A stretch of DNA of 41,573 nt. Origin: a virus. Below the pieces are notes generated by a model. It did no database searches. It was not told the origin of the DNA and worked only from the letters and a program-made list of their open reading frames with translations. The position numbers were made by a program, and so were the translations under genes. This document shows positions 1 through 41,573 of the stretch, in pieces. The DNA lies in the IMG/VR virus record IMGVR_UViG_3300020186_000039, positions 1-41,573 of that record, one strand, 5' to 3'. Positions within the stretch are counted from its first letter, which is position 1. Each line of letters begins with the position of its first letter.

Positions 1-291
1 AAATAACTAAGTAGAACGAGTGATTGGGCGGGCAGGAGTACTTGCTCTCGGGGGGTCTCGGGGGTGTCCATGGCTCTCTCTAGTACTCCCACCCTATATC
101 TCCGTAGCACTCACACGTCTCGGTCTTTTACACCAAAGGTTTAGTCCATCTAGCTTTTACGCCGTATGACCTCTCCGTAAGTCTTTAAGGTTTGAGGAAA
201 TTTTTGGATTAGTTCCAAAAGTGCTCAAGCCTTTGAGGATTGTTCCGAAGACAGCTTCGTGTCTGTGCTCTCAACCACCTCGGAGGTTCAA
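1..291. other. Non-coding leader region with an inverted repeat
   Basis: I see no convincing gene here. An exact 8-bp inverted repeat, GGAGTACT at 35-42 and AGTACTCC at 82-89, encloses a C/T- and G-rich segment, so the region could form a structured 5' leader for the gene at 292. The second half (about 185-250) has two similar blocks, each starting TTTGAGGA and ending near GTTCC. No clear sigma-70 promoter was found. Whether this is a leader RNA or just an intergenic spacer is open. Confidence 0.3.
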
Positions 292-609
292 ATGACAAAG
301 TATCTAGTGCTTCTATTTGCTTACGTCGCCACAGCCCCTATCGCATTAGCGGCTGACGTTATGGGTATCAACCCTAGCGGTGTGCAGGTACCTCTTGAAG
401 TAATTGGTGCTGCATACTTACTTCTTCGTTTCACCGCTGAAGGTCTTGGCAAGCTCGCACAGAAGACTAGCAACACATGGGATAACAAGATAGCCGCAGG
501 GTTAGCGGCTGCAGCCAACTTCGCTGGCTGGGGCCTTGGCTTGTTTGGTGTTGGTTCGCCCAAGTCTATATCGAGCCCATTCAGCAAACCTGCGGAGGAC
601 AAAAAGTGA
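292..609 (+). CDS. Small membrane protein with signal peptide, holin-like
   Basis: The protein has 105 residues. The ATG at 292 is preferred over an upstream GTG because GGAGG lies 5 nt before it. Residues 1-20 form a hydrophobic segment ending in ALA-A, which fits either a cleavable signal peptide or a first transmembrane helix. Further hydrophobic stretches lie near residues 38-48 and 70-92, the second rich in Ala and Gly. The C-terminal tail is polar and lysine-rich. Size, hydrophobicity and the short basic gene that follows resemble a holin or other lysis/envelope protein, but no family was recognised. Confidence 0.75.
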   Translation: MTKYLVLLFAYVATAPIALAADVMGINPSGVQVPLEVIGAAYLLLRFTAEGLGKLAQKTSNTWDNKIAAGLAAAANFAGWGLGLFGVGSPKSISSPFSKPAEDKK

Positions 610-725
610 GGGGTGTCATAAGCCGCATCCTTAGCTTAGTGAAGAGGGTTGCCTCCCTCCCCCTCTCTATTAGTCCGTTAGGTAAACTGCGCGGCGCTAA
701 GCTCGGCTTTAGAATCAGGTTTTAA
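606..725 (+). CDS. Short strongly basic peptide
   Basis: This is a 39-residue gene starting with GTG inside the stop of the preceding gene (GTGA overlap), with GGAGGA 7 to 8 nt upstream. The peptide has about nine Arg/Lys residues interspersed with Leu, Val and Ile, no acidic residues, and ends RIRF, so it could be an amphipathic membrane-active peptide. The operon terminator lies just downstream. A role beside the membrane protein at 292, for example in lysis, is inference from position only. Confidence 0.5.
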   Translation: MRGVISRILSLVKRVASLPLSISPLGKLRGAKLGFRIRF

Positions 726-750
726 GCGGCCCATATGCCTCCCCCTACTT

Positions 751-781
751 CCCCAGACCGGTCACGCTGGTCTGGGGTTTT
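751..781 (+). terminator. Rho-independent terminator
   Basis: A perfect 9-bp stem, CCCCAGACC (751-759) with GGTCTGGGG (769-777), has a 9-nt loop and is followed by TTTT. It closes the transcript containing the genes at 292 and 606 and separates them from the unit starting at 877. Confidence 0.9.
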
Positions 782-876
782 CGTTATGCGCGACAACAGC
801 AACACCCCTAAACTCTTAATCTGGTCTTCCGATACAAGATGGGTCAAACTTGTATAGCAATAACCAGGAGGTCTCC

Positions 877-1182
877 ATGACAGATGAGCAGAAGGTGCAC
901 GTTTCAATTCAGGAAGTGAAAGATGTTATTGTCGGCGTAAATGAGTTGTCTGTTTACCTCATCAGCCTTTTTCAAGACGGTATTCAGGCTGGTGACTTTG
1001 TGTCGATGTGGGACAAGATGCAGACCGACGCTGAGTTCAAAGCTCTGCTCATGAAAGCGTATGATGGGGTTCCTGAGATTAAGAAAGAATTGCAAGACCT
1101 CGACGTTGCTGAAGCAGTTGAGCTTGTATCGTTGCAAGCTTCGTTTATACCAAAGTTTTTGGATGCGCTAAAAAAAGAATGA
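877..1182 (+). CDS. Hypothetical helical protein
   Basis: The protein has 101 residues. The ATG at 877 has AGGAGG 5 nt upstream, better than the TTG at 850. The sequence looks all-helical and acidic, with no cysteine, signal peptide or membrane segment. Its end overlaps the start of the lipoprotein gene at 1179 (ATGA), which implies translational coupling. A TATAGC stretch at 853-858 could be a -10 box but has no convincing -35. No family recognised. Confidence 0.75.
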   Translation: MTDEQKVHVSIQEVKDVIVGVNELSVYLISLFQDGIQAGDFVSMWDKMQTDAEFKALLMKAYDGVPEIKKELQDLDVAEAVELVSLQASFIPKFLDALKKE

Positions 1183-2120
1183 AATTGAAAGTAGCCATAC
1201 TGACAACCCTCCTTACGGGGTGTAGTGCTACACTACGCCCCGATCCCTCTCCTGTTGCGGCTGATAGCAACTACCCCACTGCGGAGTTTTATGTTCAGGG
1301 AAAAATGTTTCAAGGTCTTGGTGAAGTATCCATTACCCGAGGAATGCCACTCTCAGATATTAAACTTGAAGTTCAAGGCTACTACCAAGGGATCATACAC
1401 GTTGACTCTGCTATCTGTGGGGTTAGCACCTCGTGGAGTTACGCCGACAGCCAGCGGATATCAATCCCTTTGCAAGGACATGCCGATCAGTCGTGCTTGA
1501 TCGATGTCGTGGTCTCAGTCGTCTACCCAAAGCGCAGCCTTAATGAGCAACTGACCTATGAGTTTAAGGGGCAGCTGCTGATCAAGGTGCTTGATTTAGG
1601 ACAGGCTTGGGTTGGCTACTCGACAAAGCTGGGCCAAGGAAAAGACGCAAAGATTGACGTATTAGTCAAAACTAAAAACACAACCCGCGTCGCTTTCCGC
1701 GGTTGCAACATCGGCTACGATAAAGAAGTCCAAGTTGTAAATGACTCCATCGCCGTTTCTTTTAATGAGGTGGCCCCTGCTACTGCAGAGAAGCGGTGCT
1801 CGCTCGAGGGATTTGTTAAGCCTACTTACCCTTACAGTACCCCGACGAGGATTAGCTGGCGGGTGTGGCGCTATGACGAGAAGTTCATCCCCCTTGCCCT
1901 CCCATACGTCACCATTGGGGAGTATGGTCACCTGGAGGTGACTGGCGAACCTGTGGTCTCCGTTGTGGCCCTAGACGAGGTCTTTAAGATAGGGTCGTCT
2001 GCTGAGTTCTACTTCACTGAAGATCAGCCACACACCCTAAGACTTCTGACCATCAAGGGGCGGTCGGTCGTATGCCTCTACACCCCGCCAATATCAAAGG
2101 ACTGGGCATGCCTCAATTAG
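1179..2120 (+). CDS. Large phage lipoprotein
   Basis: The protein has 313 residues. The N-terminus is a type II signal peptide with lipobox LLTGC (Cys15), so the mature protein should be lipid-anchored at the cell envelope. The remainder looks beta-rich, with two roughly similar halves that each contain a Cys pair (CGVSTSW and CNIGYDK regions). It is far larger than an outer-membrane spanin. Start overlaps the preceding gene by 4 nt and its end overlaps the membrane-protein gene at 2108. Lysis, superinfection exclusion or adsorption control are possible; none can be assigned. Confidence 0.75.
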   Translation: MKLKVAILTTLLTGCSATLRPDPSPVAADSNYPTAEFYVQGKMFQGLGEVSITRGMPLSDIKLEVQGYYQGIIHVDSAICGVSTSWSYADSQRISIPLQGHADQSCLIDVVVSVVYPKRSLNEQLTYEFKGQLLIKVLDLGQAWVGYSTKLGQGKDAKIDVLVKTKNTTRVAFRGCNIGYDKEVQVVNDSIAVSFNEVAPATAEKRCSLEGFVKPTYPYSTPTRISWRVWRYDEKFIPLALPYVTIGEYGHLEVTGEPVVSVVALDEVFKIGSSAEFYFTEDQPHTLRLLTIKGRSVVCLYTPPISKDWACLN

Positions 2121-2377
2121 GCGACCACATGATTGAGCTACTCCTGTCGTCCTCCAAAGGGGGTTGGTCTGGCGTCGCCTCGTTTGCTATTTTACTGGGT
2201 GTTTTAGCAGTTCTTTACTATAAAAGGCAGCAGGCCTCCCAAAAGATGGCAGACGATAAGAACGCTGAGCGGCAGCATGCAGCTGGGGTAAAGAACACCG
2301 AGGACAACAAAGCTGATGAAATTAATCTGAAAAAAGCAGAAAATGACATTGAAGAAGTTCTTAAAGGAGGCAACTAA
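2108..2377 (+). CDS. Single-pass membrane protein with charged helical tail
   Basis: The protein has 89 residues. The ATG at 2108 has AAGGAC about 6 nt upstream and gives a short overlap with the lipoprotein gene, so it is preferred over an ATG 36 nt earlier. One transmembrane helix spans roughly residues 20-38 (FAILLGVLAVLYY), followed by about 50 residues rich in Lys, Glu, Asp and Ala that look like a long helix or coiled coil. The topology resembles an inner-membrane spanin, and the lipoprotein upstream could be a partner, but the arrangement is not a classical spanin pair. Confidence 0.7.
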   Translation: MPQLGDHMIELLLSSSKGGWSGVASFAILLGVLAVLYYKRQQASQKMADDKNAERQHAAGVKNTEDNKADEINLKKAENDIEEVLKGGN

Positions 2378-2805
2378 TGCCAATACCCTCAAAAGCTGAC
2401 GGCAACGTGCCGCTTCTCCCAGGCCGCTCGCGCTATAACGTTGTTACTACCCGAAGCGACACCTGGGTGTATCACCGTGGTGCTCTTGACGGTACGGCGC
2501 CCAAAACAGCCGCGTCTGGCACATTAGTTGCTGATCCCAGTGTGATGGGGGCAGGCCGCGCAGAGTGGACGACCCTCCTCAATGGTGGACTCTTCACCCT
2601 TGTCGGTGCTTACCGCAAACCACTTATTTGCTCAGCGATCGATAACTCTGGGGCTACACTGACCCTTGTAAAAGAAGATGGCAGCCCATCGAGGGCGATG
2701 CCGGTTACTTTTCCTTTTACAATTGCTCCTGGCGAAGTCATTAAAGCTGTCGGCGGAACCGCTGTAGGCCTTCTTCTCCGCATTGAAGATAAGACCATAT
2801 TGTAG
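2377..2805 (+). CDS. Hypothetical beta-rich structural protein
   Basis: The protein has 142 residues. The ATG follows AGGAGG by 6 nt and overlaps the previous stop (TAATG). There is no signal peptide. The sequence alternates short hydrophobic beta strands with Gly/Thr-rich turns, as in phage virion proteins such as head fibres or tail appendages. The next gene at 2814 encodes another beta-rich protein. Family not recognised; a virion role is inferred from composition and neighbours. Confidence 0.65.
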   Translation: MPIPSKADGNVPLLPGRSRYNVVTTRSDTWVYHRGALDGTAPKTAASGTLVADPSVMGAGRAEWTTLLNGGLFTLVGAYRKPLICSAIDNSGATLTLVKEDGSPSRAMPVTFPFTIAPGEVIKAVGGTAVGLLLRIEDKTIL

Positions 2806-2813
2806 GGAATAGC

Positions 2814-3434
2814 ATGAGCGCATTACAAGGAAGAAAATACGAAACAGTTGTAAGGCTTATGGTGGACGGCACCTATGGCCTCACGCCTGTTGCCGGAGTT
2901 CCTTTCGCTCAAGTTGCGGCCACGATGCGCCGAACTGATATCTACGTCTTCGAGCTGAAAGCATTGAATCTCACTAACTGGGTCGAGCTCCAAGACGGCT
3001 ACTACGTTGTGGTCTGGAGCACTAGTGATACCTCCCATCTTGGTGAACTGTTCTTTTACCTAGAGTCATCCGGTGCCATCCCGTTTAATACGGTTGAGGG
3101 TAAGTTCAGCATTGAGCCTACACCTCTGGCAGTTCTTGCTGCCCCTGATCGCTGCATTATCTCTGGTAACGTCATCAACCTCGGCGGCGAGCCCGGCACT
3201 GAGTCTTGGGTTACGTTTCGTCTTGCGAAGACACCCTCTGTTGCGAGTACATCAGTTGTTGAGGGAAAAATCTTGCGCACCTATCCTGATGTGTTTGGAA
3301 ACTTCTCCATCTCCCTTCTGCGAAGCAAGAAGGTGATAGTCGAGATCCCACAATCAGGTCTTAAGCACACCATTACAGTCCCTGATCAAGAGACAGCCAA
3401 CCTTGTCGACGTATTGCCTCCTATCATTGACTAG
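2814..3434 (+). CDS. Structural protein with carboxypeptidase-regulatory-like domain
   Basis: The protein has 206 residues, with GGGAA upstream of the ATG. The C-terminal half (about 115-206) starts CIISGNVINLGG and looks like a small beta-sandwich of the carboxypeptidase regulatory-like (transthyretin-like) type. It is visibly related to the C-terminal part of the protein at 11170, which has CVLEGIVVDIQG at the matching place and a similar ending around TVP. The N-terminal half resembles parts of the protein at 10011. Probably a tail or head appendage subunit; exact role unknown. Confidence 0.65.
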   Translation: MSALQGRKYETVVRLMVDGTYGLTPVAGVPFAQVAATMRRTDIYVFELKALNLTNWVELQDGYYVVVWSTSDTSHLGELFFYLESSGAIPFNTVEGKFSIEPTPLAVLAAPDRCIISGNVINLGGEPGTESWVTFRLAKTPSVASTSVVEGKILRTYPDVFGNFSISLLRSKKVIVEIPQSGLKHTITVPDQETANLVDVLPPIID

Positions 3435-3458
3435 GTAGCCTTAGTTGACAAAGCTTGG

Positions 3459-3523
3459 ACCCAGACGAAAACCTGGGTATAGTTGCCTCTTACAACAGTC
3501 CCTGATGATATGGACTGTATAAG
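3459..3523 (+). promoter_or_regulatory. Intergenic hairpin and candidate promoter/operator
   Basis: The 151-bp gap before the gene at 3586 holds a 6-bp stem (ACCCAG 3459-3464, CTGGGT 3473-3478) and a 7-bp inverted repeat ACAGTCC (3495-3501) and GGACTGT (3512-3518). The second repeat abuts TATAAG (3518-3523), the same hexamer seen in the recurring -10-like element of this genome. No -35 at standard spacing was found. This could be a promoter with an overlapping operator; the first hairpin lacks a T-run and is a poor terminator. Confidence 0.4.
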
Positions 3524-3585
3524 GGGCTTATTTCTATGGTAAAGTTGAGACTAGGGAACCATTACACGGAGCAAGGAAGACCGCC

Positions 3586-4671
3586 ATGCTAAAGCTCGCC
3601 AACCAGGTTATTGATGTCTACGATGATGTGAGTTTCTCGGGGCTTATAAAACTCGCCAAACTAGCACCCGATGTTCACGTCATGAGTGCTGCAGAGCGAG
3701 CTGAGCTTGACGATACGGACTTCGCCCTATGTATGATTACCAAGAAAGCATCTAAGCTAAACAAGTTCCCTATCGACACTCGAGATAACACTTGGCTGTC
3801 CAACGAGTACTTCGAGCAAAACTGTGAGCGACTGCCCAAAGTCGCTGCTGAAACCGCTGCTTACCATATCAAACAGGCCTGCGGTAAATTTGGGGTAGCT
3901 GCCAAGCCTGCCGTAGTGGGTATGGCTAAAGAAGCATCGTCTAACGTTTACTACGAATCCTCAACAGAACGCCTGGTCAAGAAAGCATCTTACCAAGAAG
4001 TTTCCCTTGAAAAAATCGCCAACGTCCAAGAGATCGGTGATAACTACACCCATGCTCAGTTTGCCATGTCTACCCCTGCACATGTTAAGGTAGCATCCAA
4101 ATACTTCGCTGAGAAACTAGATAAAATTCCAATGGAGCAACGTCATAAATATGCGGCTGCGATTCAGAGACGAGCACACGAGCTCGGCATGCCTCCCCAA
4201 GGTGGTGCGGTTATTAAGTATGCTAGTGACCACTACAGTGGCCTTGTCGATGCGCACCTTAGAAGCCGCGCATCGTTGCTTGAAGTGGCTGACCCTGAGC
4301 ACAAAGAATACCTTGGCAAACTCGCGTCAGCTAAAAAAGAATTGACCCCTTCGCAGTTTGCACAAGCCCTTCACGGTTTTGACAAGAAGGCCGGTCTTAC
4401 CCGCTACTACGGTGGGTTTCTGACCAACCCCTATGAGGCAACGTTCGCTGGTGAACCAGATCAGTACGCCGGCTACCGCACTAAGGTTGCGAATCAGGAC
4501 ATGGGCTCGGATGAGATCAAAGCCTTAGCAACAGCTAAATACGCCAGGATCAAAGAATACTTCGGACACAGCCTCGCGGATGAGTTAAAAAAAGACCCCG
4601 TGCCCATCTTTGATTCTTTGCCGATGGACGCAAAACAGATACTAGTCGGGATAGCGAATGGCACGGTTTGA
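3586..4671 (+). CDS. Hypothetical virion protein with repeated KxA(S) motifs
   Basis: The protein has 361 residues, with AAGGAAG upstream of the ATG. It is predicted mostly helical and has no signal peptide. A short K-x-A-S-like motif recurs through its length (KKASK, KEASS, KKASY, KVASK, KYASD, KLASA and related KVAN/KIAN forms), too often to look casual. Similar tetrads occur in the large protein at 27880. An inner-capsid, scaffold or processed virion protein would fit, but I do not recognise the family. It begins a unit continuing through 4658 and 5407 with short overlaps. Confidence 0.7.
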   Translation: MLKLANQVIDVYDDVSFSGLIKLAKLAPDVHVMSAAERAELDDTDFALCMITKKASKLNKFPIDTRDNTWLSNEYFEQNCERLPKVAAETAAYHIKQACGKFGVAAKPAVVGMAKEASSNVYYESSTERLVKKASYQEVSLEKIANVQEIGDNYTHAQFAMSTPAHVKVASKYFAEKLDKIPMEQRHKYAAAIQRRAHELGMPPQGGAVIKYASDHYSGLVDAHLRSRASLLEVADPEHKEYLGKLASAKKELTPSQFAQALHGFDKKAGLTRYYGGFLTNPYEATFAGEPDQYAGYRTKVANQDMGSDEIKALATAKYARIKEYFGHSLADELKKDPVPIFDSLPMDAKQILVGIANGTV

Positions 4672-5410
4672 TGTTGCAACAGAAGCCTTCATGAACAAGG
4701 TTGCTGAAGATGCTCCTCACGAGCATCTTGGGGCAAAGGACGCGCTTAGTCTCGCCAGGAAAACAATAAACTTCACCCAGGACCCTAAAAGGGCTACCTC
4801 TAGGCTTCTGGTTGGTTTGGCCACCAAAGAGCTTTTGAAGGAAGGCTCCATCGGGGTCTTTCGTCTTTACGACATGCTAAACGACAGCTACCAAAAAGAC
4901 TGGTGGCACTGGGAACCAGAGACCATTTGGCAAACCCTACACAGGGAACATGGCCTTGAGCTTGATCGTGAACTCCGTGATCTCGTCTTATCGCTACAGG
5001 CTGTGGTTACGACGAACTTGCCGTTTGAAAGCTGGAACGTGTTTGAAAAGGTGACTGCCGCCCTCAATCACAACCCAGTTGATTTTCAGATCCTGCAGCC
5101 ACCTGAAGTAGATGAGGTGGCTTTTACTGTTGCGGTACTACGTCACATTAGAGGTGAGACTGTTGGCTACGAAGATGAAGTACTCGGCTACATGGCCGCG
5201 TGTGCTAGAAGTTCAGGTATCGTCTACCTCCCCAAAGAGCTTTACCCGGAACGTGCTCAGGACTTTCTTGATAATCTCAACAATGACCTTGAGCTTCGTG
5301 ATAAAGTTAAGGCCAAAAAAGACGACGGCTCGGCAGCCTACAAAATCCAGACCATGCAGCTCAAAGAAGTAGCCGACTACGTCTTTGAGCAAAGAAAAGG
5401 TGTAACGTGA
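4658..5410 (+). CDS. Hypothetical protein, probably virion-associated
   Basis: The protein has 250 residues. The start overlaps the end of the previous gene by 14 nt, so translation is probably coupled; the Shine-Dalgarno is weak. It looks mostly helical, with a Trp-rich patch (DWWHWEPETIW) near residues 85-95. It contains no recognisable catalytic motif. The stop overlaps the GTG start of the NlpC/P60-like gene at 5407. Position between two putative virion genes suggests a structural or assembly role. Confidence 0.65.
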   Translation: MARFDVATEAFMNKVAEDAPHEHLGAKDALSLARKTINFTQDPKRATSRLLVGLATKELLKEGSIGVFRLYDMLNDSYQKDWWHWEPETIWQTLHREHGLELDRELRDLVLSLQAVVTTNLPFESWNVFEKVTAALNHNPVDFQILQPPEVDEVAFTVAVLRHIRGETVGYEDEVLGYMAACARSSGIVYLPKELYPERAQDFLDNLNNDLELRDKVKAKKDDGSAAYKIQTMQLKEVADYVFEQRKGVT

Positions 5411-5892
5411 AGCTCATTTGGACAAAGTCTATTTCCCCGCTCAGTATTCTGATACGTCGGGGTACTAACAGCGACTGCTCTCACTTCGCACTGGTGTTTA
5501 AGAGCCCCGCTGGTGGACTTACATTCCAATCAAACCTTCTAGGTACCCACCCAAAGTACTTTAAGACGGCCATTAAAAACGGCATGGAAATCGTCCACGA
5601 GATTGACCTGCCACTTTCTATTGTCGAGGAAGACGCAGTCTGGGATGAGATTGTTGATGCTATGGATAGTAGGGGATACGACTACCCCGCGTTCTTTTAC
5701 TTAGTGTGGCGCGTGGCTCTATGGAAATTTTTAAACAGACCTATGCCGGCAAAAAATGCCTGGGCTAGGAAGGGCGCTCTTAACTGTGTCGAGGTTTTTG
5801 AAGCCATAAAAAAACACACAAAGCTGAAGGACGTTGAGTTGGACACATCCATGGTGCTGCCTCACGACCTCTATGCGCGGCTATCTGAATAA
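5407..5892 (+). CDS. Permuted NlpC/P60-like cysteine peptidase/amidase
   Basis: The protein has 161 residues and a GTG start with AAAGG upstream, overlapping the preceding stop. An early His in the context CSHFALVF (about residue 24) and a later Cys in LNCVEVFEAI (about residue 126) match the order of catalytic residues in permuted NlpC/P60 enzymes (YiiX/YebB type), where His precedes Cys. Members cleave peptide, amide or thioester bonds and include cell-wall peptidases. In a structural gene block it may be a virion-borne wall-degrading enzyme. Size fits a single domain. Assignment rests on motif order. Confidence 0.6.
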   Translation: MKLIWTKSISPLSILIRRGTNSDCSHFALVFKSPAGGLTFQSNLLGTHPKYFKTAIKNGMEIVHEIDLPLSIVEEDAVWDEIVDAMDSRGYDYPAFFYLVWRVALWKFLNRPMPAKNAWARKGALNCVEVFEAIKKHTKLKDVELDTSMVLPHDLYARLSE

Positions 5893-5918
5893 GGCAATCC
5901 TACCACGGAGAAACTTAG

Positions 5919-6290
5919 ATGGCTGTCGCGCATGAAAGACTACGCTATGATAGAATAAGCGTACTGGTAACGCCTCCAGGCTTCCAATCAATCAAAACGT
6001 ATTCCGTCAAGGATAACACGGTTGTGAGATTTGAAGTGGTCGTTGCCGCCAGGCAAATCGACGGTGCTAACCGGGCCATGTTTAAGCGTACAGGACTTTT
6101 TTACCGTGATGGGGGCAGCCCCGTTAAGATCCAAGGACCAACCTGGCTCGCGGATCAAACGGCGAAATCAGCCCCAAGCTTAGACATCAACTATTCGTTA
6201 GGTGCAAGTGACATTTCCCTTCTGGTCAAGAACGCTGCTGCTGTGTCTACAAGGTGGGTCGGATACATAAATAAGACGGAAATACAGTAG
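5919..6290 (+). CDS. Hypothetical beta-rich virion protein
   Basis: The protein has 123 residues, with GGAG 8 nt before the ATG. There is no signal peptide. It has alternating strand-like hydrophobic residues and a C-terminus ending in TRWVGYINKTEIQ. Composition resembles small head-decoration or fibre-associated proteins. It sits directly before the large fibre gene at 6386, separated by 95 bp that contain a GGTTTT/AAAACC palindrome but no clear terminator. Function not recognised. Confidence 0.6.
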   Translation: MAVAHERLRYDRISVLVTPPGFQSIKTYSVKDNTVVRFEVVVAARQIDGANRAMFKRTGLFYRDGGSPVKIQGPTWLADQTAKSAPSLDINYSLGASDISLLVKNAAAVSTRWVGYINKTEIQ

Positions 6291-6385
6291 GTTACAGCGT
6301 ATTGCCCTAATGTTTGCGCAGTGGGCGCCGATAGTGGGCTGAGGGTTTTAAAAAAAACCATGGTCTAACATCTAGGAGGGTTAAA

Positions 6386-8407
6386 ATGGCTGCTATTCTT
6401 GGTCTAGTAACAATCAACGGTAAAGATCTTTTAGAGGTCGACGTCAACCCAGCGTCCGGCGGAGGTACACCAGCACCAGTTGGCTCCCTTGCGTTGCTGA
6501 ATGAGTCGGTTGCTGAAGTCTCTCGTTTTATCTTCTCGCAAGCAGGATCGTTCTATGACGTTGTTGGTGCTGCAAAAGCACTTCAACTTTATAACTTTCC
6601 TGCAGTCGGCCACTACTTCTGGTTCTCAGTAACCGGTGGCGCAAACACCCAGACAGACCCAGCACTTGTTGGTGTTGGTCACCAAGTCGCAGTTCTTCCT
6701 GGTGATACCGCAGCTCAAGTTGCAACAGCGTTATTCGCCGCAGTAGCAGCGGTTGTTGCTGACTTTACCGCGATCAACTCTGTCTCCGCGCAAGTCGACG
6801 TCACCAACACCGTTGGCGGCAACGTCACTGATTCTTCTGCTAGCGGCTCAGCAGCTGCAGCCTCTGTCCTTACTCAAGGTAGTGAGATCGGTAGAAACTA
6901 TATTAAGATCGGCGCCGCTGACACCGCGTGGGATACGGTTTCCACCAACACCACATCCGGTGTGAAGCAGGGTAACTTCCTTCAGCTACCTATCTACGAT
7001 ACGTCACCAAACGGCTACTCCGTAGATGACATCGTTCAGCAAAACGGTCAGAACGTCAGCGTCGGTATCGTAACCCAAGCCGGCCGAACCGCACCAATTA
7101 CCTACTTCGTTCCAAACCCAGGCAACGCTGTCACCTCCGCAGACTTTGTTCTGACGGAAGGCGCACAGACCATCAATGGTAACAAGACCTTCGGTAACAA
7201 CGTTATCGTTCAGGGTGACTTTACCGTTAACGGAACTCTGACCTTCCTCAACTCGACTGACACCGACATCACGGACAAGAACATCACCCTAAACAAGGGT
7301 GGTGCAGCGGCTTCCGGTGGCGGTGCTGGCTTCTCGATCGAAGAGAACGCGGTCCTCACTGGCTACTTCAAAGTGGCTGCCGATCGCAATGGCTATGAGC
7401 TTCTTGCTCCAAACGTTGCATTCAAGAATGACCTTGACCTGTCAAACCTGACTGCAGGTCGCGTGCAGAAATTTGCCGACGCTAGCGGCACATTCGTCAT
7501 GCGCCCAGACGGGACTCCAGGTGTTGCTGGTCAAGTTGCATTCTACTCAGATGCAAACAACATCAACAACGTGGCAAACCTCTTCTGGGATAACGCCAAC
7601 AGCCGCTTAGGCATTGGAACGAACGCTCCTAGCCAAGCATTGCATGTTGTAGGTAACGCCCGTATCACTGGCCTCTCTGCAGTCCCAGGCGTTGTGCATA
7701 ACGACGCAAACGGTAACTTGTCTTCTAGCGCAGTAAGCTTGACCGCTGACGTCAGCGGAATCTTGCCAATCGCTCAAGGTGGTACTAACTCTGGCACCAC
7801 CCTAAACAACGACCGCATCATGTACTCCTCGGCTGGTGCTGTTGTCGAATATGCGGCCCTTGTTCCAAGCCAAGTTTACTTTGGTGCACCGACAACTGGT
7901 CTCCCCGCTCAGGACATCTCACTCTTCTGGGACAACACCAACAAACGCCTTGGTATCGCTGGTGGTGGATCGCCCGCACGTGCCCTAGACGTTTCTTCTA
8001 GCGTTGTGTTCCGCGGTGCTATGCTCCTCAATGACTTCACCGACAACCTGGCTAAATGGGAAGCGGTCCAGCGGCAAGTTCTTACCACTGACGCAACTGT
8101 CACTAACATCGCATCAATTGCCATTGCAACTGACACGATGGCTGTGATCGAAGCACACATCGTTGCTCGCCGCACCTCCGGTGCTGGTGCAAGTGGTGAC
8201 TCTGCGGTGTACGTCCGCACTGCTAAGTTCAAGAACGTTGCAGGGACTGTCTCCCTTGCTAACCTCCAGACGGACTACACCTCTGAGGATGTCCCAAGCT
8301 GGAATGGTACGATGTCAGCGTCGGGTGCAAATGCCATCCTTTCCGTAAAAGGTGCTGCTGCAACCAACGTGACCTGGACGGTGACTTACTTCATTCAGAC
8401 ATTGTAA
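6386..8407 (+). CDS. Large tail-fibre-like structural protein
   Basis: The protein has 673 residues, with AGGAGG upstream of the ATG. The N-terminal 30 residues (MAAILGLVTINGKDLLEVD) resemble the start of the protein at 9049, suggesting a shared attachment module. The middle is Ala/Gly/Thr/Asn-rich with strands typical of fibres (GDFTVNGTLTF). Two short modules, LFWDNANSRLGIG and LFWDNTNKRLGIA, match the repeat often seen in phage fibre proteins before chaperone-type C-terminal regions. The C-terminal part (about 560-673) looks like a trimerising beta domain. Codon use appears strongly biased, as for an abundant protein. Receptor specificity cannot be inferred. Confidence 0.8.
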   Translation: MAAILGLVTINGKDLLEVDVNPASGGGTPAPVGSLALLNESVAEVSRFIFSQAGSFYDVVGAAKALQLYNFPAVGHYFWFSVTGGANTQTDPALVGVGHQVAVLPGDTAAQVATALFAAVAAVVADFTAINSVSAQVDVTNTVGGNVTDSSASGSAAAASVLTQGSEIGRNYIKIGAADTAWDTVSTNTTSGVKQGNFLQLPIYDTSPNGYSVDDIVQQNGQNVSVGIVTQAGRTAPITYFVPNPGNAVTSADFVLTEGAQTINGNKTFGNNVIVQGDFTVNGTLTFLNSTDTDITDKNITLNKGGAAASGGGAGFSIEENAVLTGYFKVAADRNGYELLAPNVAFKNDLDLSNLTAGRVQKFADASGTFVMRPDGTPGVAGQVAFYSDANNINNVANLFWDNANSRLGIGTNAPSQALHVVGNARITGLSAVPGVVHNDANGNLSSSAVSLTADVSGILPIAQGGTNSGTTLNNDRIMYSSAGAVVEYAALVPSQVYFGAPTTGLPAQDISLFWDNTNKRLGIAGGGSPARALDVSSSVVFRGAMLLNDFTDNLAKWEAVQRQVLTTDATVTNIASIAIATDTMAVIEAHIVARRTSGAGASGDSAVYVRTAKFKNVAGTVSLANLQTDYTSEDVPSWNGTMSASGANAILSVKGAAATNVTWTVTYFIQTL

Positions 8408-8419
8408 TAGGGGGCTGAC

Positions 8420-8596
8420 ATGGCAGTTCAAAATAAAGTGATACCGACAAAGATCATCCTAAAGAGCCCGGATGGATCGACTGTAGAAAAGGATTATGGC
8501 AGCATCTCCGACCCCGTCCTAGCGGCAGAGTTGGAAGCTTTTCGCACTAATCCCTACATTAATATTAAGGGCAGTATTGTAAAGAAAGTGCCGTAG
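8420..8596 (+). CDS. Small protein downstream of the fibre gene
   Basis: The protein has 58 residues and starts MAVQNKVIPTKIILKSPDG, with GGGGG 5 nt before the ATG. The sequence looks like a compact alpha/beta fold and ends in a lysine-rich strand (IKGSIVKKVP). It lies 12 nt after the 673-aa fibre gene and before a terminator-like hairpin. A comparable 56-aa gene lies beside the leftward fibre cassette (35070-35240). Fibre chaperone or small accessory subunit is possible. No family recognised. Confidence 0.65.
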   Translation: MAVQNKVIPTKIILKSPDGSTVEKDYGSISDPVLAAELEAFRTNPYINIKGSIVKKVP

Positions 8597-8612
8597 CTCT
8601 ATTGTGGTCTAG

Positions 8613-8646
8613 GGGAGCGGGGTTAGCGCCCTGCTCCCTTCACTTT
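8613..8646 (+). terminator. Probable rho-independent terminator
   Basis: GGGAGCGGGG (8613-8622) pairs with CCCTGCTCCC (8629-8638) through 10 positions with one G-T wobble and a 6-nt loop, followed by TTCACTTTT. The U-tract is interrupted, so termination may be partial. It lies between the fibre unit and the gene at 8672. Confidence 0.6.
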
Positions 8647-8671
8647 TAACCACAAACGGAGAAACGTTACT

Positions 8672-9049
8672 ATGAAGTTGGGTAAACTCGCCTCTGATGA
8701 GTTCGCTGCATCCCTCAAAGCCTTAATGGACCTCACTAACATCCCAGGAAAAACGGCGTTCGCGATCCGTGGCGTGGCTAAAATCATTGAGGTTGAGTGC
8801 ACCAAATGCCAAGAGCTTAAAATGCAGTACCTCAAGGACGCCGCTGAAAAGAACGAAAATGGCGAGATGATCCATGAGGGTACTAGGATAAAACTCGTTC
8901 CCAGCAAGCTCGACGAACTATCTAAAAAAATGGCTGATTTAAATGATATCGAAGTAGTGCTGCCCGAGATAAAATACGATGACCTAAGTACCGCTTCAGT
9001 TGGTTTGACCCCTAAGCATCTATTTAATCTGGAGTTCATCGTAGAGTAA
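8672..9049 (+). CDS. DUF1617-like small phage protein
   Basis: The protein has 125 residues, with GGAG upstream of the ATG. The layout (MKLGKLAS start, helical core rich in Lys and Glu, a CTKCQEL segment, then a KNENGEMI turn followed by strands) resembles phage proteins of the DUF1617 type found near tail genes. The single CxxC near residue 49 might be redox-active or bind metal. Its stop overlaps the ATG of the fibre-like gene at 9049. The family suggestion is from overall pattern and is uncertain. Confidence 0.5.
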   Translation: MKLGKLASDEFAASLKALMDLTNIPGKTAFAIRGVAKIIEVECTKCQELKMQYLKDAAEKNENGEMIHEGTRIKLVPSKLDELSKKMADLNDIEVVLPEIKYDDLSTASVGLTPKHLFNLEFIVE

Positions 9050-9795
9050 TGGCTACCATCATCGGCACATTAACGATTGACCAGAGCAACTTTTATGAGC
9101 TGGATCAGGATCCGCTTACCAGCGGATGCCCCGGTGTCGGTGTCGGTGATTTCTGTATCGTTGATGGGTACCGCGGGATCTGGCAAAAGACCGGCCCAGG
9201 TGATTCAGAGTTCGTCCGTATCGATGCCTGGACGGCGTTTGTTAACCAGGCGACCTCCGCAAGCACGCTAACTTTACTTGCAAACTCAGACTCAGTAATG
9301 GTCTTTACCGGGCCCACCGCTGGCCAGGTGGTGCAGTTCCCCGATGCAACTACGCTTGTCAACGGGTTTCAGTACCACTTTTTCAATGACTCCAGCCAGC
9401 CCATTGCACTTCAAGACAACGGTGGTAACCCTCTTTACACGGTACCCCCCACGTCTAGGGTGCTAGCCCTTTTAGCAAGCAACAGCTCGGCTAATGGCGT
9501 TTGGACGTTTGCAGGATTTTTATCAAGCGCAGACAAGGCCAAGCTGGATGCCTTGGTTACCAAGTCTGGTCGGGTGACTTCGGGGTCTTTCTCGGGGACG
9601 CCTAAGACCGCAACTGTCACATTCGCGAACCCGTTCCCAACTAATAACTACTCCGTTGACCTCACCGGAGCAGATGTAAGAGCGTGGTCCTATGAGTCAA
9701 AACTCAACGGCAGCTTTGTCATCAACTCCAATGCTGGCCAGGCTCTCACGGGAGATGTTAGTTGGCAGGCTCAGCTCGAGGGAGAGGTTGGTTAA
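9049..9795 (+). CDS. Fibre/appendage protein, paralogue of the leftward fibre genes
   Basis: The protein has 248 residues and begins at a TAATG overlap. Residues about 65-155 form a module (STLTLLANSDS, TAGQVVQFPDATTL) that recurs in the leftward proteins at 36097-36831 and 36834-37820. The C-terminal module (SGSFSGTPKTATVTF, VINSNAGQALTGDVSW) recurs at the C-terminus of the 36834-37820 protein. The N-terminal 20 residues resemble the 673-aa fibre at 6386. It is probably a short fibre, collar or head-fibre subunit with exchangeable modules. Confidence 0.7.
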   Translation: MATIIGTLTIDQSNFYELDQDPLTSGCPGVGVGDFCIVDGYRGIWQKTGPGDSEFVRIDAWTAFVNQATSASTLTLLANSDSVMVFTGPTAGQVVQFPDATTLVNGFQYHFFNDSSQPIALQDNGGNPLYTVPPTSRVLALLASNSSANGVWTFAGFLSSADKAKLDALVTKSGRVTSGSFSGTPKTATVTFANPFPTNNYSVDLTGADVRAWSYESKLNGSFVINSNAGQALTGDVSWQAQLEGEVG

Positions 9796-9938
9796 TGCCT
9801 TTGAAAAGCCCAAATTCTGGGTCTTTATACATTCCTAAAGACAGCATACAATATGTAAGAAATAATCCGTCTGAATACTCGGGGTTATGCCCTGGAGGAC
9901 AAACTAGGGGCGCTGCTCAATTTTCCATTATAGAGTAA
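9795..9938 (+). CDS. Small hypothetical protein
   Basis: This 47-residue gene starts at the ATG that overlaps the previous stop (TAATG), indicating coupled translation. It begins MPLKSPNSGSLYIPKDSIQ and contains a single Cys. There is no membrane segment. A small linker or accessory protein in the fibre block is plausible, but no family is recognised. The short length keeps confidence moderate; the exact overlap supports it. Confidence 0.5.
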   Translation: MPLKSPNSGSLYIPKDSIQYVRNNPSEYSGLCPGGQTRGAAQFSIIE

Positions 9939-9942
9939 ACCG

Positions 9943-10014
9943 ATGTTGCATTGGGCACCACATGATAACCCTAGTAGTTTTAACAGGCTGTGTCAGCTGG
10001 TTGGAGGCCTATGA
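9943..10014 (+). CDS. Possible 23-residue coupling peptide
   Basis: A short reading frame (MLHWAPHDNPSSFNRLCQLV...) starts 4 nt after the previous stop and ends in an ATGA overlap with the next gene at 10011. The next gene has GGAGG only 3 nt before its ATG, so translation of this short frame could help deliver ribosomes to it. It may equally be non-coding. Confidence 0.25.
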   Translation: MLHWAPHDNPSSFNRLCQLVGGL

Positions 10015-10625
10015 GTGTTCAGGTCCGACCAGGAGAACAACTGCCCCTGGAACTACTGCTATTTGATGGTGACACAACTAGGCACCCTGTAGCCCATGTG
10101 TTTAACGAAAACGGGGCACCTCTGGTCGGTAGTCCTTTCGTGCTAACAGGTATAGGGCTTGGCCGGTACATAAACCAGAGCCACCTCATCACCACGGCGG
10201 AAAAACGGTTTACCGCCGTTTACATCATTTACGAGGACATGTCCCATACGAATGAGGACCTGTTCTACGAGCGTGCTGAAGACGTCTTTGACGTCTCTGA
10301 TCTTTCAGCCTTGCTCGCGGCACAGTCCAACTATGTTAATCGCATGTCTACTGCCTACAACAGCACGAGTGGCATCCAAGAGGTGTTGGTCTGGCCCGAG
10401 AAGAACGGTCAAATCATTGCAGGCACCAATTGTGACATCGCCGTCAAGACGAGCTCCGGTGTCGTCGTCTGGCAAGCGTCACTGGCTGCCCCGACCCCAG
10501 ATGGCTTGTTCCCGTTTATACGGCCTGTTGTTGTTCAGGTAGACGCGAACTATTACATTGAAATTGATATTGTAGTTGATGGCTTTGTGCGCCACTCACG
10601 GCAAGCATTTGTCTCCATTGGTTAA
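10011..10625 (+). CDS. Beta-rich appendage protein
   Basis: The protein has 204 residues. The ATG at 10011 is preferred over a GTG at 9990 because GGAGG lies just upstream, though the spacing is short. The sequence contains two beta-sandwich-like halves (MSVQVRPGEQLPLELLLFDG and IQEVLVWPEKNGQIIAGTNC). The first resembles an N-terminal part of the protein at 2814. There is no signal peptide. It is probably a virion decoration or baseplate/neck component in the block leading to the portal gene. Confidence 0.65.
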   Translation: MSVQVRPGEQLPLELLLFDGDTTRHPVAHVFNENGAPLVGSPFVLTGIGLGRYINQSHLITTAEKRFTAVYIIYEDMSHTNEDLFYERAEDVFDVSDLSALLAAQSNYVNRMSTAYNSTSGIQEVLVWPEKNGQIIAGTNCDIAVKTSSGVVVWQASLAAPTPDGLFPFIRPVVVQVDANYYIEIDIVVDGFVRHSRQAFVSIG

Positions 10626-10640
10626 TAAAGCGAGGTGATT

Positions 10641-10898
10641 ATGGATCTCTCCGGTAACTCAGAGCTAAAGCTTTCCCTTGATATAGATGCTGGTACTGGC
10701 ATGACCACACTTACACTCAAAGACTCCAGCGACGTTATCCTAGGGACGATCATCACAGATACCTCTAGATTCCGGCCGATAATGGGCTGCCTGTACACTG
10801 TAGCTAGGGAGTACTCCCCCGACGCTGATATTGTGCCTCAAGGCTTCCGTATTAATTTAGATAAGAACGCGAAAACCGCTGTGGTGGAGTTTGGATGA
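10641..10898 (+). CDS. Small hypothetical protein
   Basis: The protein has 85 residues. The ATG at 10641 follows GAGG by 5 nt; an in-frame GTG at 10635 is less likely because it overlaps that GAGG. The sequence is beta-rich, with acidic strands (LKLSLDIDAGTGMTTLTL). Its stop overlaps the ATG of the gene at 10895 (ATGA). It probably encodes a small structural protein; no family recognised. Confidence 0.6.
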   Translation: MDLSGNSELKLSLDIDAGTGMTTLTLKDSSDVILGTIITDTSRFRPIMGCLYTVAREYSPDADIVPQGFRINLDKNAKTAVVEFG

Positions 10899-11170
10899 GG
10901 TTCATACCGAACAACACACAGCTAATTTTTTTGGGGAACATTAGTGCTGAAGGCATCGCTCCGCAAATCTCTTTCTATGATGCTTACTATACTGGCTCCC
11001 CAGCGGTTGGTTTTCACGTTATCGCTGACCCCACTTGCCCACCTGTTACAGAATTTATCGTCACCACCGAGACGGAGTGCTCGGCGGAAGTAGGGTTTTA
11101 CGTCTCAGAAGATGCAGATCCACCGGTGGCAAGTTTCTCGGTTGAAAATTCAGTTGATGAGGACTGCTAA
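10895..11170 (+). CDS. Small hypothetical protein, Thr/Val-rich
   Basis: The protein has 91 residues. The start overlaps the previous stop and the end overlaps the next start (TAATG at 11168-11172), so the three genes 10641-12009 are a tight translational unit. It is beta-rich, with three to four repeats of an aromatic-centred strand (ISFYDAYY, VGFHVIAD, VGFYVSED, ASFSVEN), which hints at internal duplication. It contains three Cys residues. Function unknown. Confidence 0.6.
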   Translation: MRFIPNNTQLIFLGNISAEGIAPQISFYDAYYTGSPAVGFHVIADPTCPPVTEFIVTTETECSAEVGFYVSEDADPPVASFSVENSVDEDC

Positions 11171-12009
11171 TGATAAAACTAAGGTGGCTGCCGTTTCCTG
11201 AAAGTAACGTGTCTGATTACCGCGTGTATCGCAGCATCATCGGTTTTCGCGCACCGCTCGTCTCGTTGGCTACGCTCAATAGCCTAACCCTCCAGCTAAA
11301 GATTAACGGCGGTGCTTTGCAGACGTTCACCTTCGACGCTGTTACCGCTGTAGTAGATAAAATAAATGCGACCATTATTGAAGGCACTGCCTACCTATCA
11401 AACGTAGACAGCAACTTCTTTTTCATTCGCTCTAACGTAAGAGAGACACCCGGCAGCGTGCAAATCGTTGGTGGGACGGCAATGGCGCTATTCAGCCTCA
11501 CTGCTAGACTGATTCTTCAGAAGTCAGAGGACTTCTTGATTGCTCAGATACCTGCTCTACTAGACCCTACTGTAACTGTTGAGTACCAAGACCCTGATGG
11601 TGTTTTGCAAGACTGGTATGCTATCTCCACAGTAGACAGCCTCACTAACGAGAGCATCAAAACTGCGTTTCGCCAACCCATCACAACCACAGGCCCAGTC
11701 TGTGTTTTGGAGGGAATCGTCGTTGATATTCAGGGTGCTAGGCTACCAGACGCAAAAGTGACAGCAAGGCTTGTAAAGTTTCCCCACAGCTCAGGAGTGG
11801 CTACTGGTGTGAGTGTGGCGCCCGTCACCACCTTAACTGGACCAGATGGACGTTTCAGCCTGCCTCTCCTTCAATGTGCCCTGGTGACGCTGGAAATACC
11901 TGTTCTGAAGTTCGCAAAACAAATTACCGTCCCAGCTAAAGGCTTTGAGTTTATTACAGACCTCACAGTTGATTTGGATTATCGTTACCCTCTGGGAACT
12001 GAGGTATAA
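11170..12009 (+). CDS. FN3-like plus carboxypeptidase-regulatory-like virion protein
   Basis: The protein has 279 residues. The N-terminus (LRWLPFPESNVSDYRVYRS) looks like the first strands of a fibronectin type III domain. The C-terminal 90 residues (from CVLEGIVVDIQG) look like a carboxypeptidase-regulatory-type beta-sandwich and are paralogous to the end of the protein at 2814. Such Ig-like domains are common on exposed surfaces of tailed phages. It directly precedes the portal gene with no gap, so a neck, collar or head-surface role fits. Confidence 0.65.
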   Translation: MIKLRWLPFPESNVSDYRVYRSIIGFRAPLVSLATLNSLTLQLKINGGALQTFTFDAVTAVVDKINATIIEGTAYLSNVDSNFFFIRSNVRETPGSVQIVGGTAMALFSLTARLILQKSEDFLIAQIPALLDPTVTVEYQDPDGVLQDWYAISTVDSLTNESIKTAFRQPITTTGPVCVLEGIVVDIQGARLPDAKVTARLVKFPHSSGVATGVSVAPVTTLTGPDGRFSLPLLQCALVTLEIPVLKFAKQITVPAKGFEFITDLTVDLDYRYPLGTEV

Positions 12010-14031
12010 ATGACGCAGTCAATGGCTTTAGATAATACGACCGGCGGGGGCAGTTTAACCCCTAGCCTTGCCCTTGGAGATTCACGCGGGAATCGCTACC
12101 CCAATCAGTTCTTCGATCTGTCCCAGCAGTACATGCCGCCGACGATCAAAGAGCTGTTTCGTTGGTGTACGTTTTACTATTACAACTCTCCGCTCATTGG
12201 CTCAGCGATTAAAAAAGTAAGTCGCTATCCAATCACGGATGTAATCTTTGATGATGAGTATGAATCTGTAAGGGATATCTGGAAGAAAGTTCTAGTGGAT
12301 GCCCTTAAGATAAAAGACCGTCTCATGGAAGTCAACCTTGATTACCATGTGTACGGAAATGCCTTTGTTTCTATACATTTACCATTTACACGGTTCCTGA
12401 TTTGTGGCTCTTGCAAAGCGCGCCAACCCATCCGCCAGTGGGAATGGTCCTTTCGTATGGCGACGTTTCAGTTCCAGGGGCAGTGCACTAAGTGCGGCGT
12501 TAATGGGCCAGTTGAAGTAAAGGACGTGCCGTACAAAGATTACAAGGCCGTTAAGCTGATCCGCTGGAACCCAGAGAACATGCAGATTAAGTTCAATGAG
12601 TACACCGGCCGGTACGTCTACATGTACACCGTCCCTACAAAACTCAAGAACGCAATCAACCGCGGCGACAAGGACATCCTCGAAGACATCCCTTTGGTGG
12701 TCCTTGAGGCTGTACGCAAGCGTCGCATGATTCGGTTCAGCGAAGACAACATCAAGCACCTAAAGAGCCCGACCCTGGCTGAACAAGACCAGGGCTGGGG
12801 TAAGCCAGCGATCATCCACGTCCTCAAAGACATGTTCTACTTTTACACCCTGCGGCGTGCGCAGGAAGCGATTGCCCTTGAGCACATCGTTCCGTTTGAC
12901 ATCATCTACCCCTTACCCAACGCACAACAGGATCCGTACATCCACACGGACCTTGCAAGCTGGCGCCAACAGATTGAGCTAGTGATCCGCAAGCATCGCC
13001 AAGATCCTAACTTCAAAGCCGTGATTCCAATCCCGGTTGGCTTTGGTCGCCTTGGTGGTGATGGCAAGACGCTTCTTCTTTCACCAGAGCTTAACTACAT
13101 CACGCAGACGGTTGTTGGTGGGATGGGAATCCCCCAAGAATTCCTTTTCGGTGGGTTGAACTTCACAGGGTCAAGCGTATCGCTTAGAACTCTTGAGAAT
13201 GACTTCATTCAGAACAGATCACAACTGCTCGACTTAGTAATATGGATCAAAGATAAACTTCGTATCTGGCTTGGTCTGCCTGACTGCGACAGCATGCGCT
13301 TTTCTGACTTCCGCATGGCGGATGATATTCAGAAGAACCAGCAGCTCATCGGCATGAACGCTCAGGGCAAAGTCTCTGACCAGACGTTACTCACAGAGCT
13401 TGGCTACGACTACGACCAGGAGATCAAAAAGAGGATAGAAGAGATCTACGTCGCCAACTACCTTATGGACCTACAGTCCAAGGGCGGGGCAAAAAGCCAA
13501 GGTGAGGCATCCCTCATTCAGTTCAACTACCAACAAAAGGTTCAGGAGCTAGCGGAGAAGGCCCAGGCCGACGCACAAGCTCGCATCACTGCTATGGGTC
13601 AGCAGCCAGGGCAGGCTCCTGGTTACGGCGGAGAGATGGGTCAGCCAGGCGCACTCGAAGCACAAGGTGGAGCACCAGGCGCAACGCAAGACCCCAACCA
13701 ACAATTGGCAGGTGGCCAACCCCCCGCCCCACAGCCAAGTGGTGGCATGAACCAAACATCTGAGTTTGCCCAAAAAGCCCCCCAGGACCAAATCGACTCA
13801 AAGGTAAACTCTTGGGCTGCCCAGCTCGTCAAGCTAGGCCCCATGCAGGCCAAGACCGCAATCGCAGAGATCAAGATGAAGATGCCTGATGTTGGCGCTG
13901 CGCTCGAGCGGAAGTATGGAGAGCTAATGGCTCAAGGTAACCCAGCCGGTGGCAACCCAGTCCCCAGGCTGGAGCCAAATATGAACCCTCTGCCAGAACG
14001 TGGTGTGCCTCGAAGGGCTGGAGCAGTCTAG
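12010..14031 (+). CDS. Portal protein with an inserted zinc-ribbon-like segment
   Basis: The protein has 673 residues, with GAGG 5 nt before the ATG. The order of segments, including YNSPLIGSAIKKVSRYPIT, VYGNAFVSIHLPF, GGMGIPQEFLFGGLNFTGSSVSLRTLEN and a C-terminal helical stem region, matches portal proteins of tailed phages. The portal forms a dodecameric ring at one capsid vertex for DNA passage and tail joining. CGSCKA and CTKCGV, about 34 residues apart near residues 137 and 163, form a likely CxxC/CxxC metal site, unusual for a portal. Residues about 525-585 are Gly/Pro/Gln-rich, then a helical domain follows. Confidence 0.85.
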   Translation: MTQSMALDNTTGGGSLTPSLALGDSRGNRYPNQFFDLSQQYMPPTIKELFRWCTFYYYNSPLIGSAIKKVSRYPITDVIFDDEYESVRDIWKKVLVDALKIKDRLMEVNLDYHVYGNAFVSIHLPFTRFLICGSCKARQPIRQWEWSFRMATFQFQGQCTKCGVNGPVEVKDVPYKDYKAVKLIRWNPENMQIKFNEYTGRYVYMYTVPTKLKNAINRGDKDILEDIPLVVLEAVRKRRMIRFSEDNIKHLKSPTLAEQDQGWGKPAIIHVLKDMFYFYTLRRAQEAIALEHIVPFDIIYPLPNAQQDPYIHTDLASWRQQIELVIRKHRQDPNFKAVIPIPVGFGRLGGDGKTLLLSPELNYITQTVVGGMGIPQEFLFGGLNFTGSSVSLRTLENDFIQNRSQLLDLVIWIKDKLRIWLGLPDCDSMRFSDFRMADDIQKNQQLIGMNAQGKVSDQTLLTELGYDYDQEIKKRIEEIYVANYLMDLQSKGGAKSQGEASLIQFNYQQKVQELAEKAQADAQARITAMGQQPGQAPGYGGEMGQPGALEAQGGAPGATQDPNQQLAGGQPPAPQPSGGMNQTSEFAQKAPQDQIDSKVNSWAAQLVKLGPMQAKTAIAEIKMKMPDVGAALERKYGELMAQGNPAGGNPVPRLEPNMNPLPERGVPRRAGAV

Positions 14032-14240
14032 TGTTTACGACGGTAAGAAGAACAGCGCAGTTTGATCTCAACAGCCAGAAGGATCGCTTTACCTATGATG
14101 AGATACTGAACGACCCTCTGTGTACCATCATTGAAAAGATTAAAGAGAAGATGCGTGAAGAGAGCAGAGACGGTGAAGAGGTAACCATAAAAGAGCGATT
14201 GGTTTTCATAGTGACTTGGGAAGAGAAAAAACTTTGTTAG
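14031..14240 (+). CDS. Small hypothetical protein
   Basis: The protein has 69 residues. The GTG start overlaps the portal stop by 1 nt, with GGAG 7 nt upstream. The sequence is charged and mostly helical (IIEKIKEKMREESRDGEE), with strand-like ends. No membrane segment or metal site. Tight coupling to the portal gene suggests a role in head assembly, but the family is not recognised. Confidence 0.6.
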   Translation: MFTTVRRTAQFDLNSQKDRFTYDEILNDPLCTIIEKIKEKMREESRDGEEVTIKERLVFIVTWEEKKLC

Positions 14241-14250
14241 GGGGTGTAAC

Positions 14251-14439
14251 ATGAAGTCGTTTAAATCATTCTTCAGAACGTCAGTCGGCATGAAGGACCA
14301 AAGTGAGGGTGTTGAGAAGCAGGCATCCGACGTTCCGCTTGGCATGAAAAAAGCTGTAGGCGGAGATAATGCCCCAGAGGCAGCAGCTGAGGATGTCAGC
14401 ACAGCCAGCTTGCCACAGCAAGTTTCTGGAATGAACTAA
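14251..14439 (+). CDS. Small hypothetical protein with EKQAS motif
   Basis: The protein has 62 residues, with GGGGG 6 nt before the ATG. It begins MKSFKSFFRTSVGMK and contains EKQAS near residue 21, like the KxAS tetrads in the proteins at 3586 and 27880. The rest is Ala/Gly/Glu-rich and likely disordered. It ends just before the bidirectional terminator at 14454, closing the structural operon. Possible scaffold- or cargo-type peptide; unproven. Confidence 0.55.
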   Translation: MKSFKSFFRTSVGMKDQSEGVEKQASDVPLGMKKAVGGDNAPEAAAEDVSTASLPQQVSGMN

Positions 14440-14440
14440 T

Positions 14441-14485
14441 AGCTAAAAAAAACAAGAGTGGGGTAACCACCCACTCTTATTTCTT
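14441..14485. terminator. Bidirectional terminator between convergent genes
   Basis: AAGAGTGGG (14454-14462) pairs perfectly with CCCACTCTT (14470-14478), with a 7-nt loop. An A-tract precedes it and a T-rich tract follows, so it can end both the rightward structural operon and the leftward gene at 14477. The preceding TAGCTAAAAAAAAC resembles an element found after two other stop codons in this window. Confidence 0.85.
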
Positions 14486-14842
14486 TTTCGGCTTGAGCAT
14501 CTTGTGCGTCCGTCGCAGATGGATCAAGAGACCTCGCTTTGATTTCCCTATGAAGGAGCACAGTTGGCAGGACAACTCAAAATCTGGTACGCCCTTCCCC
14601 GAATGCTTGGTAGCAAGGCCCCCAAACAACGTTGTTTGGAAGACCGTCTCTTCGGGCTTTTCTTCTTTCTTTGCGTAGCAGCTATCTACAATCTCCTGGT
14701 AGTTAGGTGTATTTTTAATGTAAGCCTCAAGACTTTTGCAATGCCTACGACAACTTTTATAGCGGTCGTAGTGTATGCAAGCTGGTGCGGGGCGCTTGCC
14801 TCCGTACCTCGGGCACTCGATGAAGTGACTCATCTTGTCCAT
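14477..14842 (-). CDS. C2H2-type zinc-finger protein
   Basis: The protein has 121 residues; the start may be the first ATG or one three codons later. Near the C-terminus, CQLCSFIGKSKRGLLIHLRRTH has the spacing C-x2-C-x12-H-x4-H, a classical C2H2 zinc finger, followed by a basic tail ending KPKKK. The N-terminal 40 residues hold four further Cys residues (CPRYGG, ACIHYD, SCRRHC), probably a second metal site. DNA or RNA binding is likely; a regulator is plausible. It is leftward and lies between the portal operon and the polymerase gene. Confidence 0.7.
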   Translation of the reverse strand: MDKMSHFIECPRYGGKRPAPACIHYDRYKSCRRHCKSLEAYIKNTPNYQEIVDSCYAKKEEKPEETVFQTTLFGGLATKHSGKGVPDFELSCQLCSFIGKSKRGLLIHLRRTHKMLKPKKK

Positions 14843-14845
14843 AAA

Positions 14846-15226
14846 TTACCTATTAGTCGAAAACCCAGGCCATTCACCAGGAGGCGGTGCTGCTGGAACT
14901 GGCGGGTTTTGCAACGGTCTATACTCGGTAGCTGGCTGGTATCCCCTACTGGAAAAAGCAGACGCTGCTGGGGACTGAGCCCTCATACTAACATCATAAA
15001 TATTTGGATCCTCTGCACCACCCCGTTTTTTGCCATACCTTATCAGGGTATCGCCAAGCGCCACAAAGAACGCTGTCACCGAGGCTTTTACAATTCCTTC
15101 CAAAAGCTCAATCCAAAACTCTTTTTTAGTAAAATGACCGAATATCTGTGCAGCGGCACCCGGTTTCTTTACAATCGATTGGCCACCTTTGCTTTCAGGC
15201 ACATTCACTTGCTGGCTTGTTTCCAT
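14846..15226 (-). CDS. Single-pass membrane protein with proline-rich tail
   Basis: The protein has 126 residues. The ATG at 15226 has a GGAGGGG-type ribosome site upstream and is preferred over one 54 nt earlier. A hydrophobic segment (IVKASVTAFFVALGDTLI) near residues 45-65 is probably membrane-spanning or amphipathic. The C-terminus is rich in Pro, Ser and Gln. The layout is mirrored in the protein at 33622-33912. A TTGGTATAAGC promoter-like element lies about 110 bp upstream. Function unknown. Confidence 0.65.
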   Translation of the reverse strand: METSQQVNVPESKGGQSIVKKPGAAAQIFGHFTKKEFWIELLEGIVKASVTAFFVALGDTLIRYGKKRGGAEDPNIYDVSMRAQSPAASAFSSRGYQPATEYRPLQNPPVPAAPPPGEWPGFSTNR

Positions 15227-15336
15227 CAACTTCCCCTCCTCCTTGTGATAAAATTCCTTCCAGGATCGCTTCAAATGCAACTTTTAACAAATCAAGCACG
15301 GCTCCCCCTTTTCAATAGTGAACAACAACTCAAAAG

Positions 15337-15347
15337 GCTTATACCAA
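15337..15347 (-). promoter_or_regulatory. Promoter-like extended -10 element
   Basis: TTGGTATAAGC on the minus strand is shared, exactly or with one to three changes, with sites near 24846, 25871 and 33955. It looks like an extended -10 (TG-G-TATAAG). It would drive the leftward genes at 15226 and 14842. No -35 consensus is visible. It lies only 8 nt before the ATG of the divergent RNA polymerase gene. Confidence 0.55.
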
Positions 15348-15354
15348 GAACGAT

Positions 15355-18300
15355 ATGGCAAATTTTGATGTAGAAAAACAGTTCGCCTCAATTAAGAAAT
15401 CGGCTGTCGACGCCGTGAAAGAGATATTCCCCGTTGACGGTAAATTGAGATCGTTGCGCCTTGAAAAGGTGTGGGTAGACGATACGATGGACTCGTCTGA
15501 TTACGCATCTCAGACGCAAGCCAAGAACAAAGAGGCCACTTGGGGCGCTCCGGTATACGCCGCGCTTACTCTTGTCGACAAAGCCACAGGCAAAGAGATC
15601 GACAAATCACCCAAGATAAAGCTTTTTACGCTGCCAAAACTGACACAGCGTTTTAGCTACATCGTAGGGGGTAACGAGTACCAAGTACACAGCCAGCTAC
15701 GTCTGAAATCCGGCGTGTACACACTAAGAAAACAGAATGGTGAACTCAAAACACAAGTCAACCTGGCCAAAGGAAAGAACTTCGACCTTACGTTCAACGA
15801 GCGCACGGGAGTTTTCTACATTCAAAAGGTGGGCGGCGGGCAGGCGAACATACCGCTTTACCCTGTGCTCACCTACCTTGGTGTGTCCCCCTCTAGAATC
15901 GCTGACCGCTGGGGGTCAAAGCTCGAAGGTGCCAACCGCGTCACCGACCCCAAGATCATCGCACGTGCCACAGCTGCCTTTGGTATAAAGCAGGGGGATC
16001 TCAAAGACTACTTCAGCAAAACGGAGATCAGCCCCGAAACTACAAAAGAGGTACTAGGCCAAGCCTTTGAGCGTGTCGACGGGCCCATGCTCCTTGAGAC
16101 ATCAAAAAACCTCCTTGACGTGCACCTCGGCGACAAGCAACCTACTGACAGGGACTCGCTAGCTTTTAAAGAGCTGCATTCTGTTGAAGATTATCTTCAC
16201 GAGCGGATACAAAAAAACAAGCAAAGCCTGTCCTTTAAACTCAAACGCAATATCGACAACGTGCGCCGGACTAAGCTAAGTCAGCTTGTGAATCCAGGAT
16301 CTTTTAACTCCGTTGTCGAAAGCTTCTTTACCCAAGATGACAAGGCCGCTACACCAGAGCAGACTAACCCACTTGAGATGCTTACCGGCCAGTACAAAGT
16401 CACCATCATGGGGTCAGGCGGTATCAACAGCGACCATGCTGTTACACCAGAGATGCGGGAGATCCACCCGTCACACTACGGATTCCTTGACCCTATCCAC
16501 ACGCCAGAGAGCAAGCGCATTGGTGCTAACCTGCATCTCCCACTAGGAGCTGTAAAGGATGGTAAGACGCTTAAGATGCTCGTTCAGGCAAAAGACGGTA
16601 AACCAGTCCTGGTAGATGCAAACGACATCCACGATAAGATTCTGGCCTTCCCCGGGCAACAGGGTGACAAGATCAGGGCTCTGCACCAAGGCAAAGTTAT
16701 TGAGACCACACGTAGCAAGGTGGACTACACCACTCCAAGCCCGCAGGCTCTTTTCTCTTACAGCTCAAACCTCGTACCGTTCTTGCCGTCTAACCAAGGC
16801 AACCGGGCGATGATGGCGTCTAAGATGCTTGAGCAAGCCATCTCCCTTAAGCACAGAGAGGCGCCGCTTGTCCAGGTTGGCTTTGGGAAAACTACTTCTG
16901 AGCAGATGATCGGTAAGGGCTCCGCTGCTACGTCCCCAGTAGACGGCGTGGTAAAAAAGATCACAAAAGACTTCATCATTATTAAAGGTGATGACGGCAA
17001 AGACGTTAAGGTAAACGTTTACAGCAATTTTACCCTTAACCGTAAATCATTCCTAAATCACGAGGTCATCGTTAAAGAAGGTGACAAGGTAAAAAAAGAT
17101 CAGCTCCTAGCTGACAGCAACTTCACTAAAGACGGTACTTTGGCACTCGGCACGAACATGCGCGTGGCCTACCTGCCGTACAAAGGCCTGAACTTTGAAG
17201 ACGGCGTGGTCATCACCAACTCAGCCTCCAGGAAGCTCACCAGTGAGCACATCCATAAAAAATCAATCGAGCTAAATGACACCACCATTTTAAACATGCC
17301 GGCGTTCATCAGCTTTTACCCAAACGCTATTACTGGCGACAACATCCGAAAACTCGACAAAGACGGCATCATCCGCAAAGGCTCCAAAGTAAAACACGGT
17401 GAGGCGGTTATCATAGCTTTGCAGAAACGTGCGTCATCCGCAGCTGTAGCTAGCTTTAGCCGTGTCCTCTCAGACCGACCAAAAGACGTAAGCCTTTATT
17501 GGACGATGGAAGACGAGGGAGAGATCCTTGACGTGCAGCGTGCCGGCAGCAAAGTGACTGTGTTCATTAAGACAGAAGAGGCCGCCAAGATCGGAGATAA
17601 ACTCTCTGGTCGCATGGGTAACAAGGGCATCATCACTAAGATCATCGGCGATGAAGAGGCCCCCCATGACAAAGAGGGCAAGCCTGTAGAGATACTCCTG
17701 AACCCCCACGGGGTTATCACCCGTATTAACATAGGGCAGATCTATGAATCAGCCGCCGGAAAAGTCGCTAAAAAAACAGGAAAAACCCACACCGTCAACA
17801 ACTTCTCAGGAGAAAATTATCTTGAGTCGACTAGAGGACTTCTCAAACAGCATGGCATTGACGATAAAGAAGAACTCTTCGACCCCATTACGAAAAAGTC
17901 GCTCGGTAAGATCCATGTCGGAAACCCCTATATCCTCAAGCTCTTCAAACAAGGAACAGCGAACTTTTCTGTTAGGCAAGGGGGACCTGGACAGCCTTAC
18001 GACGCAAATCAGCAGCCCCTCAAAGCTGGAGGAGAAGAAGCGTCCAAGTCGATGGACCTACTCACCGTCTACTCCATGCTCTCCCACGGAGCTCGTGCCA
18101 ACCTAAGGGAGATGAGCTCTCTTAAGAGCAACCAGAATGACGAGTTCTGGAAAGCATTAAAAGCTGGCCAAACGCTGCCAGCTCCAAAATCGCCATTTGT
18201 TTATGACAAGTTCATCAGCTACCTAAAGGCTGCTGGTATTGACGTTCAAAAGAACGGCAGTAAGCTTGTCTTGGCTCCGCTCACGGATGAGCAGGTCAAG

Positions 18301-21300
18301 GCTATGTCTAACGGTGAAATTAAAAAGAACTTCTTCTACCGAGGTAAAGACCTTGAACCTGTCCGTGGTGGCTTCTTTGACCAGAACCTAACCGGTGGCT
18401 ATAAGGGCATACGCTGGAACCACATCGAGCTTAAAGAGCCTGTCATCAACCCTGTCTTTGAAACAGCTGTGCGCAAAGTCACTGGGCTAGGTGGCAAGCT
18501 AGATGAGCTTATCGCCGGCAAGCTGCATCTCAGTAAAGACGGAAGCTTCAACACCGAAGGCAAGGGCCTTACTGGTGGCCATGCTATAGAAAAACTTCTC
18601 AAAGAGATCGACATAGATATTGAGCTTAAGACGCTGCAAAAGAAATCAGAGAAAGCCACTGGGGTGGCACTTGACGATGTGAACAAACGTCTCCGCTACC
18701 TCAAGGCTTTAAAAGATAATAAGATGAAACCGCATGAGGCATATATGCGTAGGTCGCTTCCGGTTTTACCTCCCATCTACCGACCCATCTATCCTCTACC
18801 AGACGGTAGTATGACTACCTCTGACATTAACATCCTGTACCAGAACACAGGTGTGGTGAATGAGATGATGCATCTCCCTGTTATGGAGCTGCTCTCTGAA
18901 GAAGAAAAGGGTGACGTCCGAAAGGATATGTACGAGCACGTCAAAGGCGTGTCAGGTCTTACAGACCTCAATATCAAAGGGCGTGTGCGAGAAGGCTTCA
19001 TCTCAGAGATCAAAGGTGGCACTGGTGGCCAACCAAAAGAAGGCTTCTTCATTTCTAAGATGTTGTCAAAGAAACAAGACTTCGTCGGCCGTGGAACTAT
19101 CATCCCTGAGCCAGAACTCGGCGTCGACCAGGTAGGCTTGCCAGAAGAAATGGCTTGGAAGCTGTTTGAGCCGTTCATTGTTCGTGAGCTTAAAAACCAC
19201 GGTAAGAGCCCACTCCAGGCTAAAGAAGAGATCAAGCAGAAGACCCCGCTGGCTAAGCGTGCCTTGGATATCGTCCTTGAGGAGAGGCACGTTCTACTAA
19301 ACCGTGCACCATCGCTTCACAAGTTCTCTATCATGGCGTTTAAACCCACCATCACGTCTGGTAGGGCCATCAAAATACCGCCGTTGATAGTTAAAGGATT
19401 TAATGCTGACTTTGACGGAGACACGATGACCGTCCATGTGCCAATCACAGAAGAGGCAAATGAGGAGGCAAAGAAAATGTTGCCATCTCGTAACCTGTTT
19501 CAGGCGGGTACGGACAAGCTTATGATTGCCCCGTCCCAAGAAGCGCAGATCGGGCTTTTTTACTTATCAAAAACGCCCGTGGGCAGAATTCAGATCAATA
19601 AGATCTTAGGCAGCAAGTTTGCCATCACCTCTGTCCTTGATAAAAAACAGACTGGTACGATGCTTCACCGCATGGCTAAAGAGTTGCCAGCACAAGACTA
19701 CGCCAAAGCTGTGGCCCTTTTAAAGAGCACAGGAGAGCAGCATGCGTATGATCGTGGTTTCAGCCTTGGGCTTGAAGATTTGGCTAACATTACGAAGGAC
19801 AGGGACAAAGTTGTCGCGGTAGCAACTGCTATGTCCAAAGGCGTCACCGATGTTAAAGAGCTGGCTGCTGTCAATAAAAAAGCCGTCGACCTCATGGACA
19901 ATATTATTGAGAAGAAGCTAAAAGACACGGGCAACCCTCTTTATGACATGGTCGAGTCTGGAGCTCGCGGCGACAAGACGCAGCTTAGATCCATCGTTGC
20001 AAGCCCACTCTTTGTTACTGATGCACGTGGTAACACCATCGCAAGACCAATTAAGAAGTCCTACGCTGAAGGCCTGGACGTTAGTGATTACTGGCTATCC
20101 ATGTACGGCGCCCGCCGCGGCGGCATGGACAGAGCTATTCAAACCAGCCTTCCGGGAGCGTTCTCTAAAGACATCATGGCATCCACCGTAGACAACGTGA
20201 TCAGCGGGGTGGACTGTGGAACTAAGGACGGCATTAAGCTCAAGGTGGAAGACCACGACGCCCTTGATCGGTATTTGGCTGGAGACCAAGCGGGCTGCTC
20301 GCATAATACCCTTATTACGCACCAACTTCTCAGCAAGATTAAAAAGGCGGGGGCTAAAGAAATCAAAGTTCGTTCACCGCTCACTTGTCACCAGTCACGA
20401 GGAGTATGCGCTCACTGCCATGGACTCGATGAACATGGATCTAACCCAGAGCTGGGGGAGAACGTTGGGGCGAAGGCTGGCCAGACCATTTCTGAGCCGC
20501 TTATTCAGATCGTTATGAACAGCCGCCATACAGGTGGGGTTGCAGGCACTGGTGCTGACGCTGGTGGGTACCAGCGCATCAACCAGCTACTCCAACTGCC
20601 AAAGATCGTGCATGGTGCTGCAGCTCTTGCACCGCATGCAGGACAAATCACCAAAATCGAAAAGGGCCTAGCTGGTGGCTTCAACGTTTTCGTTGGAGTC
20701 GATAAGGCGTTTGTAGCCCAAGGCTTAACCCTGAAGGTAAAAGTCGGTGATAAGGTTCAATCAGGGGATCCACTGTCTGACGGCGTGATCAAACCCCAGG
20801 AGCTTGTAAAGTACAAAGGCATGCAGCCTGCCCAGGAGTACATCGTCAACGAGCTGCAGAGCGCCTACAAGAACCAGGGCGTCGGGATTCAAAAGAGGAT
20901 CTTTGAGACGATCGTGCGTAGCCTCGGCAACACGACTAAGGTGATCAACAACCCAAAGAACTCTGACTATATACCTGGAGATGTTGTGCCATATACGGTT
21001 GCAGAAGCTCACAACCGTAATCTTCAGATCAATATCCCTGTGGATGAAGCTGATGGCTACCCCTTAGTACAAGAAGGAACTGGATTAAAAGTCGGGAAAG
21101 TGCTGGTCAAGCAGGACCTAATTCTTCTAAAATCAAAAGGTTATAAAGAAATCAAGGTTGAAAAAGAAGCCCTCCAGCATGCTCCGTTTCTAAAAGGAAT
21201 GAGCACCTTGCCACTTCTTAAGAAGGATTGGATGGGTGCTCTGGGTTACCGTTATTTGGCTAAATCGCTTATCGAGGGTGCCAGTCAGCGGTGGTCGACA

Positions 21301-21378
21301 GACGTTGCAGATTACCACCCAGTACCAGCGTTGGCTCATGGGTCAACATTTGGGCAAGGGAAAGAAGGGAAGTACTGA
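15355..21378 (+). CDS. Single-chain fused beta/beta-prime RNA polymerase
   Basis: The 2007-residue protein carries beta features first: LDPIHTPESKRIG, LPYKGLNFEDGV, and GDKLSGRMGNKG with Lys749 and Lys757. Beta-prime features begin near residue 970: LPVLPPIYRPIYPL, LLNRAPSLHKFSIMAF, the catalytic NADFDGD (Asp1352, 1354, 1356), the trigger-loop segment YGARRGGMDRAIQTS, and a zinc site of Cys1621, 1678, 1685 and 1688. The beta-prime N-terminal CxxC zinc ribbon is absent; the sequence goes from EPVRGGFFDQN straight to RWNHIELKEPV. No alpha, omega or sigma gene is seen. All key residues are intact, so it should be active. The start lacks a clear Shine-Dalgarno. Confidence 0.95.
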   Translation: MANFDVEKQFASIKKSAVDAVKEIFPVDGKLRSLRLEKVWVDDTMDSSDYASQTQAKNKEATWGAPVYAALTLVDKATGKEIDKSPKIKLFTLPKLTQRFSYIVGGNEYQVHSQLRLKSGVYTLRKQNGELKTQVNLAKGKNFDLTFNERTGVFYIQKVGGGQANIPLYPVLTYLGVSPSRIADRWGSKLEGANRVTDPKIIARATAAFGIKQGDLKDYFSKTEISPETTKEVLGQAFERVDGPMLLETSKNLLDVHLGDKQPTDRDSLAFKELHSVEDYLHERIQKNKQSLSFKLKRNIDNVRRTKLSQLVNPGSFNSVVESFFTQDDKAATPEQTNPLEMLTGQYKVTIMGSGGINSDHAVTPEMREIHPSHYGFLDPIHTPESKRIGANLHLPLGAVKDGKTLKMLVQAKDGKPVLVDANDIHDKILAFPGQQGDKIRALHQGKVIETTRSKVDYTTPSPQALFSYSSNLVPFLPSNQGNRAMMASKMLEQAISLKHREAPLVQVGFGKTTSEQMIGKGSAATSPVDGVVKKITKDFIIIKGDDGKDVKVNVYSNFTLNRKSFLNHEVIVKEGDKVKKDQLLADSNFTKDGTLALGTNMRVAYLPYKGLNFEDGVVITNSASRKLTSEHIHKKSIELNDTTILNMPAFISFYPNAITGDNIRKLDKDGIIRKGSKVKHGEAVIIALQKRASSAAVASFSRVLSDRPKDVSLYWTMEDEGEILDVQRAGSKVTVFIKTEEAAKIGDKLSGRMGNKGIITKIIGDEEAPHDKEGKPVEILLNPHGVITRINIGQIYESAAGKVAKKTGKTHTVNNFSGENYLESTRGLLKQHGIDDKEELFDPITKKSLGKIHVGNPYILKLFKQGTANFSVRQGGPGQPYDANQQPLKAGGEEASKSMDLLTVYSMLSHGARANLREMSSLKSNQNDEFWKALKAGQTLPAPKSPFVYDKFISYLKAAGIDVQKNGSKLVLAPLTDEQVKAMSNGEIKKNFFYRGKDLEPVRGGFFDQNLTGGYKGIRWNHIELKEPVINPVFETAVRKVTGLGGKLDELIAGKLHLSKDGSFNTEGKGLTGGHAIEKLLKEIDIDIELKTLQKKSEKATGVALDDVNKRLRYLKALKDNKMKPHEAYMRRSLPVLPPIYRPIYPLPDGSMTTSDINILYQNTGVVNEMMHLPVMELLSEEEKGDVRKDMYEHVKGVSGLTDLNIKGRVREGFISEIKGGTGGQPKEGFFISKMLSKKQDFVGRGTIIPEPELGVDQVGLPEEMAWKLFEPFIVRELKNHGKSPLQAKEEIKQKTPLAKRALDIVLEERHVLLNRAPSLHKFSIMAFKPTITSGRAIKIPPLIVKGFNADFDGDTMTVHVPITEEANEEAKKMLPSRNLFQAGTDKLMIAPSQEAQIGLFYLSKTPVGRIQINKILGSKFAITSVLDKKQTGTMLHRMAKELPAQDYAKAVALLKSTGEQHAYDRGFSLGLEDLANITKDRDKVVAVATAMSKGVTDVKELAAVNKKAVDLMDNIIEKKLKDTGNPLYDMVESGARGDKTQLRSIVASPLFVTDARGNTIARPIKKSYAEGLDVSDYWLSMYGARRGGMDRAIQTSLPGAFSKDIMASTVDNVISGVDCGTKDGIKLKVEDHDALDRYLAGDQAGCSHNTLITHQLLSKIKKAGAKEIKVRSPLTCHQSRGVCAHCHGLDEHGSNPELGENVGAKAGQTISEPLIQIVMNSRHTGGVAGTGADAGGYQRINQLLQLPKIVHGAAALAPHAGQITKIEKGLAGGFNVFVGVDKAFVAQGLTLKVKVGDKVQSGDPLSDGVIKPQELVKYKGMQPAQEYIVNELQSAYKNQGVGIQKRIFETIVRSLGNTTKVINNPKNSDYIPGDVVPYTVAEAHNRNLQINIPVDEADGYPLVQEGTGLKVGKVLVKQDLILLKSKGYKEIKVEKEALQHAPFLKGMSTLPLLKKDWMGALGYRYLAKSLIEGASQRWSTDVADYHPVPALAHGSTFGQGKEGKY

Positions 21379-23198
21379 TGGGACTATCTTCAAATGAGCT
21401 AGCCGCTCGCATCGCTTTACTAAAAAAGGACCGTGCTATGTCTACCGAAATGATGGAGGAGAAGTGCGCATCATCTAGGGAGAAGGCTCTAAATTTATTT
21501 AAGCGTCTTGGTAAGAATAAAGAGTTCGTTATTGTTGGCAAACCTGGTGCAGACATATATGACACTAACGATCATATATGGAGAGCTGTAAGGCAGCAGC
21601 ACCCTATTAAAGCTGTAAGAGGCGCGGTTCGCAAACTGCGTGGCAAGGAAGGACTAAAGGCGTTTGATGAGAGCTTGAGAGGCGTGGCCGACACACAAAC
21701 CCTCGGTGCCCTCGGTGGGACTATCGCACCTGGTCGCAAAGGAACGAAATCCTATATATCCAGGGGGGTGGCTTCTGGTGATCGTTCCGGCATGCCTGGC
21801 CTACGTGAGGTTCTTCACCATGAGGGGTTTCACGCGAAGGTCCCAATTTTAGGCAGTTCAGAGATCTTAGCACACGCCTACGGAGGATTAAAAAGCAAGA
21901 AAGGGCGGCTTGACCCTGCGCAGGGTGTTAACGCTTTAAAGCACCTTTGGGCGACTAGACCAGGACGAGCTATTTTCGAGGCCGGAGTTGGGGCCGGAGT
22001 TGTTGGTGGTGGTGGTGCAGCATTAGCTAGTCACGTAAAAAAGAGGACGGATAAAAAAGAAGTGGGCTCTGCGAAGACCACAGGCCTCAATACTGATGCA
22101 GCGTCTCTTGAATCATCTATTGATACTGGGGCTGGGGAGCGTCTGACTAAAAAAGCGTTCTGGCAAGGATTTGAGAAAAGAGCCCAGCATAATAAAGAAG
22201 CTGTGCTGCTTGCTGGAGGTGTACATGTTCTTCAGAATGCCCTTATGCGTAATAAAATTCGATCGCCAAAGTTTGCTAAAACCGTTGCCTCAGAATTCCA
22301 ACAAGGGTTGGCGAATAAAGCCCCCAGTAAAATGAAACAGTTTTTTAGGTCTATGGTGGGTGGCGCTACTGTTCCCGAAGCATCAATGGTTAGGGAACAT
22401 GTACGGCATTTGGGGGATGAGGCCAGGAAAAACCTAGTAGAGCACGGTGTAAAATCTCTTGGAAAAAAAGAGATGCTGTTGGCAAGGGTGGTCTCTAAGG
22501 GTGATTTCCACAAACTATTAGATGACAGGTACTTCAATAAAAATAACCCCGCACACCAAGCTATTTTAAAGACGGTAGAGGGGCGCATCGGGGCTAAGAT
22601 TACACCTGAAAACGCCGAGGCTCTTTCAAAGGCATGGAAAAGCAAAGACAGCCCCATAACCTCAAATCTTCTATCAGGGATAACTCGCGGCCCAGGGCAG
22701 AGTGTGGGCGGTAGGTTGCACATACCGCAACACACAGGAAGTACAGTTAGCCACGGGGCATCACTAGCAGGTCATGTGGCTGGTGGTGCAGTTACAGGCC
22801 TAGTGGACCCACTCACTGGTGCAATGAACGCAAGCAAGTCTATTCTCACCAACCCCATAAGCAGAGGTTGGCTATCAAAGATCAAAGGTGGGGCGAAAGC
22901 TCTAGCTGGGTCTGACAAGATGTTCATGTCGGACCCTATCGCCAAAGGCAAAGCAATGGGGTTGGCTGGGAAAGAGATACCTAAAGCTGAGAAGTTAGTT
23001 CGTGGGTATGGGCTGAATGCTGCTACATCTGAAATGCAAAATACGGCGAACTCTTTATCACTAGCGGCACATGGCGCAAAAAACCCATCTAGTATGGCTG
23101 CAGCACAGGCAAGCCCAATAGTGCGGCGTCCGCTGCCTTTAGTTCAGCCTCATATGGGATTAACGCCTATGGGTCTGGGTGGCTTTAACGGGGTGTAG
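21378..23198 (+). CDS. Two-part protein: HExxH peptidase-like domain plus AFWQGF-motif region
   Basis: The protein has 606 residues. The ATG at 21378 overlaps the polymerase stop (TGATG), with AAGGG-type sites upstream. Residues 147-152 are HHEGFH, a zinc-peptidase HExxH signature with a Glu in SSEILAHA about 10 residues on. A hydrophobic Gly/Ala segment follows near 205-225. At residues 260-269, KAFWQGFEKRA occurs internally, as if a second protein started there, followed by a 330-residue helical, basic and Gly-rich part. Coupling to the polymerase suggests a joint function, perhaps as virion cargo or processing factor. Confidence 0.7.
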   Translation: MGLSSNELAARIALLKKDRAMSTEMMEEKCASSREKALNLFKRLGKNKEFVIVGKPGADIYDTNDHIWRAVRQQHPIKAVRGAVRKLRGKEGLKAFDESLRGVADTQTLGALGGTIAPGRKGTKSYISRGVASGDRSGMPGLREVLHHEGFHAKVPILGSSEILAHAYGGLKSKKGRLDPAQGVNALKHLWATRPGRAIFEAGVGAGVVGGGGAALASHVKKRTDKKEVGSAKTTGLNTDAASLESSIDTGAGERLTKKAFWQGFEKRAQHNKEAVLLAGGVHVLQNALMRNKIRSPKFAKTVASEFQQGLANKAPSKMKQFFRSMVGGATVPEASMVREHVRHLGDEARKNLVEHGVKSLGKKEMLLARVVSKGDFHKLLDDRYFNKNNPAHQAILKTVEGRIGAKITPENAEALSKAWKSKDSPITSNLLSGITRGPGQSVGGRLHIPQHTGSTVSHGASLAGHVAGGAVTGLVDPLTGAMNASKSILTNPISRGWLSKIKGGAKALAGSDKMFMSDPIAKGKAMGLAGKEIPKAEKLVRGYGLNAATSEMQNTANSLSLAAHGAKNPSSMAAAQASPIVRRPLPLVQPHMGLTPMGLGGFNGV

Positions 23199-23212
23199 AG
23201 AGGTATCATCTT

Positions 23213-23272
23213 GATAAGATGTTATGAGGAAAGAACCTAATGGATAAGATGTTATGAGGAAAGAACCTAATG
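23213..23272 (+). repeat. 30-bp tandem duplication of a translation initiation region
   Basis: Two perfect copies of a 30-bp unit (23213-23242 and 23243-23272) each contain TGAGGA, spacer and AACCTAATG. The second ATG (23270) starts the metallopeptidase-like gene; the first (23240) opens a frame of four codons after the ATG before a TGA. This is a recent duplication of a ribosome-binding region. Confidence 0.9.
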
Positions 23273-24001
23273 GATAAGACAGCATCAGCTTTCTGGGATG
23301 GATTTGAAAAACAGGCGCTTTCAGCAACCACTGAAAAAGCTTTGGTGGCTGGTGTATTTGGTATGTATGGTGCCTTGTTCGGCGGCTCCTTAGGTGCTGT
23401 TGTTGGTAACCATAAGGGAGCCAAAAGTGGCGTAAAATTTTTGGATGAGCTTCGAACTAGTAAAGAAAAAGTAGATGCTAAAGACGCGTTTGCAAAGATG
23501 AAAAAACTTCTCCCCGAGAACACCATACTTCTTACAAGAAATGATCTACACCGTCTTATCGACAAAGAGAAAAGTTACGGCAAGCGAACAATTTTGCAGA
23601 GCCTAAGAGACATAACAGAAAACGGAAACGCTGGTGCTATCCACCAATCAAAAATTAAAGGGACAAGCAAAAAATATCTGCCCGATGTCTTAACAAAAAA
23701 TCACGTTATCCTTTCAGATAACAAAATAGTCCCGTCTATCCTCCTACATGAAGCGGGCCACATTATTGATTACGAAAAAGAAACAAACAAAGACTTTCTC
23801 CCTAAAATGTGGAGCAAGATGAGAAGTACCTATAAGCAAGAGATCGCCGCATGGGATGAAGCTCCTGGCGAAGTAAATAAAAAGATGAGAGAGAATGCGC
23901 TTAGCAGCTACAGCCCCATGTATCACGGCGTAAGGGGCGGTGCACTGGCTGGCGCTACATTGGGTTTGGTTACTGGTTTAAAGATGATGAAGAAAAACTG
24001 A
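23270..24001 (+). CDS. HEAGH metallopeptidase-like membrane protein with AFWDGF motif
   Basis: The protein has 243 residues. It starts MDKTASAFWDGFEKQA, the shared motif at its very N-terminus. A Gly/Ala-rich hydrophobic segment follows (about 28-45), and another at the C-terminus (GALAGATLGLVTGL). Residues 160-164 are HEAGH, and EIAAWDEA lies about 35 residues later, giving the HExxH...E layout of gluzincin-type zinc peptidases. It is probably a membrane-associated protease or a degenerate relative. The gene lies downstream of the polymerase and has a duplicated ribosome-binding region. Confidence 0.7.
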   Translation: MDKTASAFWDGFEKQALSATTEKALVAGVFGMYGALFGGSLGAVVGNHKGAKSGVKFLDELRTSKEKVDAKDAFAKMKKLLPENTILLTRNDLHRLIDKEKSYGKRTILQSLRDITENGNAGAIHQSKIKGTSKKYLPDVLTKNHVILSDNKIVPSILLHEAGHIIDYEKETNKDFLPKMWSKMRSTYKQEIAAWDEAPGEVNKKMRENALSSYSPMYHGVRGGALAGATLGLVTGLKMMKKN

Positions 24002-24014
24002 AAGGGCAGCACTG

Positions 24015-24161
24015 ATGCGCTCAAATGGAAAAGCAGCCGGACTCAATATGCAGGCAAAGAGGGCTAGGCCAGAGCAGTATTCTGAGAAGACAGCCTTCTG
24101 GCAAGGTTTTCAAGAGCAAGCACGTGGGTTTACTAAATTACTCTATATTGGAGAAAGATAA
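24015..24161 (+). CDS. 48-residue peptide carrying the AFWQGF motif
   Basis: The reading frame starts at an ATG 14 nt after the previous gene and ends in a TAATG overlap with the gene at 24161. GGGCAG upstream is a weak ribosome site. Residues 25-36 are KTAFWQGFQEQA, so about a quarter of the peptide is the shared motif; the first 24 residues are basic. Overlap with the following start and presence of the motif support a real gene, either a minimal motif protein or the remnant of a longer one. Confidence 0.6.
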   Translation: MRSNGKAAGLNMQAKRARPEQYSEKTAFWQGFQEQARGFTKLLYIGER

Positions 24162-24640
24162 TGAACGCGTTCCTCGATGGATTCTACAAAAGAGCCGAAG
24201 TCAGCAAATCAGACCTAAAAGAAGTTCTCAAAAAACATGAGGACAGAGAAACGCCGGAGCAAGAGGCTGCTGAATCCGAACGCGAACAAAAGGTTGAACG
24301 CGAGGCGGGGGTTGAGAAGAAAGCATTTTGGCAAGGTTTTAAGACTGCCGCCGAACAAGGCACTGCTGCAAACCCTGAGGTACTCACTGCTAAGCAAGCG
24401 CCACTAAAGAAAGCTAAACACGTGGGGTCTACTGGGCCAGTGGTAAAAAGAAAGCCTCCTCCTGGTCCAGCCGGAAAAATAGGAAAAGCGGTCAAATATG
24501 GCCCACTAGTTAAAAACAGGCTTATTAGTGGCGGTGTGGGGTTGGTAACTGGTCTGGGTCTTAGCGCTATTGGTCATCACATCTATTCTAAATCAACAAA
24601 AGATGAGACGAAGAAAGAAGATGGCCAAGTCTCTGCATAG
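24161..24640 (+). CDS. Membrane protein with two AFxxGF motifs
   Basis: The protein has 159 residues and a TAATG-coupled start. It begins MNAFLDGFYKRA, and a second copy, KKAFWQGFKTAA, follows at residues 53-64 after an acidic helical linker. The middle is Lys/Pro-rich, and a C-terminal hydrophobic Gly-rich segment (about 124-140) is probably membrane-spanning. Two motif copies suggest an internal duplication or fusion of two motif proteins. The stop codon lies within a GCATAGCTAAAAA element repeated three times just downstream. Confidence 0.7.
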   Translation: MNAFLDGFYKRAEVSKSDLKEVLKKHEDRETPEQEAAESEREQKVEREAGVEKKAFWQGFKTAAEQGTAANPEVLTAKQAPLKKAKHVGSTGPVVKRKPPPGPAGKIGKAVKYGPLVKNRLISGGVGLVTGLGLSAIGHHIYSKSTKDETKKEDGQVSA

Positions 24641-24685
24641 CTAAAAACTTCCTGCATAGCTAAAAACTTCCTGCATAGCTAAAAA
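24635..24685 (+). repeat. 19-bp tandem repeat overlapping a stop codon
   Basis: The unit GCATAGCTAAAAACTTCCT occurs twice (24635-24653, 24654-24672) and then partly a third time (24673-24685). The TAG of the gene at 24161 is inside the first unit. A single copy of the GCATAGCTAAAAA core occurs after another stop at 33564. It may be a 3'-end or terminator-associated element that expanded by slippage. Confidence 0.85.
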
Positions 24686-24689
24686 AATA

Positions 24690-24728
24690 CAGACTTTCGT
24701 CTGAGCCCCTTACGGGCACTGCTGTTTT
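24690..24728 (+). terminator. Possible tandem-hairpin terminator
   Basis: CAGAC/GTCTG (24690-24694, 24699-24703) and GCCC/GGGC (24705-24708, 24714-24717) form two short consecutive hairpins, followed by CTGTTTTATT. Each stem is short, so this is a moderate candidate for ending the polymerase operon. The rest of the gap to 24876 shows no gene that I can support, apart from a minus-strand promoter-like element at 24846-24856. Confidence 0.45.
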
Positions 24729-24845
24729 ATTGTGTGAGGCTGTGGCGTCAAAAACCCAGTTTGTTTCAGTTCAACGCAGACTACAACCACATACAATCAA
24801 CGCGGCAACATTTTTTACCAATGCTACGGCGCTACAGCTCATAAG

Positions 24846-24856
24846 ACTTATACCAA
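24846..24856 (-). promoter_or_regulatory. Orphan promoter-like element
   Basis: TTGGTATAAGT on the minus strand matches the element upstream of three leftward genes, but here it points into a gap and then into the 3' end of the rightward operon, with no leftward gene in front of it. If active it would make a short non-coding or antisense RNA covering 24640-24840. Confidence 0.4.
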
Positions 24857-24865
24857 TTTCCAATA

Positions 24866-24899
24866 AGATAAAAGAAAGCGCCCCTTGTTAAGAGGCGCT
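24866..24899 (-). terminator. Terminator of the HU gene
   Basis: On the minus strand, AGCGCC pairs with GGCGCT (24894-24899 with 24877-24882), extended by three inner pairs around a GTT-size loop, and is followed by TTTCTTTTATC. It lies 10 bp beyond the HU stop. Confidence 0.75.
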
Positions 24900-24909
24900 A
24901 GCTCGGACA

Positions 24910-25194
24910 TTAGTTCCGGGCTTTTTGAACGAGATTCTTGAATTCTTTACCTGGTGTGAACTTAGGAACTTTGCGTGCTGGGATCTTAATCTGTTCGCCC
25001 GTCTGTGGGTTGTGACCTTTACGTGCAGCACGTGCGGTTTTCTTGAAGGTTCCAAACCCGACTAGTTTTACAACCTCTCCTTTTTTTACCTGGTCAGAGA
25101 TAGTGTTGGTGATGGACTTCAAAGCTGCCTCTGCCTTGGTTTTGCTAAGACCAGTGTCTTTTGCAACCTTGGTCACCAATTCTGCTGTATTCAT
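24910..25194 (-). CDS. hup: HU-family DNA-binding protein
   Basis: The protein has 94 residues, near the usual length of HU/IHF subunits. It shows the full family layout: N-terminal helices (MNTAELVTKVAKDTGLSKTK), VKLVGFGTFKK, the arm signature RAARKGHNPQTGE with the intercalating Pro in NPQTG, and the C-terminal helix (PKFTPGKEFKNLV). HU dimers bend and compact DNA. A phage copy may act in replication, transcription or genome condensation. The leader contains a hairpin that overlaps the ribosome site (see 25202-25226). Confidence 0.95.
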   Translation of the reverse strand: MNTAELVTKVAKDTGLSKTKAEAALKSITNTISDQVKKGEVVKLVGFGTFKKTARAARKGHNPQTGEQIKIPARKVPKFTPGKEFKNLVQKARN

Positions 25195-25201
25195 TTCAAC
25201 T

Positions 25202-25226
25202 CCCTACGATATTAATCCGCGTAGGG
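25202..25226 (-). promoter_or_regulatory. SD-sequestering hairpin in the HU leader
   Basis: In the minus-strand transcript, CCCTACG (25226-25220) pairs perfectly with CGTAGGG (25208-25202) around an 11-nt AT-rich loop. The GGG of the 3' arm is part of the Shine-Dalgarno AGGGAG 5 nt before the HU ATG. Folding would hide the ribosome site, so translation control is plausible. Confidence 0.55.
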
Positions 25227-25295
25227 TTTCAGGCGGAATGCCTGCCCCCGCTACCTCTCAAGCTAAGCGAATGAAATAGCAGGTGCAAGCACTTT

Positions 25296-25391
25296 TCAGA
25301 GCTGCCATCTTACATCGTGCAGCTCTTTGTGGTGCGCTGGACATAACCACACAACAACCAGAGGCTTGGAATAGTCTCCATGCGTGGGCCT
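25296..25391 (-). pseudogene. Remnant of a zinc-binding HNH-like small protein
   Basis: Read leftward from 25382, the frame gives HGDYSKPLVVVWLCP followed by AHHKELHDVRWQL and a stop at 25296. This resembles the C-terminal half of small phage zinc-finger/HNH-like proteins (pattern HxDYxKPLxVxWLCPxHHxxxH). No start codon exists in frame, an in-frame stop lies at 25407-25409 inside the SSB gene, and the N-terminal CxxC half is missing. I read it as a truncated gene left between HU and SSB. Confidence 0.5.
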
Positions 25392-25830
25392 AGAACGGGA
25401 TACTATCTAGATCGGATGCCCCACTATTACTACTTTGTACAGGGGCTCCTGCATCACCTGGATGCGGTGCACGTTCTCCTCCGCTACTACCTTTACTATC
25501 TAAAAAATGAATGCCGCCGTACATGTTTGCAACGATCTCGGTGGTATACCGCTTAACGCCATCTTTGTCGTCCCACGAGCGGGTTTGCAGCTTTCCTTCT
25601 ACAGCAACCTTGCTACCTTTCTTAAGATACTTCACTGCGTTTTCTGCCTGCTTATCCCAGACGATAACGCGATGCCACTCGGTCTTTTCCTGTTGCTTAC
25701 CTGAGTCGTCCTTCCAGCTTTCGCTAGTGGCGACGCTGAGTGTGGTTACTGCCTTTTGACTCTGTGTGTACCTTATCTCTGGGTCTTGACCAAGGTTCCC
25801 GATAATGATTACTCTGTTCATTCCTGCCAT
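25390..25830 (-). CDS. ssb: Single-stranded DNA-binding protein
   Basis: The protein has 146 residues. Its OB-fold region begins [19 protein letters not shown] and includes [20 protein letters not shown] and [18 protein letters not shown], typical of bacterial SSB. A Gly/Ser-rich linker leads to the acidic tip DLDSIPF, matching the D-D-x-I-P-F-type tail that recruits partner proteins. AAAGG lies 8 nt before the first ATG. It coats single-stranded DNA in replication and recombination. A TATAAG element at 25871 is a likely promoter. Confidence 0.95.
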
Positions 25831-25870
25831 TTGATTATCCTTTAATTAAAAGTTAGAACTGCTTCGTTGA

Positions 25871-25879
25871 GCTTATACC
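25871..25879 (-). promoter_or_regulatory. Promoter-like element upstream of SSB
   Basis: GGTATAAGC on the minus strand lies about 40 bp before the SSB ATG and matches the TTGGTATAAGC family with a changed first two bases. It would give a leader of about 30 nt. No -35 is evident. Confidence 0.5.
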
Positions 25880-25920
25880 TTGCTTTTGCTACCCTTTAGA
25901 AACCAAAGCAGGAGGCTGGT

Positions 25921-27171
25921 TTGAAACACAGTGCTTACGAAAAATCTGGTAATATCAAACAAGGTCAAACAAACGGTATCTGCCTTGGCGCTATCGCAAG
26001 CGTTGATGTCGATACCCGCCTGTGCAGGGTCAAAACCTTCTTTGGTCCCCCAGAACTCTTAGACCTCGATCTCAAAGATGTACAGTGGGTTAATGTCGAC
26101 GGTAACGCCGACGGCGATGAGTCTGGCAGCATTCCGCGCGAGGGGGCTATGGGGCTTGTCTTCTTTATAGAAGGCAGCCCGTTTATCTTTGGCTTCATCA
26201 AACCCCTGAACGCAGATAAGGGGGCGGTCACAGGTAAGGAATCAGTTAGCCGCCTGGTGCGCGGTGATAAGATTATCAGCACTAAAAACGGCAACTACAT
26301 CACCATCCGGACGAACGGGTCTATTGAGATTCAAAGCCGCGAGTCATGCAAAACAGTTTACATCCCCACTGAAAGCCGCATCCAAGAGGTATGTCGGAAC
26401 TTTAACTTTAAAACATCCGGCGGGTTCATCCGCTGGGAAGAGGAGGGGCTTACCAATACCATCTTTAACCAAGAGTTTCGCCGTGATCTACTTCGCAGCT
26501 TCGTCGTCTTAGAAGAGCGTGGCGCTCTGGGTGGATCAACCATCTACCGCACATCGATGGGACCGGGTATCCCCGGAGTCCCTGGTGTACCTGCGGCGAT
26601 CTACTCGTTTGAAGTGGACATCACTGGTAACACCAAACTGACCATTGGTGCTGGTCTGCCGGTCATGTCAGCGGAAATAAAACCGACTGGGGCTATCGCC
26701 GTTGACAACATCTCTGACATAGACATTACAACCAAGCTTGGTAGCGTCACGATTAAGGCCCAGGCTAAAGACATCACACTCAACGCCCCTCTGGGTGATA
26801 TCGCTCTCTTATCCAATGCAGGGAACATTTCAGTAAAAACGGATGCTGGTAATATTTCAGCACAGACCTCACTAGGAAATATAACCGCACAAACCACCTC
26901 AGGTAGCGTCGAGCTTAACGGCTCTCTTGGCAGATTAAAGTTGTCCAAGGGTAAGGTGGGTATCGGCGGCCCAGCCGCTGAGCTACTAGATCTTTTCGAC
27001 CAAACCTTAGATGGTTTAAAAGACCTAGCTACATCGATGGCTACAGAGACCCACCTCGGGAACCTCGGCTATAACACAAGCCCGCCGCTGAACACGGCTG
27101 ACTACATAAAATTCGTCGCAACTATCATCCAAATAAAAACTTTTCTGACCACAATAAAAGGTGGCGTCTAG
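25921..27171 (+). CDS. Baseplate hub/tail spike protein (gp5/VgrG-like)
   Basis: The protein has 416 residues and a TTG start with AGGAGG 5 nt upstream. The N-terminal region (GICLGAIASVDVDTRLCRVK, then GAMGLVFFIEGSPFIFGFIKP) has the pattern of the OB-fold domain of phage baseplate spikes. Residues about 265-345 are short repeats (GDIALLSNAGNISVKTDAGN, LGNITAQTTSGSVELNG) typical of a triple beta-helix needle. A C-terminal helical segment follows. It would pierce the outer membrane at the tail tip. The following gene overlaps its stop. Confidence 0.8.
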   Translation: MKHSAYEKSGNIKQGQTNGICLGAIASVDVDTRLCRVKTFFGPPELLDLDLKDVQWVNVDGNADGDESGSIPREGAMGLVFFIEGSPFIFGFIKPLNADKGAVTGKESVSRLVRGDKIISTKNGNYITIRTNGSIEIQSRESCKTVYIPTESRIQEVCRNFNFKTSGGFIRWEEEGLTNTIFNQEFRRDLLRSFVVLEERGALGGSTIYRTSMGPGIPGVPGVPAAIYSFEVDITGNTKLTIGAGLPVMSAEIKPTGAIAVDNISDIDITTKLGSVTIKAQAKDITLNAPLGDIALLSNAGNISVKTDAGNISAQTSLGNITAQTTSGSVELNGSLGRLKLSKGKVGIGGPAAELLDLFDQTLDGLKDLATSMATETHLGNLGYNTSPPLNTADYIKFVATIIQIKTFLTTIKGGV

Positions 27172-27812
27172 TGGCGATGGACGAAGACAAGCTTGCTAAG
27201 AACCTCCACGAGGTTCAGGGCGTTCCCGGAGAACCTACCGAAGAAGTTAAGGGGTGGGCTGAATCTATCATTGAAGAAGTGAAGATGCTTGCCGTTGTAA
27301 GCCTACTCCCAGGTACTGTTCAAGGTAACGCTCCTTCTAGTGGCGGTCCTCTCTCGGGCGGCGCCGGCGGACCCGGCCTCATAGTCGGACCTACTGGACC
27401 TACACTGGCTGCGCGCATGGCAACCAAGATGGGGCTAGGATCTGCCACCCCAAAGCTCCTTGGAATGGCGACTGGAATCACCACTCATTTGCTAACCGGC
27501 AAGGTTATGTTCAGTTCAGAGAAAATAACCGGCGTCTGCACGAATACCCCAGTTTCCCCCGGAACTGTAACTGGTGGCGGCACTAAAGGAAAAATAGTTG
27601 GTCTTTCTACTGGGGGCATGGCGCAGCTTGTAGTACTAGGCATTGGCCAGACGGAGGTCACTGACAAGCTTAGGAAAATGTGCGAAGCTATCGTTAACCA
27701 TCTGACCGATGATGCCGAAGTCTCATTTATAATGGGAACTATTTTAGGATCGGCGTCTGCTGGTGGCGGACCAGTGATCGCAGGTACCGGGGCTGGGGGT
27801 AAGATATCCTAG
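27171..27812 (+). CDS. Gly-rich protein next to the spike, possible tip/hub partner
   Basis: The protein has 213 residues. The GTG start overlaps the spike stop, with AAAGG 9 nt upstream; an ATG two codons later is possible. The N-terminal 55 residues are helical and acidic. The remainder is Gly/Thr/Ser-rich with repeated strand-turn units (LTGKVMFSSEKITGVC, GTVTGGGTKGKIVGLS). Phages often encode a PAAR-like tip beside the spike, and the glycine pattern is suggestive, but I see no definitive PAAR motif. Function inferred from position. Confidence 0.5.
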   Translation: MAMDEDKLAKNLHEVQGVPGEPTEEVKGWAESIIEEVKMLAVVSLLPGTVQGNAPSSGGPLSGGAGGPGLIVGPTGPTLAARMATKMGLGSATPKLLGMATGITTHLLTGKVMFSSEKITGVCTNTPVSPGTVTGGGTKGKIVGLSTGGMAQLVVLGIGQTEVTDKLRKMCEAIVNHLTDDAEVSFIMGTILGSASAGGGPVIAGTGAGGKIS

Positions 27813-27825
27813 CATTTAAGGGCTT

Positions 27826-27838
27826 GAAATTATATAAT
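27826..27838 (+). promoter_or_regulatory. Possible -10 box before the gene at 27880
   Basis: A perfect TATAAT (27833-27838) lies 42 bp before the ATG at 27880 in the gap following the spike operon. No -35 hexamer at 16-18 bp spacing is convincing. Confidence 0.35.
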
Positions 27839-27879
27839 GAAGTCAAGTGTTTGCCAAAACATTCTATGAGGATACCCGC

Positions 27880-29877
27880 ATGAGTTTGCCATCAAACCTT
27901 TTTATTGACAGCCCAGAGGTTGAAGATGCGTCTTTACAGCAACTCGGAAATGACGCAGACACTTGGGCTGAAGACATCATCCAAAAGGTAAAAGAGCGCG
28001 TTCCTTCTGCAAAAAACCTCAACATGATGGTTAAGTTTCAGAAGAAAGATGTTGAGAACGGAACCGCTACTGGCGCTATCTCAATTCACTCCGCTGAAAA
28101 AGCTATCGTCGTACCAGTCATCATTAAAGACTTCATGATGTTTCCGCTCGACATCATGATTGCTGAAGGCAAACTCATCCCTATGACGCCTGACTACGTC
28201 AGCGCGGTGTTTGATGACAACAAGGTGTTTGGCAAACTAGAAGAGTTCCCAACCTTCGGTGGCCTTGGTCGCTTTGAAGACGCAAGTTTGTGGAATGCAG
28301 TCTACCCACCCTCTTTGGGTCGGTACGCACATGCATCAGCGGGATACCCAATATTAGATATCATTTCATCGTCAATCGACGGATCATCCTTAAAGACCTT
28401 TCTCAGCGATCCAAAAAATGAAAAGACCGCAGCGCGCCTCCTCTCTGGCCCGCATGCTGAAATGATCATAAAGCTGGCCCACCTTCAGCCCGTCAATATG
28501 AATGAGTTCCGCCAGGGTGTGGAAAAACTTATCCCCCGCTCGATCGTTATGCTCAAAACGGATGGCCCAAACCGCTACTCTATTTTGTCAAACTCTGACT
28601 CAGTATTTCATCCGGGTATAACCAGTGGGATCACCCGACAACATGCCCTAGAGATGGTGAGTAAGCTTAGCGATCACCCCGAAGACGATATCAATGACGT
28701 AGACCAAAACGGGGAAAAGCTTCTCATGCTACCCGAAGGTGGCGACGTGATCTTGGCTAAGTCTGATATGGAAATCCCTGAGGAGGCCAACGAGTACGCC
28801 CACTTCTCTGTGAAGAACAAAAACGGCGTAAGCATTGAAGGCGTAGTAATCCCCAAGGTCATCGACTTTGAAATGCAGACGATGCCGATGAAGCTTTTCG
28901 TCGGTAAAACAGCATCCAGCTACCAAGACAACGTCTGGGGCATTCGCATTAAAAATAGTCGCTTTAAACCACAAACGTCTGAGCCACGTGTTGGACAGAG
29001 CGGTTGTTTTGTTTATCAACCAGACCACCACCATGCACTGGCTACAGTTCCTGTAACGATCACCACCCTTATTGAAGAGTCTGGTGAGTTGATGGTTAAG
29101 GCAACAGACCTTACCGGTGCTCCCCTAAAGATTAAGCTTTTTAGCAATGGACCAGGCTCTGCTACTGAGTTGCAGCGTATTGCCAAGATCGCCCCCATGT
29201 CTTACGTGTTGCCAAAAATGATGAAGTGGCTGCCGCTTGAGATGACGGAAGACGTCACTAACTCGGCTGAAAGCTATGCCGTAAAACAAGCTTCTGAGGT
29301 TCTTACTGATCGTCCAGTCCACCTCATCAGCACTGGCTACGACCAGTTCTCGATGCGCGGTGTAGGGAAATATGCATCTGTTGTTGGCTGGGACCAAACC
29401 AACCTTCAACGACACCAAGCCACCTTCCTCTTAGCATCCCTTGGGTGTGGCAGAGAGAAGATCGCCTCCGCCTTTAAAACCGCATCGGTTCGCGGGATGG
29501 CAGAACTGCATGGACTTCGTTTCACGCCGCTGGCTAGCGAGAAGATCGCAGAGGCCAAGCCGCTTGCAGAGAAGATGTACAAGTTCGCTTTGTCGCTTCG
29601 GTCAAACCTGATCAAAGAGGCGAGCTACCTGGAAAGTTCTCAAACAGTCGATGCTCTTTTGTCTCTTAACTTCATCACGCCAACCAACGTCGCTAAGTTC
29701 GTCGGGAAAATACCGGCGCTCAAGTCGGCGGTTTCTAACCTTGCCAGTTGTCTGATCGCTAGTCGTCTCGGGATGAAAGAGATCCCAGAACAATCGACCA
29801 GCACAGCAATGACACGGCTTGTTGAGGTAATCAGCGGACTTGAAAAACTTAAAGCGATGCAAACCGTCGGGGTGTGA
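27880..29877 (+). CDS. Large hypothetical virion protein
   Basis: The protein has 665 residues. The ATG at 27880 has GAGGA 8 nt upstream and is preferred over a GTG at 27847. No signal peptide or enzymatic motif was found. The first 430 residues look mixed alpha/beta; the last 220 are helical and carry repeated K-x-A-S-like tetrads (KQASE, KYASV, KIASAFKTAS, KEASY). These resemble tetrads in the protein at 3586. Lying between the spike genes and the terminase, it is probably a baseplate, head or internal virion protein. Family not recognised. Confidence 0.65.
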   Translation: MSLPSNLFIDSPEVEDASLQQLGNDADTWAEDIIQKVKERVPSAKNLNMMVKFQKKDVENGTATGAISIHSAEKAIVVPVIIKDFMMFPLDIMIAEGKLIPMTPDYVSAVFDDNKVFGKLEEFPTFGGLGRFEDASLWNAVYPPSLGRYAHASAGYPILDIISSSIDGSSLKTFLSDPKNEKTAARLLSGPHAEMIIKLAHLQPVNMNEFRQGVEKLIPRSIVMLKTDGPNRYSILSNSDSVFHPGITSGITRQHALEMVSKLSDHPEDDINDVDQNGEKLLMLPEGGDVILAKSDMEIPEEANEYAHFSVKNKNGVSIEGVVIPKVIDFEMQTMPMKLFVGKTASSYQDNVWGIRIKNSRFKPQTSEPRVGQSGCFVYQPDHHHALATVPVTITTLIEESGELMVKATDLTGAPLKIKLFSNGPGSATELQRIAKIAPMSYVLPKMMKWLPLEMTEDVTNSAESYAVKQASEVLTDRPVHLISTGYDQFSMRGVGKYASVVGWDQTNLQRHQATFLLASLGCGREKIASAFKTASVRGMAELHGLRFTPLASEKIAEAKPLAEKMYKFALSLRSNLIKEASYLESSQTVDALLSLNFITPTNVAKFVGKIPALKSAVSNLASCLIASRLGMKEIPEQSTSTAMTRLVEVISGLEKLKAMQTVGV

Positions 29878-29883
29878 CGGCGC

Positions 29884-30201
29884 ATGAAGCATTTCTGGCA
29901 AGGGTTTGCGGACAAACAGGCTTCAAAGATTTCATTTAAGAAGCATATCATTATGCTGTTTTGGGATCCGTCCAGTGACGGCAAAACAGCTATTGATAGT
30001 GTGAAGAAGCTTTCTTTTAAATATCCAACAGTTAAAGTTAAAATAGTAAATGTTATGAAGGACCCAACTAAACCAGCAAAGCATGCCGTAAGGGAGTTCC
30101 CAACGGTGTTGCTTCTTAAAGACGGACGAGAGGCAGGCCGAGTGGAGAGTAAGGTAAGCCCGATGCTTCTTGAACAGCTTTTTAGAAAAGCGCATGTATG
30201 A
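29884..30201 (+). CDS. Thioredoxin-fold protein lacking the active-site cysteines
   Basis: The protein has 105 residues. The first 13, MKHFWQGFADKQA, are the AFWQGF-type motif. The remainder follows thioredoxin order: strand HIIMLFWDPSSD where CxxC would be, a helix, strand VKVKIVNV, then the cis-Pro region REFPTVLLLKDGREAGRV and a final helix. Asp-Pro-Ser-Ser replaces the redox cysteines, so it should not be a disulfide oxidoreductase; a binding or structural role is likelier. It lies 6 nt after the gene at 27880, with a weak ribosome site. Confidence 0.75.
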   Translation: MKHFWQGFADKQASKISFKKHIIMLFWDPSSDGKTAIDSVKKLSFKYPTVKVKIVNVMKDPTKPAKHAVREFPTVLLLKDGREAGRVESKVSPMLLEQLFRKAHV

Positions 30202-30213
30202 AATGTCGATGCC

Positions 30214-31212
30214 ATGTCAACACCGTATGACCTTTACATCCGGTTTCTCATCACCACTGGTGTCAAGACGCCGGAAGACATTTCTTCTAAGCTGACTGAA
30301 CTCAACTTTCCTGGAAGTGGGAGTTACCTAGCAGGGACCATAGAAGCGCAAGAAGCTGTAGTCTCCCATACCCTACCAGAAGGTGTTTTAAGACAAATAG
30401 AGAAGCGCAGTTTTTGCGGAGACTTCCTCCACTGGATGAAAATCCTTGAGGTAGAAGATCTGTGGCTATTTGAAAAAGAGTTCCGTAATAAAGACGCTGC
30501 TAAACGCTCTGCTATTAAGATCACCTACGATATCAACCAAGATCCAAAGCTGAGGCTGGCCCTATCGTCTCTACTCATGAAGGGTATTCCCCACTCAGAG
30601 CTGTCACAGATGCTCAGCTCTAGGTTTGCCTCATTCCTGAGGGAAGAGCACGTCACCCTCTTTGAGAGATTCTTCTTTAACGTAAAAAGAATGACCAGGA
30701 AGGACTGGAAGAAGTTCCTAGGGTATTGCAATAGGGAGGAGACCAGGGTCTATTTCACGGCCCTTTCTGAGCCCCTGGACATACTTAAAACGGAACTGGA
30801 GCTGCCAGCAAAGGTTTCCTCGAGCGAGACCCTTCAGTACCTCCTGACGAAAGCCCACATTAAAGCAAAGCAGTATTTGGCGGTCGGAACCCCTGACGGA
30901 AATAAAGAAGCAAGGATGTGGATAGAGACTGTCGTCCAGCTTGTGGATAAGTATGAAAAATACCGAGCTGGGGATGCCTCAGATTTCAGTAGTGCACTTC
31001 AGCTAGAGTTTGATTTTTCTGAGGGCGAGTTCGAGACCCCCGACCCCGAAGTGTTGTCTGAAATTTCAGCAAAGCTTAAAAAGGAGGCAGATGAGGAGCT
31101 GTCTAAAAAGGAGGCAAGAAAGAAGAAAGAGGGTGGTGATGAAGAAAGTGGCAGTGCTAATAATGAACAGCCAGCAGAAGCAGCTGTGCTAGAACCAGGC
31201 AGATTATTATAA
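30214..31212 (+). CDS. Hypothetical helical protein, candidate terminase small subunit
   Basis: The protein has 332 residues and a weak ribosome site. It is almost entirely helical. Residues about 108-135 (LALSSLLMKGIPHSELSQML) could form a helix-turn-helix. The C-terminal 60 residues are highly charged and low-complexity (KKEADEELSKKEARKKK), ending in Ala/Glu-rich sequence. It lies directly upstream of terL and the AGGTGACA array, the place where a small terminase subunit that binds the packaging site often lies. The length is greater than usual for TerS, so this is tentative. Confidence 0.45.
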   Translation: MSTPYDLYIRFLITTGVKTPEDISSKLTELNFPGSGSYLAGTIEAQEAVVSHTLPEGVLRQIEKRSFCGDFLHWMKILEVEDLWLFEKEFRNKDAAKRSAIKITYDINQDPKLRLALSSLLMKGIPHSELSQMLSSRFASFLREEHVTLFERFFFNVKRMTRKDWKKFLGYCNREETRVYFTALSEPLDILKTELELPAKVSSSETLQYLLTKAHIKAKQYLAVGTPDGNKEARMWIETVVQLVDKYEKYRAGDASDFSSALQLEFDFSEGEFETPDPEVLSEISAKLKKEADEELSKKEARKKKEGGDEESGSANNEQPAEAAVLEPGRLL

Positions 31213-31243
31213 ATAGATAAGAGAGCTGCCTAATATTTGAACT

Positions 31244-31641
31244 TGTCACCTGAATATACGATTTTGGCACACCCCCCTTAGGTGACAACACATTGGTCTA
31301 GGAGAAACAGGTGCTTAAGGTCGATTTCGGCAAAAAATGGAAAAACACTGAGGTGACAGGAATGAGAGTATATATACTGTGTGTAAACAAATACTTATAC
31401 TCTCTCTCTATCCATTTGTCACCTTGTCACCTCATATTTCAGGTTAAGGCAGCATCTGATAACGAATTCAATTTTTTTTCTCTCCGAACAATATTTTATT
31501 TAAACTCCCATATACCTCTGCTTAATCCTGGATTTTGCGGTGACAAGGTGACAAACTGCCGTAACTGGCTGTTAAGACAAATAAAAACCTGTCACCTGAA
31601 TCTAAATTTTGCTTGTGACCCCAGGTGACACTCAGGTGACA
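31244..31641. repeat. AGGTGACA octamer array with 17-bp inverted repeat at terL
   Basis: Nine exact AGGTGACA/TGTCACCT octamers lie in 400 bp: forward at 31280, 31351, 31546, 31623 and 31634; reverse at 31244, 31417, 31425 and 31590. A one-mismatch copy is at 31538. Two pairs are head-to-tail. TTTGTCACCTTGTCACC (31415-31431) is a perfect inverted repeat of 31539-31555, enclosing about 107 nt. The array is AT-rich between sites, runs from the gap after the gene at 30214 into the terL start, and suits a multisubunit DNA-binding protein such as a terminase small subunit, initiator or repressor. Confidence 0.9.
31311..31358 (+). other. Possible displaced 5' end of terL
   Basis: GTG at 31311 has AGGAG 6 nt upstream, and the frame starts MLKVDFGKKWKNTEVTG, a plausible protein start. 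ACACTGAGGTGACA here (31345-31358) is nearly identical to ACACTCAGGTGACA at 31628-31641, in the same codon phase as terL. Joining at these repeats would give MLKVDFGKKWKNT(E/Q)VTKPTD and a good ribosome site for terL. In the present sequence the frame continues into the array and stops at 31628, so it looks like a terL start separated from its gene by a 283-bp segment. Confidence 0.45.
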
Positions 31642-33474
31642 AAACCGACCGACATCGAAAACATTAATGATTACGAGGACTCAGAGCCAGACTCCGACCA
31701 AGTGGGGGCGCACTATCACGATAAGGTCGTTTTACCGACCCAAACGACGGTGGCGAAAGTCACCGAGGCATTTAATGCAGATGGGACGATCCGGCGGATC
31801 ATAAAAGCGTCCAAATCCGACTTTGTCCACAACCTGATTTACCTCGATGGGGGTAAGTTTGATTTCACCGGTAGGGAGTACCTCTTCCCGCTATACAATC
31901 GGCGCGACCGAGACGTACTTCTTAAGACGGCTCGCCAGGTAGAGAAGACGACCTACCTCGCAAACAACCTCGTCGTGTCATCAGTTGTTCAGCCTTACAA
32001 CAAGTCCCTTTACGTTTCGCCGTCACACACCCAGACACGACAGTTCTCTAACGAGAAGCTGCGGCCAGCGATCGAGAAGTCTCCTTTTGTCAGAAAGTAT
32101 TTCCAGGACCACGCCGTCTCAACGCAGGTGTTTGAGAAGGGTTTTACCAACGGCAGCTACATCTTCCTTCGCTCGGCGTTTAGGTCCGCGGATAGAACTC
32201 GCGGTATTTCAGCTCGGATCCTATGCCTTGATGAGGTTCAAGATTTCTTAGGCTCAGAGATCCCAGTCATCATGGAGTGTACGTCCCACTTTCCAGATGC
32301 TATGCGGCTCATGGCTGGTACTCCAAAGTCTTTGGATAACCCCATTGAGACTTACTGGCAAGAGACCAGTCAGAACGAGTGGCTTGTGCCGTGCGGCTGT
32401 GGCAAGTGGAACTTCCTTGATGAGACCAATATTGGTCCCACCAAGGATTACCTTAGTGGCAAGTTGCCACCTGGACCTATCTGCAAGAAGTGTAAAAAAC
32501 CCCTGAACGTCCGCAACGGCCGCTGGATGACTACCTGCTCTGGTAAGCAGATCCAGGGCTACCGCATCCCGCAGCTTATGGTGCCTTGGATCGTTGGTCT
32601 CCTTGACCAGTGGATGCGCATCCTATGGAAAAGGGATAACTACCCGTTAGGACAACTCTATAATGAGGTTCTGGGCCTGAGCTATGACTCCGCGTCAAAG
32701 CCGATCACCCGGGATGAGCTCATCGAACTTTGTGCCAGCTACGACCTGTGGGACCCCAGCAACCTAACCTCAGACATCATTGGGGAGTCGCGGAGGTACC
32801 TCCTGACGGCTGGAGTCGATTGGGGGGAGGGTAACGACGGGTCAGAGAAGTCGCCCTCTGGGAAGATCAGGAACGCTTCCTACACGGTGCTCACTATTGG
32901 GGCATATACGGATCAGAAGACCTGGTCGGTCAAGCTCGTAAAAAAATACGAAGGACAAGAGATTGACCCTGATCATGTTGTCAAGGATATCGCTAGGATA
33001 TGCCGCACCCTCCAGGTGCAGCTGATTGGGGTTGACTGGGGCCACGGTTGGGGCGTAAACAATCATCTCACCCGCCTTATGACTCACGGCACCCAACACA
33101 TCATCAATTCACATGACAAACACAAGGTTGTCCAGTTTCAGTATTTGCCCAAACTCAAGCAGCGCATGAAGTGGGATCCGCTAGGGTTCCGTTACCACCT
33201 TCAGAGAAACTTCATGATGTCCGAGCTTTTCTTTGACATGAAGCACGGTTTTATCCAGTTCCCACGATGGACGCAGATTGAGCGTTACGCGAAAGATATA
33301 CTGGCCATCTATTCTGAGTATGTCGAGTACCGTCGTGAGATGAAGTATGACCACCGCTCAACTGATCCAGATGACTGGTTTCACAGTTTGCATTACGCCA
33401 AGCTAGCGTCTGATATCTTGACGGGTAAGAGTCGTCGGTACACACTCGATATCGACCGCAGCGATAATTCGTAG
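31609..33474 (+). CDS. terL: Terminase large subunit
   Basis: The frame has 621 codons, close to T4 gp17. The start is uncertain: TTG 31609, GTG 31615 or GTG 31636, none with a ribosome site. Numbering from 31609, the ATPase has Walker A-like ARQVEKTT (108-115), with Glu replacing the usual Gly before Lys113, and Walker B ILCLDE (Asp208, Glu209). A Cys cluster (CGCGKW, CKKCKK) follows near 264-297. The nuclease domain has AGVDWGEGNDG, IGVDWGHGWG and the terminal DPDDWFHSLHYA. It packages DNA through the portal and cuts it. Confidence 0.9.
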   Translation: MLVTPGDTQVTKPTDIENINDYEDSEPDSDQVGAHYHDKVVLPTQTTVAKVTEAFNADGTIRRIIKASKSDFVHNLIYLDGGKFDFTGREYLFPLYNRRDRDVLLKTARQVEKTTYLANNLVVSSVVQPYNKSLYVSPSHTQTRQFSNEKLRPAIEKSPFVRKYFQDHAVSTQVFEKGFTNGSYIFLRSAFRSADRTRGISARILCLDEVQDFLGSEIPVIMECTSHFPDAMRLMAGTPKSLDNPIETYWQETSQNEWLVPCGCGKWNFLDETNIGPTKDYLSGKLPPGPICKKCKKPLNVRNGRWMTTCSGKQIQGYRIPQLMVPWIVGLLDQWMRILWKRDNYPLGQLYNEVLGLSYDSASKPITRDELIELCASYDLWDPSNLTSDIIGESRRYLLTAGVDWGEGNDGSEKSPSGKIRNASYTVLTIGAYTDQKTWSVKLVKKYEGQEIDPDHVVKDIARICRTLQVQLIGVDWGHGWGVNNHLTRLMTHGTQHIINSHDKHKVVQFQYLPKLKQRMKWDPLGFRYHLQRNFMMSELFFDMKHGFIQFPRWTQIERYAKDILAIYSEYVEYRREMKYDHRSTDPDDWFHSLHYAKLASDILTGKSRRYTLDIDRSDNS

Positions 33475-33487
33475 CATTATTGTAGAA

Positions 33488-33568
33488 ATGACAATGATTA
33501 AACCAATCCCAGCAAACCTAGTCACAGAGAAGGGCTTTGCTATTGGTCCGATTGAGTTTTCCGCATAG
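33488..33568 (+). CDS. Possible 26-residue peptide after terL
   Basis: A short frame begins MTMIKPIPANLVTEKGFAIG 13 nt after terL and ends at a TAG in the same GCATAGCTAAAAA context as the stop of the gene at 24161. There is no clear ribosome site. The shared stop context is the main support; it could be a remnant or non-coding. Confidence 0.3.
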   Translation: MTMIKPIPANLVTEKGFAIGPIEFSA

Positions 33569-33584
33569 CTAAAAAACTTGATTG

Positions 33585-33621
33585 GTAAAAAAAGGAAGCA
33601 TCCATGCCCCCTTTTTTTTAC
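33585..33621. terminator. Bidirectional terminator after terL
   Basis: GTAAAAAAAGG (33585-33595) faces CCTTTTTTTTAC (33610-33621), with an inner GCAT/ATGC pairing. The A-run and T-run on either side serve both strands, ending terL and the leftward gene at 33622. Confidence 0.75.
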
Positions 33622-33912
33622 TTAACCGTTTGCCCGCTTCATGGGGGTAACGGTCCCAGTCGTGCTCTTGTCGTTTAACAGAGCGGTGGTCTTGTCTCTC
33701 CCGAAACCGAACAATGCTGTACACGCTCCTGCGCCGATGCTGAGGAGTGCGGCTCCGCCGCCGTATTTAACGATCGTCACTGCCCAGATTCCAACTTTCT
33801 CTAGGCCAGTTAACGGTCTTGTCTGCGGGTTGGGTACTGCCGGTGTTGCGGCTACCACTGGTGGGGTTGCTGTTAGTGGGGGTGCTGCGATCTCTTCTTT
33901 TTTTCCAAACAT
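33622..33912 (-). CDS. Small membrane protein with proline-rich N-terminus
   Basis: The protein has 96 residues, with AGGAG 6 nt before the ATG. The first 35 residues are Pro/Ala/Thr-rich. A hydrophobic segment (about 40-70, GIWAVTIVKYGGGAALLSIG and beyond) forms one or two membrane helices. The tail is polar. The mix of a Pro-rich arm and a membrane segment is reversed relative to the protein at 14846. A TTGGTATAAGC promoter-like element lies 43 bp upstream. Function unknown. Confidence 0.65.
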   Translation of the reverse strand: MFGKKEEIAAPPLTATPPVVAATPAVPNPQTRPLTGLEKVGIWAVTIVKYGGGAALLSIGAGACTALFGFGRDKTTALLNDKSTTGTVTPMKRANG

Positions 33913-33954
33913 TTTCTGCTCCTAGTTAAGTTAATGAAAACATTGCTACACAAT

Positions 33955-33965
33955 GCTTATACCAA
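33955..33965 (-). promoter_or_regulatory. Promoter-like extended -10 element
   Basis: TTGGTATAAGC on the minus strand lies 43 bp before the ATG of the gene at 33912, matching the elements at 15337, 24846 and 25871. The tRNA-like gene lies immediately upstream on the same strand. Confidence 0.5.
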
Positions 33966-33993
33966 CTTTGCTTGGAAAATTTGCTTGGACGGG

Positions 33994-34081
33994 CCGCACG
34001 GGTGGGCTCGAACCACCGTTCACCTCAGGGTGCCCCGAGAAGTACCAGAGGGTGAGTTTTACCAGTTAAACTATCGTGCGG
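33994..34081 (-). tRNA. tRNA-like gene with aberrant anticodon arm
   Basis: On the minus strand the acceptor arms CCGCACG and CGTGCGG pair over 7 bp. The D arm AGTTTAACTGGTAAAACT and the T arm GGTGGTTCGAGCCCACC are canonical. The 36 nt between them begin ACCCTCTGGTAC, like a tRNA-Thr(GGU) anticodon region, but the matching 3' half of the stem is not in place; CACC-CTGA-GGTG further on could be a variable arm. Total length is 88 nt. CCA is not encoded. It may be a class II, interrupted or degenerate tRNA. The anticodon is not assigned. Confidence 0.6.
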
Positions 34082-34101
34082 ATATTGAGGTACACTAGAT
34101 T

Positions 34102-34128
34102 TTGACATGGGGCAGGAGTTCATACAAT
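34102..34128 (+). promoter_or_regulatory. Sigma-70-like promoter for the KH gene
   Basis: TTGACA (34102-34107) and TACAAT (34123-34128) are separated by 15 bp, slightly short but with good hexamers. It lies 35 bp before the GTG of the KH-domain gene and points rightward, divergent from the tRNA-like gene. Confidence 0.55.
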
Positions 34129-34162
34129 GTCTAGTAGATAACTACTTTCCGCAGAGGTTGTC

Positions 34163-34432
34163 GTGGAATTCAACGGTGCTGAAGTTCTAGAACAAATGAA
34201 GGCCGTGTTTTTGCCAGTCGTTCAGGCTATGGTTGATAGTCCAGAAGACGTTTATATCGAGGGCACAGCTACTCAGTCAAAGACTGTTTTCATTTCCATC
34301 AAATCTTTGCAAAGTGACTCTGGTAAAATCATTGGTAGGTCAGGTCGAAACGCTGACGCACTCCGCACGCTACTAAGTGCGGTTGGTGGACGTTACCGAG
34401 CCAGAGTTATTCTTGAGATCGTTGAGGGATAA
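34163..34432 (+). CDS. KH-domain RNA-binding protein (KhpA-like)
   Basis: The protein has 89 residues and a GTG start with AGAGG 5 nt upstream. The segment GKIIGRSGRNADALRTLL contains the GxxG loop (GRSG) and flanking helices of a type II KH domain, as in bacterial KhpA/YlqC, whose length is similar. KH domains bind single-stranded RNA; KhpA partners with other RNA-binding proteins in bacteria. A phage copy may control its own or host mRNAs. It is followed 4 nt later by a lipoprotein gene. Confidence 0.8.
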   Translation: MEFNGAEVLEQMKAVFLPVVQAMVDSPEDVYIEGTATQSKTVFISIKSLQSDSGKIIGRSGRNADALRTLLSAVGGRYRARVILEIVEG

Positions 34433-34436
34433 AAAA

Positions 34437-34901
34437 GTGAAGTACTACACACTACTGGTTTTCATCCTATCATCCTGCCTAACCCCAGAACCCATACCCG
34501 CTCCGCCCGAAGTTATCCAATCCACTGTCGTTGGGGTGTACCGGCTTGATACCGGCACGGTACAGTCGATGTTTTTGTCTGGTGTTAAGCAGACGTTTTC
34601 TGATGGCACTGTTGTCAAGAAGATGTACCTAGAACGTGACCGCGCTACTGGTAGCTACTTCCTTTACCGATCTGGTTCTAGTGTTGGAGGTGACTGCCGC
34701 TTGTCACGAACGATAGGCTCTGGCGGGGCTGACGGTCTGGTGACTATAAATCTAAAAGCTCAAGCCACTGAAACCTGCATGGCTACTGGGTGCAAGTCCT
34801 GCACGTTTAAGTCTGACGACGGAGACACAAAGTGTGTTTGTGTATCGGAGAAGACGATGGTGCCATACGCTGTTACGAGCAATCGGGACCTCTATCCATA
34901 A
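34437..34901 (+). CDS. Cys-rich phage lipoprotein
   Basis: The protein has 154 residues. The GTG at 34437 with GAGGG upstream is preferred to an earlier start inside the KH gene, because it yields a clean signal peptide MKYYTLLVFILSSC with lipobox LSSC (Cys14). The mature part is beta-rich. Near the C-terminus a Cys cluster (CMATGCKSCTF, CVC) with DDGDTK between suggests disulfides in the periplasm. Superinfection exclusion or envelope modification are possible; no family is recognised. Confidence 0.7.
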   Translation: MKYYTLLVFILSSCLTPEPIPAPPEVIQSTVVGVYRLDTGTVQSMFLSGVKQTFSDGTVVKKMYLERDRATGSYFLYRSGSSVGGDCRLSRTIGSGGADGLVTINLKAQATETCMATGCKSCTFKSDDGDTKCVCVSEKTMVPYAVTSNRDLYP

Positions 34902-34918
34902 TTGATAGGTTAGTCTAG

Positions 34919-34962
34919 AAAAAATAGTGGACCCCGGACGGGGTAGACCAGGGTCCACCTAT
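34919..34962 (-). terminator. Terminator of the leftward fibre operon
   Basis: TGGACCC (34928-34934) and GGGTCCA (34951-34957) form a perfect 7-bp stem, extended with one bulge by ATAG/CTAT. On the minus strand it is followed by TATTTTTTCTAG. It terminates leftward transcription coming from 37820, and may also slow rightward transcripts. Confidence 0.7.
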
Positions 34963-35069
34963 GATGGAACTAGCAAACAGCTAGAAATGATGGACCTTGA
35001 TTATAACACTCAGAGCTGTTGCCGCACATTACTAGAATTATTAATGTTTTAGTGGATTGTGCTTGACGC

Positions 35070-35240
35070 TCAGTTCCCTGTGGCAGCGGTGCTCACTATT
35101 GAGTCAATAATGGTCTTCACCTGGTCTTCTGTCGCAGCGTCGATGACGCTTCTAAGCCCTGACGGCATCGTGAGGGACCACTTCCCTCCTGCCAGCTGAG
35201 AATACTTAAAGCCTCGGTAAGTAACATAAATAGGCACCAT
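35070..35240 (-). CDS. Small protein at the end of the fibre operon
   Basis: The protein has 56 residues, with AGAGG 6 nt before the ATG. It begins MVPIYVTYRGFKYSQLAGGK and ends in a helical acidic stretch. Position after the fibre genes parallels the 58-residue gene at 8420 after the rightward fibre. A chaperone or small accessory subunit is possible. The 107 bp between its stop side and the terminator hold only a weak CTAGC/GCTAG hairpin. Confidence 0.6.
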   Translation of the reverse strand: MVPIYVTYRGFKYSQLAGGKWSLTMPSGLRSVIDAATEDQVKTIIDSIVSTAATGN

Positions 35241-35248
35241 GATCAACC

Positions 35249-36073
35249 TCAGAGTTTGAATATTTGGAAAGCAATTGCGAGATCAGTTTTAACACCGGCA
35301 GCATGCGCAACCGTGAAGCGTATTTTATTGGTTTTGTTGACTGCGTCATAGGCAAAGCTCTTCACCGTCCCACCATCTTGGGGAATGAGGTTGTAGTCTG
35401 GTAATAAATGGATTGGTACACCGCCATCTAAAAAAGGAACTGATCCGCCGTATGCAGCAGGAACATCTGGGGCTACGCAGGCGTACGCCCATGTTGGGGT
35501 AGTCGGCCTGACTCCGTTAAGGAAGACGCCGCCGCGGATATCAAAGTCAAACGTTGTATACCAGTCCATCGTTGTGATGGTGCAGTCGGTATCAAGTGCG
35601 GCCTGGAGCGCAGCCTCATCAGCGTAGTCAACCAGCTTGAGCTCTACCCAGGCGTTGCTCACAATCTTCCAGAACTTTAAAGTCCCATCACCGTAGTCAG
35701 TGATAGTGTCGATCTTTTTGTTATGAAGTGAGCCGTACTTTGCAGACTGAAAGGTCAGCCACCGTGGCTGAAAGTGCCAGCCTGGTCTGGTTGTTTTCGA
35801 GCGGGTGATAGGTGCTAAGTCAGCGTCTACGGGCTGATCGATTTTTACGACTTGAGGTGGCTGCACCAAAGGTACGCCGGTATGTGCAGTAACAAGCGTG
35901 TCCACTGCAGACCAGTCACTCATGTCTGCTCTAAATCCAACAGTGAGCTGATCGCCTAGAAGGTTGGTAGTCTCGTAGTTAAGAGCGACCGTAATGCTGG
36001 CGTTGATTTGGACCTCCTGGATGAGTCGGTCCAAGGCACAAGGCGTCTTGGTATACGTTTTAGTAAGAGACAT
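35249..36073 (-). CDS. Probable receptor-binding or fibre-tip protein
   Basis: The protein has 274 residues, with AGAGG 7 nt before the ATG. It is rich in aromatics, Asp and Thr, with beta-strand patterns throughout (RPGWHFQPRWLTFQSAKYGS, TTMDWYTTFDFDIRGGVFLN). No signal peptide or enzyme motif. It follows two fibre-like genes in one leftward operon, a position typical for the distal, host-recognising subunit. Family not recognised; role inferred from context and composition. Confidence 0.6.
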   Translation of the reverse strand: MSLTKTYTKTPCALDRLIQEVQINASITVALNYETTNLLGDQLTVGFRADMSDWSAVDTLVTAHTGVPLVQPPQVVKIDQPVDADLAPITRSKTTRPGWHFQPRWLTFQSAKYGSLHNKKIDTITDYGDGTLKFWKIVSNAWVELKLVDYADEAALQAALDTDCTITTMDWYTTFDFDIRGGVFLNGVRPTTPTWAYACVAPDVPAAYGGSVPFLDGGVPIHLLPDYNLIPQDGGTVKSFAYDAVNKTNKIRFTVAHAAGVKTDLAIAFQIFKL

Positions 36074-36096
36074 CTGCTGACCTCTGAGTTTTCATT

Positions 36097-36831
36097 TTAT
36101 GGCCCCAATCTGCTTAGAAGTAACGACCTAGCGTTGACGGTTAAAGCTCCCGTGTTGGAACACCTAACGCGAACATCAATATCTTCCGCCCCGCTCACCT
36201 GAACAATGGTCATAGTAGTGTCAACCATGGTTTGATTTGAGTGGGCTGTATCTTGTTGCCTTGCTGAATCTGTTACCCCCACACCCGCTTTATATATGCT
36301 CCAGAAATGTGCCTTTGGTGTCGTTGTATAAAACACCGAGGCGTTGTACCAAATGGCATAGGTCCCAGAGGCAGGGGTGGTGGTGAATCCTGTGATAACC
36401 ACATCAGTTTGCGATGAAGTTGTAAATGCGGTTGCTGCCACTACGTTGTAGTTTACAACTCCACCCGCAATGGTTGATGCGGAGATAGACCAGTTTATCC
36501 AAGTACCTGCCGCGTTAGGTTGAAGCTGTAGTATTAAGTTACAAATTGAGGCTGGCGGTAAAGTTATGAGAGCTGCGCCAGCGTTATCTTGAACAGCTAT
36601 GGACTGGGCACTTTGGTTATAAACTTCAAAACGATGACCTATCTCCAGGGTTGTTGCATTTGGCATTTTCAATACCTGGCCAATTGTATTCCCTGTAAAG
36701 TACTGGGCCATGTTTGATGCGACGGTAAGCGTAAGGGTACTGTTAGCCGTCGCTTGCGTGGTAGGCACAGATACCCTACCGACGTGTGACAGCATACCCT
36801 CAACGGTTATAGCGTCAATTACCTGCGTCAC
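36097..36831 (-). CDS. Fibre-like protein, paralogue of neighbours
   Basis: The protein has 244 residues and starts at a GTG shortly after the previous stop, with a weak ribosome site. MTQVIDAITVEGML matches the start of the upstream protein (MTQFIDNQTVENLL). Residues about 25-115 (STLTLTVASNMAQYFTG, GQVLKMPNATTLEIGHRFEV) repeat in the proteins at 36834 and 9049. The C-terminal half is distinct (KAHFWSIYKAGVG) and resembles a fibre C-terminal beta domain. A tandem duplicate with an exchanged tip. Confidence 0.7.
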   Translation of the reverse strand: MTQVIDAITVEGMLSHVGRVSVPTTQATANSTLTLTVASNMAQYFTGNTIGQVLKMPNATTLEIGHRFEVYNQSAQSIAVQDNAGAALITLPPASICNLILQLQPNAAGTWINWSISASTIAGGVVNYNVVAATAFTTSSQTDVVITGFTTTPASGTYAIWYNASVFYTTTPKAHFWSIYKAGVGVTDSARQQDTAHSNQTMVDTTMTIVQVSGAEDIDVRVRCSNTGALTVNARSLLLSRLGP

Positions 36832-36833
36832 TG

Positions 36834-37820
36834 CTAGCTCGCTTCACCTGTTATAGTAGCTTCCCAACTTACGTCGTTTGCCAGGGCGGTATTGGCGTTG
36901 GCGTTGATTACAAAGCCAGCTGCAGTCCTCGTCTCATACGTCCACGTCCGTGCGTCACCACCGCTAATTTTTACAGCGTAAGTAGCTGATGGTAGTGCGA
37001 CTGAGAACGTCACCGTGGCCTTTTTTGGGTTACCAGCGAAAGTTCCTGCGGCGACTACACCTGCTCGGTTAAGAAGGGCGTTGTTTAGATGGGCATGGTC
37101 AGCTCTAGCGTACTTCTCTAGGATACCGGCGCTCGCGGCGCGGTTGTAGGTCTCAGCTACGATATCACCGACTACGCCCCAGACGGTGTTAGCGTCTATG
37201 GTTTCTCTTGCATCGGTCAAAGCAGTTACTGCAGACCCTGAAGTGGTAAATGTGGCCAACGGGGTCACACCATCTGGGAGAGTGGTCCCTGATGTTACAG
37301 CACCGGCTGTGGTGATGTAGATGAAGCCTGAGATTGAAGCAGTCAGGGTTATAGTACCAGCGGCAACTGCCGTACTAACTCCGTTAAATCTTGCGACCCC
37401 ACCAGTGAAGTTAACAGCTAGGCCAGTGCCCGGGTAGGTTACGAGAAATTGCTCTTGGGCAGATGTTTTTGTAAGCACAGAGTAGAGCCAAGTTCCGGCC
37501 GCTGGCGAAGCAACTTGGAGGACAAAGAAGGCCCGCTCGTTTGGCCCAAGGAGGACCAAGAGCGCACTAGCGTTGTCGTTGACGGTTACATTGACTGAGG
37601 TAGCGTTCCAAACCTCAAAGCGGTGTCCTACTGTAAGGGTGGTAGCATCTGGCAGTTTAACAATCTGACCAGCGGTTGAGCCGGTGATTGCCTGAACAAG
37701 CTCTGAGGCAACGGTCAGGGACAGAGTGGATGCAGACGCTACAGTTAGTGCAACTTGGGAGCGGAAGGAGCGTGTATCAAGTAGGTTCTCGACTGTTTGG
37801 TTATCAATAAACTGCGTCAT
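36834..37820 (-). CDS. Fibre-like protein, paralogue of the 9049 gene
   Basis: The protein has 328 residues, with AGGAG 6 nt before the ATG. It has the attachment-like start MTQFIDNQTVENLL, the shared module (GQIVKLPDATTLTVGHRFEV), a Gly/Ala/Thr-rich central part, and a C-terminal module (GTFAGNPKKATVTF, FVINANANTALANDVSWEA) matching the end of the rightward protein at 9049. First gene of the leftward fibre operon, preceded by TATAAG at 37858. Probably a short or side-tail fibre subunit. Confidence 0.7.
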   Translation of the reverse strand: MTQFIDNQTVENLLDTRSFRSQVALTVASASTLSLTVASELVQAITGSTAGQIVKLPDATTLTVGHRFEVWNATSVNVTVNDNASALLVLLGPNERAFFVLQVASPAAGTWLYSVLTKTSAQEQFLVTYPGTGLAVNFTGGVARFNGVSTAVAAGTITLTASISGFIYITTAGAVTSGTTLPDGVTPLATFTTSGSAVTALTDARETIDANTVWGVVGDIVAETYNRAASAGILEKYARADHAHLNNALLNRAGVVAAGTFAGNPKKATVTFSVALPSATYAVKISGGDARTWTYETRTAAGFVINANANTALANDVSWEATITGEAS

Positions 37821-37857
37821 TAGAATCTCCTGGGTTTGTTAAGGTCTGCCCCAATAT

Positions 37858-37900
37858 CTTATAGGTGATAAAAAAAATAGGGAAGGCGCAAAACGCCCCC
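37858..37900 (-). promoter_or_regulatory. Terminator-promoter junction before the leftward fibre operon
   Basis: On the minus strand, GGCG-TTTTG-CGCC (37897-37885) precedes TTCCCTATTTTTTTTATC, a short-stem terminator for the genes to the right. Directly after it, CACCTATAAG (TATAAG at 37863-37858) resembles the -10 element seen elsewhere and would start the fibre operon about 35 bp before its ATG. Confidence 0.5.
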
Positions 37901-37905
37901 AAGTA

Positions 37906-37960
37906 GGCATTACCCATAAAGGCATTACCCATAAAGGCATTACCCATAAAGGCATTATCC
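37906..37960. repeat. 15-bp tandem repeats
   Basis: GGCATTACCCATAAA occurs three times in perfect tandem (37906-37950), then a degenerate partial copy GGCATTATCC. The repeats lie between the end of the small gene at 37960 and the terminator-promoter junction. They may be binding sites or slippage products. Confidence 0.9.
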
Positions 37961-38061
37961 TAGAATTTGGGGGGAAAGGCTACTGGGGGGGGGCGGCTTC
38001 CTCCTCCAAGAACTGCCCCGCCAAGGCGCAGGCGTGTAACCTCACGTTTCTTCGCCGACAC
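37960..38061 (-). CDS. Possible 33-residue basic peptide
   Basis: A frame from GTG at 38061 begins MSAKKREVTRLRLGGAVLGG and ends with a Pro-rich tail just before the 15-bp repeats. The open frame extends 11 codons further upstream (RRRFLALEV) without an ATG, and AGGAGG lies too far before the GTG, so the true start is uncertain. The sequence looks protein-like; it may be a gene that lost its start. Confidence 0.4.
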   Translation of the reverse strand: MSAKKREVTRLRLGGAVLGGGSRPPPVAFPPKF

Positions 38062-38089
38062 CTCTAAAGCTAAAAAACGCCTCCTAGTT

Positions 38090-38275
38090 TCATTTTAACC
38101 TCAACTGGCTAAACCCGGTGATGACCCCAAACTGCTGGAGCACCCACAAGACCACGAACACAATGGCCACAGCGATGATGACTTGTTGAAGCTGGGCTGG
38201 CATGGGGATGCGCAGGATCAACCAGATCAGAAAGCCTACGATGGCCAAAGTAACTAGTAGTGAAATTAAACTCAT
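38090..38275 (-). CDS. Small two-helix membrane protein (Thivi_2564-like)
   Basis: The protein has 61 residues. The ATG at 38275 has GGAAG upstream and overlaps the preceding stop, so it is preferred to one 42 nt earlier. Two hydrophobic helices (LISLLVTLAIVGFLIWLI and VIIAVAIVFVVLWVL) are separated by RIPMPAQLQ. This resembles a family of short bacterial and phage membrane proteins with an IPMP turn. A holin-like role is possible but not shown. Confidence 0.75.
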   Translation of the reverse strand: MSLISLLVTLAIVGFLIWLILRIPMPAQLQQVIIAVAIVFVVLWVLQQFGVITGFSQLRLK

Positions 38276-38466
38276 TTTGATTCTTCCTTCTTGGTTGTTT
38301 GTAAATCCATGGTCCATACAGCATCGTTGTCTTCGTTATTAAACGGTCCCTCAATCTTTATGATTTTTTTTCTCTCTGTACCAAGGCGGTTTGCGTAAAG
38401 CAACGCGTCCCTAACAATGGTATCCACCTCCTGGCCGTCGGTGATCTTAAAATAAACCCTGTCCAT
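38272..38466 (-). CDS. Small hypothetical protein
   Basis: The protein has 64 residues, preceded on its strand by the gene at 38469 and overlapping the next start by 4 nt (ATGA). It is charged, with a helix around residues 11-30 (GQEVDTIVRDALLYANRLG) and an acidic C-terminal half. No metal site or membrane segment. Part of the leftward run of small accessory genes; family not recognised. Confidence 0.65.
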   Translation of the reverse strand: MDRVYFKITDGQEVDTIVRDALLYANRLGTERKKIIKIEGPFNNEDNDAVWTMDLQTTKKEESK

Positions 38467-38468
38467 TA

Positions 38469-38672
38469 CTAGCCCCCCTTCTTCCCATACTGCGTCCTCT
38501 CTTTCTCTTGTGGCAGCACGTATGGTGCTGGTGTTGGCTCTGGTGGGAAGTACCTTAGAATGTTGTCTATAGCGTGCTTAAGCTGGGCGTCATTTACGAG
38601 GCCGTAAGTACCAACAGCGCCAAGGAGTATGCCAAGGAGCCAAAGCGTTATAAGGAACACCCAATTATTCAT
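38469..38672 (-). CDS. Single-pass membrane protein
   Basis: The protein has 67 residues. The N-terminal 26 residues (MNNWVFLITLWLLGILLGAV) form a transmembrane helix; a short helix and a Pro-rich, Lys-rich tail follow. Its ATG overlaps the stop region of the zinc-ribbon gene upstream on its strand. The topology fits an envelope-anchored or spanin-like protein, but no partner is identified. Confidence 0.65.
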   Translation of the reverse strand: MNNWVFLITLWLLGILLGAVGTYGLVNDAQLKHAIDNILRYFPPEPTPAPYVLPQEKERTQYGKKGG

Positions 38673-38796
38673 CCTTTAGCTTCTCCTCTTCTTTTAGCTT
38701 CTCAACGCACTCACTACAAAGCTGCCCATATGGTAGACCTGAAAACCACATGTGCAGTTTTTTACACGTTGGGCAGTTGATTGGATAAAGTCCCAC
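38665..38796 (-). CDS. 43-residue zinc-ribbon protein
   Basis: The GTG at 38796 has GGGGAG about 6 nt upstream. The protein begins MGLYPINCPTCKKLHMWFSG and continues to LCSEC, giving CxxC...CxxC with 15 residues between, a typical small zinc ribbon; a charged helix ends it. Both ends overlap neighbouring genes (38762 and 38469), which supports translation in a coupled run. Possible nucleic-acid-binding or adaptor protein. Confidence 0.65.
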   Translation of the reverse strand: MGLYPINCPTCKKLHMWFSGLPYGQLCSECVEKLKEEEKLKDE

Positions 38797-39004
38797 TAAT
38801 TCTCCCCTTTTTTATAACCATGACGACGCTACCAGGAGCTATCCTGTGGGGCTTACCATACAACTCATGCTCCGTCGGGGTGCAGCTTAGTAACCACGGG
38901 ACGTCTTCCTTCAGTAGCTTCTGCACCGCCGCCGGCAGCCTCTCCATCGCGGTAGGGCTGATAGAGCCGAGGCGGGATTTAATGGCGTCTAGCTTACTCA
39001 CCAC
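38762..39004 (-). CDS. Small hypothetical protein
   Basis: The protein has 80 residues. Two adjacent GTG codons (39004 and 39001) follow a GGGGGGAA ribosome site. The N-terminal third is helical (LDAIKSRLGSISPTAMERLP) and the C-terminal part is strand-rich (GSVVMVIKKGRISGTL). Overlaps the genes on both sides. No family recognised. Confidence 0.6.
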   Translation of the reverse strand: MVSKLDAIKSRLGSISPTAMERLPAAVQKLLKEDVPWLLSCTPTEHELYGKPHRIAPGSVVMVIKKGRISGTLSNQLPNV

Positions 39005-39077
39005 TTCCCCCCTTTTTGGTGTGGAAAATTTCCATTGTTAGTGCCCATTTTCTTAGTTGCTCCTGGTCATAGATCAA
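38994..39077 (-). CDS. Possible 27-residue coupled peptide
   Basis: A TTG-started frame (MIYDQEQLRKWALTMEIFHT...) begins inside the end of the gene at 39067 and ends overlapping the GTG starts of the gene at 39004. The sequence looks like a short amphipathic helix. The chain of overlaps is the main support; the ribosome site (GATCGGGG) is weak. Confidence 0.35.
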   Translation of the reverse strand: MIYDQEQLRKWALTMEIFHTKKGGSGE

Positions 39078-39324
39078 TACCCCGATCTCGAAGGATCTCG
39101 TAAAACTTCTTTTCTAACAACCCTACAAGCTCATCTGACTTGGCAATCTCCATTAGCTTTCGTAGTTCATCATCCTCGTAACCGTGTTTGCGAGCCGGTC
39201 TAAAGACCTCAGCGGCTATCTCAGCTAACGCAGAAAACGCTTTTGATCCGTCTTGAAATTCGCGAACGGCGATCTCATCTCCTGAGTTCTCGACCTCGAA
39301 TGTAACAGTAATTGTTCTTCTCAT
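39067..39324 (-). CDS. Small hypothetical protein
   Basis: The protein has 85 residues. The ATG at 39324 has GAGGA upstream and overlaps the preceding stop (ATGA), so it is preferred over an ATG 21 nt earlier. It starts MRRTITVTFEVENSGDE, a strand pair, then acidic and basic helices (LRKLMEIAKSDELVGLLEKK). No metal site. Family not recognised; accessory gene in the leftward run. Confidence 0.65.
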   Translation of the reverse strand: MRRTITVTFEVENSGDEIAVREFQDGSKAFSALAEIAAEVFRPARKHGYEDDELRKLMEIAKSDELVGLLEKKFYEILRDRGIDL

Positions 39325-39476
39325 GCTTCCTCCTCTTGGGGGCATACCATTACTGTTAGAAACGTTGGCTTATCACTTGGCGTAGCAACACCACCGCAGT
39401 ACACGCACACCATGTAACTTCTTACGCCTACGTCAACAAAAGCTATTCCCTCTGGATTTTTACAAGCCTGGAACAT
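39321..39476 (-). CDS. 51-residue zinc-ribbon-like protein
   Basis: AGGAG lies 7 nt before the ATG at 39476. The protein begins MFQACKNPEGIAFVDVG and contains VCVYCGG in the middle and MVCPQ near the end, giving four Cys that could bind one zinc ion. Ends in an ATGA overlap with the next gene. Typical of small phage accessory proteins. Confidence 0.65.
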   Translation of the reverse strand: MFQACKNPEGIAFVDVGVRSYMVCVYCGGVATPSDKPTFLTVMVCPQEEEA

Positions 39477-39489
39477 AATGTTTCTCCTT

Positions 39490-39987
39490 TTATGAGTTAA
39501 CAGTTTGGTACTTCTTTAGATCCAAAAGCTCCCAATCATCGAGTGGCCTGAACCGCTCAAAGCTACTAAGGCTGCACGTTAGCAAGTAATCTAGATCATG
39601 ACCGAACATCTTCTCAACGATATTGGCGTTGACCTGTGTTAGCGTGAATCCAGTTATATTAGAGACAGATAGGTGTACGTCGTACCCACTGCCTCTTTTA
39701 CGGATGGCATCCACATACGTATCACTTTTCTTTTTAACAACTAATAAGTCAGGGAGCATCTCGAAAAGCTCTTTATCGGAATCGATTCCGATAGGATCAA
39801 CTCCGTTATCGGTAGTGATCCAAAATGCACTGGTCGAAAAATCTGTATTTTTACCGGGGTCGTCATCATCCCATTTGAGCTGGTCGTCTGTCATATCCTC
39901 GGCCGAGGATAGATAAACGCCAGGTTTGAACTCACAAGCAACATGTCGTATTGCCAGAATTTTATTAAGTATGATGGTGGATTTCAT
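39490..39987 (-). CDS. Hypothetical protein containing a duplicated segment
   Basis: The protein has 165 residues. It is mixed alpha/beta, with an acidic stretch (KWDDDDPGKNTDFS) near residue 40. Residues around 90-110 (TYVDAIRKRGSGYDVHLSVS) are encoded by a 61-bp segment repeated exactly at 40348-40408. The start overlaps the end of the gene at 39984. Function not recognised. Confidence 0.65.
   Translation of the reverse strand: MKSTIILNKILAIRHVACEFKPGVYLSSAEDMTDDQLKWDDDDPGKNTDFSTSAFWITTDNGVDPIGIDSDKELFEMLPDLLVVKKKSDTYVDAIRKRGSGYDVHLSVSNITGFTLTQVNANIVEKMFGHDLDYLLTCSLSSFERFRPLDDWELLDLKKYQTVNS
39660..39720. repeat. 61-bp perfect direct repeat, copy 1
   Basis: This 61-bp stretch is identical to 40348-40408, 688 bp away, in the same orientation. 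It lies inside the gene at 39490. It is a partial-gene duplication: copy 2 supplies the N-terminal half of a separate short gene in the same reading frame. Confidence 0.95.
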
Positions 39988-40211
39988 TTTGCTACTCCTG
40001 CATTTTTAACGTTCTCCATGTCTTCTAGCAGCGAAAGAAATTCGTGGCGGGTTTTGACCCATCCCGCCGTATACGAGCTAGTCTTATTATCCTGCCATAC
40101 CGTGATATGATGCTGATGATTGCGGTAGGGGTCGCGTCCCAGATATCGTAAGCCATTAGCTTCACATAACTTTTCAGCTTCTTCTGAAGTCAATTCGGTA
40201 TATTCATTCAT
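39984..40211 (-). CDS. Small hypothetical protein
   Basis: The protein has 75 residues, with AAAGG upstream of the ATG at 40211. Helical ends flank a central His/Tyr/Trp-rich region (YRNHQHHITVWQDNKTSSY). The N-terminal LTSEEAEKLCEANGLRYLG looks like a small DNA- or protein-binding helix pair. Its end overlaps the next gene by 4 nt. No family recognised. Confidence 0.65.
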   Translation of the reverse strand: MNEYTELTSEEAEKLCEANGLRYLGRDPYRNHQHHITVWQDNKTSSYTAGWVKTRHEFLSLLEDMENVKNAGVAK

Positions 40212-40270
40212 TTCGGGAAACCTTTCGTGTGTCGAGGCATTTGTATAGGGGATCGGTTGCTACTGGGTAT

Positions 40271-40417
40271 TCAGTGCATTGATACAGGAGACAAGTTAGG
40301 CTTTTGTATCCTTGCATGGGTGAGACGTGTGCGGATGCCATCCATACTAGAGACAGATAGGTGTACGTCGTACCCACTGCCTCTTTTACGGATGGCATCC
40401 ACATACGTCTTCTTCAT
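40271..40417 (-). CDS. 48-residue protein built on the duplicated segment
   Basis: The ATG at 40417 overlaps the stop of the gene at 40414 (ATGA), with GGAG 7 nt upstream. The protein starts MKKTYVDAIRKRGSGYDVHL, where residues 4-23 are identical to residues in the 165-aa protein at 39490, encoded by the 61-bp repeat in the same frame. The remaining 25 residues are unrelated and basic. It looks like a truncated duplicate that gained a new tail. A second frame across the same DNA (40204-40404) is less convincing. Confidence 0.5.
   Translation of the reverse strand: MKKTYVDAIRKRGSGYDVHLSVSSMDGIRTRLTHARIQKPNLSPVSMH
40348..40408. repeat. 61-bp perfect direct repeat, copy 2
   Basis: Identical to 39660-39720. 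An additional nearby stretch, GCGGATGCCATCCATAC at 40331-40347, is an imperfect echo of the repeat's own end (ACGGATGGCATCCACATAC), suggesting more than one duplication or template-switch event here. Confidence 0.95.
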
Positions 40418-40650
40418 TTCTCAACTCCAGATTTCCGACATAGGTTTTTTAAAAAATACTTCGCAGCGTTATTAGCTATCCTGTGGACGTCTTCAGTAGG
40501 AATATCATCAGCGTATTGACTCCGTAAAAACTCGTCATAAAAAGCTATGGCTATATTTGCCTGCCATGCCAGACGATAACCCTCATCGCTGGCGAGCGCA
40601 GAGATAAGCGGACCAATTGGTGAATCCTTATTTTCGTGCTCAACTTTCAT
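40414..40650 (-). CDS. Small hypothetical phage protein
   Basis: The protein has 78 residues. The ATG at 40650 has GGAGCGGGGGG upstream and overlaps a mini-frame stop, so it is preferred to one 51 nt earlier. The central helix (LASDEGYRLAWQANIAIAFYDEF) follows a pattern I associate with small phage proteins of unknown function. It ends with an ATGA overlap to the gene at 40271. Confidence 0.65.
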   Translation of the reverse strand: MKVEHENKDSPIGPLISALASDEGYRLAWQANIAIAFYDEFLRSQYADDIPTEDVHRIANNAAKYFLKNLCRKSGVEK

Positions 40651-40688
40651 TCCCCCCGCTCCTTCACATCGCGGTGCTTTGTGGTCAT
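40647..40688 (-). CDS. Possible 13-residue mini-cistron
   Basis: The frame MTTKHRDVKERGE starts overlapping the stop of the gene at 40685 and stops overlapping the start of the gene at 40650. Its codons include the GGAG-rich ribosome site of the next gene. A near-identical arrangement (MTKQREGKEEGE) lies at 41181-41219. It may only be a coupling device. Confidence 0.35.
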   Translation of the reverse strand: MTTKHRDVKERGE

Positions 40689-40921
40689 CGAAATACCTCA
40701 ACTAATATATCGGACGCGCCACCCGAATTTATTTCAATTGCTGAGACTAAAACAATCTTCGCACGCATCATAGGTGGGGAAGAATTCGGTTCGGGCCAAT
40801 AGTTACCCATAGCCCAGAGTAACCAAGCATCTGGCTCTAGGCTAGTAATGTCGTTACTCCACACGTCAGTAGAAAAATCTCCCTCATAGTTTTTTATAAA
40901 TGTGACTAGGTATTTTTTCAT
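40685..40921 (-). CDS. Small hypothetical protein
   Basis: The protein has 78 residues. The ATG at 40921 has GGAG upstream and overlaps the previous stop, so it is preferred to one 78 nt earlier. It begins MKKYLVTFIKNYEGDFSTDV and has strand-rich ends around a Trp-rich middle (PDAWLLWAMGNYW). No metal site or membrane segment. Family not recognised. Confidence 0.65.
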   Translation of the reverse strand: MKKYLVTFIKNYEGDFSTDVWSNDITSLEPDAWLLWAMGNYWPEPNSSPPMMRAKIVLVSAIEINSGGASDILVEVFR

Positions 40922-41184
40922 TGCACCTTCTCCAATTCCTTGAGCGCGTTGCGAGCGTGTAGGCCCTTGTCGGCTTCGATCGGCATCACTGCATAGCAAC
41001 CTGTCTCTGCCATCTCGTCACCTGTGGGGTAGTGATAAAAATCTTCTTCCGCATACCATTTCAGGCACTCCCTCAACCGAAAATTCACATCTTCTAGATT
41101 GACGATACGTTCTTCAAGAAGCTTGATGAATTTATCCCGTGTTTCAATTTCACTGCGACAGATGAACTCTGCTACACCACTCAT
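40918..41184 (-). CDS. Small helical protein
   Basis: The protein has 88 residues, with GGAGG about 6 nt before the ATG. Residues about 14-45 (TRDKFIKLLEERIVNLEDVN) look like a coiled coil; the rest contains YHYPTGDEM and helices. It overlaps the genes on both sides by a few bases. No function recognised. Confidence 0.65.
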   Translation of the reverse strand: MSGVAEFICRSEIETRDKFIKLLEERIVNLEDVNFRLRECLKWYAEEDFYHYPTGDEMAETGCYAVMPIEADKGLHARNALKELEKVQ

Positions 41185-41219
41185 TCCCCCTCCTCCTTCC
41201 CCTCGCGTTGCTTGGTCAT
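41181..41219 (-). CDS. Possible 12-residue mini-cistron
   Basis: MTKQREGKEEGE is encoded between the stop of the gene at 41216 and the start of the gene at 41184, with ATGA overlaps at both ends. It resembles the mini-frame at 40647-40688, and both end with codons that form the next ribosome site. Confidence 0.35.
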   Translation of the reverse strand: MTKQREGKEEGE

Positions 41220-41557
41220 TTCACCTTCTCCAATTCCGCTGGCTGCACTTTTTTATGAATTAACATTTTTTCTATGTATTCTTCTTTCGTGTAGCTGGTA
41301 TGCCGCTGGTACGCAGCTTTGAACTCTGGGCTGGGGTCTTGAGGGGTTTCTTCAAAAACAACTTCATAGCCGTCTGGGTAGTGGGTAGCGTAGATATCGC
41401 GTTTCCAACCGTCGGGATCAATACCCATGTCATGCCGGATAAACCCATGATTACTGCACAGATGCCCGGTGATAAAACATCCGTCTTCTGTCATAGCCTG
41501 AATGCAATGCCAGTGTGGTTCACAAGAATTACAAAAAACAAAAATCTTTGGAATCAT
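41216..41557 (-). CDS. Cys/His-rich hypothetical protein
   Basis: The protein has 113 residues, with GGAGGAGGGGG just before the ATG. The N-terminal half holds CNSCEPHWHC, then C and C/H residues (GCFITGHLCSNHGF), which could bind one or two zinc ions. The C-terminal half is helical and charged. It is the first gene of the visible leftward run; the operon probably starts beyond the window edge. Confidence 0.65.
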   Translation of the reverse strand: MIPKIFVFCNSCEPHWHCIQAMTEDGCFITGHLCSNHGFIRHDMGIDPDGWKRDIYATHYPDGYEVVFEETPQDPSPEFKAAYQRHTSYTKEEYIEKMLIHKKVQPAELEKVK

Positions 41558-41573
41558 TCCCCCTCCTCCTCCC

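What the first reader, a model, noticed from the sequence alone, without database searches (positions are those of the whole stretch)
15355..21378. Single-chain beta/beta-prime RNA polymerase in a phage
One uninterrupted 2007-codon gene holds the complete order of bacterial beta and then beta-prime motifs, including NADFDGD, both beta lysines and the trigger-loop segment. The beta-prime N-terminal zinc ribbon is cleanly missing and the C-terminal zinc site is kept. Phage multisubunit polymerases such as those of phiKZ-like phages are split into several genes, while beta-beta-prime fusions are known in Helicobacter and Wolbachia relatives. From memory, Weinheimer and Aylward (2020) described Caudovirales with deep-branching multisubunit RNAP, which is the obvious comparison. 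No alpha, omega or sigma partner is visible, so promoter recognition and assembly would be unusual.
Basis: partly seen in the sequence, partly recalled or inferred. Interest (0 to 1): 0.92.

Follow-up and report, generated by a model that had tools for sequence, protein, structure and literature searches.

The report
One-chain bacterial-type RNA polymerase in phages
This virus of bacteria carries the two large halves of a bacterial RNA polymerase joined into one protein, and hundreds of related phage sequences do the same; a cultured relative carries its version inside the virus particle, probably to start reading viral genes at once.

Summary
Confirmed and widened. ORF 15355-21378 encodes one 2007-residue chain: bacterial beta (1-964) joined directly to beta-prime (965-2007). 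All catalytic features are present, the N-terminal beta-prime zinc ribbon is absent and the C-terminal zinc site is kept. It is not an artefact: an IMG/VR scan found 392 relatives, 66 complete intein-free one-chain proteins are continuous across the junction, codons show strong purifying selection, and AlphaFold models of both halves match bacterial beta and beta-prime (TM about 0.8). The phage proteins form one clade outside the sampled bacterial RNAPs.

Cultured relatives (Salmonella phage Arash, Vibrio phages D69/D148/D181) keep beta fused to N-terminal beta-prime but carry C-terminal beta-prime as a separate gene. They nest inside the one-chain clade, so their split looks secondary (AU p 0.025). 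In Arash (published proteomics) these proteins are among the most-detected virion proteins, together with a sigma-like protein whose gene occurs in 31 of 38 related records. No alpha was found.

Best reading: an alpha-less one-chain virion RNAP working with a phage sigma. New variant of a known kind. Whether it coincides with Weinheimer and Aylward's mReC could not be tested.

The parts
15355..21378 (+). single gene for fused beta/beta-prime RNA polymerase, 2007 aa
15355..18246 (+). beta part, residues 1-964
   Evidence: AlphaFold pLDDT 85.9; Foldseek best match bacterial beta, TMq 0.80, E 4e-72
18250..21375 (+). beta-prime part, residues 966-2007; follows beta with almost no linker
   Evidence: model of 926-2007 pLDDT 86.9; Foldseek best match bacterial beta-prime, TMq 0.81, E 1e-61; alignment over the junction
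17593..17628 (+). GDKLSGRMGNKG, beta catalytic lysines K749 and K757
   Evidence: both invariant in 66 of 66
18388..18411 (+). place where the bacterial beta-prime zinc ribbon 1 is missing (about residues 1012-1019)
   Evidence: alignment with Acinetobacter and Patescibacteria beta-prime
19402..19422 (+). NADFDGD catalytic Mg loop, residues 1350-1356; intein site in several relatives
19575..19640 (+). region (about residues 1407-1429) where the Arash and Vibrio relatives break the chain into two genes; intact here
20215..20418 (+). C-terminal beta-prime zinc site, Cys 1621, 1678, 1685, 1688
   Evidence: 61-64 of 66 conserved
20527..20547 (+). HTGGVAG, trigger-loop segment, residues 1725-1731; intein site in L111 and L124
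21378..23198 (+). next gene, ATG overlaps the RNAP stop (TGATG); function unknown
   Evidence: sequence; listed ORF 21291-23198 starts too early
12010..14031 (+). portal protein gene upstream; orthologous to Arash gp204 (31%) and its Vibrio D69 counterpart (32%)
31609..33474 (+). large terminase (GpA ATPase type), orthologous to the Arash and Vibrio D69 terminases (29-30%)

Best explanation
The gene encodes the complete catalytic core of a bacterial-type two-barrel RNA polymerase as one polypeptide. The covalent beta/beta-prime link takes over the task of holding the two halves together, so that no alpha dimer is needed. The enzyme is packaged into the virion, enters the cell with the DNA and transcribes early phage genes; promoters are recognised through a phage-encoded sigma-like protein packaged with it. 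Shown: the one-chain gene, intact catalytic residues, predicted bacterial folds, purifying selection, wide conservation, no recognisable alpha in the records tested, co-occurrence of a sigma-like gene. Taken from a relative: virion packaging (published Arash proteomics). Inferred: catalysis, alpha-free assembly, pairing with that sigma, early transcription.
For: Anatomy and folds; purifying selection; hundreds of relatives with the same fusion; portal, RNAP and terminase orthologous to Arash and Vibrio D69; Arash gp206 is the most detected virion protein (3516 spectra against 1333 for the major capsid protein), gp216 1210, sigma gp10 467 (PMC10585845); gp10 orthologues in 31 of 38 records, 27 of 34 without the profile's seeds; that profile's listed PDB matches are all sigma factors and Pfam Sigma70_r3 matches four of four; no alpha in 11 records with working controls.
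Against: No biochemistry on any member. Packaging is known only for Arash, whose enzyme is in two chains, and the Arash authors themselves allow carry-over of abundant proteins. The window fragment has no sigma gene. Alpha could be too diverged to find or supplied by the host. The beta flap and clamp were not tested for sigma binding.
Confidence: 0.6

Rival explanations
1. Non-virion enzyme: it is made after infection and transcribes middle or late genes; the RNAP seen in Arash particles is carry-over of an abundant protein.
For: The Arash authors raise carry-over as a possibility, and several other enzymes were also detected in the particles.
Against: RNAP has the highest spectral count of all, above the major capsid protein; the gene lies in the structural region next to portal.
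Confidence: 0.2
2. The chain is an active RNAP core but still recruits host alpha, omega and sigma, as a replacement for host beta/beta-prime only.
For: Both halves keep the bacterial fold closely.
Against: The lineage encodes its own sigma-like protein in most long records; the beta-prime zinc ribbon 1 is lost. Host alpha binding was not testable here.
Confidence: 0.15
3. The fused protein is cut by a protease into separate beta and beta-prime after synthesis, so the working enzyme has two subunits.
For: Splitting is tolerated: the Arash and Vibrio relatives split the chain at another place.
Against: The junction is a tight, confidently predicted hairpin with almost no linker and the fusion is kept in all 66 complete one-chain proteins.
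Confidence: 0.05
4. Artefact: assembly join, frameshift repair or cellular contamination.
For: None found.
Against: Same fusion in many independent metagenomes; clade apart from bacterial RNAP; genomes that carry a fused copy also carry an ordinary rpoB.
Confidence: 0.01

Closest known systems
RNAP of Salmonella phage Arash (gp206 + gp216) and Vibrio phages D69/D148/D181
   Same: Homologous along the whole chain (about 28-35% identity), same clade, beta fused to N-terminal beta-prime, orthologous portal, terminase and (Arash, D69) sigma-like gene.
   Different: C-terminal beta-prime is a separate gene; annotated as separate beta and beta-prime subunits or as hypothetical, the partial fusion not pointed out in the Arash passages read.
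mReC, multimeric RNAP-encoding Caudovirales (Weinheimer and Aylward 2020, PMC7481178)
   Same: Tailed phages whose RNAP is alignable to cellular beta/beta-prime and forms a clade apart from bacteria.
   Different: No fusion is mentioned for them; their reported capsid family PF07068 is absent here. Overlap of the two sets could not be checked.
Single-chain phage RNAPs: crAss-like phi14:2 gp66, P23-45 gp64/gp96, YonO
   Same: Two barrels on one chain; some are virion RNAPs (PMC10770324).
   Different: Those lack recognisable similarity to cellular beta/beta-prime beyond the catalytic region; this one keeps nearly the whole bacterial architecture.
phiKZ-type jumbo phage vRNAP and nvRNAP (PMC7598289)
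   Same: Phage-encoded, no alpha or omega.
   Different: Four or five separate polypeptides, no recognised sigma, much more diverged.
rpoB-rpoC fusions of Helicobacter and Wolbachia relatives (from memory, not tested)
   Same: Beta fused to beta-prime in that order.
   Different: Cellular enzymes with alpha, omega and, from memory, both zinc sites.

Membership tests
Two-barrel RNA polymerase of the cellular (multisubunit) type | Beta DPBB with two catalytic lysines and beta-prime DPBB with NADFDGD | tested here: met
   invariant in 66 of 66
Two-barrel RNA polymerase of the cellular (multisubunit) type | Overall bacterial beta and beta-prime fold | tested here: met
Two-barrel RNA polymerase of the cellular (multisubunit) type | RNA synthesis activity | not testable with these tools
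   needs purified protein
Bacterial RNAP core enzyme (alpha2 beta beta-prime omega) | Encoded alpha partner | tested here: not met
   PF01193 in 0 of 11 records, controls rang in 13 of 14; host alpha not excluded; omega not tested
mReC (Weinheimer and Aylward 2020) | Phage RNAP beta and beta-prime alignable to cellular ones, with NADxDGD, forming a clade apart from cells | tested here: met
   but not compared with the mReC sequences themselves
mReC (Weinheimer and Aylward 2020) | Major capsid protein of family PF07068 (reported for the 8 mReC capsids found) | tested here: not met
   0 of 37 lineage records; T4, Carin-5, YerA41 and RHph_TM30 ring as positive controls
mReC (Weinheimer and Aylward 2020) | Large terminase matching PF03237 (17 of 31 in the paper) | tested here: inconclusive
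   weak matches in 8 of 19 lineage records, 5 over the cut-off; PF05876 matches all 33 lineage records tested
Virion RNA polymerase | Protein present in the virion and injected | not testable with these tools
   published proteomics for the relative Arash only
phiKZ-type phage RNAP | Beta and beta-prime divided over four or five polypeptides | tested here: not met
   single ORF

The most novel reading that the evidence does not exclude
A whole lineage of phages with genomes of about 170-200 kb ancestrally carries a self-assembling, alpha-free, one-chain form of the bacterial RNA polymerase with its own packaged sigma. It branches outside the sampled bacteria, and the separate-subunit RNAPs of the Arash kind arose from it by fission, not the fusion from separate subunits.
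Probability: 0.3. Interest if true: 0.8.

Novelty: new variant of a known kind. Interest (0 to 1): 0.62.

Why it matters
Cellular multisubunit RNAPs use an alpha-type platform to bring their two large subunits together. A near-complete bacterial enzyme on one chain, apparently without alpha but with its own sigma, would be a natural test of what alpha and the beta-prime zinc ribbon are for, and a single-gene bacterial-type RNAP would be a useful tool. The lineage also suggests a direction of change: fission of a fused enzyme after the catalytic barrel, where other phage and cyanobacterial beta-prime subunits are also said to be split. Cultured relatives make the virion role testable now.

Tried and rejected
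Frameshift or assembly join: rejected. Host contamination: rejected. Introns as the cause of the longer relatives: rejected for L003/4/5/7/8, whose extra 350-510 residues are in frame and carry intein-splicing and/or LAGLIDADG domains; a group I intron does interrupt the gene in Vibrio D181. Standard Sigma70_r2 and r4 models missed the lineage sigma in the IMG/VR relatives; a search from Arash gp10 found it. The AU test on 48 rows did not finish and was done on 21 rows. Literature searches for phage beta/beta-prime fusions gave no description of this group, but only open-licence papers are held and Drobysheva 2021 was not; supplements could not be read. The whole chain exceeds the 1200-residue limit for structure prediction, so halves were used.

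Full report
OBSERVATION. The window is the whole virus record, a linear 41,573-bp fragment. ORF 15355-21378 is open for 2007 codons. Pfam places Rpb2 domains 3 and 6 between residues 335 and 890 and Rpb1 domains 1, 2, 4 and 5 between 1095 and 1749 of the same ORF. The best PDB sequence matches are bacterial beta-prime chains (5.8e-107). The stop overlaps the ATG of the next gene (TGATG), as in a translationally coupled operon. A portal gene at 12010-14031 and a large terminase at 31609-33474 show a tailed phage.

IS IT REAL. All eight relatives found first (L001-L008; L001 and L006 have identical proteins) encode the whole length in one ORF. An alignment-based scan of IMG/VR found 429 pattern matches, 392 of which encode relatives; 80 were kept. 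A second scan with C-terminal beta-prime gave 40 loci, partly the same contigs. Nearly all loci that hold the complete gene carry one ORF spanning it. 66 complete proteins were extracted (including the window and one from a bacterial MAG contig), 62 of them under 90% identity to each other. Window against L005 (81% identity): dN 0.14, dS saturated; the junction 930-1000 has dN 0.24 with high dS, so it too is under constraint.

ANATOMY. The beta C-terminus runs into beta-prime with almost no linker. AlphaFold puts a confident strand pair at the junction (strands 37-42 and 45-50 of the 926-2007 model, that is about residues 962-975; block pLDDT 92-96). The two halves give mean pLDDT 86.9 and 85.9; residues 867-928 of beta are poorly modelled on their own. 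They match bacterial beta-prime (TMq 0.81) and beta (TMq 0.80) in the PDB; the best viral model for the beta-prime half is lower (TMq 0.73). Zinc ribbon 1 is absent and zinc site 2 is kept.

PHYLOGENY. Separate beta and beta-prime trees and a concatenated tree agree that the 38 phage rows of this lineage form one clade (100*) on a long stem (0.63 and 0.86), apart from ten bacterial RNAPs. The order of branches outside the clade is not secure: cellular sampling is small, one archaeon only, long branches present, quick searches with SH-aLRT support. Six rows with a split chain (Arash, Vibrio D69, L137, L164, L168, L170) form one clade (100*) nested inside the one-chain rows. Forcing the one-chain rows into a clade is rejected at AU p 0.025 on a 21-row subset, with the question asked after seeing the first trees. 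So the split is probably a secondary fission; the evidence is moderate. A beta-prime split after the DPBB domain is described for phiKZ-type and cyanobacterial RNAPs (PMC7598289); whether the position is the same was not tested.

CULTURED RELATIVES AND FUNCTION. Arash gp206 (1525 aa) is beta plus N-terminal beta-prime and gp216 is C-terminal beta-prime; Vibrio D69 is arranged alike, and in D181 a group I intron with a homing endonuclease also interrupts the first gene. Arash proteomics (PMC10585845) reports gp206 as the most detected virion protein (3516 spectra; major capsid protein 1333), gp216 with 1210 and a sigma factor, gp10, with 467. Orthologues of gp10 were found in Vibrio D69, G006 and G007 and, with a four-sequence profile, in 31 of 38 records of the lineage (27 of 34 without the seeds; among records above 119 kb only G023 lacks it). 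The profile's PDB matches listed are all sigma factors (best 3e-9), and Pfam Sigma70_r3 matches all four members. No alpha (PF01193) was found in 11 records while controls rang. This supports a virion RNAP with its own sigma; packaging rests on a split relative and the pairing is inferred.

COMPARISON. The mReC paper reports beta and beta-prime hits per contig and mentions fusion only for crAssphage. Its capsid family PF07068 is absent from this lineage, with working controls. The terminase is of PF05876 type in every lineage record tested, with weak PF03237 in some; since only 17 of 31 terminases in the paper matched PF03237, overlap with this lineage is quite possible. A hydrothermal-mat virus RNAP described as beta and beta prime, placed at the base of mReC, is also published (PMC10159854). 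Carin-5, YerA41 and RHph_TM30, whose RNAP is in separate genes, are a different group with T4-type capsid protein. Derivatives of cellular-type RNAPs with fused DPBB domains are mentioned in PMC10770324. I therefore rate this a new variant of a known kind, not a new category.

LIMITS. Most IMG/VR contigs are fragments. Omega, a possible second phage RNAP, and the complex of the chain with sigma were not examined. No experiment on any one-chain member is known to me.

Noticed in passing
RNAP genes of L003, L004, L005, L007, L008, L059, L064, L081, L101, L111, L117, L124, L137, L154; sites map to window residues about 385, 788, 1356 and 1724: In-frame inserts of 350-510 aa, several with intein-splicing and/or LAGLIDADG domains (three tested), sit at four sites of the RNAP, including directly after the catalytic NADFDGD and in the trigger-loop segment.
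   Followed up: partly
L003, L004, L005, L008, L064 (also L144 and L145, same contigs as L003 and L008): Alleles with one type of intein at the catalytic loop read NADFNGD, the middle catalytic Asp changed to Asn, while 66 of 66 intein-free homologues have Asp. Asn-Gly is prone to deamidation to Asp, so the precursor might mature chemically, or these copies are inactive. Unexplained.
   Followed up: partly
window 21291-23198, 23270-24001, 24161-24640; also G004, G006, G007: A short peptide like AFWDGFEKRA recurs on unrelated proteins of this clade, often near the N-terminus (window 4 hits against 0.25 in shuffles, one of them probably chance; G007 12 against 0.55; none in Arash or Vibrio D69). 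It may be a packaging or targeting tag.
   Followed up: partly
L011 21464-21744 and 17667-17874 (Vibrio phage D181): Two group I introns (RF00028); the first interrupts the RNAP gene at about window residue 479, next to a homing endonuclease gene; the second lies just upstream of the annotated portal-like gene.
   Followed up: partly
L189, L192, L197, L198 (bacterial MAG contigs): More diverged proteins with beta followed by beta-prime on one chain (1283-1801 aa), outside the present clade; L189 and L192 come from genomes that also have an ordinary rpoB. Probably other phage or mobile-element RNAPs, perhaps separate fusions.
   Followed up: no
L179 (Desulfovibrio sp. An276, contig NZ_NFJC01000017.1); G042: An isolate genome holds a 1502-aa beta/N-terminal beta-prime fusion of the Arash type besides its own rpoB: a likely prophage or phage contig, and a possible cultured source.
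   Followed up: no
G006:22673-25690 and G007:80552-83122: The large terminases of two relatives are 1005 and 856 aa instead of about 600, suggesting inteins there too.
   Followed up: no
G004:21137-22567; Arash gp217 (L009 31100-32518): A SNF2-like helicase gene follows the RNAP gene. In Arash the helicase next to C-terminal beta-prime is in the virion (1148 spectra). It could be a RapA-like partner.
   Followed up: no
window 24910-25194 (-) and 25390-25830 (-): Genes that read as an HU-like DNA-binding protein and a single-stranded DNA-binding protein, conserved in relatives; named from their sequence, not from a family search.
   Followed up: no
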